A stretch of DNA of 64,000 nt from Cyanobium sp. ATX 6A2 (GTDB taxonomy: Bacteria > Cyanobacteriota > Cyanobacteriia > PCC-6307 > Cyanobiaceae), in contig NZ_JAGQCU010000003.1 in the NCBI RefSeq assembly GCF_024346355.1, positions 1 to 64,000 on the forward strand. Reading direction: 5' to 3'. Each line of letters opens with the position of its first letter. The first letter of the stretch is position 1. The notes under the pieces were generated by a model. It did no database searches. It was not told the origin of the DNA and saw only the letters and a list, made by a program, of their open reading frames with translations. The position numbers and the translations under genes are program-made. Shown in pieces: positions 1-64,000 of the stretch.

Positions 1-67
1 GTGCTCCGAACAGGGTCACAGACCGGCCCACCCATTGCCACAGCTGAGATCTGAGGGAGGCGAGCCG

Positions 68-93
68 TCAGCCCCGGCGTAGCCGGGGCTGAT
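68..93. repeat. Perfect inverted repeat (hairpin) inside the sugar transferase remnant
   Basis: The arms at 68-78 and 82-92 are exact reverse complements (11 bp, loop GTA). The stem is almost entirely G and C. No T-run follows on either strand, so it does not look like a rho-independent terminator. It sits just before the point where homology to the sugar transferase begins, and could be a repeat element that interrupted the gene or marks a deletion join. Confidence 0.6.
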
Positions 94-96
94 CCT

Positions 97-303
97 CCCG
101 AGTTACACCACTCCATGGGACGCCGCTTGCGCCCCGGACTCACGGGGGAATGGCAGGTGAACGGACGTTCCAGGGTGATCGACTTCGAGGATGTGATTCG
201 GCTCGATCTCCGCTACCAGCAGAACTGGAGCTTTCGCTATGACCTCAAACTGATCTTGCAGACCCTCGCCGTGATCTTCAGCAAGCGCTCAGGCGCCTCC
301 TGA
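97..303 (+). pseudogene. 3' remnant of a bacterial (exopolysaccharide) sugar transferase
   Basis: Only the C-terminal end of a WcaJ/CpsE-like undecaprenyl-phosphate sugar transferase is visible. The family hallmark RPGLTGEWQVNGRS is followed by the LDLRYQQNWSFRYDLKLI segment that ends these proteins. Full-length members transfer the first sugar phosphate of a polysaccharide repeat unit to a lipid carrier at the inner membrane. The reading frame is closed by a TGA at 52-54, and the catalytic core that should lie upstream is absent. An ATG at 115 opens only 62 residues. It is therefore probably a truncated gene or the end of a disrupted one, although sequence left of the window is not available. 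The TGA at 301-303 lies 2 nt before the next gene, so they once shared a transcript. Confidence 0.7.
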
Positions 304-305
304 GC

Positions 306-791
306 ATGGAGCGTCGTCTGCCCGAGGGCACTGCCGAGGCCTGCTTTCCCAGTCGGTTGGAGTCGACGGCTCTCCTGCTCGACTGGTTTGAGCGGCAGCA
401 GCCGGCGGGGGTGGATCCGATGCTGTGGATTCAGGCCCAGACAGCCCTGGTGGAGGGATTCACCAACGCCGTCCGCCATGCCCACGCCTCCATGGCCGAC
501 CCCCCGGCTGTGGTGGTGGCGCTGGAGGTCACAGCACAGCACCTGCAGCTGCGCCTGCGGGACCATGGCCCTCCGTTCGACATCACCCCGGCCTGGTTGC
601 CCGAGGAGCCTCCAACGGAAGCAACTGGGGATCCTGTGAGGGAGTCCGAGCTGCCGGGGCTGCCCCAGCGGGAAGCCCACTGGGGACTGGTCATGCTGGC
701 CAGGCTGCGTCGCGACTTCGGGTGGTCGATCAGCTATGCCCCTCTCCAGGAGGGGGGCAACGTTCTGATCCTGCGGCGGCCGATGACCTGA
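306..791 (+). CDS. RsbW-like anti-sigma factor / HATPase-domain regulator
   Basis: This 161-residue protein carries the GHKL ATPase fold of serine kinases that act as anti-sigma factors. The N-box is visible as EGFTNAVRHAH (about residues 50-60), then a D-H-G-P-P-F segment (about 80-85) and a G-L-V-M-L segment in the G2 position (about 125). The length matches RsbW/SpoIIAB-type proteins. Known family members bind a sigma factor and phosphorylate a STAS-domain antagonist; STAS and second HATPase genes occur elsewhere in this window. It starts with ATG 2 nt after the sugar transferase remnant. The partner sigma factor is not nearby, so its target is unknown. Confidence 0.8.
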   Translation: MERRLPEGTAEACFPSRLESTALLLDWFERQQPAGVDPMLWIQAQTALVEGFTNAVRHAHASMADPPAVVVALEVTAQHLQLRLRDHGPPFDITPAWLPEEPPTEATGDPVRESELPGLPQREAHWGLVMLARLRRDFGWSISYAPLQEGGNVLILRRPMT

Positions 792-1194
792 GACAGTCGA
801 CGCTGAAGCGCTGCGGCTGTCCACAGGCTTCCGGATGCAGCCATGTCCAGCGCGTCCAGAGATGCAGAAACAGAGTGGTGCCCTGGGGCCCCTGATCCCA
901 GCCGATGCCCAAGTGCTTCCCCCAGACCACTGGGAGCGGTGGCGTCCTGCCGCGCTCACGCCAGGCCGCCAGCTCACGGCGGTGCAGGATCGGCCGTCCG
1001 TTGTACCGGAACAGCAGCGGCTGCCCCTCGCTGCCGCCGGGCAGTTGGAACCACACCTTCTTGCTGCGCTGCAGGTACCAGAACCGCCAGCACCGGCCCG
1101 GCACCGGCCGGCCGTCGGGGCGGCTGTAAACCAGCCCGCGGGTGCTGGTGAGAAGCCCGGTGGCGACGCTGGCATCGAAGCTGCTCCGGTTCAC
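730..1194 (-). CDS. Conserved-looking hypothetical protein
   Basis: A protein of about 154 residues, starting at a GTG (1194) that sits 25 nt from the divergent acs start. It is rich in Trp, Tyr and Arg (for example [20 protein letters not shown]), a balanced composition unlike the Pro/Ala/Arg-rich shadow frames on the other strand. No catalytic motif, signal peptide or membrane segment was recognised. Its 3' end overlaps the 3' end of the RsbW-like gene by 62 nt, convergently. I do not recognise the family. An in-frame upstream start (to 1302) would overlap acs and is less likely. Confidence 0.55.
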
Positions 1195-1219
1195 AATGGG
1201 ATCCCCTGCCCCCGCCACG

Positions 1220-3199
1220 ATGCCCGAGGCCACGATCGAGTCTGTGCTCCACGAAGGCCGGCTCTTTCCGCCACCGGCTGAGCTGGCCACCGGCGCCCGC
1301 ATCGGCTCGATGGAGGCCTATCGCGATCTCTGCCAGTGGGCCGAGGCCGATCCTGATGGCTTCTGGGGAGAGCTGGCCCGCCGCGAGCTGCACTGGTTCG
1401 AGCCCTTCCACACGGTGCTCGACTGGAGCAATCCGCCCTTTGCCAGGTGGTTTGAGGGCGGCACCACCAACCTCAGCTTCAACTGCCTCGACCGCCACCT
1501 CGAAGGCCCCCGGGCGGACAAGACGGCCCTGATCTGGGAAGGCGAACCCGGCGACACCCGCACCTTCTCCTACCGCCAGCTGCACGCCGAGGTGTGCAAA
1601 GCCGCCAACGCCCTCAAGGAGCTGGGCATCGGCAAGGGCGATCTGGTGGCCCTCTACATGCCGATGGTGCCGGAGGCGGCAATCGCCATGCTGGCCTGCG
1701 CCCGCATCGGCGCCCCCCATTCGGTGGTGTTCGGCGGCTACTCGGCCGATGCCCTGCGCGATCGCCTCATCGATGGCGCGGCCAAGGCGGTGATCACTGC
1801 CGATGGTGGCTTCCGCAAGGACAAACCCGTGCCGCTCAAGCCGGCGGTGGATGAGGCCTTGGGTGCCAAGGGCGGCGCCCCCAGCGTGGAGCACGTGCTG
1901 GTGGTGCAGCGGTTGGCGGGTGCCGGCGGCGCCTGCGCCATGGAGCAGGGCCGGGATCACTGGTGGCATGAGCTGGTGGAGGGCCAGAGCGCCGACTGCC
2001 CGGCCGAGCCGATGGCCAGCGAAGACCGCCTGTTCGTGCTCTACACCTCCGGCTCCACCGGCAAGCCCAAGGGGGTGGTGCACACCACCGCCGGCTACAA
2101 CCTCTGGGCCCACCTCACCTTCCAGTGGATCTTCGACATCCGCGACGACGACATCCACTGGTGCACCGCCGACGTGGGCTGGATCACCGGCCACAGCTAC
2201 ATCGTCTATGGCCCCCTCTCCAACGGCGCCACCACGGTGATGTACGAGGGGGCGCCGCGGGCCTCCAACCCCGGCGCCTTCTGGGAGGTGGTGCAGAAGC
2301 ACGCCGTGACGATCTTCTACACAGCCCCCACCGCCATCCGGGCTTTCATGAAGAGTGGTGGCGAGGTGCCCGGCCGCTACGACATGAGCAGCCTGCGCAT
2401 CCTCGGCAGCGTGGGTGAGCCGATCAACCCCGAGGCCTGGATGTGGTATCGGGAGGTGATCGGCGGCAACCGCTGCCCTGTGGTGGACACCTGGTGGCAG
2501 ACCGAGACCGGCGGCGTGATGATCAGTCCGCTTCCTGGTGCCACCCCCACCAAGCCGGGGTCCTGCACCCTGCCGCTGCCGGGCATCGCCGCCGACATCG
2601 TGGATCACGACGGCAACTCCCAGCCGGCCGATGCCGGCGGCTACCTGGCCGTGCGGCGGCCCTGGCCGGGGATGATGCGCACCGTGCACGGCGATCCGGA
2701 TCGCTTCCGGCGCAGCTACTGGGAGGAGGTGCGGCCCGCCGATGGCTCCCATCTCTATTTCGCCGGCGATGGCGCCCGCCGCGACGTTGATGGCTATTTC
2801 TGGGTGATGGGCCGGGTCGATGACGTGATCAGTGTGTCGGGCCATCGCCTCGGCACCATGGAGATCGAGAGCGCCCTGGTGAGCCATCCCGCCGTGGCCG
2901 AGGCCGCCGTGGTGGGACGTCCCGACGCGATCAAGGGTGAGGCGGTGGTGGCCTTCGTGACCCTGGAGGCCGGCCGCGAGGGCAGCGATGCGCTGGTGGC
3001 CGAGTTGCGCAGCCATGTGGGCAAGGAGATCGGACCGATCGCCAAGCCCGATGCCATCAGCTTCTCCGACGCCCTGCCCAAGACCCGCAGCGGCAAGATC
3101 ATGCGCCGCATCCTGCGTTCGTTGGCCGCGGGCGAGGAGGTGAGCGGCGACACCAGCACCCTCGAAGACCGCTCGGTCCTCGACAAGCTGCGCGTCTGA
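1220..3199 (+). CDS. acs: Acetyl-CoA synthetase (AMP-forming)
   Basis: A cytosolic enzyme that converts acetate, ATP and CoA to acetyl-CoA through an acetyl-adenylate. The 659-residue protein has the usual length. The ATP-binding P-loop [10 protein letters not shown] is at about 276-285. The C-terminal motif [11 protein letters not shown] contains the catalytic lysine (about K626) that protein acetylation controls in other bacteria. The start at [10 protein letters not shown] was chosen because ACS proteins normally begin there; the open frame continues 26 codons upstream but would overlap the divergent gene. It lets the cell recover acetate into central metabolism. Confidence 0.95.
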
Positions 3200-3208
3200 G
3201 AGGTCGGT

Positions 3209-3739
3209 ATGACACGCCCGAAACCGGCCGAGGATTTCCTGCTGTTCCTGATCGGCAGCTCCCTGTTCGTCTCCGGCATTGTGCTGTTCACCAATCAGGT
3301 GATGGTGGGATCGGGGTTCGGCGGCTTGGGTGGTGGCTGGCGTCGGGGCTACGGAGGAGGAGGCTATGGCGGACTCTGGGGTGGCTTTGGCGCTGGCCAG
3401 GGCCTGGGGTTGCTGCTGCTGCCCCTCGGCGCAGGAGTTGCCCTGCTGGTGGCCAATCGCCTGCGCAAGCTGGGCTGGTTTCTGCTCTGGGCTTCGGCGG
3501 CGGCGATCACCGTGCTGATCCTGCAGAGCCTCTGGTTTGGGTTGCGGCCCACCAGTCTCTGGAGCGTGCTGATGATGGTGGCGATGGTGGCAGGAGGCGC
3601 GGGGCTGATGTTCCGTTCCCTGCAGCGCTACGCCGACAGTGATGAGCCCCCTTCAAGCGGCGCTTCCGGCGCCGAGGAGCTCCGGGAGCTGCGCCAGGAA
3701 CTGGAGCGGCTGCGGGCGCGGCTGGAGCGCGATCCCTAG
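3209..3739 (+). CDS. Gly-rich multi-pass membrane protein with coiled-coil tail
   Basis: An unrecognised 176-residue protein. A first hydrophobic helix (about 10-30) leads into a Gly/Tyr/Trp-rich loop (about 35-65, built of GGG, GYGG and GGFG steps). Three further hydrophobic helices follow (about 67-85, 92-108 and 116-135). The soluble C-terminus (about 150-176) is a Glu/Arg/Leu heptad stretch likely to form a short coiled coil. It lies 9 nt downstream of acs and may be cotranscribed. Its stop codon overlaps the convergent hydrolase stop by a few bases. Confidence 0.7.
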   Translation: MTRPKPAEDFLLFLIGSSLFVSGIVLFTNQVMVGSGFGGLGGGWRRGYGGGGYGGLWGGFGAGQGLGLLLLPLGAGVALLVANRLRKLGWFLLWASAAAITVLILQSLWFGLRPTSLWSVLMMVAMVAGGAGLMFRSLQRYADSDEPPSSGASGAEELRELRQELERLRARLERDP

Positions 3740-4476
3740 CGTTGAGCCTCCGCCCAGTCGAGGACCATAGCGCCAAGCCGCTCGATGCGGCGTTGGCGGG
3801 AGGGGTCATCGGCCCAGTCCCCCAGCAGCTGGCGCCGCAGCCCGCCGCTGGCGGGGCTGAGGTGGTCGCCTGGCAGCTCCTCAACGCTGCTGGCGTCATC
3901 GGGGCGGGCCTGCAGCACCCCCAGCAGGCGGCTGCTCTGGTCGATGCTGTCGCGGTTGAAGCGCACCAGCAGATTGTGGGGCTGGCGGTAGCTGGCGGCC
4001 ACCTGGCGCAGGGTTTCCTCTGGCGAGGGGCTGAACTCGCTGCGGAAGCGGAACTGCTGCCCAAGCTCGGCCAGCAGCGGGATGGAGCGCTCGGCCGAGA
4101 AGTTGTTGAAGCTCAGGGACACCAGGCCTCGGCTGCTGCGGCCGCCGTCGGGGGCCAGCAACTGCAGCTTGCAGCCCAGGCTGTGACCAAGCCGCAGCGG
4201 CGCCCCAGCCGGCAGAGCATCCACCTCCGCCAAGGCCTGGCGCTGGCCGCGGAAGCGCCGCCAGGCGGCGTTGGCCTGGGCCTGATGGTCGAAGCCCGGC
4301 ACATAGCTCCAGGCATGCACCCGCCAGCCCCGCTGGGCCAGGGCATCGAGCAAGCGGCGATAACTCAGCTGGGGGTTGCTGGCGAGGTAGCTGCCACCGA
4401 TGAACTCCACCAGGCCCCGGGGCCGGCCTGTGGGCTCGAGCAGCCAGAGGTCGTCCTGCTGTCGCCAGCGCGCCAT
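3736..4476 (-). CDS. DUF1350 alpha/beta-hydrolase-like protein
   Basis: A protein of 246 residues matching the cyanobacterial/plastid DUF1350 family, an alpha/beta-hydrolase fold of unknown substrate. An N-terminal E-F-I-G-G-S-Y segment (about 23-29) is followed by a nucleophile-elbow-like G-H-S-L-G-C-K (about residue 100). The start is ATG 4476; the frame stays open far upstream but runs into the peroxiredoxin gene. It is transcribed with the peroxiredoxin gene 11 nt upstream. Function in the cell is not established. Confidence 0.8.
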   Translation of the reverse strand: MARWRQQDDLWLLEPTGRPRGLVEFIGGSYLASNPQLSYRRLLDALAQRGWRVHAWSYVPGFDHQAQANAAWRRFRGQRQALAEVDALPAGAPLRLGHSLGCKLQLLAPDGGRSSRGLVSLSFNNFSAERSIPLLAELGQQFRFRSEFSPSPEETLRQVAASYRQPHNLLVRFNRDSIDQSSRLLGVLQARPDDASSVEELPGDHLSPASGGLRRQLLGDWADDPSRQRRIERLGAMVLDWAEAQR

Positions 4477-4487
4477 GGCAGCGGCCG

Positions 4488-4949
4488 TCAGGCCTGCAGC
4501 TGCCGCAGGGCTTCGAGGGCCTCGCGGCGATGGGCCGGCCCATCCAGCAGGTTGTTGAACACGTGGCGGATCACCCCCTCGCCGTCGATCACGTAGGTGA
4601 CCCGCCCGGGCAGCAGCCCCAGCACAGCGGGAACGCCGAAGGCCTTGCGCAGGCCGTTGCCCCGGTCCACCAGCAGCGGGTAGGGAAGGTTGTGGCGGGC
4701 CGCGAAACGCTGGTGGCTGGCGCTGTCGTCGCCGCTCACACCCCAGACCTCTGCGCCCATGGCCTGGAGGTCGGCGTAGCTGTCGCGGAAGGCGCAGGCC
4801 TCCATCGTGCAGCCCGGTGTGTCGTCCTTGGGATAGAAGAACAGCACCAGGGCCTTGCCGTCCAGCTGATCGCCACGGCGCTCGTTGCCGTTCTGATCGC
4901 TGAGGGCGATCTGGGGGGCGCGGTCGCCGGCGACGAGCGCTCGGGCCAT
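4488..4949 (-). CDS. Peroxiredoxin Q (Bcp family)
   Basis: A thiol peroxidase that reduces hydrogen peroxide and alkyl hydroperoxides using thioredoxin. The 153-residue protein shows the PrxQ signature YPKDDTPGCTMEAC, with peroxidatic Cys47 and resolving Cys52 spaced C-X4-C as in atypical 2-Cys PrxQ enzymes. The ATG at 4949 was preferred over one at 4964 because PrxQ proteins begin a few residues before GDRAP. In cyanobacteria these proteins protect the photosynthetic cell against peroxide. It is followed on the same strand by the DUF1350 gene. Confidence 0.92.
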   Translation of the reverse strand: MARALVAGDRAPQIALSDQNGNERRGDQLDGKALVLFFYPKDDTPGCTMEACAFRDSYADLQAMGAEVWGVSGDDSASHQRFAARHNLPYPLLVDRGNGLRKAFGVPAVLGLLPGRVTYVIDGEGVIRHVFNNLLDGPAHRREALEALRQLQA

Positions 4950-5012
4950 GGCTGCGGGGGGCATGTGACGAAACCCTACTTGCCTGAGCTGGGACGATGG
5001 GAGGCAGCGCCC

Positions 5013-5879
5013 GTGCCGGTTGTGAGCGATTCCTCCCCCCAGCAGTCCACCCCCTGGCAGCAGACCGACCTGCTGGCGCTGATGGCGCCGCAGCCCAGTG
5101 CGGCAGCGCCACGGGCAGCCCCGAGCAGTTCCCCTGCCACCCTGCTGATCCTCGACACCGAAACCACGGGCCTGGATCCCGCCCAGGGCCAGTGCGTCGA
5201 GGTGGGCGCCATCCTGTTTGCCGTGCCCCAGCGCGCCGTGCTCAGCCAGGTGTCCTTCCTGCTGCCGGTGAACGCCAATCCCGCTGAAGCCATCAACGGC
5301 ATCCCCGCTGCCGTGAGTCGCCTGCCCCAGCCCTGGCAGGCGGGCCTGCACTGCTTCAACGCCATGCTCGAGGCAACGGACGCCGTGCTGGCCCACAACG
5401 CGACCTTTGATCGCCAGTGGTTCGGCATCGATCCCCTGCCGCCGGTGACCAGGCCCTGGATCTGCTCAATGGAGGACATCCGCTGGCCGGCGGCGTTGAG
5501 GCTGAAGTCGACTCCCGGGGTCAAGGACCTCGCCCTGGCCCACGGAATCCCCGTGTGGGCTGCCCACCGCGCTCTCACCGACTGCATCTATCTGGCCCAG
5601 GTGCTGGAGCGCTGCCAAGACCTCGAGGCCCTGCTGGCCGCAGCACTGGAGCCGCGCCACACCTACCGCGCGCTGGTGTCCTACGCGGAGCGCCACAAGG
5701 CCCGAGAGGCCGGGTTCCGCTGGAATGAACCCGTGGCCGGTGCCTGGAGCCGGCGTCTCAGCGACGACGAGGCCCGTGCCCTGCCCTTTGCGGTGCAACG
5801 GGTGCACCCGGATGGGCACAGCGCCACCAGCGCCAGCCCAGCAAGCCGCAGCGAGCCCGGCCCAGCAGTGGCGGCCTGA
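5013..5879 (+). CDS. DnaQ-like 3'-5' exonuclease (DEDDh)
   Basis: A protein of about 288 residues with the three exonuclease motifs of the DEDDh family: ILDTETTGLD (Exo I), HNATFDRQW (Exo II) and the H-R-A-L-T-D of Exo III. These enzymes remove nucleotides from the 3' end of DNA or RNA. The C-terminal 100 residues extend beyond the exonuclease core and end in a disordered Ser/Ala/Pro tail. The start is uncertain: GTG 5013 or 5022, or ATG 5082. It is a stand-alone exonuclease gene of the type common in cyanobacteria, and need not be the replicative proofreading subunit. Confidence 0.85.
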   Translation: MPVVSDSSPQQSTPWQQTDLLALMAPQPSAAAPRAAPSSSPATLLILDTETTGLDPAQGQCVEVGAILFAVPQRAVLSQVSFLLPVNANPAEAINGIPAAVSRLPQPWQAGLHCFNAMLEATDAVLAHNATFDRQWFGIDPLPPVTRPWICSMEDIRWPAALRLKSTPGVKDLALAHGIPVWAAHRALTDCIYLAQVLERCQDLEALLAAALEPRHTYRALVSYAERHKAREAGFRWNEPVAGAWSRRLSDDEARALPFAVQRVHPDGHSATSASPASRSEPGPAVAA

Positions 5880-5919
5880 TCGGGTTGGCCTGAACGTGAG
5901 CCATCACCAGCACAAAAAA

Positions 5920-5947
5920 GTCGGCAGGCCTGGGGGGGCCTGCCGAC
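5920..5947 (-). terminator. Rho-independent terminator of tRNA-Pro
   Basis: Perfect 11-bp inverted repeat (5920-5930 with 5937-5947), six-base loop. On the minus strand it is followed directly by six T residues (5919-5914). It lies 30 nt downstream of the tRNA gene on the same strand, so it should end that transcript. Confidence 0.88.
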
Positions 5948-5976
5948 AGGGCACTGAACGATGACGGTTTCTGGAA

Positions 5977-6050
5977 TCGGAGCGGCGGGATTTGAACCCA
6001 CGACCCCCACTACCCCAAAGTGGTGCGCTACCAAGCTGCGCTACGCCCCG
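5977..6050 (-). tRNA. tRNA-Pro (anticodon GGG)
   Basis: The minus strand folds as a complete 74-nt cloverleaf: a 7-bp acceptor stem with one G-U pair, a D-arm with the GCGC stem, an anticodon stem CCACT/AGTGG enclosing loop TTGGGGT, and a T-arm with TTCAAAT. The anticodon is GGG, reading CCC and CCU. The 3' CCA is not encoded. A strong terminator follows. Confidence 0.96.
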
Positions 6051-6073
6051 GTTGTGCCGTCAAACGCAAGCTA

Positions 6074-6412
6074 TCACAGCGCTTTGCGACGGCGAAGACG
6101 GCGCAGCAGTCGGCGTGAGAGCTGGTCGCGGCACTCCCCTGCGTAGCCCGGCAGCCGCAGGTCGTGGGCCAGCAGGCGCAGCTCCGCCAGCCCCATGCCC
6201 GCCAGGCGCAGTTCCGGCAGTTGCTTCCAGGCTCCCTGCGCATCGGGAAGGGGCACCCCCTCGGGATCACCGCCCCAGCGCCCCAGCGCCCCTTCCGCCA
6301 TCCACTCCGGCACCAGCACCACCAGCACCGCCAGCAGTCCGTAGAGCTCCACCAGGCCGCGGGGCAGCGGATGACGTGGCTCCGACTGATCCCCGCCGCC
6401 GGAGCCACTCAC
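6074..6412 (-). CDS. Small protein with SAP/Rho_N-like C-terminal helix-turn-helix
   Basis: A protein of 112 residues starting at a GTG that overlaps the stop of the upstream gene (GTGA). A hydrophobic stretch (LVELYGLLAVLVVLV, about 17-31) may be a membrane helix. The last 45 residues (from ELRLLAHDLRLPGYAGECRD) resemble the SAP/Rho N-terminal helix-extension-helix that binds nucleic acid, ending in a run of Arg. This domain call is inference from pattern. It is the last gene of a three-gene minus-strand cluster. Confidence 0.65.
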   Translation of the reverse strand: MSGSGGGDQSEPRHPLPRGLVELYGLLAVLVVLVPEWMAEGALGRWGGDPEGVPLPDAQGAWKQLPELRLAGMGLAELRLLAHDLRLPGYAGECRDQLSRRLLRRLRRRKAL

Positions 6413-6591
6413 ACCGCCAGACCCCGGGAGCCGGGGGCCGGCCCCGGGGCCAGGACCGAGGGGCCGTCGCGCCATTGCAGGCTGGGCTCGGACCTGGGCT
6501 GCAGTCTCACCGTCCAGAACACCAGGGCGAAGCAGAGGGCGATGGTGGTGAACAGCGCGACCAGCACTACCCGGTCCGGCAGAGGATTCAT
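6409..6591 (-). CDS. Small single-pass membrane protein
   Basis: A 60-residue protein with one hydrophobic helix (about 7-26, VVLVALFTTIALCFALVFWT) and a short polar tail. The ATG at 6591 was chosen because it places the helix at the N-terminus; an earlier ATG at 6624 would overlap the upstream gene. It is translationally coupled by a 4-nt overlap to the SAP-like gene downstream. Family unknown. Confidence 0.65.
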   Translation of the reverse strand: MNPLPDRVVLVALFTTIALCFALVFWTVRLQPRSEPSLQWRDGPSVLAPGPAPGSRGLAV

Positions 6592-6599
6592 GGCGATCG

Positions 6600-6911
6600 T
6601 CAGACCCGTTCGGTGCGGGTGCACTCAATACGACTGGGCAGCTGTTCGATGGTGAGCAGGTCCCCCTGCAGGATGAGGGTCATGCGCTGATTGGTGTAGC
6701 GGACGCCCGGCAGGGGCGAGTCGTCCCGGAAGGCCGTGGTGCGGGAGCGGCCGCTGATCAACGAGGCCTGGGCGTTGTTCCGCTCCAGCTGCACGCGCCC
6801 GAGGCGGGGGCAGAGGAAGCTGTCGCGGCTGTCGTAGTGCTCCCACCAGGGCGAGGCCTGGGCCAGCAGGCTGGCCGTGAGCAGCAGCACGTGGGAAACC
6901 GAAACGACCAT
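6600..6911 (-). CDS. Secreted hypothetical protein
   Basis: A protein of about 103 residues with an N-terminal signal peptide (hydrophobic VSHVLLLTASLLAQAS, probable cleavage after A-Q-A-S). The mature part has two Cys residues (FLCPR and IECTR) that could form a disulfide outside the cytoplasm. No known domain was recognised. An in-frame ATG at 6920 would add three residues. It lies between msrA and the small membrane protein, all on the minus strand with short gaps. Confidence 0.7.
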   Translation of the reverse strand: MVVSVSHVLLLTASLLAQASPWWEHYDSRDSFLCPRLGRVQLERNNAQASLISGRSRTTAFRDDSPLPGVRYTNQRMTLILQGDLLTIEQLPSRIECTRTERV

Positions 6912-6936
6912 GGCGGGCATGACGGCAGCGGGCAGT

Positions 6937-7683
6937 TCAGGTTGGTGAGGAGGAGGCCAGTCGGATCGGGGCGTTGTCGCCGCGCAGAACGCAGTGACTG
7001 ATCGACCAGTCGTAACAGTCCCACACCCTCGGATCCAGGCGGTAGTGGGCGCCGGGGAAATCCCCCAGAAGCCGGCCGCTGGGCTGGGCGGAGCAGTAGG
7101 GCCGGCTGCCGGGTTTGGCCAGGTATTGCTGGTGGTAAGGCTCGGCCAACCAGAAGCGCCGGCCGCTGCCGATCTCGGTGGTGATGGGGCCGTAGCCAGC
7201 CTCATTGAGGAGGGTCTGGTAGGCCTGGCGGCTGGCTTCCGCCTGCGCCAGCAGGGTGGGGTCGTCCAAGAAGATGGCCGAGCGGTACTGGGAGCCCCGG
7301 TCGCCCCCCTGGCGGTCGCCCTGGGTGGGGTCGTGGCATTCCCAGAACAGCTTGAGCAGGTCGCTGAAGTCGATCAGGGCCTGGTCCCACACCACCCGCA
7401 CCACCTCGGCATGGCCCGTGCGGCCGGAACAGACCTGCTGGTAGCTGGGCTGGTCGAGCTGGCCGCCGGCGTAGCCCACCGCGGTGGTGAGCACCCCAGG
7501 CAGCCGCCAGAAACCCTTTTCAGCGCCCCAGAAACAGCCGCAGCCGAACAGGGCCTCGGCCTGGCCCGCCTCGGGAGCCAGGGTGATGGGAGTGCCGAGC
7601 AGCACATGGACCGGATCCTCAGTGCCCGTCCCTGCCTGGCCAGCAGCCCGGCTTCCAAACACACCTCCAAACACGCAGCTCAT
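6937..7683 (-). CDS. msrA: Peptide-methionine (S)-S-oxide reductase
   Basis: This enzyme repairs oxidised methionine (the S epimer of methionine sulfoxide) in proteins using thioredoxin. The signature GCFWGAE is present with catalytic Cys at about residue 50, and further Cys residues in the C-terminal third may resolve the sulfenic acid. The protein is 248 residues, with an N-terminal extension of about 40 residues before the core and a C-terminal extension rich in Trp and Tyr. Confidence 0.93.
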   Translation of the reverse strand: MSCVFGGVFGSRAAGQAGTGTEDPVHVLLGTPITLAPEAGQAEALFGCGCFWGAEKGFWRLPGVLTTAVGYAGGQLDQPSYQQVCSGRTGHAEVVRVVWDQALIDFSDLLKLFWECHDPTQGDRQGGDRGSQYRSAIFLDDPTLLAQAEASRQAYQTLLNEAGYGPITTEIGSGRRFWLAEPYHQQYLAKPGSRPYCSAQPSGRLLGDFPGAHYRLDPRVWDCYDWSISHCVLRGDNAPIRLASSSPT

Positions 7684-7722
7684 GCAGCTGGGCGCACGCT
7701 AGGCAGCCCGCCGGCCCGGCCG

Positions 7723-9480
7723 TCAGCCCCCGCTGCGCAACTCTTCGCGCACCTGCTCCCGTGCCCATAGCCGCCGGTAGGTGCCCGGCATGGCCAGGAG
7801 CTCGTCGTGGGACCCCTGCTGCACCAGCCGCCCCTCCTCCAGCACCAGCACCCGGTCGCAGGCGGCGGCGGCGGAGAGCTGGTGGCTGATCATCAGCACC
7901 GTGCGGCCCTGGTCTCCCTGGCCGCGGATCGTGCGCAGGATCTGGGCGGCGGTGGTGTTGTCCACGCTGGCCAGGGCGTCGTCGAGCACCAGCAGCGGTG
8001 CATTCACGAGCATGGCCCGCGCCAGGGCCGTGCGTTGCCGCTGCCCACCGCTGAGGGTGATGCCCCGCTCACCCACCAGGGTCTGGTAGCCATCGGGGAA
8101 ACCGCGGATGTCGCCCTCCAGCTGGGCCTCGGCGGCCACCGCTTCCACGGTTTCGAGCGGAGCCTCCGGCTCGCCATAGCGAATGTTGTCGGCCAGGGTG
8201 GCCGTGAACAGGTAGCCCTCCTGGGGCACGAGGGCCACCTGACGGCGCAGGTCCTCGAGCCGGAGCCGGGTGATGTCCACGCCATCGAGCCAGAGCTGGG
8301 CGGGATCGAGCTCCACCATCCGGCCCAGGGCCCGCGCCAGGGTGGTCTTGCCGCAACCCACCGGGCCCACCACCGCCACCAGCTCGCCCGGCTTCACACG
8401 GAAGCTCACATCCACCAGGGCGGGTCGCGGTGCGTCCGGGTAGCGCACCGTGAGGCCGCGGGCCTCGATGGCTCCCCGGGGCCGCCGGGCCGGCGGCTGG
8501 GGGTTGGTCGGCGACTCGATCAGCGGTTGGCGGCAGAGCAGCTGCTCCACCCGGTCCAGGCTCACCTGACCGGTCTGGAAGGTGTTGAGGGTGAAGCCCA
8601 GCAGCGCGGTGGGGAACACCAGCCGCTCCACAAACAGGATCAGGGCCACCAGGTCGCCGATGCTCAGGCGACCGCTCTCGAGCTGGCCGCTACCCAGGGC
8701 CAGCAACAGCAGCAGGCTGATCGAGGAGATGCCCTCCAGCAGGGGAAACAGGGTGCTGCGGGTGCGGGCCAGCCCCAGGGCCGCATCCCTGTACACCCGG
8801 TTGCGACCGGCGAAGGCCGCCTGCTCGGTGCTCTCCTGGCCGTAGATCTTGATGGCGCTGATGCCGGAGAGGTCTTCCTGGATCAGATCGCTCAACCCCG
8901 CCAGTGCCTCCTGCTGGCGGCGCTGCTGGCGCATCATCCGCCCGCCGAACAGGCGCACCGTGATCAACATCAGTGGGTAGAGCCCCACCGCCGCCAGGGT
9001 CAGCCAGGGGTCGATGCTGAGCATCGCCGGCAGGGTGAGGGCGTAGGCCAGCACGGTGTTGGTGAGGCTGAGCACGGCGAAGCCCAGCAGCCGGCGTACG
9101 TTTTCCACATCACTGGTGGCCCGGCTGATCACCTCGCCGCTGCCGGTGCTCTGCACCCAGCCGGGTTCCTGCAGCAGCACGTGCTCGAAGATCCGCTGCT
9201 TGAGATCGGCCTCCACCTTCCGGCCCACGCCGAACACCAGCAGCCGCGAGAGCAGGCGCATGGCGCCCATCACCGTGGCCAGCGTGGCCAGCACGAGCGC
9301 CATCAGCAGCACGTCGCGCAGCTCGAAGCCCTCCTCCAGGTCGTCGATCACCCGCCGCACCAGCAGGGGGATGCCCACGCCCAGCAGATTCACCAGCACC
9401 AGGGCCGCCGCGCCCTGCAGCACCGTGCGGCGATGGGGGCGCAGATAGCGCAGGATCAGATCGGCACGCAGGGCCGCCAC
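7723..9480 (-). CDS. ABC transporter, fused permease and ATPase (MsbA/MdlB type)
   Basis: A 585-residue half-transporter. An exporter-type six-helix membrane domain (about 15-305) is followed by an ATPase with Walker A GPVGCGKT (about 372-379), signature LSGGQRQR (about 476) and Walker B LLVLDDA just after. Such proteins work as homo- or heterodimers exporting lipids, drugs or peptides; the substrate cannot be inferred here. No partner half-transporter lies next to it. Confidence 0.92.
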   Translation of the reverse strand: MAALRADLILRYLRPHRRTVLQGAAALVLVNLLGVGIPLLVRRVIDDLEEGFELRDVLLMALVLATLATVMGAMRLLSRLLVFGVGRKVEADLKQRIFEHVLLQEPGWVQSTGSGEVISRATSDVENVRRLLGFAVLSLTNTVLAYALTLPAMLSIDPWLTLAAVGLYPLMLITVRLFGGRMMRQQRRQQEALAGLSDLIQEDLSGISAIKIYGQESTEQAAFAGRNRVYRDAALGLARTRSTLFPLLEGISSISLLLLLALGSGQLESGRLSIGDLVALILFVERLVFPTALLGFTLNTFQTGQVSLDRVEQLLCRQPLIESPTNPQPPARRPRGAIEARGLTVRYPDAPRPALVDVSFRVKPGELVAVVGPVGCGKTTLARALGRMVELDPAQLWLDGVDITRLRLEDLRRQVALVPQEGYLFTATLADNIRYGEPEAPLETVEAVAAEAQLEGDIRGFPDGYQTLVGERGITLSGGQRQRTALARAMLVNAPLLVLDDALASVDNTTAAQILRTIRGQGDQGRTVLMISHQLSAAAACDRVLVLEEGRLVQQGSHDELLAMPGTYRRLWAREQVREELRSGG

Positions 9481-9529
9481 GCCGCCAGTTCAAAGATGGG
9501 CCCAACCTAGGGATCGCCGACACCTCGCC

Positions 9530-9898
9530 ATGGCTCCACCGACCGCCACCGGTTCAGCTCCGGGTTCCCCTCGCGATGGCGCCGGCGCCGGCGCCGGGGA
9601 CGAGCAGAGCCACCCCCTCCATGCTCTCGATCGGCTGGAGGTCGACCGCCTGCTGGCGGCTGAGACCCCCACCGATGAGCATCTGCTGAATGCGGCCCGG
9701 CTGCTGATGCGCTACCAGGGCTTTCCCGGTGCCGGCGACATCCAGGACGACCTGGCCAAGGTGCTGAGGCTCTGGGGGCTGAGCCGGCACGACCTGCACG
9801 CGCGCACCCGGGCGATCTGGGCTGCCGGCTTCCGTCCCGCGCCCGCCGGCGGCGAGGCCGTGGGCTCGGGTTTCGACACCACCGATCAGGACGGCTGA
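9530..9898 (+). CDS. DUF3288 family protein
   Basis: A 122-residue protein matching the small cyanobacterial DUF3288 family, recognisable from [15 protein letters not shown], then [15 protein letters not shown] and [15 protein letters not shown]. The first 25 residues are a low-complexity Gly/Ala/Pro tail. It is helical and soluble, with no known function. It is divergent from the ABC transporter, and a strong terminator lies about 110 nt downstream. Confidence 0.8.
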
Positions 9899-10009
9899 AG
9901 CACAACGGCTGACGCTCAGCTGTCTGTTGTGTCGATCACCCACCGAAGTCGGCCCCGCCAGCGCCATCCCGCCCGTGACGGGGGATAGTGGAAAAGTCCC
10001 CATCACCCG

Positions 10010-10041
10010 GCCCGGTGTGCCCCGCACCCGGGCTTTTTTTT
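10010..10041 (+). terminator. Rho-independent terminator between the DUF3288 gene and trpD
   Basis: GCCCGG (10010-10015) pairs with CCGGGC (10028-10033), and the stem is extended by TG/CA across a one-base bulge. Eight T residues follow (10034-10041). The 223-nt gap 9899-10121 otherwise shows no gene. The hairpin most simply ends the DUF3288 transcript. No Trp-rich leader peptide was seen, so there is no positive sign of trp attenuation. Confidence 0.85.
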
Positions 10042-10121
10042 GGCTGACCACTGCTGGTTGCAGGGCTGGCTTGGGCGGGGGGTTTTTGAATGGCCTCATC
10101 CCAGTGCCCCCCTCCACCGCC

Positions 10122-11165
10122 ATGGCTTCTGCGTCCGCGGCTCCCGCCCTGCTCGAGCAGCTCCTGCGCGGCGAGTCGCTCAGCCCCGTGCAGGCCACCG
10201 CCCTGATGCAGGACTGGCTGGACGAGCGGATTCCTCCGGTGCTCACCGGCGCCCTGCTGGCGGCGCTGCGCTCCAAGGGCGTCAGCGCCGATGAGCTGGC
10301 CGCCATGGCCGGCGTGCTGCGCGCCGCCTGTCCCCTGCCCGGCGAGCGCCCGGCCCTGCAGCTGGTGGACACCTGCGGCACCGGCGGCGACGGCGCCGAC
10401 AGCTTCAACATCTCCACCGCCGTGGCCTTTGTGGCGGCCGCCTGCGGGGTGCATGTGGCCAAACACGGCAACCGCAGCGCCAGTGGCCGGGTGGGGTCTG
10501 CCGATGTGCTGGAGGCCCTCGAGATCAACCTCCAGGCGCCCCAGGAGCAGGTGGTCGCCGCCCTGCCGCAGGTGGGCGTCACCTTTCTGTTCGCGCCCGG
10601 CTGGCATCCGGCCCTGGTGGGCCTGGCGCCGCTGCGCCGCGCCCTGGGGGTGCGCACCGTGTTCAACCTGCTCGGCCCCCTGGTGAACCCCCTCCAACCC
10701 GAGGCCCAGGTGCTGGGCGTGGCACGGGCCGAGCTGCTCGATCCCATGGCCGGTGCCCTGGCCCGCCTGGGCCTGCGCCGGGCGGTGGTGGTGCACGGTG
10801 CGGGCGGGCTCGACGAGGCCTCGCTGCAGGGCACCAACCAGCTGCGCCTCGTTCAGGACGGCGAGGTGAGCAGCCAGGAGCTCGATCCAGTGGCCCTGGG
10901 GCTCACGCCGGCCCCGATTGCGGCCCTGGCCGGCGGCGATCTGGCCACCAACCGCGCCATCCTCGAAGCCGTGCTCCAGGGCGGCGGCAGTGACGCCCAG
11001 CGCGAGGTGGTGGCCCTGAACACGGCCCTGGTGCTCTGGGCCGCCGGCGCCAGCGACAGCATCGCCTCCGGCCACGCCCAGGCCGCCGAAGCGCTGGCGG
11101 CCGGCAGCCCCTGGCAGAAATTGCTGCAGTTGCGCACAGCACTGCCCGTGGCGGTTGGGGGATGA
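10122..11165 (+). CDS. trpD: Anthranilate phosphoribosyltransferase
   Basis: Second step of tryptophan synthesis: transfers phosphoribose from PRPP to anthranilate. The 347-residue protein has the PRPP-binding motif GTGGDG (86-91), then N-I-S-T (96-99) and K-H-G-N-R-S (114-119). The ATG at 10122 was chosen because the frame upstream reads through the terminator. The 3' end is 25 nt short of the carA start. Other trp genes are not adjacent, as usual in cyanobacteria. Confidence 0.95.
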
Positions 11166-11190
11166 TCAGGGCGCTGTTGCTCCCGGTGCC

Positions 11191-12318
11191 GTGACCACCT
11201 CTGCCCTGCTGATGCTGGCCGATGGCACCCTGCTGCGCGGGGAAGCCTTCGGCGCTGTGGGCACCGCCATCGGTGAAGTGGTGTTCAACACCGGCATGAC
11301 CGGGTATCAGGAAGTGATGACCGATCCCAGCTACTCCGGTCAGCTGGTGACATTCACCTACCCCGAACTGGGCAACACCGGCGTCAACACAGCTGATCAG
11401 GAAGCCCCCCGGCCCCATGTGCGCGGCGTGATCTCCCGCGAGCTCACGCCGGTGACCAGCAACTGGCGTGCCGAAGGCGATCTCGAGCACTGGCTGGCGG
11501 AGAACGGGGTGGTGGGCATCCGTGGTGTCGACACCCGCGCCCTGGTGCGCCACCTGCGCGAGGGTGGCGCGATCAATGGCGCCATCAGCAGTGATGGCTC
11601 CACCCCTGTGGAGCTGCTGGAGCAGGTGCGGGCCGCCCCCTCGATGGAGGGGCTCAACCTGGCCGCCCGGGTGAGCACCGCCGAGCCCTACACCTGGACT
11701 GAGCCCTGCAGCGCGGCGTTCGATACACGCCTGCAGCAAAGGCCCGAACGTCCCTACCGCGTGGTGGCGATCGACTTCGGCATCAAGCGGGCCATCCTCG
11801 ATCGCCTCGTGGCCCACGGCTGCAGCGTCACCGTGCTGCCGGCCGATTCCAGCCTCGAGGCCGTGCTCAGCCACAGCCCTGAGGGGGTGTTCCTCTCCAA
11901 CGGCCCCGGCGATCCGGCCGCGGTGAGCTCGGGTATCGCCCTGGTGAAGGATCTGCTCACCCAGGTTGATCTGCCCCTGTTCGGCATCTGCATGGGCCAC
12001 CAGATTCTGGGCCTGGCCCTGGGGGGCCGCAGCTTCAAGCTTCCCTACGGTCACCGCGGCCTCAATCACCCCTGCGGCAGTCCCGGCCAGGTGGAGATCA
12101 CCAGCCAGAACCACGGCTTTGCGCTCGACGCCGACTCCCTGCCCGCCGATCGGGTGCGGATCACCCACCACAACCTCAACGACCACACCGTGGCGGCCCT
12201 GCAGTTGCTGCATCAGCCGGTGTTTGGAGTGCAGTACCACCCGGAGGCCAGCCCCGGACCCCACGACGCCGACCATCACTTCGCCCGCTTCGCGGCCCTG
12301 ATGGCTGATCGGCGCTGA
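11191..12318 (+). CDS. carA: Carbamoyl-phosphate synthase small (glutaminase) subunit
   Basis: Supplies ammonia from glutamine to CarB for carbamoyl phosphate, the precursor of arginine and pyrimidines. The class I amidotransferase domain contains the nucleophile C267 (GICMGHQ) with H350 and E352 (Y-H-P-E). The GTG at 11191 gives 375 residues, the usual length. A TTG at 11155 would overlap trpD by 11 nt and is less likely. Confidence 0.95.
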
Positions 12319-12335
12319 TGGGGGAGCGGCGCTGA

Positions 12336-12363
12336 TTGCAGGCCAGGCTCCCATCCCTACACT
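12336..12363 (+). promoter_or_regulatory. Sigma70-like promoter of the STAS gene
   Basis: A -35 hexamer TTGCAG (12336-12341) and a -10 hexamer TACACT (12358-12363) are 16 nt apart, each matching four of six consensus bases. The expected start of transcription is near 12370. This placement excludes the TTG at 12336 as a translation start. Confidence 0.5.
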
Positions 12364-12395
12364 CCCCCCATCGATCCGTCACGAGGACAAGCGCC

Positions 12396-12758
12396 ATCAA
12401 CGACCTGCAGCGACTCACGGTGTCCCTGCGTGGGGGATTCGAGCAGCAGGCTCACTGCCAGCTGTTCCGGTTCACCGGCCAGCTGGACGCCTACTCCGAC
12501 AAACAGTTCGGCGAGTTCATCGCCGCCCACCGCAGCACCGCCCAGCCGCTGCTCGTGGACCTCTCCCACATTGACTTCATCGACTCCTCCGGTCTGGGTG
12601 CCCTGGTGCAGCTGGCCAAGCAGTGCACCGCCGATGGCCAGAACTTTGCGGTGGCGGGCAATGCCCGGGTGGTGCAGACAGTGAAACTGGTGCGACTGGA
12701 GGAGTTTCTGCATCTGCAGCCCGATCTCAAGAGTGCCCTCGCCCGCCTCACCCCCTGA
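12396..12758 (+). CDS. STAS-domain anti-sigma factor antagonist (SpoIIAA/RsbV-like)
   Basis: A small STAS protein of about 120 residues. The phosphorylation-site segment DFIDSSGLGALVQL is present with the conserved Ser pair at about 59-60. Such proteins release sigma factors by binding an RsbW-type kinase, and two candidate kinases are in this window. The start is unusual: no ATG, GTG or TTG lies between the promoter and codon 9 of the conserved frame. An ATC at 12396 sits 8 nt behind a good GAGGA ribosome site (12383-12387). The alternative GTG at 12420 lacks a ribosome site and would trim the first strand. See findings. Confidence 0.88.
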   Translation: MNDLQRLTVSLRGGFEQQAHCQLFRFTGQLDAYSDKQFGEFIAAHRSTAQPLLVDLSHIDFIDSSGLGALVQLAKQCTADGQNFAVAGNARVVQTVKLVRLEEFLHLQPDLKSALARLTP

Positions 12759-13110
12759 GCTGGGTCCCCTGCAGCTGGCCTGGCTGGGGGATGCAGTGTG
12801 GGAGCTGCATCAGCGCCTGAGCCACTGCGCCGCTCCGGCCCGGCCTCGCGACCTGCACCTCAAGGTGGTGGCGGCCGTTCGCGCGGAGGCCCAGGCCCGG
12901 GCCCTGGGCCAGCTGGAGGGACTGCTGCGGGAGGGGGAGCGCGATCTGGTGCGACGCGGCCGCAACCGGGCCGGGCGGGGGCCCCGCAGTGCCGATGCGG
13001 CCACCTATGGGCAGGCCACCGGCTTTGAAACCCTGCTTGGCTGGCTGTTCCTGCACGACCAACCGCGGTTGGATGAACTGCTAGATCACTTGCAGAACAT
13101 CAATCCATAA
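12733..13110 (+). CDS. mrnC: Mini-ribonuclease III (catalytic domain only)
   Basis: A 125-residue RNase III-fold protein without a double-stranded-RNA-binding domain. The Mini-III signature L-A-W-L-G-D-A-V-W-E (about 15-24) provides the catalytic Asp, and the second acidic region is in the C-terminal helix (DELLDHL). In Bacillus and plants this enzyme trims 23S rRNA. The GTG start overlaps the STAS gene by 26 nt. Its neighbour downstream is a 23S rRNA methyltransferase-like gene, consistent with a ribosome-maturation role. Confidence 0.85.
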   Translation: MPSPASPPELGPLQLAWLGDAVWELHQRLSHCAAPARPRDLHLKVVAAVRAEAQARALGQLEGLLREGERDLVRRGRNRAGRGPRSADAATYGQATGFETLLGWLFLHDQPRLDELLDHLQNINP

Positions 13111-13122
13111 CCTCAGCCCGCC

Positions 13123-14901
13123 ATGAGCCCTCGATTCGAACGCCGTCCCGACAAGCGGACGGGAGCGGCGGGCGGGCGACCAGCGCGTTCAAGCCCGCCA
13201 TCAAGGTCCTACAGCCGCGACCGGCGCGGCGATGCCGGCGCTCAGACCGATCGCGGCCGCCCGGGGAAGTCCCGCGCCGACTGGAGCGATCGCGGCGCTG
13301 AGCGCAGGGGAGAGCGTGGCGATGAGCGCGGCGGTGATCGGGGTGGAGAGCGCGGCGGTGATCGGGCCTGGGCCTCTGCCCGTCGCGTCAGTTCCGCCCC
13401 CCCGGAAACACGCCGTTTCGACCGCAGCCGTCGGGATGGGGGCCGCCCTGAGGGGCCCCGTCCCAGCACTGGTCGCCCGGAACGGGGGCGCCCGGGGTGG
13501 GGGCGTTCTGAGGGGGGGCGTCCTGAGCGGGGGCGACCGCCACTGCTCAGGCGGCAGCCGTCCGCGGCCCCTGCAGCTGCGGCCCTAGCCGCAACCCTCC
13601 CTGAGGCCGAGCGCCTCGGCCAGCCCGCCCCCAGCGACGACCTGGTGTGGGGTCGCCATGCCGCCCTCGCCGTCCTGGAGAGTGGCCGGCCGGTCCATCG
13701 CATCTGGTGCACGACGGAGCTGCGCTTCACCCCCAAGTTTCTGCAGCAGCTGCGAGAGGCCAAGGCCTCCGGCGTGCTGGTGGAGGAGGTCACCTGGGCG
13801 CGACTGGGCCAGCTCACCGCCGGGGCCGTGCACCAGGGGATCGTGCTGCAGACCGCGGCCGCCGATACCCTCGACCTCGACGGCCTCATCGGGGGCTGTG
13901 CAGGCATCGGCGAGTCGCCACTGCTGATGGCCCTCGACGGCATCACCGATCCCCACAACCTGGGGGCGATTGCCCGCAGTGCCGAGGCCCTCGGTGCCCA
14001 TGGCCTGGTGTTGCCCCAGCGCCGCAGCGCCGGGCTCACCGGCTCGGTGGCGAAGGTCGCCGCCGGAGCTCTTGAGCACCTCCCGGTGGCCCGGGTGGTG
14101 AATCTCAACCGCGCCCTGGAGCGTCTCAAGGAGGAGGGCTACCGGGTGGTGGGACTGGCCTCCGAGGGCAGTGTCAGCCTTGAGCAGGCCGATCTCGACG
14201 GCCCCCTGGTGATCGTCACCGGCTCGGAGGGAGATGGCCTCTCGATGCTCACCCGTCGCCACTGTGACCAGCTGGTGAGCATCCCCCTGCGCGGCGCCAC
14301 CCCGAGTCTCAACGCCTCGGTGGCATCGGCTCTGCTGCTTTATGAGGTGGCCCGTCGCGGCTGGATGCGCGGGCTGCGCGGCGGTGATCCGGCGCCACGG
14401 CTGCTGCGCCCCCAGCTGCCCGCGCCAGCCCAGCCTGAGCCCTCATCGGCACCCTCATCCGCGTCGCCAGCGTCCGCGTCGCCAGCGTCTGAGTTGGAGG
14501 CGGAGCCTGAGCATTCAACGCCGTCGCAATCTGAGCCGATCAGCGAGCCGCCTGCCGAGCCGATCCCAGAGCCTGCCACTGAGCCGATCAGCGAGCCACC
14601 CACTGAGCCGATCAGCGAGCCGGCCACGGAACCAGACGCCGTGGGCGAGACCGCGATCGAGGCCCAGGCGGCACTTGAAACCCAGCCCACCGGGGCCACA
14701 GACGCCACAGACGTTGACGCGATTGCTGTCGCGGAGGCTCCGCTGGAGGGGCCTGAGCAGACCCCGGGGCTTGCCTCTCCCGCCGAGGACCAGGCGGAGG
14801 TTGACAGGTCCTCGTTTGCATCCCAACCAGGCGTCGATTCCCAGTCAAGCCCCGACGCCCCGTTCGCGGCCGATGTCGACCTGGGCTCCCTGCGTCTGTG
14901 A
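13123..14901 (+). CDS. SpoU/TrmH-family rRNA 2'-O-methyltransferase (RlmB-type) with long low-complexity tails
   Basis: The middle third (about 170-420) is a complete RlmB-type enzyme: an N-terminal RNA-binding subdomain starting VWGRHAALAVLESG, then the trefoil-knot motifs DGITDPHNLGAIARSAEA (about 268-286), VTGSEGDGLS (about 364-373) and IPLRGATPSLNASVASALL (about 388-406). It should methylate a ribose in 23S rRNA. It is flanked by an Arg/Gly/Asp-rich N-terminus of about 165 residues and an acidic Glu/Pro/Ser C-terminus of about 170 residues, both built from repeats. Typical RlmB is about 250 residues, so roughly half this protein is extra. It starts 12 nt after mini-III. Confidence 0.9.
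   Translation: MSPRFERRPDKRTGAAGGRPARSSPPSRSYSRDRRGDAGAQTDRGRPGKSRADWSDRGAERRGERGDERGGDRGGERGGDRAWASARRVSSAPPETRRFDRSRRDGGRPEGPRPSTGRPERGRPGWGRSEGGRPERGRPPLLRRQPSAAPAAAALAATLPEAERLGQPAPSDDLVWGRHAALAVLESGRPVHRIWCTTELRFTPKFLQQLREAKASGVLVEEVTWARLGQLTAGAVHQGIVLQTAAADTLDLDGLIGGCAGIGESPLLMALDGITDPHNLGAIARSAEALGAHGLVLPQRRSAGLTGSVAKVAAGALEHLPVARVVNLNRALERLKEEGYRVVGLASEGSVSLEQADLDGPLVIVTGSEGDGLSMLTRRHCDQLVSIPLRGATPSLNASVASALLLYEVARRGWMRGLRGGDPAPRLLRPQLPAPAQPEPSSAPSSASPASASPASELEAEPEHSTPSQSEPISEPPAEPIPEPATEPISEPPTEPISEPATEPDAVGETAIEAQAALETQPTGATDATDVDAIAVAEAPLEGPEQTPGLASPAEDQAEVDRSSFASQPGVDSQSSPDAPFAADVDLGSLRL
13324..13366 (+). repeat. 24-nt direct repeats in the N-terminal RGG-like region of the methyltransferase
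   Basis: The 19-nt unit beginning GAGCGCGGCGGTGATCGG at 13324 recurs at 13348, a period of 24 nt (8 codons). Related degenerate copies flank it. It encodes E-R-G-G-D-R-G-G steps. Confidence 0.75.
14533..14628 (+). repeat. Four 24-nt direct repeats in the C-terminal tail of the methyltransferase
   Basis: Units beginning GAGCCGATC start at 14533, 14557, 14581 and 14605, exactly 24 nt apart. They encode E-P-I-S-E-P-x-x. The third and fourth units share 17 identical leading bases with the first. Confidence 0.85.
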
Positions 14902-14950
14902 GCCATCTGCCGACTGGCGGGCACAATGGTGGGATGCTCCCAGCTCCGGC

Positions 14951-15190
14951 ATGAATCCCCTGCTCTGGCCCGTGCGCAGCAGCGCCAACGCCCTGGGCCT
15001 TGCCTGGTGGGCGCGGGTGCGCACCACCGATCCCGACGTCACCTACTGGTTCGGTCCCTACGTGCGCCGCAGCACCCTCGAGCGCGAGCTGCCCGCCTTC
15101 CTCGACGACCTGCGCAGTGAGGAGCCGGCCTCGATCGACCACACCCTCCTGCGCAGCCGTCGCGGCGAACCGCTCACCGAAACCGACTGA
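14951..15190 (+). CDS. DUF1816 family protein
   Basis: A 79-residue cyanobacterial DUF1816 protein: [20 protein letters not shown] followed by a helical region that ends in F-L-D-D-L. The family is found almost only in cyanobacteria; a link to phycobilisome linker-like CpcD folds has been suggested for relatives but is not shown here. The ATG at 14951 follows the methyltransferase stop by 49 nt. Confidence 0.82.
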
Positions 15191-15258
15191 GCGCCACGGC
15201 GCCGCGGTGGTCCCGGCTGCTGGCTGATAGCGTCCCAGCCGAGTGGGAAGCGGTTGGC

Positions 15259-16770
<1,512 letters not shown>

Positions 16771-16776
16771 CCGGCA

Positions 16777-16782
16777 TTGACG
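16777..16782 (+). promoter_or_regulatory. Possible -35 element for dnaE
   Basis: TTGACG matches five of six bases of the sigma70 -35 consensus, and lies between gatA and dnaE, 4 nt before the 28-bp palindrome. The matching -10 would fall inside the palindrome (TCTGGT, weak). Confidence 0.3.
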
Positions 16783-16786
16783 TGCG

Positions 16787-16814
16787 CCGTGCACACCAGA
16801 TCTGGTGTGCACGG
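16787..16814. promoter_or_regulatory. 28-bp perfect palindrome between gatA and dnaE
   Basis: The two 14-nt arms (16787-16800 and 16801-16814) are exact reverse complements with no spacer, centred on AGATCT. It begins 16 nt after the gatA stop and ends 32 nt before the dnaE start. No T-run follows on either strand. It could be an operator for a dimeric regulator or a very tight hairpin; see findings. Confidence 0.85.
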
Positions 16815-16846
16815 TCCTACCCTGGGCGTCGCCGACGCTGAGCGCC

Positions 16847-19800
16847 GTGGCCTTTGTTCCCCTTCACAACCACAGCGACTACAGCCTGCTCGATGGCGCC
16901 AGCCAGCTGCCGGCGATGGTGCAGCGGGCGGTTGAGCTGGGCATGCCGGCCCTGGCCCTCACCGATCACGGCGTGATGTACGGCGCCATCGAGCTGCTGA
17001 AGCTCTGCGAGCAGGCGGGCATCAAGCCGATCATCGGCAACGAGATGTATGTGATCAACGGCTCGCTCGATGACCCCAATCCCCCCAAGAAGGAGCGCCG
17101 CTATCACCTGGTGGTGCTGGCCAGGAACGCGGTGGGGTACCGCAATCTGGTGAAGCTCACCAGCATCAGCCACCTGCGCGGCATGCGCGGCCGGGGCATC
17201 TTCTCCAGGGCCTGCATCGACAAGGCCACCCTCAGGCAGTACAGCGAGGGGCTGATCGTGGCCACCGCCTGTCTGGGGGGTGAGATCCCCCAGGCGATCC
17301 TGCGTGGCCGGCCGGACGCGGCCCGCACCGTGGCCCGTTGGTATCAGGAGGTGTTCGGCGACGACTTCTACCTGGAGATCCAGGACCACGGCGGCATCGA
17401 AGACCGCATCGTCAACACCGAGATCGCCAAGATCGGTGCCGAGCTCGGCATCGAGCTGATCGCCACCAACGACGCCCATTACCTGAGTGTGGGCGATGTG
17501 GAGGCCCACGACGCCCTGCTCTGCGTGCTCACCGGCAAGCTGATCAGCGATGAGAAACGCCTGCGCTACACGGGCACCGAGTACATCAAGAGCGAGGTGG
17601 AGATGCTGCAGCTCTTCCGCGATCACCTGAGCGCCGAGCTGATCGAGCGGGCGGTGGCCAACACGGTACGGGTGGCCGAGAAGGTGGAGGCCTACAACAT
17701 CCTTGGCCACTACCAGATGCCGCGCTTCCCGATTCCGGAGGGACACACCGCCGTGAGTTATCTGCGGGCGGTGAGCGAGCAGGGACTGCGTCGCCGGCTG
17801 GATCTGGCAGAGGCTGAGTGCTTTTCGCCCACCTATGGCGAGCGGCTGGCCTACGAGCTCGATGTGATGGAGGAGATGGGCTTTCCCACCTACTTTCTGG
17901 TGGTGTGGGATTACATCCGCTTCGCCCGCGACAACGGCATTCCCGTGGGGCCGGGCCGTGGGTCGGCCGCCGGATCGCTGGTGGCCTATGCCCTGGGCAT
18001 CACCAACATCGATCCGGTCACCAACGGCCTGCTGTTTGAGCGCTTTCTCAATCCAGAGCGCAAGTCGATGCCTGACATCGACACCGACTTCTGCATCCAG
18101 CGCCGCGGGGAGGTGATCGACTACGTCACCCGACGCTATGGCGAGGACAAGGTGGCCCAGATCATCACCTTCAACCGCATGACCTCCAAGGCGGTGCTCA
18201 AGGATGTGGCCCGGGTGCTGGATATCCCCTATGGCGAGGCCGATCGGCTGGCCAAGCTGATTCCGGTGGTGCGCGGCAAGCCGGCCAAGCTCAAGGAGAT
18301 GATCGGTGCCGACTCGCCGGCACCGGACTTCCGGGAGAAATACGAGAATGATGCCCGTGTGCGCCACTGGGTGGATCTGGCCATGCGCATTGAGGGCACC
18401 AACAAGACCTTCGGGGTACACGCCGCCGGTGTGGTGATCGCCGCCGAACCCCTCGATGAGCTGGTGCCCCTGCAGCGCAACAACGACGGCCAGGTGATCA
18501 CCCAGTACTTCATGGAAGACGTGGAGTCGATGGGGCTGCTGAAGATGGATTTCCTGGGGCTCAAGAACCTCACCATGATCGACAAGACCGTGGATCTGGT
18601 GAAGCAGAGCACAGGCATTGCGGTGGACCCCGACGCACTGCCCCTCGACGATCCCGGTACCTACGGCCTGCTGGCCCGCGGTGATCTGGAGGGCATCTTC
18701 CAGCTCGAATCCAGCGGCATGCGCCAGATCGTGCGGGATCTCAAGCCCTCATCCCTGGAGGACATCTCCTCGGTGCTGGCCCTCTATAGGCCGGGTCCCC
18801 TGGATGCCGGTCTGATCCCTAAATTCATCAACCGCAAGCATGGCCGCGAGGCCATCGAATTCGCCCACGCCAAGCTCGAACCGATCCTGCGCGAGACCTA
18901 CGGGATCATGGTGTACCAGGAGCAGATCATGAAGATCGCCCAGGATCTCGCCGGCTATTCCCTCGGCGAAGCCGATCTGCTGCGGCGGGCGATGGGCAAG
19001 AAGAAGAAGAGCGAGATGGAGAAGCATCAGAGCATCTTCGTGCAGGGGGCCAGCGCACGCGGGGTGGATTCCAAGCTCGCCGAGGCTCTGTTCGAGCAGA
19101 TGGTGCTGTTCGCGGAGTACTGCTTCAACAAGAGCCATTCCACCGCCTACGGCGCCGTGACCTATCAGACCGCCTACCTCAAGGCCCACTACCCAGTGGC
19201 CTACATGGCGGCCCTGCTCACGGTGAATTCCGGCGATTCAGCCAAGGTGCAGCGCTATATCGCCAACTGCAACGCCATGGGTATCCAGGTGATGCCCCCG
19301 GATGTGAATGCCTCCGGCATCGACTTCACCCCCGTGGGCGATCGCATCCTGTTCGGCCTCTCGGCGGTGCGCAATCTCGGAGATGGCGCCATCCGCCAGT
19401 TGATCGGCAGCCGCAGCGACGAGGGTCCGTTCCGCTCCCTGGCGGATCTCTGCGATCGCATTCCCGGCCAGCAGCTCAACCGCCGCGCCCTGGAGGCCCT
19501 GATCCACTCAGGCGCCCTCGACGCGCTCGAGGCCAGCGCCAACCGTGCCCAGCTGATGGCCGACCTCGATCTGGTGCTCGACTGGGCTGGTTCCCGCGCC
19601 CGCGACCGAGCCAGTGGCCAGGGCAACCTGTTCGATCTGCTGGTCGCAGGCGCTGGCGCACCCGCCGCTGCGGGCGCTGGCTCCGGCGTTGACGCGGACC
19701 TGAGCACCGCACCGAAGGCGGCGGCGGTGGCCGACTATCCCCCCACCGAGAAGCTGCGGCTGGAGAAGGAGCTGGTGGGGTTCTATCTCTCCGACCATCC

Positions 19801-20428
19801 CCTCAAGCAGCTGGCGGCACGGGTGAAGCTGCTCTCGCCCCTGGCCCTGGGCAATCTCGATGAGCAGGCGGACAAGGCCAGGGTGAGCGCCGTGGTGATG
19901 GTGCCCGAACTGCGCCAGGTCACCACCCGCAAGGGCGACCGCATGGCGGTGCTGCAACTGGAGGACCTCACCGGCAGCTGTGAGGCGGTGGTGTTCCCTC
20001 GCACCTATGCCCGCCTGGCGGATCACCTGATGGTGGACGCTCGCCTGCTGGTGTGGGCTTCGGTGGACAGGCGCGATGACCGGGTGCAGCTGATCGTGGA
20101 CGACTGCCGCAGCATCGACGACCTGCAGCTGCTGATGGTGGAGCTGCCCGCCGATCAGGCTGCGGACATCGCCGTGCAGCATCGCCTGCGGGAGTGCCTG
20201 CAGCGCCACAGGCCTCCCCAGGACGAGGGCGGGCTGCGGGTGCCGGTGGTGGCTTTGGTGCGCCAGGGGGATCAGACCCGCTGCGTGCGCCTCGGCTCCC
20301 AGTTCTGTGTGGCCGATCCCGCCTCGGCCCTGTCCACCCTGAGTGCTGCGGCGTTCGCGGCCCGGGTCAGTGCTCCGATCAGCCTCAGCGGATCCCCGAT
20401 CAGCGTGGGTATGGCCTCAGCCGCCTGA
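16847..20428 (+). CDS. dnaE: DNA polymerase III alpha subunit
   Basis: The replicative polymerase. The N-terminal PHP domain begins at [14 protein letters not shown]. The catalytic aspartates are D410 and D412 in P-D-I-D-T-D-F, and a third at about D568 in K-M-D-F-L-G-L. Near the C-terminus are the helix-hairpin-helix and OB-fold regions. The GTG at 16847 gives 1193 residues, usual for cyanobacterial DnaE. A GTG at 16805 would put the start inside the palindrome and adds non-conserved residues. The 3' end overlaps the convergent PAM68 gene by 12 nt. Confidence 0.96.
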
Positions 20429-20905
20429 TGAACCACTCTCGGACCCGGCACCGCCCTGGCGCAGGGCCCTGAGGGAGGCCTTGAGGCGGCCCAGATTGAC
20501 CCCGATCTGCTCGGCGCCGAACCAGCTGCCAGGCTGCGGTTCCCAGCTGGCGGAGAGCACTCCGTAGCTGAGGCCGAGCAGCCCCAGCAGGAAGAATCCC
20601 CCGGAGGCCACCAAGGTGGCACTCGGGGGGATGTCGAGAACGCCGCGGCTCACCAGCAGGTAGCTGGCCACGAACACACCCATACCCATCAGGGTGGGGA
20701 TGCCGGTGGCGATGCCGATGCGCCGGGCCATGCGGTTGGCCACGGCATCAGGGATAACCTGGGCGCGAGGGGACCGGGTGGGCGATGGGTCGGCCGATGC
20801 CGTGACGGTGGAAGAGGTGCCGGCCCCATGCTTGCCGGTGCGGCGGTGCTGCCGCTTCCCGGGACCCTTCCCCGTGGGCTGAATGCCTTTACCTTTGCCG
20901 GCCAT
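20417..20905 (-). CDS. PAM68-like photosystem assembly protein (DUF3464)
   Basis: A 162-residue protein with a basic, disordered N-terminus (about 1-45, Lys/Gly/Thr-rich) and two membrane helices (about 68-86 and 97-118). This is the architecture of PAM68, which helps assemble photosystem II or chlorophyll-binding CP47 in thylakoid membranes of plants and cyanobacteria. It follows rpsO on the same strand, a neighbourhood I believe is common in cyanobacteria. Confidence 0.85.
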
Positions 20906-20943
20906 GGCCTCACCTGCTGGCTGGGGTGCGGGTCACTGGCCGA

Positions 20944-21213
20944 TCAGCCGCGGATGCCGAGCTTGGCGATCAGCTGGCTGTAGCGCTCGGGGCTGATGCC
21001 CTTGAGATAGCTGAGCAGTCGCTTGCGCCGGCCGATCATCTTCAGCAGCCCCTGGCGGGAAGAGAAATCGTGCTTGTTCTGCTGCAGATGGGAGGAGAGC
21101 TGGCTGATGCGCTCGCTCAGCATCGCCACCTGCACTTCCGCCGACCCGGTATCGGTGCCGTGGGTCTGGTGGGAGTTGATCAGTTCCTGCTTTTTGGTGG
21201 TGTTGAGCGGCAT
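20944..21213 (-). CDS. rpsO: 30S ribosomal protein S15
   Basis: The 89-residue protein is full length and starts [12 protein letters not shown], with the S15 signature of helices around [16 protein letters not shown] and the [17 protein letters not shown] stretch that contacts 16S rRNA. The ATG at 21213 was chosen over an upstream in-frame ATG (21282), which adds unrelated residues. Confidence 0.97.
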
Positions 21214-21315
21214 GGAGAAGGAGAGGGCGAACGCGGATTGAACTGGATCCCTGTTCAGAAATCCCGCGCGGCAATACTCCACATTACCGTCCTGCCTCCA
21301 GCCACCCCCCAGGGC

Positions 21316-21975
21316 TCAGGCGGCCTGGCGGGACAGCCAGCGCAGGCACTCGCGGATCCAGTCGTCCGCCACCCAGGGGCTTTCGCCGGCGGCGGCCTCC
21401 TGGCGGGCCACGGCCCGTAGCGCCCGGTGAATCTCCAGCACCTCGTAACCCAGCGCCGCCAGCGTCAGCTGCACCTCATCGCGGTGGTTGTCGCTGAGCT
21501 GCGGGCTCAGGGGCGCCAGGGCGTCGTCGTCGGCCTCGGCGCCGAGGGCGAGGCCGAAGCGCTGCTGCAGGCGGCTGCGCAGTTCCACCGCCAGGCGCTC
21601 AGCTGTGCGCCGTCCCACCCCGGGCGCCTGACACAGCAGGCGCAGGTCGGTCTGGACGATCGCCTGAACCAGCTGTTCGCGCTCCAGGCAGCCCAGCAGC
21701 CCCAGGGCCATCTGCGGTCCCACACCGCTCACCGCGACCAGTTCGCGGAACAGGTCCCGTTCCCCCCGCTCGCTGAAGCCGTAGAGGGTCCAGCCGTCGT
21801 CGCGCACGGCCTGGTGGATGTGCAGGGTCAGCGTGCTGCCCTGGGCCGGCAGCTGCTGCCACTGGCGCGAGCTCACCTGCACCTCGTAGCCCACGCCCTG
21901 GCACATCAGCAACAGGCCACAGCGCTTGTCCTGCTGCCAGGGATCGGCAAGTTCGCCTTGCAGCCAGCCGATCAT
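21316..21975 (-). CDS. ruvA: Holliday junction branch migration protein RuvA
   Basis: DNA-binding subunit that targets the RuvB motor to Holliday junctions. The 219-residue protein begins MIGWLQGEL (OB fold). It has the two helix-hairpin-helix motifs (LVAVSGVGPQMALGLL and LCQAPGVGRRTAERLAVEL, about 80-135), then an acidic linker and the C-terminal RuvB-contact domain. It heads the minus-strand run ruvA-rpsO-PAM68. Confidence 0.95.
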   Translation of the reverse strand: MIGWLQGELADPWQQDKRCGLLLMCQGVGYEVQVSSRQWQQLPAQGSTLTLHIHQAVRDDGWTLYGFSERGERDLFRELVAVSGVGPQMALGLLGCLEREQLVQAIVQTDLRLLCQAPGVGRRTAERLAVELRSRLQQRFGLALGAEADDDALAPLSPQLSDNHRDEVQLTLAALGYEVLEIHRALRAVARQEAAAGESPWVADDWIRECLRWLSRQAA

Positions 21976-21996
21976 GGGAGCACTTGGAACCTGCCC

Positions 21997-22491
21997 ATGG
22001 TGCCTGTCCCGCGGCCCCCTGCCCAGCTCCGCTTGCCGGTTTGTCTGCACCTGCCGCTGCCGCGCCTGCTGCGCTCCCTGGCCGCAGCGCTGGTGGCCCT
22101 GCTGCTGCTGCTGCCGCTCTCGGCCTGCGCCGGCAACTCCCAGCCGCCCCGGGGGGTGCTGCTCACTGCCCTGGCCCTGCAGATCCAGATCACCCAGGAG
22201 GCCATCGCCCAGGCCCTGGAGTTGGAGCCGAACGTCGAGGCCAGGCCCCAGGTGAGCCGGGTGCGTGTGGCCGAGCAGCAGGCGGTGAGCATCGGCGAGG
22301 CCAGGGGTCTGCGGCTGGCGGGTCAGTTTGACTGGCGTCTGAGCGGCGATCCGATCCGGATCGACAGTCCCTTCGAGATCTACCTGCAGCGCGGAGAGCG
22401 GGGCGAGAGCTGGCGCCTGGCCCGGCCGAGCGGCAGCCCCGATGGCAGCACCCAGGCCTGGCTCACCTATCCGCTTCCCCTCCAGGATTGA
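21997..22491 (+). CDS. Predicted lipoprotein of unknown function
   Basis: A 164-residue protein with a basic N-terminus, a hydrophobic core of Leu and Ala, and a lipobox L-P-L-S-A-C (Cys at about 46), so it should be anchored in a membrane facing the periplasm or lumen. The mature part is mixed alpha/beta without recognised domain; conserved-looking segments are QITQEAIAQALEL and LRLAGQFDWRL. It is divergent from ruvA and overlaps the convergent DMT gene by 29 nt. Confidence 0.75.
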   Translation: MVPVPRPPAQLRLPVCLHLPLPRLLRSLAAALVALLLLLPLSACAGNSQPPRGVLLTALALQIQITQEAIAQALELEPNVEARPQVSRVRVAEQQAVSIGEARGLRLAGQFDWRLSGDPIRIDSPFEIYLQRGERGESWRLARPSGSPDGSTQAWLTYPLPLQD

Positions 22492-23392
22492 GCTGGGGCA
22501 GCAGCCGGCGCCGGCTGCTGAGGCTGATCAGGGTGGCGGCGAGCACCAGGGCGGCGCCGGCCAGCGTCCAGCCATCCACCACTTCCCCGAAGATCAGCCA
22601 GCCCCACAGGCCGGCAAAGCCCACCTGGGCGTAGCTGATCGCCGTGGCCTGGGCGGCGGGCAGTCCCACCAGCCCGCGGGTGAGCGTCACCTGTCCCAGC
22701 TGGGTGAACAGGCCCACCCCCAGCAGCCACAGCAGCTCGAGCGGGGTGGGCAGCACCGGATTGAGCAGCACCAGGGGCAGGCTCAGGGGCACCGCCACCA
22801 GGGGGAAATAGAACACGATCACCAACGGGTGTTCGCTGGCCGCCAGGGTGCGCACGCTCACGTAGGCCACCGCCGTGCACAGGGCGCCGGCGACGGCCAC
22901 CAGCACGGCCCCGGCCGGCAGGGCCGGCGAACCAGCCAGCGGGCCGCCCGCCAGCAGCCGCGCCGGCTGGGCCACCAGCAGCACACCGGCCCAGCCCAGG
23001 GCCACCGCTGCCAGCACCCGGCGGCCGACGCGCTCTCCCAGCAGCAGCCAGGCCAGCAGGGCCGTGAAGGTGGGGTAGAGGTATTGCAGCACGGTGGCCG
23101 AGGCCAGGGGCAGGGTGCTCAGGGCCGCATACACGCACAGCAGGGCCACGCTGCCGATGGCACCGCGCCAGATCAGCAGGCCGCGCCGCTGGCCCCAGGG
23201 GTTGATCCCGGCGCGGCGCAGCAGCCACCAGCTCAGGGCCAGGCTCACCAGCGCCCGCGCCAGCACCACCTCAGCCGCCGGGATACGGCTGCCCACCTGC
23301 TTCACGCAGATGCCCATCAGCGAGAAGCTCAGGGCACTCAGCAGCATCGAGGCCACCGGGCCGCTCAAGCGGGTGGCGGCCGTCGGTGTCAC
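22463..23392 (-). CDS. DMT/EamA family permease
   Basis: About 309 residues with ten hydrophobic helices in two EamA repeats. The first repeat starts ALSFSLMGICVKQ and the second AGALCTAVAYVSVR, the characteristic drug/metabolite transporter layout. The exported substrate is unknown. The GTG at 23392 gives the full first helix; an ATG at 23347 is possible. It is divergent from dnaG. Confidence 0.88.
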   Translation of the reverse strand: MTPTAATRLSGPVASMLLSALSFSLMGICVKQVGSRIPAAEVVLARALVSLALSWWLLRRAGINPWGQRRGLLIWRGAIGSVALLCVYAALSTLPLASATVLQYLYPTFTALLAWLLLGERVGRRVLAAVALGWAGVLLVAQPARLLAGGPLAGSPALPAGAVLVAVAGALCTAVAYVSVRTLAASEHPLVIVFYFPLVAVPLSLPLVLLNPVLPTPLELLWLLGVGLFTQLGQVTLTRGLVGLPAAQATAISYAQVGFAGLWGWLIFGEVVDGWTLAGAALVLAATLISLSSRRRLLPQLNPGGEADR

Positions 23393-23560
23393 CGTCAACT
23401 CAGGGCAGCAGGAGCAGGGGCCGCATGCTGACCGATGCCCCCCGCTCCTGCGTCTGCATCCTGCGGCCAGCTCCTGCAGCGCCCGCTGTCCTCCCCCAGA
23501 ATCAACACCTCGCCAGCTCCGCGCCCCTGCCCCAGGCCGCGGGGCGTCAGCCCCCACACC

Positions 23561-25735
23561 GTGAGCCTGCCCCGCCTCCACCCGCGCACGATCGAGGCCG
23601 TCAAGGAGCGCGCCGACATCGTGGATGTGGTGGGCGAGCACGTGGTGCTCAAGAAGAAGGGACGGGAGTTCGTGGGGCTGTGCCCGTTTCACGACGACAA
23701 ATCGCCGTCGATGACCGTGTCGCCGGCCAAGCAGTTCTATTACTGCTTTTCCTGCGGCGCCGGCGGCAACGCCATCAAGTTCCTGATGGAACTGCAGCGC
23801 CAGAGCTTCGGCGATGTGGTGCTGGAGCTGGCGCGCAAATACCAGCTGCCGGTGGAAACCGTCGACGGCCCGCAGCAGGAGCGGCTGCGCCAGCAGCTCT
23901 CGCGCCGGGAGCAGCTGCACCGGGTGCTGGCCCTGGCCGCGGGCTGGTTTCGCACTCAGCTGCGGGCCCCTGAGGGTGCTGCGGCCCTGGCCTACCTGCG
24001 CGAGCAGCGGCGCCTGAGCGAGAGCACCCTGGAGGCCTTCGAGCTCGGCTTTGCCCCCGACCGGTGGGACGGCCTGCTGCAGCACCTGGGACAGGCCCAT
24101 GGGCTGGCGCCCGACCTGCTGGAGGCGGCAGGGCTGGTGGTGCCCCGCAAGGGCAGCGGTTCACCGGACACTCGCGGCTTCTACGACCGCTTCCGCGGCC
24201 GGGTGATGGTGCCGATCAAGGACCGCCAGGGGCGGGTGATCGGTTTCGGTGGCCGCAGCCTCGAGGGCGGTGAGCCGAAGTATCTCAACTCCCCGGAAAC
24301 CGAGGTGTTCGAGAAGGGCAAGCACCTGTTCGGTCTCGACCGGGCCGCCGACGCCATCCGCCGCGATGACCGGGCCGTGGTGGTGGAGGGCTATTTCGAC
24401 GTGATCGCCCTGCATGCCGCCGGCATCACCAACGCGGTGGCGGCCCTGGGCACGGCCCTGAGCAGCCAGCAGATCACCCAGCTGTGCCGCTGCAGTGACA
24501 GCCGCCGGCTGGTCCTCAACTTCGACAGCGATGGAGCGGGGGTGCGGGCCGCCCAGCGGGCCATCGGCGAGGTGGAGCAGCTGGCCCTGCAGGGCCAGCT
24601 GGAGCTGCGGGTGCTGCACCTGCCCGCCGGCAAGGATCCCGATGAGTTCCTGATCGAGCACGGCGCCGGTGACTATCGGGCCCTGCTGGATCAGGCCCCG
24701 CTCTGGCTCGACTGGCAGATCGAGCAGGTGCTCGCCGGCTGCGACCTGGGCCGGGCCGACCAGTTCCAGCAGGTGGTGACGGGTCTGGTGGCACTGCTGG
24801 GCAAGCTGCCCCAGAGCGCCGTGCGCAGCCACTACCTGCAGCAGGTGGCCGAGCGGCTCAGCGGCGGCCAGGCGCGGCTGGCGCTGCAGCTGGAGGACGA
24901 CCTGCGCCAGCAGGTGAAGGGCCAGCGCTGGCACGGCCGCTCCCAGCGCTGGGAGCAACCGGGAGAGGCGGGCCTGCGGGAGCGGGCCGAGGCGGAGGTG
25001 CTGCGCCTCTACCTGCACTGCCCCGCCGAGCGGGGCGCCATCCGCGCCGAACTGCGGCAGCGCGAGCTGGATGACTTCGCCCTGGTGCACCACCGTCAGC
25101 TCTGGGCCGCCATTTGTGCCCTGGAGGAGGACAACCTGGGCGGCGGTCGCCTGGAGGCGATCAACCGCGGCAGCGATCCCGGCCACGAGCTGGCCGATCT
25201 CGACCTGCCCCGCCTGCTGGGCCACCAGCTGGTGGTGGAGGAGAGCGTGCTGCTGAGCCGGCTGACGCCGCTGCTGGAGCCCAGTGAGCTGCAGCGTCTG
25301 GCCCTGGAGCAGCCCCTGCTGCAACTGCGTGGCGCCACCGCCACCCTGGAGCGCCAACGCAGCCTGCGCCGCTGCCGCCACCTGCTCGACGCCTGGAGCA
25401 GCCAGCGCCTGCAGACCCTGGAGCAGTGCATCGCCCGTCTGCTGGAGGAGGAACGCCAGGAGAGTGAGCCCAGCGTCCCCCCGCCCGGGTTGGTGCCTGT
25501 GGGCGATTTGGTGCCTGTTGGCGATATGGAGCAGCGCATCCAGGCCCTGTTCGCCGACCTCAACGGCGATGCCCTGCGCTTTCAGGAGCTGTATTACAGC
25601 GAGCGGCGCTACCTCGCCCAGCTCGACAGCCACCGCCGTGCCGGCCTGGCGGAGGTGGTGGCGGCTCGGCCCGAGACCGCCAAGCCGATGGCGCCACAGT
25701 CTCTGGTTTCCGGCGGCTCCGGCACCCCCGCCTAA
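23561..25735 (+). CDS. dnaG: DNA primase
   Basis: Makes RNA primers for replication. The CHC2 zinc ribbon is complete (C41, H44, C62, C65). The TOPRIM catalytic core includes VVVEGYFDVIALHAAG (the E of V-E-G-Y) and the N-F-D-S-D-G-A-G acidic motif. The C-terminal third is the helicase-binding region. The GTG at 23561 gives 724 residues beginning LPRLHPRTIEAVKERADIVDVV, the normal N-terminus; the frame extends further upstream without support. Confidence 0.95.
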   Translation: MSLPRLHPRTIEAVKERADIVDVVGEHVVLKKKGREFVGLCPFHDDKSPSMTVSPAKQFYYCFSCGAGGNAIKFLMELQRQSFGDVVLELARKYQLPVETVDGPQQERLRQQLSRREQLHRVLALAAGWFRTQLRAPEGAAALAYLREQRRLSESTLEAFELGFAPDRWDGLLQHLGQAHGLAPDLLEAAGLVVPRKGSGSPDTRGFYDRFRGRVMVPIKDRQGRVIGFGGRSLEGGEPKYLNSPETEVFEKGKHLFGLDRAADAIRRDDRAVVVEGYFDVIALHAAGITNAVAALGTALSSQQITQLCRCSDSRRLVLNFDSDGAGVRAAQRAIGEVEQLALQGQLELRVLHLPAGKDPDEFLIEHGAGDYRALLDQAPLWLDWQIEQVLAGCDLGRADQFQQVVTGLVALLGKLPQSAVRSHYLQQVAERLSGGQARLALQLEDDLRQQVKGQRWHGRSQRWEQPGEAGLRERAEAEVLRLYLHCPAERGAIRAELRQRELDDFALVHHRQLWAAICALEEDNLGGGRLEAINRGSDPGHELADLDLPRLLGHQLVVEESVLLSRLTPLLEPSELQRLALEQPLLQLRGATATLERQRSLRRCRHLLDAWSSQRLQTLEQCIARLLEEERQESEPSVPPPGLVPVGDLVPVGDMEQRIQALFADLNGDALRFQELYYSERRYLAQLDSHRRAGLAEVVAARPETAKPMAPQSLVSGGSGTPA

Positions 25736-25764
25736 GGTTTCTCCACTGGCGTGCGGCGCAGCGG

Positions 25765-26058
25765 ATGGCCTTCTTCGAGGTGCTCTGGCACGGCGAGGCC
25801 ATCGGTGACGGTGGCGATCTCGAGGAGGCCCTGCAGTGCTACGGGCTGCTTCGCCCCCTGCCGCCGAGCTGGCCCGAGGCCTGCCAGCAGGCCGGCGCCG
25901 ATCCCTGCATCCGCCGCTACGCCTCCTTTGATGCCTTTCTCGACAACGCCGACGAGCTGGAGACGATTCCGGTGTCTGCGGCGATGATCGAAGCGGCCCT
26001 GGCCTCAGCCGGAGCGCACCACGGGCAGGTCGGCCAGGCGGGTGGTGGCGGCCCGTGA
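25765..26058 (+). CDS. Small hypothetical protein downstream of dnaG
   Basis: A 97-residue acidic protein (MAFFEVLWHGEAIGDGGDLE), predicted helical, without membrane segments. Residues beyond about 80 lie in a Gly-rich tail that overlaps the convergent umuC by 54 nt. The first 75 residues have a normal protein composition. Not recognised. Confidence 0.5.
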   Translation: MAFFEVLWHGEAIGDGGDLEEALQCYGLLRPLPPSWPEACQQAGADPCIRRYASFDAFLDNADELETIPVSAAMIEAALASAGAHHGQVGQAGGGGP

Positions 26059-27306
26059 CAGCTGGCCGCGCCGCATCGCCCAGGGCCTGTGCAGGCCGCA
26101 GGCGGCCCACTGCACCGTGCCGCTGCCGTAGCGGCGGTTGAGGCCATCCACCACCGCCGTCAGGGCCCGGCGGCGGCGCTGCTGCTCCGCGCTCTGGGGC
26201 ACCAGCAGGTGGTGCTGCAGTCGGGTTTCCGGCTGCAGCTGCTGCAGCACCACGCCGGCCTTCTGCAGGGGTTTGTGGGGGTTGAACAGGCGCTCGGCCA
26301 GGGGCAGGGCCGCCGCCAGCAGCGCCGCGCTGTCGTGGCTGGCCAGGGGCAGGGTGACGGTGGCGGCGTTGGCGTAGAAGCTGGTGCCGTTGAACGGGCT
26401 GCTGCGCACGAACACGGTGAGGGCGCCGGCCCGCTGGCGCTGGCGCCGCAGCTTCTCGGCGGCCCGGCAGGTGTAGGTGGCGATCGCCTCGCGCAGCTGG
26501 GGCAGGTTGTCGATCGGCTGGGCGAAGCTGCGGCTCACACAGGTTTCGCGCTTGGCCGCCGGCAGCCGCTCCAGCGGCAGACAGGCGATCCCGCGCAGTT
26601 CCTGCTGCAGCCGCACGCCCACCACCCCGCAGCGGCGGCGCAGCTCGCCGGCGGGCAGGTCGCGCAGGGCCCGGGCGTTGACGATGCCGCGCAGCCGGCA
26701 CCAGCGGGCCAGCCGGCGGCCGATGCCCCACACGTCCTCGATCGCCACCGCCTCCAGCCAGGGGTCGGGATCGGCCACCGCCCCCAGATCGAACACGCCC
26801 TCACCCATGCGTTGGCCCGTCTCCTTGTCGGTGGCCTTGGCCAGGCGGTTGGCGGCCTTGGCCTGCACCTTGGTGGCGGCGATGCCCACCGCCACCGGCA
26901 GGCCCAGCCGGCGCTGCACATCGCGGCGCAGGCGCCGGCCCCAGCCCGTCAGGTCGCCTCCGGCGGGACGATGCAGCAGCCCGAAGGCCTCATCGATCGA
27001 GTAGATCTCGAGCTCCTCCACCCACTCCTCCAGCACGCTCATCAACCGCTGACTCATGTCGGCGTAGAGGGCGTAGTTGGAGCTGCGCACGAGCACGCCC
27101 CGCTGCTCCAGCTCCCGCTTCACCTGAAACCAGGGCTGGCCCATGCGGATGCCCAGGGCCCGGGCCTCGGCACTGCGCGAGACGATGCAGCCATCGTTGT
27201 TGGAGAGCACCACCAGCGGCCGGCCGATCAGAGCCGGATCCATCACGGCCTCGCAGGAGGCGTAGAAGTTGTTGCCGTCCACCAGCACGGTGGCCTGGCG
27301 AGTCAT
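26005..27306 (-). CDS. umuC: Y-family DNA polymerase V subunit UmuC
   Basis: Translesion polymerase induced by DNA damage. The 433-residue protein has the Y-family palm residues D10 (V-L-V-D-G-N-N-F-Y) and D105/E106 (Y-S-I-D-E-A-F), the NNDGC segment typical of UmuC rather than DinB, and the C-terminal little finger region. The ATG start lies 3 nt after the umuD stop, so the two are cotranscribed. Confidence 0.94.
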   Translation of the reverse strand: MTRQATVLVDGNNFYASCEAVMDPALIGRPLVVLSNNDGCIVSRSAEARALGIRMGQPWFQVKRELEQRGVLVRSSNYALYADMSQRLMSVLEEWVEELEIYSIDEAFGLLHRPAGGDLTGWGRRLRRDVQRRLGLPVAVGIAATKVQAKAANRLAKATDKETGQRMGEGVFDLGAVADPDPWLEAVAIEDVWGIGRRLARWCRLRGIVNARALRDLPAGELRRRCGVVGVRLQQELRGIACLPLERLPAAKRETCVSRSFAQPIDNLPQLREAIATYTCRAAEKLRRQRQRAGALTVFVRSSPFNGTSFYANAATVTLPLASHDSAALLAAALPLAERLFNPHKPLQKAGVVLQQLQPETRLQHHLLVPQSAEQQRRRRALTAVVDGLNRRYGSGTVQWAACGLHRPWAMRRGQLSRAATTRLADLPVVRSG

Positions 27307-27309
27307 GGT

Positions 27310-27810
27310 TCAGAGGCTGTGGATGGCGTGGATGGCCACACCCCAGATGCGGCTGTCGTCGCCGTCGCGCAGCTCCAGCGTCGGGTAGTTGGGATGGGCG
27401 GCCTCCAGGCGCCAGCGGCCGTGGTCACGGCGCAGGTGCTTGAGGGTGAAGGCCCCCTCGATCACGGCCACCACCACCAGGCCCGCCCGTGGCTCGATCG
27501 CCCGGTCCACCACCAGCAGATCGCCGTCGAGGATGCCGGCGTCGCGCATCGAGTCGCCGCTCACGCGCAGAAAGAAGGTGCTGCTGGGGTGGCGGATCAG
27601 AGCCTCATTGAGGTCGATGCGGCCCTCCACGTAGTCGTCGGCGGGGCTGGGGAAGCCCGCCGCCACCGTGGCGCCGGCCAGGGGCAGGAACCGCCGGAGC
27701 CGCCGCTCCGCTGCCGCCAGGCCACCCAGCAGTTGGAGTTCCGGGCTGGCGGAGCGGCGGGACGGGCCGGCGAACTGCTCAGGGGATCGGTCCGGAATGA
27801 ATGCGGCCAC
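27310..27810 (-). CDS. umuD: UmuD, self-cleaving subunit of DNA polymerase V
   Basis: S24-family autoprotease (LexA-like). RecA-stimulated cleavage yields the active UmuD' that pairs with UmuC. The cleavage site is A51-G52 in V-A-A-G-F-P-S-P. The catalytic dyad is S87 (V-S-G-D-S-M) and K124, spaced 37 residues as in E. coli. The arm before the cleavage site is about 51 residues, roughly twice the E. coli length, if the GTG at 27810 is the true start. An ATG at 27864 would place the LexA-like box inside the gene. Confidence 0.92.
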   Translation of the reverse strand: MAAFIPDRSPEQFAGPSRRSASPELQLLGGLAAAERRLRRFLPLAGATVAAGFPSPADDYVEGRIDLNEALIRHPSSTFFLRVSGDSMRDAGILDGDLLVVDRAIEPRAGLVVVAVIEGAFTLKHLRRDHGRWRLEAAHPNYPTLELRDGDDSRIWGVAIHAIHSL

Positions 27811-27833
27811 GACGGCGAGCGTTTCCTGTGAGC

Positions 27834-27847
27834 AGTGCAAATGTACT
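27834..27847. promoter_or_regulatory. Candidate LexA/SOS box between umuD and sdhC
   Basis: The minus-strand 14-mer AGTACATTTGCACT fits the cyanobacterial LexA consensus RGTACNNNDGTWCB at 13 of 14 positions (one C in place of T). It ends 24 nt upstream of the umuD start and overlaps a possible -10 (TACATT). On the other strand it lies about 50 nt upstream of sdhC. Confidence 0.6.
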
Positions 27848-27895
27848 ACTCGCAGGCAGCGCATACGATGCGTTCTGGCAGGGCTGCTGGAGCGG

Positions 27896-28527
27896 ATGGG
27901 GGCAGATACGGCCGCTACGGCCGCAACGGGTCTGGTGCTGGTGCTGTTCCTGGTGCTGCACCTGGCTGGGGTGCTGCTGGCGCCGCTGGCCCCCGCAAGC
28001 TTCGAGGCCTATGCGGCGGCTCTGCACGCGGCCCCCTGGCTGCCGGCGGCGGAGCTGGCGCTGGTGGCAGTGGGCCTGAGCCACGCCGGCTTCAGCCTGA
28101 GCAAGCTGATCGCCAACCGCCGCGCCGGCAACCGGGCGGTGCTGGTGAGTCGCCGCGGCGATCCCGTGGCGGCGCTGGCAGCCCGCAGTCAGGCGCTGGC
28201 GGGCCTGACGCTGCTGGGCTTTCTGGTGGTGCACCTGCTGCAACTGCGCTGGCCCCGCCCCGCCGCCGGTGGCGAGCTGGCGGCCCTGCAGGCGGTGCTG
28301 GCGCAGCCGGCCAGCCTGCTGCTCTATCTGGCCGCCGCCCTGGCCCTGGCGCTGCATCTCTTCCACGGCGGCGAGGCCGCTCACCGCAGCCTGGGGCTGC
28401 TGAATCCAGGCAACGGCCGCCGCATCCGCGCCGGCGCCCGTCTGCTGGCGGTACTGCTGGGTGGAGGCTTTCTGGCGGTGGCGCTGGCCCTGGCGCTGCC
28501 AGTGCTGCCGGCCGCCGGCGAGCTGTC

Positions 28528-28531
<4 letters not shown>
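27896..28531 (+). CDS. sdhC: Succinate dehydrogenase cytochrome b subunit
   Basis: Membrane anchor of complex II. The 211-residue protein has five hydrophobic helices and His residues placed within them (for example FLVLHLAG and LHLFHGG) suited to bind haem b, as in the single-chain cytochrome b558 type of Bacillus/Wolinella enzymes. The ATG at 27896 starts just before the first helix. Its stop overlaps the sdhA start (ATGA), so the complex is made by coupled translation. Confidence 0.85.
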
Positions 28532-30443
<1,912 letters not shown>

Positions 30444-30447
<4 letters not shown>

Positions 30448-31202
30448 GCTTCAGCCCCGCCACCGGCGTCCGCAGCCTCTCCCTCACCCTGCGCGTCTGG
30501 CGCCAGGACTCGCCCGAGGCGGCCGGCGGGTTCCGCCGCTACCGGCTGGAGCAGCTCTCGCCCGATCTGTCGCTGCTGGAGGCCCTCGATCAGCTCAACG
30601 AGCGCCTGATCGTCACCGGCGAGCGGCCGGTGACCTTTGAGCACGACTGCCGGGAGGGCATCTGTGGCAGCTGCGGCTTTCTGGTGAACGGGCAGGCCCA
30701 CGGTCCGCTGGCCGCCACCAGCGTCTGCCAGCTGTACCTACGCCAGTTCGCCGATGGCGCCACCCTCACCCTCGAGCCCTGGCGCGCGCGCGCCTTCCCG
30801 CTGATTCAGGACCTGGCTGTGGAGCGCTCCAGCCTCGATCGCCTGATCGCGGCGGGGGGCTACTGCTCGGTGAACGCCGGCCAGGCGCCGGATGCCAACG
30901 CCCTGCTGGTGGGCCAGGAGCAAGCCGTCAGTGCCTTCCAGACAGCCACCTGCATCGGCTGTGGCGCCTGTGTGGCCAGCTGTCGCAACGCCTCCGCCAG
31001 CCTGTTCGTGGCCGCCAAGCTGGCCCACCTCGCTCAGCTGCCCCAGGGCCAACCGGAGCGCCACCGCCGTGCCCGCGCCATGCAGGAGCAGATGGCGGCC
31101 GAGGGCTTCGGCAGCTGCAGCAGCAACCTGGAGTGCGAGGCGGTGTGTCCCCAGCAGATCTCCGCCGACTGGATCAGCTGGATGCGGCGTGAGGGGCGCT
31201 GA
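30444..31202 (+). CDS. sdhB: Succinate dehydrogenase iron-sulfur subunit
   Basis: Carries electrons from SdhA to the membrane subunit. The 252-residue protein shows the 2Fe-2S cysteines C69, C74, C77 and C95, and two C-terminal cluster motifs: C170-x2-C173-x2-C176-x3-C180, and C225, C231, C235-P. The ATG overlaps the sdhA stop by 4 nt. Confidence 0.94.
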
Positions 31203-31208
31203 GGCCCC

Positions 31209-32747
31209 TCACGCCAGCACGTTGGCTTCGATGCCCTGCAGCCAGGCACTGGCCATGGCGTTGTAGCCCTGGGCGGTGGGATGGATGCCGTCCCGTAGAT
31301 TGACTCCGATGGCACTGAACTGATCGACGACCGCGATCTCAAGATTGGAGTACGCAGTGCTGGAATTCAGAGTTTGCTTGATGAGGGTGTTGTACTGACT
31401 AATCTCGGAGCGAGTTATTGAGCTGGCGGGGCGATCTGGGGTAAGCGAGGATTCTAGCTGTGTGGGTATCGTTCCCAGCAAAAGATCTAGGGAAAGCCCA
31501 TTATTCTTTGCGGCATTATTGATTCGAGTCAGCAAGCTACGGAGACGCTGATAGATAGTATCTCCGAGCTTATCCTGCTGTTCTCCCAAAGCGTCGTTGC
31601 CCAGATCGCCAGAGGTCACTGCACCATACTTTGAGCTTACGACCTGATTGCTGAAGTCATTGGTTCCGATGGTCAAGAGGAGTACATTCTTGGTGGTGGA
31701 ATTGCGGGAGAAATAGGCGGGCGAAATGGCTTCGGTGATGTCGGGTGCGAGAGTGTTCTTGAAGGGCAGCCTTGACCCTGAATTCTGTCTCAATGCAACG
31801 TAGGTTTCCCCGGTAATTGGGTCGCGGTCTTCGGATATCAATGCACCTGTGCGTCCCCAATGCTTGAGATCCGACCCAAACTTCCCGACAAAGCTAACAG
31901 AATAGGGCTTGCCTGTGAGTCTATCTTTGAGCGGTTGACGATATCCGGCTTGTTCCTCAGAGCCGAATCCAACGGTAATGGAATCCCCCATTGCCATGAT
32001 ATTCAGGCGCTCCACCGTTGATGATGGCGGTGGCGGCGTGGGTGGAGTTGGTTGAGGTGCAGGGCTGGGCTTAGAGGTATCCAGAATCCTGAAAGATGAG
32101 CGTGCCAGAATGTCAGTTCGCTTGCGGTCAGAGAACAGTTGCAAGCGCGAATTCTCAGTGCCTTCGAGACGGTTGTCAACGCGGGTCTCAAGACGAATTA
32201 CGCCTCGACCTCGGCGATTGATTTCCACATTGCCTTTCAGGCCAGCATTGCTGATGTCATCGCCGGTGATCCCATCACCATCGAGTTTCCAGAACAGCTC
32301 GTTGCCGCTGAGACGACGTGGTGCATTGATGCGAGCGCGTATAATACTACCCTCTCCAATCTCTGACCTGGAAAACACAAGAGTGTAGCCTGGCTTGCGG
32401 GGAGAGGGTTCAGATGATTGATTGGAGTCACGGATGACAAAGCTTCCTTGTGCAACGCGATCATTGCGCCTGCGACTCTGATCAGAAAAAAATTCAATCC
32501 CGACTTTCTGGTTTCCTTCCTGACGACCGTCTGCACGAATGAGATGCGTAATAGTAGCCAGGCCTCGGGGACCAATCTGAACGACTCCGTTCAGACGACC
32601 ATCACTGAAATCAGTTCTTTTGACACCGTTTCCCCGGAGACGCCAATAGAGGAGTTGCCCCTGCAGATCTCGAGGAGCCCTGACTTGGGTTCGGAGGGAT
32701 CGCCCTTCACGAACAACCGATCGAGAGAAGCGTACCCTGAAACTCAT
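31209..32747 (-). CDS. SGNH/GDSL hydrolase with two N-terminal Calx-beta-like repeats
   Basis: A protein of 512 residues in three parts. Two related repeats of about 100 residues (about 1-108 and 119-224) share the pattern E-G-x-x-I/L-R-x-x-x-x-A-P, then L-x-W-x-L-x-G-x-G, then F-S-D and a final F-x-I-x-D; they resemble Calx-beta-type modules of cyanobacterial surface proteins. A Pro-rich linker follows (about 228-243). The C-terminal esterase/lipase domain has S256 (M-G-D-S-I-T), N363 (I-G-T-N-D) and D486/H489 (D-G-I-H-P). No signal peptide was seen. Base composition is visibly more AT-rich than all neighbours, suggesting transfer. The ATG at 32747 was preferred over a GTG at 32765. Confidence 0.85.
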   Translation of the reverse strand: MSFRVRFSRSVVREGRSLRTQVRAPRDLQGQLLYWRLRGNGVKRTDFSDGRLNGVVQIGPRGLATITHLIRADGRQEGNQKVGIEFFSDQSRRRNDRVAQGSFVIRDSNQSSEPSPRKPGYTLVFSRSEIGEGSIIRARINAPRRLSGNELFWKLDGDGITGDDISNAGLKGNVEINRRGRGVIRLETRVDNRLEGTENSRLQLFSDRKRTDILARSSFRILDTSKPSPAPQPTPPTPPPPSSTVERLNIMAMGDSITVGFGSEEQAGYRQPLKDRLTGKPYSVSFVGKFGSDLKHWGRTGALISEDRDPITGETYVALRQNSGSRLPFKNTLAPDITEAISPAYFSRNSTTKNVLLLTIGTNDFSNQVVSSKYGAVTSGDLGNDALGEQQDKLGDTIYQRLRSLLTRINNAAKNNGLSLDLLLGTIPTQLESSLTPDRPASSITRSEISQYNTLIKQTLNSSTAYSNLEIAVVDQFSAIGVNLRDGIHPTAQGYNAMASAWLQGIEANVLA

Positions 32748-32783
32748 TGCTGTGCTGCACTCCACGCCAACGGTCTTATCTTA

Positions 32784-33215
32784 TCAATGATCTCGAATCT
32801 TGACCCGACTGCTGGGCTGCGATGTGCTGGACACCAAAGCCGGCCATGGCCGGAGGCTGTGCCACTGCAGGAAGCAGGCCAGGGGCATCGGGCCGCACCG
32901 CCGCTGCCAGCCGATGCCGTGGCCGTAGTGGCGCCAGCAGCTGATGCAGCCACCCCTGCCGTGCAGCTGGATCAGATAGCGGTAGGCCGCCTGGCCAGCG
33001 GCGGCGCCAGCCCCTGCCGCCGGCAGCGAGGGCAGGGGGGCGAACACCGCACTGATGTCCTCAAAGCGCAGCGGCGGCGCTCCGCTGGCCCTCAGGGGTG
33101 CCGCCAGCAGCGCGGCGATCCGCTCGGGTCCGCCGCCGCCGGGCAGCCACCAATGGCGCTGGCGCCTCAGGCCGCGGTCGAGCAGGGAAATCAGGGCAGG
33201 GCCGTGGCACGACAC
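32784..33215 (-). CDS. Hypothetical protein with Cys/His/Trp-rich core
   Basis: A 143-residue frame with composition of a real protein in its first 120 residues. The central segment GGCISCWRHYGHGIGWQRRC (about 88-107) carries three Cys, two His and two Trp, a possible metal-binding or disulfide site. The last 15 residues run into the AT-rich region and look less conserved. I do not recognise the family. It is on the same strand as the SGNH gene. Confidence 0.5.
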   Translation of the reverse strand: MSCHGPALISLLDRGLRRQRHWWLPGGGGPERIAALLAAPLRASGAPPLRFEDISAVFAPLPSLPAAGAGAAAGQAAYRYLIQLHGRGGCISCWRHYGHGIGWQRRCGPMPLACFLQWHSLRPWPALVSSTSQPSSRVKIRDH

Positions 33216-33270
33216 GGGCGGAACAACACTGGCTCTGAACCAGTGCCACCGCCGTGACGGCCGGCGGCCC

Positions 33271-33576
33271 TCAGGCGCTCAGCGACGGCTGGCAGAACAG
33301 CACGATCAGCCAGATGGTGCCGATGATCGGGATCAGGCCGAGGAAGATCCAGGGCCAGGGCTTGCCGATATCACGCAGGCGCCTCACCGCCAGTGGGATC
33401 CCGGGCACGATCGTGGCCACGCTGTAGGTGGTGTAGAGAACGTCCGAGATCCGCAGCAGGATCATCAGGACGATCAGATTGGCCAGCACAAACCACCAGT
33501 AGTCGCCCCGATTGGAGCGACCTTCGTAATCAAAGGATCGGCTCCAGGCTGAGGTGAAGGCTTCGATGAGGCGCAT
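33271..33576 (-). CDS. DUF805 family small membrane protein
   Basis: 101 residues with three hydrophobic helices. The DUF805 signature is present: an early R-S-N-R-G-D-Y-W-W-F, a central V-R-R-L-R-D-I-G-K-P-W-P-W, and a last helix LGLIPIIGTIWLIVLF. The family is widespread in bacterial inner membranes but of unknown function. The ATG at 33576 is preferred to a GTG four codons upstream. Confidence 0.88.
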   Translation of the reverse strand: MRLIEAFTSAWSRSFDYEGRSNRGDYWWFVLANLIVLMILLRISDVLYTTYSVATIVPGIPLAVRRLRDIGKPWPWIFLGLIPIIGTIWLIVLFCQPSLSA

Positions 33577-33662
33577 GGTGACAGACACGTGCCAGCGCTT
33601 TTTAGTGGCTGTGCCTGTGAAAGGCCAGCCATTGTCGCCAACCGTTGCCTGAGCTCACCGGT

Positions 33663-34718
<1,056 letters not shown>

Positions 34719-34740
34719 TCAGGCCATCAGGCCCTGGCGC

Positions 34741-35184
34741 TCAGATTTCGTCGTCTTCCAGCAGCAGCTGCTGGAAGGCTGTGTAGAGATCACCGTGCTC
34801 CCGGGCCAGCTTCGGGTCCGGGCGTCCGCGCTCGCGGTGGCGCCTGTCCTGCTTGTTGCTGGGCGCCGTGCTGGCCAGCGGATCCGGGTCCGGGCCGGCG
34901 ACGGCGGGTGGGGCGGGGTCCGGCAGCCGGCGCCTGGTTTCCAGCTCGCGCAGCCGCTCGAGCAGGTGGGGAGGGGCGCTGCCGTCGGCACTGGCCCGCA
35001 TCAGCTCATGGAAGAGGGCCTCGGGATCGGTTTCCGTTTCCAGCCGGTGCAGGCGGGCGCCACTGCCCTGGGTCGGTGCGGATGACCCGGCAGGTGGGGC
35101 GGGCGGCTCAGGAACCGGCAGCCGCTGGGGCAGGGAGCGCCCAAGCTGGCGCAGTCGCTCCAGGCTGCGGGCGTCGAAACTCAT
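34741..35184 (-). CDS. Conserved-looking hypothetical protein
   Basis: A 147-residue soluble protein. A helical N-terminus (SFDARSLERLRQLGRSLPQRL) is followed by a Pro/Ala-rich disordered region, a helical middle (DPEALFHELMRAS) and a C-terminal helix (GDLYTAFQQLLLEDDEI). The ATG at 35184 gives a clean start 16 nt after the pentapeptide-protein stop, so the two are probably cotranscribed. Function unknown. Confidence 0.65.
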   Translation of the reverse strand: MSFDARSLERLRQLGRSLPQRLPVPEPPAPPAGSSAPTQGSGARLHRLETETDPEALFHELMRASADGSAPPHLLERLRELETRRRLPDPAPPAVAGPDPDPLASTAPSNKQDRRHRERGRPDPKLAREHGDLYTAFQQLLLEDDEI

Positions 35185-35200
35185 CGGGGCGCAGAAGAGA

Positions 35201-35701
35201 TCAGGAGCAATCCAGGCTGGCGCGGGTATCCCGGCCGGTGACGGGGTTGGTGCCGCGGGCCGCGGCGCAGAGCAGATTGCGGGCATCGCCGCGCAGGGGC
35301 ACATTGGTGAAGTCGGCCCCGTCGATGATCACATTCTCGAAACGGGTGTTGAAGGCGAAGGCGTCCTCCAGCACGGCGTTGCTGAGATCCGTGCCGTTGA
35401 ACACCGCTGAATCCAGCGTCGCCTCGCGCAGGTTCGTGTCGCTGAGGTCGGCGTCCTGCAGCTTGGCCCCGAACAGACTGGCGCCCTGGAGATCGAACCC
35501 CGAGAGGTTGGCATCCCGCAGGTTGGTGAGGTTGAAGGTGGCGCCGCGCAGATCCTGGCCGGAGTAGTCGGCACCGATCAGCACCTGCTTGGCCACATCC
35601 ACCGCCGCTCCGGCCGGAGCGGCGCCCGGCGGCGCTGCGGCCGCCAGCACCAGGCAGAGGACAAGGGCCCTCAACAGGACCAGGATTCGACGCAAGAGCA
35701 T
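35201..35701 (-). CDS. Secreted pentapeptide-repeat protein
   Basis: The 166-residue protein has a signal peptide (about 1-33: R-R-I-L then a Leu/Val/Ala core ending in A-G-A-A). About 14 consecutive pentapeptides follow, pattern A(D/N)LxX (for example ANLSG, ADLSD, TNLRE). They form a right-handed quadrilateral beta helix. Two Cys residues near the C-terminus (LLC, LDC) may form a disulfide. Similar thylakoid-lumen proteins exist in cyanobacteria and plants; function is unknown. Confidence 0.88.
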   Translation of the reverse strand: MLLRRILVLLRALVLCLVLAAAAPPGAAPAGAAVDVAKQVLIGADYSGQDLRGATFNLTNLRDANLSGFDLQGASLFGAKLQDADLSDTNLREATLDSAVFNGTDLSNAVLEDAFAFNTRFENVIIDGADFTNVPLRGDARNLLCAAARGTNPVTGRDTRASLDCS

Positions 35702-35807
35702 CCCTGCACCCAAGATCCCTTGGCCGCAGAGCGATTCACCGGCCAGTTGTGCCATGGCGGCCACACACCTGGGGCAACCCTAGGGACAACCCCGCTTGGC
35801 GCCGCCC

Positions 35808-36200
35808 ATGCCCCATCCCCCTCTGGCCGGCGGCTGGGCCGAGCAACGTGCCCTGCGGCTGCTGCTGGAGCGGGGCTGGCACCTGCGCGACCGCAACTGG
35901 CGCTGCCGCTGGGGGGAGCTGGATCTGGTGCTGGAGAAACCCCACCGCCTGCTGGTGGTGGAGGTGAAAGGCCGGCGCAGCGGTGTGGACGGCTGGGGGG
36001 CGGCGGCGCTGCGTCGTGGCAAGCGTGAGCGGCTCGAGCGCGCCTGGCGCTGCTGGCTGCTGGCCCATCCCGACGCCGCCCTGCAGGCGGTGGAGCTGGT
36101 GTATGCCCTGGTGCCCTTGCCGCCCCGGCGCGGCCCGGTGCGCTGGATCCGCGCCGGGCCCTGGGATGGCACGGGCTCACCAGGCACCCTGGAGGGCTGA
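35808..36200 (+). CDS. YraN/UPF0102 family protein
   Basis: A 130-residue protein with the restriction-endonuclease-like core of this family: G-E-L-D-L-V (about 38-43) and V-V-E-V-K-G-R (about 51-57), which supply the acidic and Lys residues of a nuclease fold. Its cellular role is not established. It is read toward ksgA, 14 nt downstream. Confidence 0.88.
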   Translation: MPHPPLAGGWAEQRALRLLLERGWHLRDRNWRCRWGELDLVLEKPHRLLVVEVKGRRSGVDGWGAAALRRGKRERLERAWRCWLLAHPDAALQAVELVYALVPLPPRRGPVRWIRAGPWDGTGSPGTLEG

Positions 36201-36214
36201 GACCACCCCGCACG

Positions 36215-37048
36215 ATGAGTTTTTCCGCCCACCGGGCCCGCAAGCGCTTCGGCCAGCACTGGCTGGTGGATCAGCCGGTGCTGGACCGGATCGTGGCGGC
36301 CGCCGACCTGCAGAGCGACGAGCGGGTGCTGGAGATCGGCCCGGGCCGCGGGGCCCTCAGCGAGCGCTTGCTGCGTACACCGGCCGCCGCCGTGCAGGCG
36401 GTGGAACTGGACCGCGACCTGCTCGCTGGCCTGCGCCAGCGGTTCGGCGCCGATCCCCGCTTCTCCCTGCTGGCCGGCGATGCCCTGGTGCTGGAGCTGC
36501 CCGCTGCCGACAAGGTGGTGGCCAATATCCCCTACAACATCACCGGCCCCTTGCTGGAGCGGCTGGTGGGCCGCCTGGACAGGCCGGTGACACCGCCCTA
36601 CCGGCGCCTGGTGCTCTTGCTGCAGCAGGAGGTGGCGGAGCGCATCCGCGCCGCCCCCGGCAGCAGCGCCTACTCCGCCCTGAGCGTGCGCCTGCAGCTG
36701 CTGGCCCGCTGCCACTCGGTGTGTGCGGTGCCGCCCCGCTGCTTCCAGCCGCCGCCGAAGGTGCAGTCGGAGGTGATCTGCATCGATCCGCTGCCGGAGG
36801 CCGAGCGTCTGGATCCCCGGCTGGCCCGCCCGCTGGAGCTGTTGTTGCGCCGCTGCTTCGCCGCCCGGCGCAAGATGCTGCGCAACAGCCTGGGCGGGCT
36901 GTTGCCGCCGGAGCAGCTCACCGAGCTGGCCGCGACGGCAGGCATCGGCCTGCAGCAGCGGCCTCAGGAGCTTGGCCCGGCGGCCTGGGTGGCCCTGGCG
37001 GCGGGCTTGAATCGCAGCCCCGCCGATCCGCAGGCCAGCGATGCTTGA
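36215..37048 (+). CDS. ksgA: 16S rRNA dimethyladenosine transferase
   Basis: Dimethylates two adjacent adenosines in the 3' hairpin of 16S rRNA during 30S maturation. The 277-residue protein starts with the typical R-K-R-F-G-Q-H-W-L. It has the SAM motif [15 protein letters not shown] (about 35-49) and the catalytic motif N-I-P-Y-N-I (about 105-110). It overlaps ispE by 8 nt, the usual cyanobacterial pair. Also called rsmA. Confidence 0.95.
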
Positions 37049-37976
37049 ACTCACGGTGGAGGCTCCGGCCAAGATCAACCTGCACCTGGAGGTGCTGGGG
37101 CTGCGCGGTGACGGCTTCCACGAGCTGGCGATGGTGATGCAGACCATCGACCTGCGCGATGAGCTGCGCCTGCTACCCAGCGCCGATGGCGCCATCAGCC
37201 TGAGCTGCGATCAGCCTGGCCTGCCCACCGACGGCAGCAACCTGATCGTCAAGGCTGCCGAGCTGCTCAAGGTGCGCGCTGCCCTGCCGGAACTCGGCGC
37301 TCGCATCACCCTGTTCAAGCGCATCCCCGTTGGTGCTGGCCTGGCGGGGGGCTCCAGCGATGCCGCCGCTGCCCTGGTGGGTCTCAATGCCCTCTGGGGT
37401 CTGGGCTTCAGCGCTGCTGAACTGCAGGGCATGGCGGCACGCCTGGGCTCGGATGTGCCCTTCTGCCTGCCCGGAGGCACCCAGCTCTGCTTCGGCCGCG
37501 GGGAGCGCCTCGAGGCCCTGGCCCCCGCAGGCGGAACATCCCCGGCGCTGCTGCTGATCAAGCACGCCGGCACCAGTGTCAGCACCCCCTGGGCCTATGG
37601 CCGCTGCCGCGAGCAGAGGGGCCGCAGCTACCTCCGCGGCGAGGAGGCCTTCGAACGCCGCCGTGAAGCCCTGCGCCGTGGCCCCCTGGTGCAGGCCCTG
37701 CGCCAGGGGGCGGCGCTGCCACCGCTGCGCAACGATCTGCAGGCCGTGGTGGAGCCGGAGCTGCCCAGCGTGCAGGAGGGGCTGGCGCTGTTGCGCCGGC
37801 TTCCGGGAAGCCTGGCGGTGGCGATGAGCGGATCGGGCCCCAGCCTGTTTGCCCTGTTCGCCGATCGGGAGCTGGCGCTGGCTGCCCAGGCCGATCTCGG
37901 GCCGGAGCTGGAGGCCGCAGGGTTTTCCAGCTGGGCCTGTGGATTCCGCGGCCAGGGCGTCATGCTGGAGCCGTGA
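37041..37976 (+). CDS. ispE: 4-diphosphocytidyl-2-C-methyl-D-erythritol kinase
   Basis: GHMP kinase of the MEP pathway, needed for carotenoids and the phytol tail of chlorophyll. The 311-residue protein has the substrate Lys in A-P-A-K-I-N-L (K11) and the ATP-binding loop [14 protein letters not shown] (97-110). A C-terminal M-S-G-S-G-P-S loop is also present. It is translationally coupled to ksgA before it and the DUF3082 gene after it (GTGA). Confidence 0.95.
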
Positions 37977-38356
37977 GCGATCCCACTCCCCCGGCTGGTT
38001 TCAGCCCCAGCCCCGCACCCATGAGCAGCGCTGGCGAGCCGGCCAACCCCGATGGGCCTGATTCCGAGGCCCCCCGGCGCAAGGGTCCCCTGAGCTTCCT
38101 CTCCGGGGCCCTCACCGCCGGCCTGCTCAGCTGGCTGTGCCTGGGACTGAGCCGGCGGATGGCCCTGTACTACGCCCTGCATCCCCCCCACTACGCCTCG
38201 GCCACCGCCCAGTCGATCGCCACCGCCCTCAAGACCCTGCTGGTGGGCATGGCCTTCCTGGCCACCTTCAGCTTCGGCTTCATCGCCCTGGGGCTCACCC
38301 TGGCCTTCCTGCGCAGCCTGCGGCGGCCGGAGCCAGTGAAGCCCGATGGGACCTGA
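37973..38356 (+). CDS. DUF3082 family membrane protein
   Basis: 127 residues with a Pro/Ser-rich N-terminus (about 1-38) and two membrane helices (about 41-58 and 85-112). The sequence between them ([24 protein letters not shown]) is the recognisable DUF3082 part. The GTG start overlaps the ispE stop. The family is restricted to cyanobacteria and is uncharacterised. Confidence 0.85.
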
Positions 38357-38390
38357 GATAGGTTGGCGCCCTGATCCAGCCTGCTGCCGC

Positions 38391-39374
38391 GTGGCCGAAA
38401 CACTCCTGTTCAATGCCCTGCGCGAGGCCATCGATGAGGAGATGGCCCGCGACCCCTATGTCTGTGTGATGGGCGAAGACGTGGGCCACTACGGCGGCTC
38501 CTACAAGGTCACCAAGGACCTGTACGACAAGTACGGCGAGCTGCGGGTGCTCGACACGCCCATTGCCGAGAATTCCTTCACCGGCATGGCCGTCGGCGCG
38601 GCCATGACCGGCCTGCGGCCGATTGTGGAGGGGATGAACATGGGCTTTCTGCTGCTCGCGTTCAATCAGATCTCCAACAACATGGGCATGCTCCGTTACA
38701 CCAGCGGTGGCAACTACACGATTCCCGCGGTGGTGCGTGGCCCCGGTGGGGTGGGCCGTCAGCTGGGCGCCGAGCACAGTCAGCGCCTCGAGGCCTACTT
38801 CCACGCCGTTCCCGGCATCAAGATCGTGGCGGTGAGCACCCCCACCAACGCCAAGGGACTGATGAAGGCCGCGATTCGGGATAACAACCCGGTGCTGTTC
38901 TTCGAGCATGTGCTGCTCTACAACCTCAGCGAAACCCTGCCCGAGGGCGACTACATCTGCGCCCTCGACCAGGCCGAGGTGGTGCGCGAAGGAAAGGACG
39001 TGACGATCCTCACCTACTCGCGCATGCGTCACCACTGCCTCAAGGCGGTGGAGCAGCTGGAGGCCGAGGGGGTGGACGTGGAGCTGATCGACCTGATCAG
39101 TCTCAAGCCCTTTGACATGGCCACGGTGCGGGCCTCGATCGCCAAGACCCACAAGGTGCTGATCGTGGAGGAGTGCATGAAGACCGGGGGCATCGGTGCT
39201 GAGCTCATGGCCCTGGTCACCGAACAGTGCTTTGACGATCTCGACGCCCGGCCCGTGCGGCTGTCGTCGCAGGACATTCCCACCCCCTACAACGGCAACC
39301 TGGAGAACCTCACGATCATTCAGCCCCACCAGATCGTGGATGCCGCCAAGGCCCTGAAGGCGGGTGTGATCTGA
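38391..39374 (+). CDS. pdhB: Pyruvate dehydrogenase E1 component, beta subunit
   Basis: With the alpha subunit it decarboxylates pyruvate using thiamine diphosphate and passes the acetyl group to lipoate on E2. The 327-residue protein is of the standard transketolase-like beta type: the cofactor-contacting V-M-G-E-D-V and the I-A-E-N-S-F-T-G segment are present. The GTG at 38391 ([10 protein letters not shown]) was chosen from the family N-terminus. It is separated by 1 nt from secD. Confidence 0.95.
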
Positions 39375-39375
39375 G

Positions 39376-40869
39376 ATGGCCCGCCAACAAGGCTGGCTTG
39401 CCCTGATCCTGGCGCTGGCGATCGCCGCCGCCGCCCTGCTGATCCAGTTCCCCCTGCAGCTGGGTCTCGATCTGCGGGGTGGCAGCCAGCTGTCGCTGCA
39501 GGTGCTGCCGGCCGGCAGCATCACCCGCGTGGAGCGCGAACAGCTGGAAGCCGTGAAGGAGGTGCTCGATCGCCGCATCAACGGCCTGGGCGTGGCCGAG
39601 TCGACCCTGCAGACGGTGGGCGATGACCAGCTGGTGCTCCAGCTTCCCGGTGAGCAGGATCCAAGCCGCGCCGCCCGGGTGCTGGGCACCACGGCCCTGC
39701 TCGAGTTCCGCTCTCAGACACCCGGCACTGAGGAGGAGATGCGCGGCCTGCTCGCCCTCAAGCGCCAGGCCCAGTCGGTGCTCGCCAGTCGCCGGGCCCG
39801 GACCGAACAACCCCCTGCTGACACCGATCCCGGGGCCTCTCTGGCGCCCGACGACCTGGCTCAGGCGCTGCAGAGCCTTGGGGTGGAGGTGCCTCCGGGC
39901 AGCAGCGAAGTCCGCCAGCTGGAGTTGCTCCTCGACGCGGTCAACACCCGCATCGTTGATCTCTATGACCCTGCGGAACTCACCGGCCGGGAGCTGGTGG
40001 GTGCGGGCCGCCAGCAGCAGCAGACCGGCAGCGGCTGGGACGTCACCCTCAACTTCACCCGGGAGGGCGGTGACAGCTTCGCTCGCCTCACCCAGTCGCT
40101 GGCGGGCAGCGGACGCCTGCTGGGCATCGTTCTCGATGGCCGCTCCATCAGTGAGGCCAGCGTGGGCCCGGAATTTCAGGCCGCCGGTATCACCGGTGGG
40201 GCCGCCAGCATCACCGGCAACTTCACGGCCGAGGAGGCCCGTGAACTGGAGGTGCAGCTGCGCGGGGGTTCGCTGCCCCTGCCGGTGGAGGTGATCGAGG
40301 TGCGCAGCGTGGGGCCCAGCCTGGGTGCCGAAAACGTGCGCACCAGCCTGATCGCCGCCTTGGCGGGGCTTGCCCTCGTGGCGGTGTTCATGGTGGTGAT
40401 CTATCGCCTTGCTGGGGTGGTGGCGGTGATGGCCCTGAGTCTCTATGCCCTGTTCAATCTGGCCGTCTACGCCCTGATCCCCGTCACCCTCACGTTGCCG
40501 GGGGTCGCCGGCTTCATCCTTTCCCTGGGCATGGCGGTGGACGCCAATGTGCTGATCTTCGAGCGCCTCAAGGACGAACTGCGCGAGGGCAACACCCTCA
40601 TTCGCTCCATCGATGCGGGCTTCTCCCAGGCCGTGTCTTCCATCGTCGATGGCCAGGTCACCACCCTGATCAGCTGTTTTGCCCTGTTTGCCCTGGGCAC
40701 CGGATTCGTCAAGGGCTTCGCCGTCACCCTGGGGATCGGCGTGCTGCTCAGCCTGTTCAGCGCCCTGGTGTGCACCCGGGTGCTGCTGCGCCTGCTGATG
40801 AGTTACCCCAGTCTGCGACGTCCGTCCAACTTCATCCCCCGGGCCCAGCTGCCCACCGCCGCGTCCTGA
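39376..40869 (+). CDS. secD: Protein translocase subunit SecD
   Basis: Part of the SecDF complex that uses the proton motive force to finish protein export through SecYEG. The 497-residue protein has an N-terminal membrane helix, a large periplasmic/lumenal domain starting at the D1 motif L-G-L-D-L-R-G-G-S-Q, and five C-terminal helices. The TM4 motif G-M-A-V-D-A-N-V-L-I-F-E-R is conserved. It is directly followed by secF. Confidence 0.95.
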   Translation: MARQQGWLALILALAIAAAALLIQFPLQLGLDLRGGSQLSLQVLPAGSITRVEREQLEAVKEVLDRRINGLGVAESTLQTVGDDQLVLQLPGEQDPSRAARVLGTTALLEFRSQTPGTEEEMRGLLALKRQAQSVLASRRARTEQPPADTDPGASLAPDDLAQALQSLGVEVPPGSSEVRQLELLLDAVNTRIVDLYDPAELTGRELVGAGRQQQQTGSGWDVTLNFTREGGDSFARLTQSLAGSGRLLGIVLDGRSISEASVGPEFQAAGITGGAASITGNFTAEEARELEVQLRGGSLPLPVEVIEVRSVGPSLGAENVRTSLIAALAGLALVAVFMVVIYRLAGVVAVMALSLYALFNLAVYALIPVTLTLPGVAGFILSLGMAVDANVLIFERLKDELREGNTLIRSIDAGFSQAVSSIVDGQVTTLISCFALFALGTGFVKGFAVTLGIGVLLSLFSALVCTRVLLRLLMSYPSLRRPSNFIPRAQLPTAAS

Positions 40870-40872
40870 GCC

Positions 40873-41832
40873 ATGTCTCCTCTCGCCAGTCTTCTGCGCC
40901 TGCGCGTCAACCAGCGGCGCCGTCAGCTTCTGAGTCTGTCGGCCGTGGCCATCGCCCTCAGCCTGCTGGGCCTGATGCTGTCGTGGTTGTCGCCCTCGAT
41001 CGGCGCTCCCCTGCGGGCCGGGCTCGATTTCACCGGCGGCACCCAGATTCAGATCGAGCGCAGCTGCCAGGGCGCCTGCAAGCCGCTCACCACCGCGGCC
41101 CTGCAGCGGCGTCTGGCTGAGCTGGAGCTGCCCGCAGAGCCTGGGGAGCAGCCTCCGAGGCTGGGCAGCAGTGCCGTGCAGCTGCTCGATGAGGGCCGTC
41201 AGGTGGTGCTGCGTCTGCCCACCCTGACCGCTGAGCAATCACAGGCTGTGATCGAGGCCCTGGATCCCGCGCTCGGTGGCACCGAGCCTGGCGGTCTGGG
41301 GATCGACACGATCGGTCCCAGCCTCGGTGCTCAGTTGCTGCGGGCCAGTGTGGTGTCGCTGCTGGTGAGCTTCATCGGCATCGCGGCCTACATCAGCCTC
41401 CGCTACGACCGGCTCTTTGCCGTGCTCGCCCTCGTGTGCCTGGCCCATGACGTGCTGATCACCTGCGGCGTGTTCGCCTGGCTCGGCCTGCTGGCCGGCG
41501 TGGAGGTCAACAGCCTGTTCGCCGTGGCCCTGCTCACCCTGGCGGGCTACTCGGTGAACGACACGGTGGTGGTGTTCGACCGCATCCGCGAGAAGCGCAA
41601 GGAGCTGCAGGGATCCTCCCTGGCCGAGCAGGCCGACGCTGCGGTGGCGGCCACCCTCACCCGATCGCTGTTCACGAGCTTCACCACCCTGCTGCCTCTG
41701 CTGGGCCTGATCCTGTTGGGGGGCAGCACGTTGTTCTGGTTTGCCGTGGCGCTCAGCATCGGGGTGGTGGTGGGGGCCTGGTCAAGCATCGCCGTGGCAC
41801 CCACGTTGCTGCCGGTGCTCGCCAAGCGGTGA
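40873..41832 (+). CDS. secF: Protein translocase subunit SecF
   Basis: Partner of SecD. 319 residues with one N-terminal helix, the signature G-L-D-F-T-G-G-T-Q-I at the head of the periplasmic domain, and five C-terminal helices. The functional GYSVNDTVVVFDRIREK motif is present. It starts 3 nt after the secD stop and overlaps the next small gene (GTGA). Confidence 0.95.
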   Translation: MSPLASLLRLRVNQRRRQLLSLSAVAIALSLLGLMLSWLSPSIGAPLRAGLDFTGGTQIQIERSCQGACKPLTTAALQRRLAELELPAEPGEQPPRLGSSAVQLLDEGRQVVLRLPTLTAEQSQAVIEALDPALGGTEPGGLGIDTIGPSLGAQLLRASVVSLLVSFIGIAAYISLRYDRLFAVLALVCLAHDVLITCGVFAWLGLLAGVEVNSLFAVALLTLAGYSVNDTVVVFDRIREKRKELQGSSLAEQADAAVAATLTRSLFTSFTTLLPLLGLILLGGSTLFWFAVALSIGVVVGAWSSIAVAPTLLPVLAKR

Positions 41833-42017
41833 CCAGGCGACTGCCCCTGGTGCCGCTCCTGCTTGCCGTGCTGGCCCTGCTCGACCTGCGCCTGGAGCTG
41901 CGCCTGCTGGCCGATCACGTCACAGTCACGGCCCTGGTGTTTCTGGTGCGCAGCCACCCGCTGGCGGTGGCGGTGCTGCTGCTGCAACCCAGTCTCTGGC
42001 AGCAGTACCGCCGCTGA
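41829..42017 (+). CDS. Tiny membrane protein downstream of secF
   Basis: 62 residues, with a hydrophobic N-terminal helix (about 6-20) and a second hydrophobic stretch (about 30-53). The GTG start overlaps the secF stop by 4 nt, so it is translated with SecDF. It could be an accessory subunit, but no family is recognised and the role is unknown. Confidence 0.6.
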   Translation: MTRRLPLVPLLLAVLALLDLRLELRLLADHVTVTALVFLVRSHPLAVAVLLLQPSLWQQYRR

Positions 42018-42029
42018 TCCACGTTCGCT

Positions 42030-43094
42030 TCAGTCGGCGGGACGCAGCCGCCTCCAGTCGTCGAGGATGTCGCGGATCACGATCTCCCGCAGCACCACCT
42101 GCAGGCACACGGCCAGGGGAAGGGCCATCAGCAGTCCGATGGGGCCGAACAGGATCGTGAAGATCACCTGGGCTGAGAGGGTGAGGCCCGGCAGCAGCTG
42201 CAGCTGGTGCTGCATCACCGACGGGGTGATCAGGTAGCTCTCCACGTTCTGGATCAGCACATAGAGCAGCAGCACCGCCAGTGACTTCCAGGGGGAGTCG
42301 AGCAGGGCCACCGACATGGGAAAGATCGTGCTCAGGGTGGGCCCCACGTTGGGGATCACATTGAGCATGCCGGCCAGCAGGGCATTGGCTGCCACCAGAT
42401 TCACCCCCAGTAGTGACAGACCGATCGCCGCCAGCACCCCCACGCAGAGCGAACTGATCAACACCCCCACCATCCAGGCGCTGAGGGCCTCGCCACAGTG
42501 CACCAGCACGCTGCGAAAGCGGCGCCTGTAGAAGGACGGCACCAGCAGCACCAGGACCTCCCGGTAGGCGGTGGGTTGCACCGCCACCATCAGCGCCACG
42601 GCCACCACGAACAACAGCTGAAGCAGACCTGCCCCCAGGCCACCCGCCAGGCCAACGATCTGCATCGCCCCCTGGCCCAGATTGGGGATCGGCAGCTGTC
42701 CATCTCTGAACAGCCCCTCACGCAGCAGCTCCATGCCGCCATCGTGGGTGCCGTAGAGCATCTGGCTGGCGCTGCTGATGGCGTCGCGCACCAGGTTGAG
42801 CAGGGTGGTGGCGGCCGCCGGCAGTTTGCTGATCAGTTCGGCGAACTGTTCCACGAAGGGGGGGATCACGGCGGTGCCGATCACCACGCCCAGCACCAGC
42901 AACAGGCCCAGGCTGAGCAGCAGGGCCAGGCTGCGGTTGCAGCCCACACGTTGCTGGATCCAGGCCACCAGGGTGCAGATCGCCATGGCGATCACCACGG
43001 CGGTGAACACCAGGATCAGGCTCTGGCGCAGGTTCCAGAGCAGCACCAGGGCCGCCAGCAGAGCCAGCAGTCCCAGCCACTGTCCAAAGGTCAT
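42030..43094 (-). CDS. AI-2E family (PerM-like) permease
   Basis: 354 residues with about eight membrane helices and the family's conserved P-N-V-G-P in helix region 6 (MLNVIPNVGPTLSTIFP). A hydrophilic loop in the middle (about 100-155) is typical. Relatives have been linked to autoinducer export, ion antiport or other transport, so the substrate is open. The ATG at 43094 is preferred; an upstream GTG (43127) would overlap psb28 by 8 nt. Confidence 0.85.
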   Translation of the reverse strand: MTFGQWLGLLALLAALVLLWNLRQSLILVFTAVVIAMAICTLVAWIQQRVGCNRSLALLLSLGLLLVLGVVIGTAVIPPFVEQFAELISKLPAAATTLLNLVRDAISSASQMLYGTHDGGMELLREGLFRDGQLPIPNLGQGAMQIVGLAGGLGAGLLQLLFVVAVALMVAVQPTAYREVLVLLVPSFYRRRFRSVLVHCGEALSAWMVGVLISSLCVGVLAAIGLSLLGVNLVAANALLAGMLNVIPNVGPTLSTIFPMSVALLDSPWKSLAVLLLYVLIQNVESYLITPSVMQHQLQLLPGLTLSAQVIFTILFGPIGLLMALPLAVCLQVVLREIVIRDILDDWRRLRPAD

Positions 43095-43119
43095 CGGCCC
43101 CGGCGGCCGGCCCAGAGGC

Positions 43120-43479
43120 CTATTCACCCGTCTGCTGATCCCCACTGCCGGAGAAGCCGAGCTCGTGGCTGTCGGCGTAACGCTGGGCGAAGCGCATGAA
43201 GCGCTCGAAGTCGTCCGTGGTCTTCCAGGTGTAGGTGGCCTCCAGGGCGCTGGCGCGGCCGTTGACAAACCGGGCCTTGACCTCCCGGGTCACCAGTTCT
43301 CCTTCCTCGTCCACCATGAACATGCCGGTGATGTCGCCGAGGGTTTCCGGTGCCAGTGCGCTGGGCTCCTCGAACACGAACATGGCCTGGCCGGTGACGC
43401 CATCACGGGAGCGGGTCATCCGGATGTCAGGTACGACCGGTTCGTCCACACCCCGGAAGAACTGAATCGCTGCGGCCAT
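43120..43479 (-). CDS. psb28: Photosystem II assembly protein Psb28
   Basis: 119-residue soluble protein that binds photosystem II assembly intermediates near CP47 and protects them during biogenesis. Recognised by the N-terminal [20 protein letters not shown], then [10 protein letters not shown] and [10 protein letters not shown]. The C-terminus carries a short Gly/Ser-rich extension beyond the usual end. It is followed on the same strand by the AI-2E permease. Confidence 0.95.
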
Positions 43480-43591
43480 ACCCGAGGATCAAAACGGGAT
43501 CTTAGGTGCAAGGTCTGGAAATCCCCTGGCCACCTGCCATGCTCACGGCTGACATAGTGGGTCCACGCTGGCCCGATCAGGTTCGGTCTCC

Positions 43592-44314
43592 ATGCTCTCC
43601 GGCCCCCAGGTGACCGCCCCCGCAACCCCCGCAGGGCTGCTGGAGCGTTTCCAGTCAGCATCCGAGCGACAGCGGCTCAGCCTGCTTCCCCAGCTCCAGC
43701 TCCAGGCTGCTGCTCTGCGGCCCCTGATCCTCGATCACATCGCCGCTCTCGACGCCACCGGCGACGACTGGGCAGCGGGCGCCCTCATCCAGATGCTGGT
43801 TGACGGCGAGCCCGGCCAGCGGGAGGCCTTCTTCAGCCGCTATCCCAGCGGCTGGCTGGCCACCACCAGCGCCCTGGGGATCGACTACGCCCCCCTGCAG
43901 CGAGCCCTGGCCCAGCAGGAGTTCGAGCAGGCCGATCGGATCACCAGCGCGGTGCTGCGGCAACTGGCGGGGCCGGCAGCCGTGCAGCGCGGGTATGTGT
44001 ACTACAGCGAAGTGCCGGCCATGGCCTCCGTTGACCTCGACTCCCTGGATCGCCTCTGGATCTGCTATTCCCGAGGTCGCTTCGGCTTCACGGTTCAGGC
44101 CCGGCTGCTGGCGGCCGCCGCTGGCCGCTGGGAGCGGCTCTGGCCCCGCCTGGGCTGGAAGGATGGTTCCCAGTGGACCCGCTACCCCGGCGGATTTCAA
44201 TGGACGATCGAGGCCCCCGAAGGTCACATGCCCCTGGTGAACCAGCTCCGCGGGGTGCGGCTGATGGATGCTCTGCTCCAGCATCCGGCTCTGCTGCAGC
44301 GCCGCCAGCGTTGA
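43592..44314 (+). CDS. GUN4 domain protein
   Basis: Porphyrin-binding regulator. GUN4 proteins bind protoporphyrin IX and Mg-protoporphyrin and stimulate Mg-chelatase in chlorophyll synthesis. The 240-residue protein has an N-terminal helical domain (about 1-85) and the GUN4 core (about 90-230). The core includes P-A-M-A-S-V-D-L-D-S-L-D-R-L-W, RFGFTVQARLL and an aromatic loop with WTRYPGGFQWTIEAPEGHMP. Cyanobacteria often have more than one such gene, so it may be the chelatase activator or a paralogue. Confidence 0.9.
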   Translation: MLSGPQVTAPATPAGLLERFQSASERQRLSLLPQLQLQAAALRPLILDHIAALDATGDDWAAGALIQMLVDGEPGQREAFFSRYPSGWLATTSALGIDYAPLQRALAQQEFEQADRITSAVLRQLAGPAAVQRGYVYYSEVPAMASVDLDSLDRLWICYSRGRFGFTVQARLLAAAAGRWERLWPRLGWKDGSQWTRYPGGFQWTIEAPEGHMPLVNQLRGVRLMDALLQHPALLQRRQR

Positions 44315-44456
44315 GCTGGGCGCGTGTTGAGCTGGGCAAGCGTGGCAGATCCCCATCGACCCCAGCTGGTCTGGGGCTTGATTGCAGCGTCTATCAAGGG
44401 GGCTGGGCTGGCCGCCATCGGCGCCTTAGGTTCGGATCGGCCCCTGCAGAGCCGGG

Positions 44457-44897
44457 ATGACCCTGCGCTGGTCAGATTTCATCACCCCCTCCACCCTGCA
44501 GCTGGCGCCTTTGCTGGAGCTGCTGCTGGAGCCGGTGCCCTGCCGGCAGCTCCAGGCGGAACTGCAACTGGGCCTGCAGGAGGCCCTGGTGAATGCCGTG
44601 CGCCACGGCAATGGTGGTGATCCCGGCAAGCTGCTGCGCATCCGCCGCATCGAAACGCCCTGCTGGATGGTGTGGCAGGTGCAGGACGAGGGTTCCGGCG
44701 TTCCGCCCCACTCGCGCCAGGCCGCTTTGCTGCCCTGTCCTGAGGCGGTGGGCGGGCGGGGGCTGTTTCTGATCCAGCACTGCTTCGACGACGTGCGCTG
44801 GAGCCCGCGGGGCAACCGGCTGCAGCTGGCCGTGCGCAAACCCCGGCGCCTTGCCGCAGTGATCAACGGCCGTGGCTGGGGCAGCCGGGGTCGCTGA
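44457..44897 (+). CDS. RsbW-like anti-sigma factor / HATPase regulator
   Basis: 146 residues. The N-box is LGLQEALVNAVRHGNGGDP (about 39-57), followed by V-Q-D-E-G-S-G-V-P-P (about 75-84) and a G-G-R-G-L-F-L-I segment (about 98-105). This is the GHKL fold of SpoIIAB/RsbW kinases. It is about 15 residues shorter than the similar gene at 306-791 and not closely alike. No sigma factor or STAS gene is adjacent. Confidence 0.82.
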   Translation: MTLRWSDFITPSTLQLAPLLELLLEPVPCRQLQAELQLGLQEALVNAVRHGNGGDPGKLLRIRRIETPCWMVWQVQDEGSGVPPHSRQAALLPCPEAVGGRGLFLIQHCFDDVRWSPRGNRLQLAVRKPRRLAAVINGRGWGSRGR

Positions 44898-45201
44898 TCT
44901 CCGCCCGCAACCAGAGCAGGGCGTGCTCCACCAGGGCGATGGCCTGGTCGCGGGCGGGGGAGCTGGCGCTGTGCTGGGGGTCGTCGGCGCTCAGCAGTTG
45001 CACCAGGGCAGCGGAGAGTTGTTCAGCCCCTCGGCGCGGCCGCTGGGATTTGAGCGCATGCCAGTCGCGTTCGGCAATCGCCAGCTCCTGATGCAGGGCT
45101 TCGGCCAGGGGCAGGGCCTGCTCCGGCCAGAGTCGGGCGCCTCTGGCCCGGCGCTGCACCGGCGCCGACGCCACCCCCAAACCCGATTGCTGCTGTTCCA
45201 C
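44863..45201 (-). CDS. DUF6439-like cyanobacterial protein
   Basis: About 112 residues, all helical. The core is LAEALHQELAIAERDWHALKSQRPRRGAEQ (in two pieces here: LAEALHQELAIAERDWHAL and KSQRPRRGAEQLSAALVQLL), ending in D-P-G-C-P-S-H. It resembles the small helical family labelled DUF6439 in Synechococcus; that identification is from memory of the pattern. The start may be GTG 45201 or GTG 45174. The 3' end overlaps the convergent HATPase gene by 35 nt. Confidence 0.65.
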   Translation of the reverse strand: MEQQQSGLGVASAPVQRRARGARLWPEQALPLAEALHQELAIAERDWHALKSQRPRRGAEQLSAALVQLLSADDPQHSASSPARDQAIALVEHALLWLRAEISDPGCPSHGR

Positions 45202-45288
45202 TGGACGCCCGTGCCGGCTGGACCCATCCTGGCGTGAGCGCCCTCCGCGCGGGCGGATCAGGCCCCTTGCCCCTGTGACCCAGCAGCT

Positions 45289-45576
45289 GTGCCACTCCCA
45301 TCCCACTCCAGGCGTCCCCGCAGGGGCCGGGGGACCCGGCAACGGCCGATCCAGCTGTTGCACCTGCTCGATGGCCTGTTCACCCAGGCGTCCCTGGCGC
45401 GCCACAGCAGTGGAGTGGGGCAGCGGCGCCAGCAGCAGCGGCTGGCCCTCACCCAGCGGCTTCTGGATCCCCTGCCGCCTGAGCTGGTGGCCAGCGGCAG
45501 GGATGGGAAGGGGTTCTGGCAGGGCCTGCGCTGGGCGACGCTGGGGCTGGGGCTGGCCTGGTTGCTGCGCCCCTAA
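45289..45576 (+). CDS. Small hypothetical protein with C-terminal membrane segment
   Basis: 95 residues from a GTG. An Arg-rich N-terminus is followed by a helical segment (PIQLLHLLDGLFTQASLARH) and a short hydrophobic end (GLRWATLGLGLAWLLRP), possibly a tail anchor. Not recognised. Its stop overlaps the convergent methyltransferase stop. Confidence 0.55.
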   Translation: MPLPSHSRRPRRGRGTRQRPIQLLHLLDGLFTQASLARHSSGVGQRRQQQRLALTQRLLDPLPPELVASGRDGKGFWQGLRWATLGLGLAWLLRP

Positions 45577-46649
45577 ACCGCCTGCGGCTGCTCGCTGGGC
45601 CGGCGCGCCGACCACACCCGCGTCATGAAGTGGTTTTCGGCCTGCACGGTGGTGAATCCTGCGGTCTGCAGCCGCGCCTCGATGTCATCGCCGATGTAGT
45701 CGCGGTAGTAAGGCTCATGAAACACCCGCCGGAAGTTCTCCATCACAGTCGAGAACTGCGGTGAATCGGCCAGCTGAATCGAGTCGGCCAACACCAGCAC
45801 CCCGCCGGGCTCGAGCAGGCGGAAACACTCCTGGATCACGTTCTGGCGGGCCGCCGCCGGCAGCTCGTGCATCAGAAACACGCAGCTGATGGCCTGCACG
45901 CTGCGATCAGCGAAGGGCATGGCCTCGCCGTTGCCCTGCACCAGCTGGGGCAATTCACCTGGCAACTGGCCCAGCCAGCGGTTGGCCTGGCGCAGGTAGG
46001 CGGTGGAGAGATCCAGTCCCAGCAGCTGCGCTTCCGGCAGGGCACCGCGCAGTTGGCGCAGGGTGCGGCCCGTGCCGGTGGCCACATCCAGCACCCGGAT
46101 CTGGCTGGGGCCACGGTGGGCGAAGCCCTCAAGCCCCCGGCGCAGTGGGGCGATCACCCGGCGACGCATGGGCTCGGCCGTGCCGTTGAACAGCAGTTCC
46201 ACCTGCAGGTCGTAGAGGGCGGCCGAATGTTCGCTGAGGTAGCCGTCCGTCTGGTGGTGGAAATTCTGCAGGTAGTAGTCGGGGTAGGCCGAGTGATCCA
46301 CGCCCCCGGGCAGGTCGCGCACCCGTCGTTGCTGCCGGCGCTGCCAGGTGAGCGGTAGGTCCAGCCACACCAACGGGTAGCGCCCGGCCCAGTCGAGCCA
46401 GGGGGCGTCAAACAGCAGGGATGCTGGGTAGAGACCCTCCTCGGCCTCCTGCCAGTCGCGGGCATGGAGCTGATCCATCGCCGCGCGCAGGCGATTGAGC
46501 ATCTCGGCCGGCACCGGCACGGTGCGCGGGGCTCCATCGGGCGCCAGCGCCCCCATCAACCGTGTGCTCACCTCCTTATGGGTGATGCCGAACAGCGCCT
46601 TGCCCTGCTGGAGGGTCTGGTAGGCCAGCTTGGTGAGCTGATCGGGCAT
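45573..46649 (-). CDS. Class I SAM-dependent methyltransferase
   Basis: A 358-residue protein. The N-terminal 160 residues precede a Rossmann methyltransferase domain with motif I VLDVATGTGRTLRQL, motif II LLGLDLS, and the later S-C-V-F-L-M-H-E-L and LLEPGGVLVLADS. The N-terminal extension (Y-Q-T-L-Q-Q-G-K-A-L-F-G, then a Trp-rich section) is found in other cyanobacterial proteins annotated only as methyltransferases. The substrate (small molecule or quinone-like) is not known. Confidence 0.85.
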   Translation of the reverse strand: MPDQLTKLAYQTLQQGKALFGITHKEVSTRLMGALAPDGAPRTVPVPAEMLNRLRAAMDQLHARDWQEAEEGLYPASLLFDAPWLDWAGRYPLVWLDLPLTWQRRQQRRVRDLPGGVDHSAYPDYYLQNFHHQTDGYLSEHSAALYDLQVELLFNGTAEPMRRRVIAPLRRGLEGFAHRGPSQIRVLDVATGTGRTLRQLRGALPEAQLLGLDLSTAYLRQANRWLGQLPGELPQLVQGNGEAMPFADRSVQAISCVFLMHELPAAARQNVIQECFRLLEPGGVLVLADSIQLADSPQFSTVMENFRRVFHEPYYRDYIGDDIEARLQTAGFTTVQAENHFMTRVWSARRPSEQPQAV

Positions 46650-46810
46650 GACACGGTGTTGATGCCGATTCATTCCAGCCGATCAGGCCTGCCTGCCGCG
46701 AGCCGATGGCCCCCAGGCATTGAAGACCTGTGAATCAATCGCCACTTATGTAGCCGTTGCTACCGCAGGCAAGGACAATGGGGGTGCGGAAGAGCCGGAG
46801 GAGCATTGCC

Positions 46811-47101
46811 ATGACCAGCCACACCACCACAATCGCCCTGCCGCTGGTGGCGCTGCCCCTGCCGGCCAATGCCGCCCGTCAGGACGGCCCAGCCCGCGAA
46901 TACCTGGCCTGGGCTCGGGCGCACCAGCGTGATCGGCGCCGCCACGCTGCCGAAATGGCCCAGATCACCCGTCACCACGATCCCGGGCCGGAAGCCAGCG
47001 CCGTGCACCAGCTGCAGGCCTGGTCCCTGCGGCAGGCCCACAAACAGCATCTGCACGACAGTGCCATCGCCGCGCTGCGCCACCACACGTCACCCGGTTG
47101 A
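46811..47101 (+). CDS. Hypothetical His-rich protein
   Basis: 96 residues. A short hydrophobic start (IALPLVALPLPANA) could be a weak signal peptide. The rest is helical and rich in His, Arg and Gln (H-Q-R-D-R-R-R-H, then A-H-K-Q-H-L-H-D and L-R-H-H). The His content could bind metal, but no known motif is present. It converges with glnA, stopping 2 nt from the end of that gene. Confidence 0.55.
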   Translation: MTSHTTTIALPLVALPLPANAARQDGPAREYLAWARAHQRDRRRHAAEMAQITRHHDPGPEASAVHQLQAWSLRQAHKQHLHDSAIAALRHHTSPG

Positions 47102-47103
47102 AC

Positions 47104-48522
47104 TCAGGCGTCGTAGTACATGGTGAATTCGTGGGGATGGGGGCGCTGGCGCAACTGCTGCACTTCCTCGTACTTCATGGAGATCCAGTTGTTGATGAAG
47201 TCGTCGCTGAACACCCCGCCTTCCATCAGATAGTGCTTATCAGCATCGAGGGCCTCGAGGGCGCCATTGAGTGACGCCGGCACCGTGGAGATGCGGGCCA
47301 GCTCATCGGCCGAGAGTTCGAACAGATCGACGTCGGTGCCATCGCCGGGGTCGATCTGGTTCTTGATGCCATCGAGTCCAGCCATCAGCATCGCAGCGAA
47401 GCCGAGGTAGGGGTTGGAGAGGGCATCGCCTGAGCGGAACTCCAGGCGTTTGGCCTTGGGGCTGGGCCCGGTGAGGGGGATGCGCACGGCAGCCGAGCGG
47501 TTTCCCTGGGAGTACACCAGATTCACCGGCGCCTCGAATCCCGGCACCAGCCGCTTGAAGCTGTTGGTGGTGGGGTTGGTGAAGGCCAGAAAGCTGGGGG
47601 CATGCTTGAGCAGCCCACCGATGTACCAGCGGGCGGTCTGGGAGAGGTTGGCATAGGTGCCCTCCCCGAAGAACAGGGGTTGGCCGCCCTTCCAGAGGCT
47701 CTGGTGAACGTGCATGCCACTGCCGTTGTCGGCAAAGACCGGCTTGGGCATGAACGTGGCCGTTTTGCCGTATTTACGGGCAACATTGCGCACCACGTAT
47801 TTATAGATCATCACGTTGTCGGCAGCCGTGATGAGCTCGGAGAATTTCATGCCCAGTTCATGCTGGGCGGTGGCCACCTCGTGGTGATGCTTCTCGATCG
47901 GCACCCCCAGGGCGGCCATGGTGAGGATCATCTCGGTACGCATGTCCTGGAGGGTGTCGTTCGGACCTACCGGGAAATAACCCTCTTTGAGCTGGATCTT
48001 GTAGGCAAGATTGCCTCCTTCTTCAAGTCTGGAGCTGTTCCAGGGGGCCTCGATCGAATCGACGCTGTAGAAGCTGGTGCCACTACCGGAGCTGTATCGA
48101 ACATCGTCAAACACGAAGAACTCCGGCTCGGGACCGAAGAAGGCCGTGTCGGCGACTCCAGTGCCATCCAGATACTCGAGGGCCTTGCGGGCCAGAGCTC
48201 GGGGGCAACGGGCGTAGGGCTGGCCGCTGCGGGGCTCCTGAATCGAGCAGATCAGGCTCAGGGTTTTGTGGCTGTAGAACGGATCGATCCAGGCCGTCTC
48301 CGGATCGGGCACCATCGCCATATCGGATTCGTTGATGGCCTTCCAGCCGCGGATCGAGGAGCCGTCAAAGGCCACGCCGGAGCTGAAAGCCTCCTCGTCA
48401 ACGAGGTCCTTGCTCACGGTGAGGTGCTGCCACTTGCCGTGAAGGTCAACAAACTTCAGGTCGATCAGCTCGATGCCCTCCTCCTGGATCCGGCGGAGGA
48501 CGTCCTGGGCTGTAGTGGCCAT
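47104..48522 (-). CDS. glnA: Glutamine synthetase, type I
   Basis: Condenses ammonium and glutamate to glutamine, the entry point of nitrogen into metabolism. The 472-residue length and sequence fit prokaryotic GSI. Visible signatures are S-S-I-R-G-W-K, the ATP-binding [12 protein letters not shown] and NRSAAVRIP. In cyanobacteria it is controlled by NtcA and by small inactivating proteins rather than adenylylation. An NtcA-like promoter lies upstream. Confidence 0.97.
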
Positions 48523-48569
48523 ATCAAAGAGCTAGGGGGTGTGGACCGCGGCGGCGGCGGGAAGCGCGG

Positions 48570-48611
48570 ACCGTACGGACCGCCATCGGCCCTTTTTGTA
48601 GCGCAGATCAC
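48570..48611 (-). promoter_or_regulatory. NtcA-activated type promoter of glnA
   Basis: Read on the minus strand: GTG-N8-TAC (48611-48598), then 22 nt, then TACGGT (48575-48570). This matches the canonical GTA-N8-TAC, N20-24, TA-N3-T layout with one mismatch (GTG for GTA). Transcription would begin about 40 nt before the start codon. The 205-nt gap 48523-48727 shows no gene and no recognisable glutamine riboswitch. Confidence 0.55.
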
Positions 48612-48727
48612 CAATTGCCGGCCCGGCGACGGCGCCCGGTTCCGTAACCGTTTCTGTCAGATCCGCCAGAAGCCCGATCAGCTCAGGGATTTGGGGATTT
48701 GCGAGTGCTACCTTCCGGACTGGGACC

Positions 48728-49276
48728 ATGCAATCCAAACCAGCCATGCGGGATGCCATCACCGGTCTGATCGGGCGCTACGACCAGCTGGGGCGTTACT
48801 TCGACCGCGATGCCGTCGACAGCATCTCCACCTACCTTTCCCAGTCCACCCTGCGCCTGGCGGCGGTGGAACTGATCAACCGGGAGGCGGCCGCGATCGT
48901 GCGCGAGGCCGCCCAACGGCTCTGGCTGGAGGATCCCGAGCTGATCCTGCCCGGCGGTAACGCCTACACCACCAGGCGCCTATCAGCCTGCCTGCGGGAC
49001 ATGGACTACTTCCTGCGCTACGCCAGCTATGCCCTGATCGCCGGTGACCCCACGATCCTCAACGAACGGGTGCTGAACGGCCTGGACGACACCTACAAGA
49101 GCCTGGGGGTTCCCACCGGTCCCACCGTGCGCAGCATCGCCCTGATGGCTGATGTGGTCTGCGAGCTGCTTGCCGGCGGCGGCCTCAGTGATGCTGCCGA
49201 CCTGGCTGCCGTGGTGCGAGCGCCGTTTGATCACCTCTGCCGGGGCCTGGCCTCGTCCAACGTGCGCGCCCGCTGA
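48728..49276 (+). CDS. apcF: Allophycocyanin beta-18-like subunit
   Basis: Phycobiliprotein of the phycobilisome core that sits near the terminal emitter and passes energy toward photosystem II. The bilin-binding Cys is C88 in L-S-A-C-L-R-D-M-D-Y (C82 counted from the second Met, the family position), with D-R-D-A-V-D-S and G-G-N-A-Y-T-T-R-R also conserved. ApcF rather than ApcB is inferred from the diverged sequence and lone gene. An ATG at 48746 matches the usual N-terminus, but only 48728 has a nearby ribosome site. Confidence 0.87.
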   Translation: MQSKPAMRDAITGLIGRYDQLGRYFDRDAVDSISTYLSQSTLRLAAVELINREAAAIVREAAQRLWLEDPELILPGGNAYTTRRLSACLRDMDYFLRYASYALIAGDPTILNERVLNGLDDTYKSLGVPTGPTVRSIALMADVVCELLAGGGLSDAADLAAVVRAPFDHLCRGLASSNVRAR

Positions 49277-49354
49277 CCAGCCCCCATCCCCTGCTGCAGC
49301 TGGCTTTGTTCAGCTGCCTACGCTCGACCGTTCCGCTCCCACCATTCCGGCACC

Positions 49355-50542
49355 TTGTCCGCGCTGCCTCCCGTCAACACCGCCCATCGGCTTCAGCTTG
49401 ATCCGATCGCCACCCCCGATCGCCTGCTGCTCGGTCCCGGCCCTTCAAACGCCCACCCGCGGGTGTTGCAGGCCCTCGCCCGCACGCCGATCGGTCACCT
49501 CGATCCCCTCTATGTGGAGTTGATGGGAGAGGTGCAGGAGCTGCTCCGCTACGCCTGGCAGACCGACAACCGCCTCACCCTGCCCATGAGCGGCACCGGC
49601 AGTGCCGCCATGGAGGCCACCCTGGCGAACACCATCGAGCCCGGCGACAAGGTGCTGGTGGCGGTGAAGGGCTACTTCGGCCTCCGGCTGGTGGACATGG
49701 CCGAGCGCTACCGGGCTGAGGTGGTGACCATTGAGCGGCCCTGGGGAGAGGCCTTCAGCCTCGAGGAGATCGCAGCGGCCCTGGAGCGCCACAAGCCGGC
49801 GATCCTGGCGATCGTGCATGCCGAAACCTCCACCGGCATCCGCCAACCCATGGAGGGCATCGGTGACCTCTGCCGCAGGCACAACTGTCTGCTGCTGCTC
49901 GACACGGTGACCTCGCTTGGGGCCGTGCCGCTCTACCTCGACCACTGGAAGGTGGATCTGGCCTATAGCTGCAGCCAGAAGGGTCTGAGCTGCCCCCCCG
50001 GCCTGGGGCCCTTCACCATGGGCCCGCGGGCTGAAGCCAAGATGGCGGCCCGCAGCGGCAAGGTGCCCAACTGGTATCTGGATGTGACCCTGCTCAACCG
50101 CTACTGGGGCAGTGATCGGGTGTACCACCACACTGCTCCGGTGAACATGAACTTCGGGATGCGCGAGGCCCTGCGCCTGCTGGCGGAAGAAGGTCTGGAG
50201 CAGGCCTGGGAGCGCCATCAGCGCAACGCCGAGCGGCTGTGGGCGGGCCTGGAGGGGCTGGGCCTGGAGCTGCATGCTCCCCGCGAGCTGCGCCTGCCCA
50301 CGCTCACCACCGTGCGCATTCCCGAGGGGGTGGACGGCAAGGCCTTCAGCCTGCACCTGCTCAACCGCCACGGCATCGAGGTGGGAGGTGGTCTGGGTGC
50401 CCTGGCCGGAAAGGTGTGGCGCATCGGCCTGATGGGGTACAACAGCCAGAGCCAGAACGTTGACCGCCTGCTCAACCTCTTTGAAAGTGAACTTCCGGCG
50501 TTCCGCTCAGGTGGCGTGCACTCCGCCGCGGTTGCCGTCTGA
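49355..50542 (+). CDS. Serine/alanine-glyoxylate aminotransferase family protein
   Basis: A PLP-dependent aminotransferase that removes photorespiratory glyoxylate by transamination. The 395-residue protein has the cofactor Lys at about K209 (S-Q-K-G-L-S), an N-terminal L-L-L-G-P-G-P-S, and H-A-E-T-S-T-G of the class V fold. The only start near the family N-terminus is a TTG at 49355. The donor specificity (serine or alanine) cannot be told here. It overlaps the convergent tadA by 36 nt. Confidence 0.92.
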   Translation: MSALPPVNTAHRLQLDPIATPDRLLLGPGPSNAHPRVLQALARTPIGHLDPLYVELMGEVQELLRYAWQTDNRLTLPMSGTGSAAMEATLANTIEPGDKVLVAVKGYFGLRLVDMAERYRAEVVTIERPWGEAFSLEEIAAALERHKPAILAIVHAETSTGIRQPMEGIGDLCRRHNCLLLLDTVTSLGAVPLYLDHWKVDLAYSCSQKGLSCPPGLGPFTMGPRAEAKMAARSGKVPNWYLDVTLLNRYWGSDRVYHHTAPVNMNFGMREALRLLAEEGLEQAWERHQRNAERLWAGLEGLGLELHAPRELRLPTLTTVRIPEGVDGKAFSLHLLNRHGIEVGGGLGALAGKVWRIGLMGYNSQSQNVDRLLNLFESELPAFRSGGVHSAAVAV

Positions 50543-51106
50543 GCGCTCTGCTGGCCCTTGAGCGAGCCGCCGGTCGACCCGCTCCCGCCACCCCTGCGGT
50601 CTTTGCAGTTGCCTGCGCAGTTGAAACCAGAGCGCCAGCTGCTGCTGCGCGGCATCGGCCTCGACGCCTGAGATCACGCGCATGTGGTGATGGGCACTGG
50701 GGTGGTTTGCCAGGTTGAGGCAGCCGCCCAAAGCACCGCGCTTCGGGTCCGTGGCGGCGAACACCACCGTGCCCACCCGCGCCTGCACCGCGGCACCGGC
50801 ACACATCGGGCACGGCTCCAGGGTCACCAGCAGGGTGCAGCTGTTCAGGCGCCAATCGCCCAGAGCGCGGGCGGCCTGGGCGAGGGCCTCGATCTCGGCG
50901 TGGCCGAGGGGGTCGCCCTGGCGGTGGCGCCGGTTGCTGCCCCAGCCCACACAGCGGCCCCGGCCATCGAGCACGGCGGCCGCCACAGGGATTTCACCGC
51001 TCTCCCCCACCCGCTGGGCCAGGCGCAGCAGACGGGCCATCCAGAACGCATGCAGGCGTTCCTCGGCAGTTGGGGTGGGGCCCGACAGTCGGGATCTCAC
51101 CATCAC
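50507..51106 (-). CDS. tadA: tRNA adenosine(34) deaminase
   Basis: Converts A34 to inosine in tRNA-Arg(ACG) so one tRNA reads three codons. The 199-residue protein has the zinc site H69 with E71 (G-H-A-E-I-E) and C99/C102 (P-C-P-M-C-A-G). The C-terminal 40 residues are a basic extension beyond the E. coli protein. Confidence 0.93.
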   Translation of the reverse strand: MMVRSRLSGPTPTAEERLHAFWMARLLRLAQRVGESGEIPVAAAVLDGRGRCVGWGSNRRHRQGDPLGHAEIEALAQAARALGDWRLNSCTLLVTLEPCPMCAGAAVQARVGTVVFAATDPKRGALGGCLNLANHPSAHHHMRVISGVEADAAQQQLALWFQLRRQLQRPQGWRERVDRRLAQGPAERSDGNRGGVHAT

Positions 51107-51123
51107 GAAGCTCGCGGGTCACA

Positions 51124-52563
51124 ATGGTGCCGTCCGATCATCCGCCGTTGGCTAGCGCGCCACCTGTCCAGCGGGGGATTCCACCGCTGCCCTTCGCCGC
51201 ACCGGACAGCCACGACGCGGCCCTGCAGCAGCTGCTGGAGCAGGCCAGCGCCCAGCTCTGCGCCTGGCTCGCCAGCGCCTCCCAGCGTCCACCCCTGCCG
51301 GGCCTGAGCGTGATGCCCGCTGTGGAGCCGCATCAGCAGCCCCAGGGGTCCGCCCAGCTGCTGAGCGACCTGCAGCTGGTGATGGATGGGGCTTACAACC
51401 CCGGCCACCCCGGGGCCCTGGCCCACCTCGACCCGCCGCCGCTGGCGGCCTCGATCGTGGGGGACCTGATCGGCGCCGGTCTCAACAACAACCTGCTGGC
51501 CGAGGAGCTCTCCCCGAGCCTTACCCGGCTGGAGCGAAGTCTGATGGCCTGGCTGGCCGAGCGCCTCGGTCTGCCAGCGGGCAGCGGTGGAGTGCCGGCC
51601 AGCGGTGGCAGCCTCTCCAACCTGATGGCCCTGGTCACGGCCCGCCACAGCCGCGGTCTGGCCTGCTGTGGCGAGGCCGTGGTGCTGGCCAGTGCCGACG
51701 CCCACGTCTCCCTGGCCAAGGCCCTGACGGTGATGGGGCTGCCCCCGCAGGCCCTGCGCCAGGTGCCGGTGGATGACAGCGGCGCCATGGAGCCCGCCCT
51801 GCTGGAGCAGCAGCTCGCGCAGCTCCAGCGGCGGGGCATTCCGGTGATCGCCGTAGTGGCCACAGCCGGCACCACCGTGCGCGGTGCTGTTGACCCCATG
51901 CCCGAGATCGCCGCCCTCTGCCATCGCCATGGCGTGTGGCTGCATGTGGATGGGGCCATCGGTGCGGTGTTCGCCCTCAGCGACGTGCATCGCAGCCGGG
52001 TGCAGGGGCTGGAGCGGGCCGATTCGCTCACCTTGAACCCCCAGAAACTGCTCGGCATCACCAAGACTTCCTCCGTGCTGCTGCTGGCCAGACCGCGGCT
52101 GCTGGAGCAGGCCTTCGGCACCGGTCTTCCCTACATGGAGCCCAGCTGGAGCGGCGGCCACGGCGGTGAAAGCGGCCTCCAGGGCTCGCGCCCGGCCGAA
52201 GTGCTGAAGCTCTGGCTGGGGCTCCGGCAGCTTGGGCTGGTGGGGATCGAGGCGGTGCTGGATGGGGCGGTGGCCCGCCGCCGCCAGCTGAAGGCCCTGC
52301 TGGGGCAGATTTCGCAGCTGCGCCTGGTGGGTGGCCCCCTGCACCTGCTGGCCTTCACGCCATTGCGCGGCGATGCCGCCAGCGCCGAGCGCTGGAGTGT
52401 GCGCACCCGCCAGCAGCTTCTCGCGGCCGATCTGATGCTGTCCCGGCCGCTCTATGCCGCTCGCCACCATCTCAAGGCGGTGATGGGCAACCCGCACACC
52501 GGCGCCGCCGAGCTGGAGCGGCTGGCCGGTGTGGTGGCAGCCAGCCTCTCCCCCTGCCCGTGA
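51124..52563 (+). CDS. Group II PLP-dependent decarboxylase family protein
   Basis: 479 residues from ATG 51124, of the glutamate/aspartate/diaminobutyrate decarboxylase fold. It has the PLP Asp segment H-V-D-G-A-I-G and the lysine at about K308. The residue before that Lys is Gln (L-N-P-Q-K-L-L-G) instead of the usual His (D-P-H-K). The A-S-G-G-S-L-S-N substrate-loop region is present. I recall other marine cyanobacterial members with N-P-Q-K, so it is probably a lineage feature. The amino acid substrate is unknown. Confidence 0.85.
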   Translation: MVPSDHPPLASAPPVQRGIPPLPFAAPDSHDAALQQLLEQASAQLCAWLASASQRPPLPGLSVMPAVEPHQQPQGSAQLLSDLQLVMDGAYNPGHPGALAHLDPPPLAASIVGDLIGAGLNNNLLAEELSPSLTRLERSLMAWLAERLGLPAGSGGVPASGGSLSNLMALVTARHSRGLACCGEAVVLASADAHVSLAKALTVMGLPPQALRQVPVDDSGAMEPALLEQQLAQLQRRGIPVIAVVATAGTTVRGAVDPMPEIAALCHRHGVWLHVDGAIGAVFALSDVHRSRVQGLERADSLTLNPQKLLGITKTSSVLLLARPRLLEQAFGTGLPYMEPSWSGGHGGESGLQGSRPAEVLKLWLGLRQLGLVGIEAVLDGAVARRRQLKALLGQISQLRLVGGPLHLLAFTPLRGDAASAERWSVRTRQQLLAADLMLSRPLYAARHHLKAVMGNPHTGAAELERLAGVVAASLSPCP

Positions 52564-52576
52564 GTGACACGTCCCC

Positions 52577-52810
52577 ATGAGTGAAAGCCCTCCGCCCAAC
52601 CCACCCGGGCAGAGTCGTGGCCGCTGGGTGGCGATCGTCACCGGTGCCATCTCCGTGCTGGTGGGGCTGCTCTACCTGTTGCTGATCGTGGTGCTGGACA
52701 GCCGCGGGCCGCTGCAGCCGCCGCCCCCGGAGGCCCTGGGCCTCAGCGCGGCTCCGGCCGTGGGGGCAGCTGGGGATCCCGCCGTCTCAACGGCTCCACC
52801 ACCCGGCTGA
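52577..52810 (+). CDS. Small single-pass membrane protein
   Basis: 77 residues: a Pro-rich cytosolic start, one membrane helix (about 19-41), and a Pro/Ala-rich tail that overlaps the 3' end of the convergent GTPase gene by 68 nt. It follows the decarboxylase by 13 nt. Unrecognised. Confidence 0.6.
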   Translation: MSESPPPNPPGQSRGRWVAIVTGAISVLVGLLYLLLIVVLDSRGPLQPPPPEALGLSAAPAVGAAGDPAVSTAPPPG

Positions 52811-54311
52811 GGGCGTCCTTCAGGAACCGCTGCAGCATTCCATCGCGGCGGTTGAGGTCGTAGTGGCGCTGCACCACATCCTGAAGGCCGCCGTCGCCCC
52901 AGTCCTGGTTGCGCTCGAAGTAGGTGATGAAGCTGGCGCCCGCCACCCGGGTGAGCCAGGCGGCGCTCACCGCCTGCACCGCCCGGCTCACCAGCAGGGC
53001 CGGCAGATTCACACTCAGGGCCGCCGAGAGCAGCCCCACGCCCCCTTTCACCAGCCCCAGCGAGGCCAGGGTCCGCCCCACGGACAGGGCCAGATCCTGG
53101 GCCGCCTCACGGCTGAGCGAGACACCGAAACTGCGCCCCAGCTCGATCACCATCTGGGCATTCACTGCCGCGGCGCCAAGCAGATCCAGGCCCGGCAGTG
53201 GGGTCACAGCCACCACTCCGGCACCGATCCACCCGTAGCGCTCCACGATCGCTTCGGCGTCCCGGCGGCGCTGGCTGGCCAGCAGGGCGCGGCTGGCCTC
53301 GCTGAGATGGCGGCACTGCAGCAGCAGGTTGTCGGCGATCAGCTCCTCGCCGTCGGCATGGAGCACGGCGGCGAGGCGGCGCAGCAGCGGCTCCACCTCG
53401 GGCTCGGGTTGCAGGGGCCGGCCACCGGGCATCGGCACGCTCTGGGGCGCCGCGCTCGCCGGCACCACATCCGCCGCTGCCACCAGCCCTTCCACCCGGC
53501 CGCGGAGCAGGGCCAGCAGCCGCTCCTCCTCCAGTTCACCGCGCAGATCGCACTTGTTGAGCACCAGCAGCAGGCGCTTGCCCATGGCGGCCAGGCTGCG
53601 CAGCACCTCCATCTCGCTGGCCCTCAGATCCCCGTCCACCACCAGCAGCAGCAGATCGGCGCGGCTGGCCTGGCGGCGAGCCTGCTGCTCCCGCTCGAGG
53701 CCGCTGGCGCCGGCCTCCAGGATCCCGGGGGTATCCACCAGCCACACCGCCCGCTGCAGCCCCCGCAGCCGCAGCCGGTAGCGCTCGGCCTCGCTGGTGG
53801 AGCCCATCGGCGCCCCCACCTGGCCCACCAGCTCGCGCAGCAGAGCTCGGATCAGGGACGTCTTGCCCGCTGAGCCGGTGCCGAACAGCACGATCACCAG
53901 GTCACCGCGCTCGAGTTCGCTGGCCATGCGCCGCCGTTCCTCCTCAAGGGCCTCGCGGGCGATGCCCTCGTGCACGCGCTCGAGGGTCTGGTCGATGGCC
54001 TCGAGATTGCGGGCCGCCGCTTCGCGGCGGCTGCTGGGCACGGCGGCGGCCTGCCCCTTCCCGCCCGTCTGTTGTGCCCGGCGCCGCTCATGGCCTGGCA
54101 GAAAGGGCTGCAGCCAGGGCCAGGCCAGCTGCGCCAGCAGGGCCGCCACCGCGAGCACCAACAGCAGGGCCACAGGACCCACCAGGCCGTAGGGCAGCAC
54201 GGCGCTGAGTTGCCAGATCAGCTGGTTGAAGGCCTGAAGCACCAGCCCCACCACCAGCAAGGCCAGCAGCAGCACGGCGACGGCGATCCAGAGGCGGGTG
54301 CGCTGCTTCAT
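52743..54311 (-). CDS. Membrane-anchored GTPase with DUF697-like C-terminus
   Basis: 522 residues. Two N-terminal membrane helices (about 7-27 and 40-66) are followed by a charged coiled region. An Era/TrmE-type GTPase follows with the P-loop FGTGSAGKTS (143-152), V-D-T-P-G (about 193-197) and N-K-C-D (about 248-251). The C-terminal half (about 345-460) is helical and hydrophobic, like the DUF697/YcjF module. These GTPases are common in cyanobacteria; a role in cell-envelope or stress has been proposed for YcjF relatives, but the specific job is unknown. Confidence 0.88.
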   Translation of the reverse strand: MKQRTRLWIAVAVLLLALLVVGLVLQAFNQLIWQLSAVLPYGLVGPVALLLVLAVAALLAQLAWPWLQPFLPGHERRRAQQTGGKGQAAAVPSSRREAAARNLEAIDQTLERVHEGIAREALEEERRRMASELERGDLVIVLFGTGSAGKTSLIRALLRELVGQVGAPMGSTSEAERYRLRLRGLQRAVWLVDTPGILEAGASGLEREQQARRQASRADLLLLVVDGDLRASEMEVLRSLAAMGKRLLLVLNKCDLRGELEEERLLALLRGRVEGLVAAADVVPASAAPQSVPMPGGRPLQPEPEVEPLLRRLAAVLHADGEELIADNLLLQCRHLSEASRALLASQRRRDAEAIVERYGWIGAGVVAVTPLPGLDLLGAAAVNAQMVIELGRSFGVSLSREAAQDLALSVGRTLASLGLVKGGVGLLSAALSVNLPALLVSRAVQAVSAAWLTRVAGASFITYFERNQDWGDGGLQDVVQRHYDLNRRDGMLQRFLKDALSRVVEPLRRRDPQLPPRPEPR

Positions 54312-54326
54312 GCCGGCATCACCCCC

Positions 54327-56456
54327 CTAAGAGTCCGGAAGCCGGGCGATCTCGCCCCACAGTCCGGCGGCCAGGGCGCTGGAGCCGTTGGTGGGCTGGT
54401 TGTCGTCGTTGCCGAGCCAGATGCCGATCACCCAGTCACGCCGGGGCTCGTAGCCCACGAACAGCAGGTCACGGTTGGCGTTGGTGGTGCCGGTCTTGCC
54501 CCCCTCCTGACCACCGAGGGAGGCGGCGGTGCCGGTGCCCGACCTCACCACGGCCCGCAACAGTTCCTGCATCCACCGCGCCGACTCCTCACTCACGGCC
54601 CGGCGCCCCGGCCCCGGGCCCGCTCCGGCCCCACGACCGCCCTCGCCCGCCTGCTCGCGGCAGCGGTCCGGCTCCTCCCCGCGGCAGGTTTCTGCGTCCA
54701 CCACCTGGCGGATGGTGGTGGGGGGCTGCCAGCTGCCCCCGTTGGCGATGGCCGCGTAGGCGGAGGTGAGTTCCAGCAGGGTCACCTCGCTCTGGCCCAG
54801 GGCCAGGCCGGGCACCGGATCGAGCGGGCTGGTGATGCCCAGATCGCGGGCCTTCTGCACCACCGCCTCGAGACCCACCCGCTGGGCCAGACGCAGGGCC
54901 GCGGTGTTGCTGCTGCGGGCGAAGGCACTCACCAGGGTGAGGTTGCCGGTGCAGTCACTGGCGAAGGTCTGGCCGCGCCAGCGCAGTGGGCCGCAGTCCA
55001 GGGGATCACCGGGCCTGGCCCCACGCTCAAGGGCGGCCAGAAAGGGGAAGAGTTTGAAGGTGCTGCCAGGCTGACGCAGCGCCATCGTGGCTCTGTTGAA
55101 CTGGCTCTGCTGGTAGTCGCGACCTCCGGCCAGGGCCAGGATGCCGCCGCTGGGGGCGTCGAGCACCACCACCGCACCTTCGTTCACCCCCAGGCCGGCA
55201 CTGCCGTCGAGGCGACGGCGTAACAGCCGCTCCACCTGCTCCTGCAGCTGAAGGTTGAGGTGGGTATCGATGAGGAAATTGCCCTCGGCCGCCACGCTGC
55301 GGCCCACCTGGGCCTCGAGGTCGCGGCGCACCTGATCGGTGTAAAAGGGAGCGCCACGGCCCCGCTCGCGGCTGCGACAGGCATCCGGATCAAGCTGCAC
55401 GGGGCTGCGCCGGGCCCGCCGGCCCTCATCGGCGCTGATACGGGCCGTGTCCACCATCTTGGCCAGCACCTGATTGCGGGAGGTCAGGGCCGCCTGGGGA
55501 TCGAAGCAGGGGTCATAGCCGTTGGGGGAGGGCAGCAGCCCCACCAGCAGGGCCGCCTCCTCCAGGCTCAGCTCCCCGGCGGGCTTGCCGAAGAAGTGGC
55601 GGCTGGCATCCTCGAAACCCCAGCCCACGCCCAGGTAAACCCGGTTGAGGTAGCTCAGCAGCAGGTCGCGCTTGCTGAACCGTGCCTCCAGCTGCAGGGA
55701 CACCAGCAGCTCCCGCCACTTGCGCCCCAGGGTCTCGCCCTGGCCCACCTGATCGGGGTAGAGGCTGCGGGCAAGCTGCTGGGTCAGGGTGCTGCCACCC
55801 TCCAGCACCCGTCCCCCCAACAGGTTGGTGAGCAGGGCCCGGGCCGTGCCCACCGGATCCACGCCCGGATGCCACCAGAAGCGGCTGTCCTCGCTGGCCA
55901 GCAAGGCCTCGACCAGCACCGGGGGGTAGTCGCTGAGGGCCTCCAGTTCGCGATGCTGGCCGCCGTCGGCGCTGGCGATCGGCTGGCCGTTGCGGTCGTA
56001 GAAACTGAGCGGCCCACGCACCGGCGCCAGGCTGCCGCGGATCGGCACCTGCACCACCGCCAGAGCCAGGGTGGCGATGCCGATGGCCGCCAGTCCCCCG
56101 AGGGCGAAGCTGACGCTCCGCACCACCTTCAGCAGGCGCGGGCTGGGTCGCTGCTGGAATTCCAGTTCCGGCAGCCCGGCCTGCTGGCTGGGCCCGAAGC
56201 GCACCGTGTCGCCATCGCTGAGCAGCAGCTCGGCCACCCGCCGGCCTCGCCACCAGAGGCCGTTGGTGGAGCCGCTGTCCCGCAGCAGCCAATGGCCACC
56301 CACCCGCTCAAGCAGGGCGTGCTGGCGGCTCACGGCCGGATGGACGATCGCCACCTGGCAGTCGCTGTCGCGGCCCACGCGGTACACACCGCTGTGCAGC
56401 GCCAGGCGGGTGCTGCCCTGACCCGGCAGATGCACCAGCAGCAGACCCTCGGTCAT
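54327..56456 (-). CDS. Class A penicillin-binding protein with N-terminal FHA domain
   Basis: 709-residue peptidoglycan synthase. An FHA phosphothreonine-binding domain occupies about 1-100 (YRVGRDSDCQVAI, then V-S-R-Q-H and S-T-N-G). A membrane helix follows (about 113-135). The glycosyltransferase-51 domain has E189 (SEDSRFWWHPG) and GGSTLTQQLARSL. The transpeptidase has S465-x2-K468 (QPGSTFKLF), S-S-N and K654-T-G-T. It polymerises and crosslinks the wall in the periplasm. FHA fusions to this class are known in cyanobacteria and suggest control by a Ser/Thr kinase. It starts 4 nt from lspA. Confidence 0.94.
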   Translation of the reverse strand: MTEGLLLVHLPGQGSTRLALHSGVYRVGRDSDCQVAIVHPAVSRQHALLERVGGHWLLRDSGSTNGLWWRGRRVAELLLSDGDTVRFGPSQQAGLPELEFQQRPSPRLLKVVRSVSFALGGLAAIGIATLALAVVQVPIRGSLAPVRGPLSFYDRNGQPIASADGGQHRELEALSDYPPVLVEALLASEDSRFWWHPGVDPVGTARALLTNLLGGRVLEGGSTLTQQLARSLYPDQVGQGETLGRKWRELLVSLQLEARFSKRDLLLSYLNRVYLGVGWGFEDASRHFFGKPAGELSLEEAALLVGLLPSPNGYDPCFDPQAALTSRNQVLAKMVDTARISADEGRRARRSPVQLDPDACRSRERGRGAPFYTDQVRRDLEAQVGRSVAAEGNFLIDTHLNLQLQEQVERLLRRRLDGSAGLGVNEGAVVVLDAPSGGILALAGGRDYQQSQFNRATMALRQPGSTFKLFPFLAALERGARPGDPLDCGPLRWRGQTFASDCTGNLTLVSAFARSSNTAALRLAQRVGLEAVVQKARDLGITSPLDPVPGLALGQSEVTLLELTSAYAAIANGGSWQPPTTIRQVVDAETCRGEEPDRCREQAGEGGRGAGAGPGPGRRAVSEESARWMQELLRAVVRSGTGTAASLGGQEGGKTGTTNANRDLLFVGYEPRRDWVIGIWLGNDDNQPTNGSSALAAGLWGEIARLPDS

Positions 56457-56460
56457 GGCC

Positions 56461-56946
56461 TCAGCCCTGGCTGGACGCGGCAGGCGCCAGCAGATCGATC
56501 AGGAAACAGAGCACGGCGACATTGATGGCCACATCGGCCAGATTGAACACCGGGAAGCTGATCGGCACGAGGGCCAGGAAGTCCACCACCGCCCCCAGGC
56601 GCCAGCGGTCGATGCCATTGCCGATGGCGCCGCCGAGGAGCAGCCCCAGGGCCAGGCACCGAGCCCGACCCAGGGGTGCACGCCCCAGCCGCCAGATCCA
56701 CACGGCCACCCCCAGCGCCACGGCCAGACTCACCACCGCCAGGGCCTGGGACGCACCGCTGAACAGGCTGAAGGCGGCACCGGTGTTGGTGGTGAAAGTG
56801 AACTCCAGCAGACCGGGCAGGAAGGGCCGCACGCCAGCGCCGGCGAGATGCTCTGTGGCCCAGGCCTTGGAGAGCTGGTCGGCCACCACCACCAGCGCCG
56901 CCAGGAGAAAGCAGAGCCTGCGGCCCCTTCGCACGCTGGCGCTCAT
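56461..56946 (-). CDS. lspA: Lipoprotein signal peptidase
   Basis: Aspartic protease of the membrane that cleaves the signal peptide of lipoproteins after lipid attachment. The 161-residue protein has four helices, D113 (G-N-G-I-D-R) and D138 (F-N-L-A-D-V-A), the catalytic pair, and F-N-L-A-D in the last helix. The start overlaps the bioY stop (ATGA). It precedes the PBP gene on the same strand. Confidence 0.95.
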   Translation of the reverse strand: MSASVRRGRRLCFLLAALVVVADQLSKAWATEHLAGAGVRPFLPGLLEFTFTTNTGAAFSLFSGASQALAVVSLAVALGVAVWIWRLGRAPLGRARCLALGLLLGGAIGNGIDRWRLGAVVDFLALVPISFPVFNLADVAINVAVLCFLIDLLAPAASSQG

Positions 56947-57524
56947 GGCTGCACCAGCAGCAGCCGGCGCAGCACCAGGGCCAGCACGGCAACGGCGCAG
57001 CAGAACAGCAGCTGGGAGGGCAGCGGCACCAGGGAATAGGTCACCAGCAACTGGAGCAGATCGCCGCGCCAGCGTCCCGCCAGCGCCCCCAGCAGCAGGT
57101 TGAGCACACCGCAGAGATGGATCAGCAGCAGGCCGAAGGCGGCGGTGCCCGTGAGCTTGAGCACGTCGTTCATGCCGTTCTGGCGGGCCAGCTTGCCGGC
57201 CAGCCAGCCGGCGGGTACGAAGCCGGCGAGGTAGCCGAAACCAGGATCCAGCAGGTAGCTGGGGCCGCCACCGCCGAAGAACACCGGCAGCTCCAGCAGG
57301 CCCAGGGTGAGGTAACCCACCGCCGCCAGCAGGGCGCTGCGGTGGCCGCACACCAGGGCGGTGAGCAGCAGGGCCGGCACCTGCAGGGTGATCGGCAGGG
57401 GAGCGATCGCCCAGGCCCCATCCACATCCGGAAGCGGGGTGGCGGCCTGAATCATCCCCCCGATCAGGATCAGCAGCAGGCCGGCGATGGCACCACTCCA
57501 GTTGGCCAGGGCCTTCAACAGCAC
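56943..57524 (-). CDS. bioY: Biotin transporter BioY
   Basis: Substrate-binding subunit (S component) of an energy-coupling-factor biotin transporter. The 193-residue protein has six helices and the signature LPITLQVPALLLTALVCG and PVFFGGGGPSYLLDPGFGYL. The GTG at 57524 was chosen as the closest start to the first helix. The ECF ATPases are not in this window. It is translationally coupled to lspA. Confidence 0.92.
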   Translation of the reverse strand: MLLKALANWSGAIAGLLLILIGGMIQAATPLPDVDGAWAIAPLPITLQVPALLLTALVCGHRSALLAAVGYLTLGLLELPVFFGGGGPSYLLDPGFGYLAGFVPAGWLAGKLARQNGMNDVLKLTGTAAFGLLLIHLCGVLNLLLGALAGRWRGDLLQLLVTYSLVPLPSQLLFCCAVAVLALVLRRLLLVQP

Positions 57525-57625
57525 GGATCGCCACTGGCTCCAGTCTGACCGCTGATCCCCCCGGCGCTGCCCGCTGCTGTGCCAGGGTTCAGGAGCAGCG
57601 CTCCTGCAACAGTTCTGCAGACTGG

Positions 57626-57916
57626 ATGCCAATGGCCGAGGCCAACCCGCCGCACGACAGCGCGCCTTCAGCGGCGCCCGCGCCCGCATCCCAGCCCGCA
57701 TCCGCACCCGCGCTCACGGTCGGTCAGGCGGTGAGCCTCAGGGTGCGGCCGAGCTACCTGAAGACCGCCGATCCGATGCCGATGCTGCGTCCTCCCGATC
57801 TGATCGGGCTGCAGGAGGTGGGCCAGGTGGTGGAGCTGCGGGCGCTTGGGGTGGTGGCGGTGCGCTTCCGCCGCGGCACCTTCCTGCTCGACGCCGCCGC
57901 TCTGGCTCCGGCCTGA
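57626..57916 (+). CDS. sipA: SipA-like protein (DUF3148)
   Basis: 96 residues: a Pro/Ala-rich disordered N-terminus (about 1-30) and a small all-beta domain (L-T-V-G-Q-A-V-S-L-R-V, PSYLKTADPMPMLRPPDLI, then RFRRGTFLLD) like SipA. In Synechococcus, SipA binds the histidine kinase NblS, which controls light and nutrient stress responses. The match is by recognised pattern. Its stop is near the end of the convergent M16 gene. Confidence 0.8.
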   Translation: MPMAEANPPHDSAPSAAPAPASQPASAPALTVGQAVSLRVRPSYLKTADPMPMLRPPDLIGLQEVGQVVELRALGVVAVRFRRGTFLLDAAALAPA

Positions 57917-57928
57917 GGCCGGGGCCGC

Positions 57929-59227
57929 TCAGCTGGCCGAGCCGTCAGCGGCTTGCCAGGCCCGCTCAGCGGCCACGAGGGCCTCGGCCGGACCGCAGAG
58001 GCTCAGCGCCGGCTGGCTCAGCCAACGCTGGGCGGCGTCCTGCAGCGCGTCGGGGCCGATCTGCTCGGCCCGCTCCAGGCAGTCCTGCACGTGGCTCTCA
58101 GCCAGACCATGGCCGAGCACCAGGGCCTGGCGATCGGCCACCTGGCCGCAGGTCTGGCGTCCCATGGCGTCCTGGCCGCGAAACTTGGCCCGCGCGAGCT
58201 GGAGGTCGGCATCGCTGAGCGGCTCGCTGGCCAGCCGCTGCCACTCCTCCAGCAGAGCGGCGCAGGCCTCCCGCGCCCGGGCGGCCGAAGTGGAGAGGTG
58301 AAACACGAAGGGGCTGGCCGCGCAGCGGGCGGGCATGTGCACGCCCACGTCGTAGGCCAGGCCGCGCTGTTCCCGCATCACCTGGAACAGGCGACTGGAC
58401 ATGCCCACCCCCAGGTGGGTCTGCAGCAGCCTCAGCGCCAGGGCGTCGCCATGGCCCAGGGGCACTGTGGCCGCCCCCAGCATGATCACCAGCTGCTCGG
58501 TGTCCTGCTCCTGCAGTGTCAGAGGCGAGCACCGCGCCGCCGCGCTCCAGGGCTGGGGCCGGGGCGCCTGGGTGGACCAGGGTCGTCGTCGCAGGGCGGC
58601 ATTCAGTGGCTCCTCGAAGTGATCGTCGAGATCGCCGCAGAGCACCAGCAGAGCCCCGGATGCGGACAGCCCCCCCACCAGTTTCTCAAGGTCTCTGCTG
58701 CCGATCTGCGCCAGGTCCTCCTCCAGGCCGAGCGGGTCGTGGCCGTACGGGCCGTTGCCATAGAGCAGGGCGCGCAGGCCGTCGTGGGCCAGCTGGAACG
58801 GGTCCTCCCGCTGTCGCTGCAGGTGCTGCAGGTTGAGCTGACGCTCCAGCCCAACCTGCTCGGGGAGCAGGCAGGGTTCGGTGACCATCGCCAGCAGCAG
58901 GGGCAGCAGCTCGGGCGCGTCGTCGCTGGCGCACTTGAGGCTGATCACCAGGGCGTCTTCACTGGCCTCGGCGCGCAGTGCAGCCCCGCAGCCCTCCACC
59001 AGGTCGGCCAGCGCTTCGGCGTCGAGTCGGCCGGCGCCACGGGTCATGCTGCCGGCCAGGAGCTGCATCGCTCCCCGCTGCCCGGCGGGGTCAAGGCTGC
59101 TGCCGCCGCGAATCCACAGCCGCCCCGCCACCAACCCAGCTGCGGGGCGGCGCTGCAACACCAGCGGCAGCCCGCCTAGCAGTGTGCGGGTGGTCCAGGC
59201 GCCGGGCTGGGTGGCGGTGAGCGTCAT
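57929..59227 (-). CDS. M16 peptidase-like protein, non-catalytic partner
   Basis: 432 residues with the M16 (insulinase/processing peptidase) fold. The zinc motif position reads A-M-Q-L-L-A-G-S-M rather than H-x2-E-H, so it is probably inactive, as in other M16 heterodimers. The conserved C-terminal part includes RGLAYDVGVHM. It overlaps the stop of the catalytic gene upstream (ATGA), so the two are made together and should form a complex. Confidence 0.9.
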   Translation of the reverse strand: MTLTATQPGAWTTRTLLGGLPLVLQRRPAAGLVAGRLWIRGGSSLDPAGQRGAMQLLAGSMTRGAGRLDAEALADLVEGCGAALRAEASEDALVISLKCASDDAPELLPLLLAMVTEPCLLPEQVGLERQLNLQHLQRQREDPFQLAHDGLRALLYGNGPYGHDPLGLEEDLAQIGSRDLEKLVGGLSASGALLVLCGDLDDHFEEPLNAALRRRPWSTQAPRPQPWSAAARCSPLTLQEQDTEQLVIMLGAATVPLGHGDALALRLLQTHLGVGMSSRLFQVMREQRGLAYDVGVHMPARCAASPFVFHLSTSAARAREACAALLEEWQRLASEPLSDADLQLARAKFRGQDAMGRQTCGQVADRQALVLGHGLAESHVQDCLERAEQIGPDALQDAAQRWLSQPALSLCGPAEALVAAERAWQAADGSAS

Positions 59228-60492
59228 GCCGGCACCGCCTCGAGCAGACAGGCCCGTTGCGGTGCCAACAGGGGCAGGGCCTCGTTGACCAGGCTCTGGG
59301 GATCCCAGCGTTCCAGTTCCAGCAGCGGCGCCTCCAGCGCCGCCGGATGGCTCCAGAGGTGCGTGCTGCTCAGCACGCTGGCAACGCCGGCGGCCGATTC
59401 CAGGCCAAAGCGGTAGCCATTGGCCACCAGCCGCTTCCCACGCTCCCATTCGGGCGCCGGGATCGCCCCGTCGCCCAACTCCTCCAGCACCGTCTCGATC
59501 TCCCGGCGGATGGCCGGAAGATCCTCAGGCTCTGCGATCGCCTCCAGCAGGGCGAAACTGCCGCCCTCGAGCACGTGCAGATCCAGATCAATGCTCTCCA
59601 CCAGCCTCAGCTGCTCCCGCAGCCGCTCCACCAGTCGGCTGCGGCGCCCCTCCGCCAGCAGGCTGGTGAGCAGGTCGGCACCCATCACCCCGCGCAGGTC
59701 TGACGCCGGTGGTAGCGACCAGAGCATCAGCAGGCGGGCCGACTCCAGCCTCGCCAGCTCCAGACGGTGCTCCCCCGGCTGCACGACCAGGGCGGGCAGC
59801 GGCGGTTCGCCAGGGGTCGCGCGCAGCCGCGCCAGGGCGCTGGCGGCGAGGCGCTCCTGCAGAGCGATCGTGTGGGCAGCCTGGGGATCGAGGCAGCCGC
59901 TGAGGGTGAGCAGGCAGCGCTCGGCGGTGTAGAGCCGCCGGTGGAAGCCGGCCATCAGCTCCGGGCTCTGGGCCAGCAACTGGGAGCGGTGCCCGAGGAT
60001 CGGGCGGCCATAGGGATGGCTGGGACAGCCGGCGCTGAGCAGGCGTTGCAGGGCCACTTCTTCTGGCTGGTCCTCACTCTGGGCAAGCTCCTCGAGCACC
60101 ACCTGGCGCTCCAGGTCGAAGGCCTCGGCCTCGAGCCGGGGCTCGAGCACCAGATCAAGAAGCAGATCCAGAGCTTCGGCAGCGTCCTGGGGAGGGATCA
60201 GCACGTGGTAGTGCACATCGTCAAAGCCGGTGGCGGCATTGCTGTTGCCGCCCAGGGCTTCGATGCGCCTGTCGAACTCCCCCGGCTCCAGGGTGGCGCT
60301 GCCCTTGAACACCATGTGCTCGAGGAAGTGGGCCAGGCCGCACTCCCCGGAGCCCTCGAACACACTGCCCGCCCGGCACCAGAACTCCAGGCACACCAGC
60401 GGCGCTTCCGGGAGGTCGAGACTCACAACCCGGGCGCCGTTGGCCAGCTGTTGGATCCGTGGGGATTGGAGGCCAGGCAGTGCCAGGGGCAA
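59224..60492 (-). CDS. M16 zinc peptidase (catalytic)
   Basis: About 422 residues with the inverted zinc motif H55-F-L-E58-H59 in [13 protein letters not shown]. The R-Y type C-terminal domain is present ([21 protein letters not shown]). These peptidases degrade or process peptides and act with a second subunit, here the next gene. The start is uncertain: TTG 60492 keeps it clear of the divergent pcyA, while ATG 60606 would overlap pcyA by 66 nt and adds a basic, unconserved tail. Confidence 0.92.
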
Positions 60493-60540
60493 CGGGGAGA
60501 ACGTGGCAGGATCCGCATTCTGCTGGCTGGTGCCGCCCCT

Positions 60541-61308
60541 GTGACCCCCTCCGCTCCCCTGGGATCTGCCGCACCGGGATCGGTGCCGCCGGGATTGCCG
60601 CTGCATCCGCTGGTCGACCGTCTCGCCGAGACCATCCGCGGCTGCTGGTCCGACCTGCCCGAGCTCGCACCCCTGGGGGTGGATCCGGAGCTGGAGGCAA
60701 TCAGCGGCAGCCTCGATGGGGAGGCTCTATTCATCCGCAACGAACTGCACCGCTGCCGCGGGCTGCGCAAGCTGCATCTGGAAACGGCCCGGCTGGGGCT
60801 CGGACTGCAGATCCTCCACTGCGTGTGGTTTCCCGATCCCCGCTTCGATCTGCCCGTGTTCGGGGCCGACATCGTCGCCAGCCCCGCCGGCGTGTCAGCC
60901 GCGATCATGGACCTCTCGCCGGTGCGGCAGGGCCTGCCGGAGGGCATTGCTGCGGCCCTCTCGGCCCGGGCACCCCGCCACTACAGCCAGCCCCGGGAGC
61001 TGCCGCCCTGGGGCTCGATCTTCTCCGCCCATGTGCGCTTCGTGCGGCCTGCCGACGGCGGGGAGGAGCAGATGTTCGTGGAGGAGGTGGCTGAGGCGCT
61101 GGCGATCCTGGCCCAGGCCTGCCGCCACACCCCGGCTCAGGCCGCCTCCGACCCGGCTACGGTTGAGAGATGGCGGGGTCAGCTGAGCTATTGCAAGCAG
61201 CAGAAACAAAACGACAAGACCCGTCGCGTCCTGGAGAAGGCGTTCAACCCGGCCTGGGCGGAGCGCTACATCGAGGAGTTGCTCTTCGACGATCCAGCCA
61301 GGCCCTGA
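60541..61308 (+). CDS. pcyA: Phycocyanobilin:ferredoxin oxidoreductase
   Basis: Reduces biliverdin to phycocyanobilin, the chromophore of phycobilisomes and phytochromes, using ferredoxin. The 255-residue protein has E81, H93 and D110 (R-K-L-H-L-E, I-L-H-C-V-W, F-G-A-D-I), equivalent to E76, H88 and D105 of the structurally known enzyme. The GTG at 60541 is the apparent start. It is followed by the devBCA genes. Confidence 0.96.
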
Positions 61309-62231
61309 TCCACTGGCGTCGCCCCGCCCTGCTGGCGGCCTGCGCTCTGGCAGCTGCCGCACTGCTGGCCTTCGGCACCACCCGCCTGCAGCAACGACAG
61401 GCCGAGCGCCGCTCCGCTGAGGTGGCCGCCAGCGCGGCGGCCGACCAGCCCGTCGCTCTGGAAGCGGTGTCGGCCCTGGGTCGGCTCGACCCCAGTGGTG
61501 AGATCCACCAGCTGGCGGCGCCGATCAGCGGCATCGGCGGCAGCCCCCGCATCACCCGCCTGTTGGTGGCGGAGGGTTCCCGGGTTGAAGCCGGCCAGCT
61601 GCTGGCCGAATTCGACACCGCCGCCAGTCTCAAGGCCCAGGCACGGGTGATTGACTCCCGGATCGCCAACCTGCGCTCCCGGCTGGCGGTGCAGGGCCGT
61701 GACATCGAGCGCTACCGCGAGCTCAGCCGCCAGGGGGCCATCGCCAGCACTGACCTCGATGGCCGCGAAAACGAACTCCTGGCCCTCAGCGGTCAGCTGC
61801 AGGAGGCCGTGGCCGAGCGGGAGCGCATCGCTGCCGACCTGGTGCTCACCGAACTCAGAGCTCCGATTGCCGGCACGGTGCTCCGTCTCCATGCCCGGGT
61901 GGGGGAGAGACCCGGCGAGGGGGGCGTTCTCGAGCTGGGGGCGAGCGAGCGCATGGAAGCGTTGATTGAGGTCTACGAAAGCGATATCAACCGGGTGCGG
62001 CTCAACCAGTCCGTGCTTCTCACCAGCGAGGCCGGTGGCTTCAGCGGCAGCCTGCGCGGCCAGGTGCTGCGCATCAGCCCCCAGGTCCGGCAGCGGGAGG
62101 TGCTCTCCAGCGATCCCACCCAGGACGCCGACACCCGCATCGTGGAGGTGCGGGTTGGGCTGGATCCTGAGGATTCCCAACGGGTGCGTGACCTGACCGG
62201 ACTGCGGGTGATCGCCCAGCTGGAGGACTGA
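61170..62231 (+). CDS. devB: DevB/HlyD-type membrane fusion protein
   Basis: Periplasmic adaptor of the DevBCA ABC exporter, which moves glycolipids or other molecules across the envelope. The mature region has one N-terminal helix ([19 protein letters not shown]), coiled coils in the middle (about 160-225) and the lipoyl/beta-barrel ends. The open frame begins at ATG 61170, which overlaps pcyA by 139 nt. A CTG at 61305 overlaps the pcyA stop (CTGA) and would give the normal N-terminus; the true start is unsettled, see findings. Its stop overlaps devC by 1 nt. Confidence 0.85.
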
Positions 62232-63403
62232 TGGCCTGGAGGATCTGGCAGGGCCGGCGCATTCCGCTGGCCTGGTTGATGCTCACCCGTCAGCCGGTGC
62301 GGCTGGCGGTGGCCCTGGCCGGCATCGCCTTCGCCGGCATCCTGATGTTCATGCAGCTCGGCTTCCGCGACGGGCTGTTCGACGCCAGTGTCACCATCCA
62401 TCGCCAGTTCGATGCCGATCTGGTGCTGATGAGTCCTCGGACCATGAGCTCGATCGGCATGGCCTCCTTCCCCCGTCGGCGCCTGGTTCAGACGATGGCC
62501 GATCCGGCCGTGCGCGGCATCACCCCGGTGAACTGGAGCCTGCTGCTCTGGCGCAATCCGGACACCCGCATCAACCGCTCGATCCTCACCCTCGGCTTCG
62601 AGCCCGGAGATCCCCTCTTCCTCGACCCGGCCCTGGCCCGTCAGGCCGAGGCGCTCACCCAGCGAGGTCGGGTGTTGTTCGATGAGCGCTCCCGCCCCGA
62701 GTTCGGATCGATTGCCGACCAGTTCCGTACCGGCGAGGTGGTGGAGACGGAGGTGGCCGGCAAGCGGGTGCGGGTGGCCGGCCTGCTCAACCTGGGGCCC
62801 TCCTTCGGCGCCGACGGCAACATGATCACCAGCCGGGAAACCTTCCTGGATCTGGCGCCCACAAGCCCCCCCGGAAGCATCGAGCTGGGCCTCATCCGCC
62901 TGGTGCCAGCAGCCGACTCCGAGATCGTGGCCCAGCGGCTGCAACGCCTGCTCCCCCCCGATGTCACCGTGTTCACCAAAGCGGGATTCGAGGAGTTCGA
63001 GAAGACCTACTGGCGCACCAGCACGGCGATCGGGTTCATCTTCACGCTCGGTGCGGCCATGGGCTTCATCGTCGGTTGCGTGATCGTTTACCAGATTCTC
63101 AGCTCCGATGTCTCCGATCACCTGCCCGAATACGCCACCTTGATGGCGATGGGCTACCCCCTGCCATCGCTGCTGCGGGTGGTGGGCCGTGAGGGACTGC
63201 TGCTGGCGGTGCTCGGCTACCTGCCCGCCTATGCCGCCGGACTCGGTCTCTACGCCCTGGTGCGCAGCGGCACCAACCTGCCCGTGTACATGAACACCGA
63301 TCGCGCCCTGGTGGTGCTGGTGATGATCCTGGTGATGTGTCTGGCCTCATCGGCGCTGGCGATGCGCCGTCTGGCCGATGCCGATCCAGCCGAGATTTTC
63401 TGA
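62231..63403 (+). CDS. devC: DevC-type ABC exporter permease
   Basis: 390 residues of MacB/DevC type: one N-terminal helix (about 27-47), a large extracytoplasmic domain with I-T-P-V-N-W-S and R-S-I-L-T-L-G-F, then three C-terminal helices (about 261-285, 311-345, 355-375). Part of the DevBCA exporter. Its stop is 13 nt before devA. Confidence 0.92.
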   Translation: MAWRIWQGRRIPLAWLMLTRQPVRLAVALAGIAFAGILMFMQLGFRDGLFDASVTIHRQFDADLVLMSPRTMSSIGMASFPRRRLVQTMADPAVRGITPVNWSLLLWRNPDTRINRSILTLGFEPGDPLFLDPALARQAEALTQRGRVLFDERSRPEFGSIADQFRTGEVVETEVAGKRVRVAGLLNLGPSFGADGNMITSRETFLDLAPTSPPGSIELGLIRLVPAADSEIVAQRLQRLLPPDVTVFTKAGFEEFEKTYWRTSTAIGFIFTLGAAMGFIVGCVIVYQILSSDVSDHLPEYATLMAMGYPLPSLLRVVGREGLLLAVLGYLPAYAAGLGLYALVRSGTNLPVYMNTDRALVVLVMILVMCLASSALAMRRLADADPAEIF

Positions 63404-63416
63404 TGGAGATCTGCTG

Positions 63417-64000
63417 ATGGGGATCGTGGTGCAGGGCCTCTGCCACAGCTATGGCAAGGGGGCCATGACCCGCCAGGTGCTGCAGGATGTGAACCTGCAG
63501 ATCGATCGCGGTGAGGTGGTGCTGCTCACCGGTCCGTCCGGGTGTGGCAAAACCACCCTGCTGACCCTGGTGGGGGCCCTGCGGCAGGTGCAGCACGGAT
63601 CTGTGCGGGTGTTGGGGCAGGAACTGGCCGGCGCCGGGCGCGCCAGCCGGCAGAGGCTGCGCCGACGCATCGGCATGATCTTTCAGGGGCACAACCTGCT
63701 GCGCTGCCTCAGCGCCGAACAGAACGTCCAGATGGGTGCCGACCTCCTGCCCGGACTGGGTTACCGGGCCCGGCGCGATCTCGCCCGCGAGTGGCTGCGG
63801 GCCGTGGGCCTGGGGGATCACCTGGCCAAGCTGCCCCACGATCTCTCCGGCGGCCAGAAACAGCGGGTGGCGATTGCCCGCGCCCTGGCTGCAGAACCCC
63901 AGCTGCTGCTGGCCGATGAGCCCACCGCCGCCCTCGATTCACGCAGTGGGCGGGATGTGGTGGAGCTGCTGCGGGGGCTGGCCCGTGAGCAGGGCTGCGC
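63417..64000 (+). CDS. devA: DevA-type ABC exporter ATPase (partial)
   Basis: The first 194 codons are present; the gene runs off the right edge. It shows Walker A GPSGCGKT (about 40-47), the Q-loop M-I-F-Q-G, the signature LSGGQKQR (about 143-150) and Walker B L-L-A-D-E-P (about 163-168). It powers the DevBC exporter, and the three genes are one transcription unit. Confidence 0.92.

Follow-up and report, generated by a model that had tools for sequence, protein, structure and literature searches.

A conserved AUC, AUU or AUA codon behind a Shine-Dalgarno sequence as the probable translation start of the Ssr1600-type STAS anti-sigma antagonist gene of cyanobacteria

The window analyzed in this work, i.e. 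the whole stretch of 64,000 nucleotides from contig NZ_JAGQCU010000003.1 of Cyanobium sp. ATX 6A2, contains a short gene for a protein with a single STAS domain (Pfam STAS, E 4.5e-15), located between carA and a gene with an RNase III domain (Table 1). Profile comparison matched the protein to SpoIIAA (1th8_B, E 1.6e-12) and also to RsbV, its AlphaFold2 model has a mean pLDDT of 91.6, and the Foldseek matches of this model (1thn_B, 1th8_B and 6m36_B) belong to the SpoIIAA/RsbV fold. Judging from sequence and predicted structure, the protein is a single-domain anti-sigma antagonist of the SpoIIAA/RsbV type, and its motif D63-S64-S65-G66 (DSSG), which includes the phosphorylatable Ser, is invariant in 29 alignment rows. 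The reading frame is open from a TGA before position 12336 to the stop codon at 12756-12758. The downstream gene, mini-III-like to judge by its size, begins with a GTG inside the STAS gene, the two overlapping by 26 nt (12733-12758); weak translation of the STAS gene could lower the expression of its neighbor through coupling.

Table 1. Features of the STAS locus and the candidate kinase gene in the window
Feature	Position	Strand	Details or basis
STAS anti-sigma antagonist CDS, predicted orthologue of Synechocystis Ssr1600	12396..12758	+	120 aa + stop
ATC, predicted start codon	12396..12398	+	start-codon tally of 151 loci, pattern scan of 386 genomes
Shine-Dalgarno GAGGA, 8 nt 5' of ATC	12383..12387	+	duplex -5.9 kcal/mol
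Codon 7 (CTC in the window), matching the published ssr1600 TTG start	12414..12416	+	offset-6 mapping
Codon 9 GTG, alternative start in the first-pass annotation	12420..12422	+	SD duplex only -0.2 kcal/mol
Ser64-Ser65 of DSSG, matching phosphorylated S59/S60 of Ssr1600	12585..12590	+	alignment, residue mapping, PMC12329169
-10 element TACACT	12358..12363	+	96/113 Cyanobiaceae-type loci, shuffled expectation 3.3
TTGCAG, -35 element of the first-pass annotation; first three bases form the in-frame TTG	12336..12341	+	16-nt spacer
carA, upstream neighbor	11155..12318	+	Pfam
RNase III-domain gene, GTG start, overlaps the STAS 3' end	12733..13110	+	Pfam
RsbW-like anti-sigma kinase, ATG start, candidate partner	44457..44897	+	PF13581 match 44556-44828

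The first-pass annotation had assigned to this gene a promoter composed of TTGCAG and TACACT. Both hexamers are present in the window, but only the second of them is conserved. Of the 113 Cyanobiaceae-type loci, 96 have TACACT at 29-34 nt 5' of the start, versus 3.3 expected from shuffled sequences, and a TATACT-like site was found in 22 of the 38 other loci (shuffled expectation 2.7); we infer that transcription starts about 7 nt 3' of TACACT. On the other hand, a -35 element is not evident in relatives: among the 96 loci with TACACT there are 80 in which, with spacers of 15-19 allowed, no hexamer agrees with TTGACA in more than three of its six bases, a count made without a shuffle control, and TTGCAG was rejected as a conserved -35 element on the basis of this count. 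Several non-picocyanobacterial loci (L035-L072, at about -55 to -35) display, after the -10 element TATACT, a recurrent stretch, TTGAGC or similar to GAAGCCTCGA, that falls at the expected transcript start. As had been noted earlier, the frame contains no canonical start codon between the promoter and the GTG at 12420 (throughout this work, "canonical" denotes ATG, GTG or TTG, and AUH or ATH stands for AUC, AUU or AUA). The only canonical in-frame codon upstream of the ATC at 12396 is the TTG at 12336, inside the proposed -35 hexamer.

Ssr1600 of Synechocystis is an anti-sigma antagonist that controls RNAP-SigC; its binding and phosphorylation by an RsbW/SpoIIAB-like kinase have been demonstrated, its kinases are Slr1861 and PmgA, and S59/S60 are phosphorylated by Slr1861 (PMC12329169). 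The 18 residues named in that paper fit our alignment at an offset of 6, with a mean of 14.84/18 over 38 loci and a full 18/18 in three of them. Other offsets average at most 2.53/18, and the high single values at offsets 7-9 would be expected for loci that carry extra N-terminal codons. Mapped via these residues, the window gene is by sequence the orthologue of ssr1600, with which it shares the gene family and the DSSG phosphorylation site. It follows from the fit at offset 6 that residue 1 of Ssr1600 corresponds to codon 7 of the STAS alignment. In the parts of the Ssr1600 paper considered here, TTG is stated as the initiation codon of ssr1600 (changed to ATG in the overexpression construct), i.e. 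the protein begins at our codon 7, and an AUH codon is not mentioned. Comparison with the alignment suggests that the published start is probably placed six codons too far downstream.

The STAS gene was found in 56 of the 60 genomes searched, the source genome included, and the anchor codon of the alignment, which corresponds to the ATC in the window, encodes Ile in all 56 loci (L002-L057, the window locus among them; 26 of these loci were added by coordinates). Together with 15 loci from genomes missed by the pattern and 80 loci from named records (the best 80 of 556, almost all of them from picocyanobacteria), the alignment comprises 151 loci, which correspond to 138 distinct sequences over the region -40 to +120. 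Such an alignment of homologues was the way to find the start proposed in the first-pass annotation, according to which relatives in other Synechococcus begin with a Met at this point. The anchor codon turned out to be ATC in 80 loci, ATT in 56, ATA in 14 and CTG in one, the window being included in the tally, and such a Met did not materialize, as ATG, GTG or TTG occupies this position in none of the 151 loci. For five loci with 1-4 additional codons past the start, the anchor was reset by eye to the ATH codon that follows the Shine-Dalgarno (SD) sequence. The sole non-AUH start is the CTG of locus L070 (genome G201), which follows AAGGAGGT. One of the genes, of the picocyanobacterial type (L091, 74% identity), comes from a record titled Bifidobacterium breve MAG, a title that looks wrong.

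At the level of the phylum, a pattern scan, the figures of which are motif matches inspected individually only in part, yielded the motif started with ATH in 170 of the 386 genomes and the same motif started with ATG, GTG or TTG in none of the 386; a backward control pattern had hits in two of the 386 genomes among the matches listed. The matches listed for the ATH-started motif all fall within the class of the window (186 genomes by count), and among them a second hit in genome G283 is evidently due to chance. Profile searches of the 16 genomes of the class missed by the motif identified 14 ATT starts, one CTG start and one genome without an orthologue (G157, with weaker STAS matches only). 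Overall, 184 of the 186 genomes of the class have an AUH start, one has CUG, and one lacks the gene. The search for the orthologue gave no match in genome G020, which like G157 is rated 99% complete. Among the 16 genomes searched from the phylum's non-photosynthetic classes, nine gave weak STAS matches (E 1e-8 or better, the best 1.1e-14), and the presence of an orthologue there was rejected, the matches being only of this kind.

The invariance of the AUH codon is not in itself proof of a start, because an internal Ile column of the STAS alignment is ATH in 98.6% of the loci; we therefore rejected conservation as a sole argument. Likewise, on a quick tree of 140 distinct CDS bodies (with L152 retained despite its short frame of 144 nt) the start codon changed a minimum of 18 times, a canonical codon never being among the states, and this minimum alone cannot separate a start codon from a constrained internal Ile. 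The case for the AUH start is supported jointly by the position of the SD sequence, the upstream stop codons, the missing alternatives and the variability of the flanking codons.

In particular, the GAGGA and the ATC in the window, which an earlier inspection had described as lying 8 nt apart, are indeed found at this distance, and at positions -18 to -3 the energy of the SD duplex with the 16S end is -4 kcal/mol or lower in all 150 loci tested (mean -8.5 kcal/mol; one of the 151 loci being omitted due to its short flank). At control positions this value is reached in 16% of cases at -60 to -45 and in 2% at +60. A scan for exact SD matches failed in 28 of the 151 loci, since sites of the GGGGG type pair through G-U, and duplex energies were used in its place. 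The AUH codon is preceded by pyrimidines at both -2 and -1 in 126 of the 151 loci, which has been suggested as a characteristic of translation starts in cyanobacteria (PMC5622118). In 71 of the 151 loci no canonical codon lies between an upstream in-frame stop and the AUH, the stop being at most 10 codons away in 38 of them, and in 26 of the 71 canonical codons are missing from codons 2-20 as well, so that no upstream or near-downstream canonical start is possible there. Initiation at an out-of-frame ATG followed by a frameshift was rejected, because the ATG codons found in any frame between -20 and +19, 11 instances in the 151 loci, are confined to positions -19 to -14. carA precedes the STAS gene in 109/109 and the RNase III-domain gene follows it in 111/111 of those Cyanobiaceae-type loci (113 in all) whose flanks were long enough; the corresponding figures for the 38 other loci are 17 and 23. 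The AUH start is kept despite the differing neighborhood, and it is therefore unlikely to be a by-product of a carA/STAS/RNase III operon. With an AUH codon in 150 of the 151 loci and an SD sequence in every locus tested, these comparisons support the earlier suggestion that translation of the STAS gene initiates at the AUC at 12396. Inside cells, the AUH codon would presumably initiate with a low yield, with IF3 as the discriminating factor, and the expression of the regulator would be lowered, as had also been anticipated.

To our knowledge, few bacterial genes depend on a start codon outside AUG, GUG and UUG. The well-studied non-canonical starts, infC and sigR, are regulated through that codon, and pcnB of E. 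coli, a gene harmful in excess, starts with AUU, which like CUG belongs to the codon class discriminated against by IF3. The STAS gene exhibits a conserved predicted start outside AUG/GUG/UUG behind an SD sequence, as in the class formed by infC, pcnB and sigR; pcnB resembles it in the AUH start but is an unrelated gene. The class-wide conservation of the STAS start codon is unusual. An open-access literature search retrieved no description of an AUH start for a gene of the ssr1600 family. The closest likeness is to sigR of Streptomyces: IF3 represses its GTC start, and replacing this codon by ATG, GTG or TTG disturbs the balance between sigma and anti-sigma factor (PMC5472188). According to the parts of that study considered here, both cases concern a sigma-factor switch in a pathway sensitive to the ratio of proteins, and in both a non-canonical codon preceded by a strong SD is conserved clade-wide and has been misannotated. 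However, the unusual start resides on the sigma factor itself in the case of sigR and on the anti-sigma antagonist here; the sigR codons are GTC or GTT (32/34 GTC and 2 GTT, in one genus), as opposed to AUC, AUU or AUA across a whole class; and the control by IF3 has been demonstrated for sigR, whereas for the cyanobacterial gene we infer it. The infC genes of E. coli (ATT) and Streptomyces (ATC) start with codons of the same AUH class, subject to IF3 discrimination (PMC5472188), but differ from the STAS gene in identity and function. In cyanobacteria a canonical start is available for infC in all 27 parsed loci of the 31 fetched (a first motif missed 13 of the 31 and a widened motif left four unparsed), and the infC gene of the source genome has an ATG immediately following a stop codon. 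Therefore, control of the STAS gene by IF3, which we hypothesize by analogy, would not merely copy the control of infC.

A candidate for the partner of the STAS protein is the RsbW-like kinase encoded in the same window (Table 1). PF13581 matches were found in 57 of the 60 genomes, 54 of them above the family cut-off, but control genomes, E. coli among them, had matches to the family too. In the picocyanobacterial kinase loci a canonical start codon is available in 20/20 of those fetched. The kinase ORF lies 32 kb from the STAS gene; in several relatives a PF13581 gene is found on the same contig at about 24-37 kb from the STAS gene, and PF13581 is matched only once in several of the small picocyanobacterial genomes. 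Near its edge (306-791, forward strand), the window contains a second gene of the RsbW-like HATPase_c_2 family, also starting with ATG.

In our opinion, the observations are in all likelihood best explained by an AUH start behind a good SD sequence that is weak, keeps the antagonist scarce and holds back a sigma factor. The window gene would initiate at the AUC at 12396, and its orthologues in oxygenic cyanobacteria at AUC, AUU or AUA (CUG in one case), likewise behind a good SD. The initiator tRNA would form a mismatch at the third position of AUH (at the first position of CUG), and IF3, which discriminates against such mismatched codons, would make translation weak by design. As the unphosphorylated antagonist is expected to bind the anti-sigma kinase and thereby free the sigma factor (SigC in Synechocystis), a weak start would keep the antagonist scarce relative to the kinase, whose gene has canonical start codons available, and a growth-limiting sigma factor would be held back. 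Two observations on Synechocystis concern the dosage of this protein: at high CO2 the cells grew more slowly when Ssr1600 was raised, and the mutant without the omega subunit was rescued by suppressor mutations through which only traces of Ssr1600 remained (PMC12329169).

It is quite conceivable, although somewhat less than probable, that translation does start at the AUH codon, but merely with a low yield that is fixed, IF3 varying too little to regulate the gene. In the case of sigR, enhanced translation upon oxidative stress could not be shown in the parts of that work considered here (PMC5472188), and we found no counter-evidence to a fixed yield. Such a reading shares the start codon and the weak yield with the explanation favored above and differs from it in regulation.

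It is much less plausible that translation begins at a downstream canonical codon, the TTG at codon 7 or the GTG at codon 9, with the AUH region left untranslated; we regard this as very unlikely. The construct in which the codon 7 TTG was changed to ATG gave an active protein when overexpressed in Synechocystis (PMC12329169), and codon 9 is a GTG in the window. This GTG, placed inside the first strand by the first-pass annotation, precedes the first long predicted strand (residues 11-17) by two residues; the predicted fold would tolerate a start there and be left largely whole, and for this reason the predicted structure alone does not decide between AUH and codon 9. However, among the 151 loci, codon 7 is canonical in 50, where its SD duplex averages -0.03 kcal/mol and that of the AUH -7.99 kcal/mol; for the 44 loci with a canonical codon 9 the corresponding means are -0.39 and -8.2 kcal/mol. 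There are no cases in which the duplex of codon 7 or 9 is stronger than that of the AUH. Pyrimidines at -2 and -1 are found before codon 7 in 2/50 loci and before codon 9 in 22/44. Most of the variation in codons 7 and 8 is synonymous: 144 of the 151 loci encode Leu at codon 7 and 146 encode Thr at codon 8 (with the five re-anchored loci out of register in these tallies), all six Leu codons and all four Thr codons are used, and therefore translation appears to begin before codon 9. The 26 loci with a canonical start neither upstream nor up to codon 20 also argue against a downstream start. In-frame canonical codons preceded by an SD-like stretch were found between codons -12 and 25 in 27 of the 151 loci, and 33 of their 37 instances fall at codons 22-24, past the strand 11-17. 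Codons 7 and 9 were thus rejected as starts, having no SD sequence and not being conserved, and the use of the GTG at 12420, considered earlier as an alternative to the AUC, is unlikely.

Translation from an upstream canonical codon, such as the TTG at 12336 in the window, would turn the conserved Ile into an internal residue. This TTG is in frame and preceded by an SD-like duplex of -8.4 kcal/mol, stronger than that of the ATC (-5.9 kcal/mol), it could give a longer protein on a transcript running on from carA, and 80 of the 151 loci do not combine an upstream in-frame stop with an absence of canonical codons between this stop and the AUH. Nonetheless, we consider such a start highly improbable. 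Upstream canonical codons have no conserved position among the 56 loci compared, and both the counterpart of the TTG and any other upstream canonical codon are absent from the two relatives that are 94-95% identical (L003 and L004). The TTG lies upstream of the transcript start expected from the conserved TACACT promoter, the conserved SD directly precedes the AUH, and in the 38 loci with an in-frame stop at most 10 codons upstream nothing canonical intervenes; upstream starts were rejected on account of these close stops and the unconserved position. Finally, a sequencing error at 12398 or a recent mutation of an ATG in the source genome, both raised earlier, have a negligible probability, since the AUH kept in 150 of the 151 loci, with a canonical codon in none, excludes an error, chance and a recently lost ATG alike.

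Returning to the AUH start as a weak initiation site, we tentatively propose, as a possibility that we hold with some doubt, that since the common ancestor of the class this codon has been sensed by IF3 on the antagonist of the Ssr1600/SigC pathway rather than on infC, and that the gene reports how translation initiation stands, in terms of IF3 per ribosome, to the sigma-factor switch acting as a brake on growth and photosynthesis. If the AUH start is correct, the published work on ssr1600 uses a start six codons too far downstream, the overexpression construct with ATG would bypass the natural control point of the gene, and gene finders limited to ATG, GTG and TTG would misplace the start of the STAS gene across cyanobacteria. 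The control of the SigC switch by IF3 would become directly testable in a standard laboratory strain. A non-canonical start, apparently class-wide, would reside in a regulator that is under study for its role in acclimation to CO2 and light.
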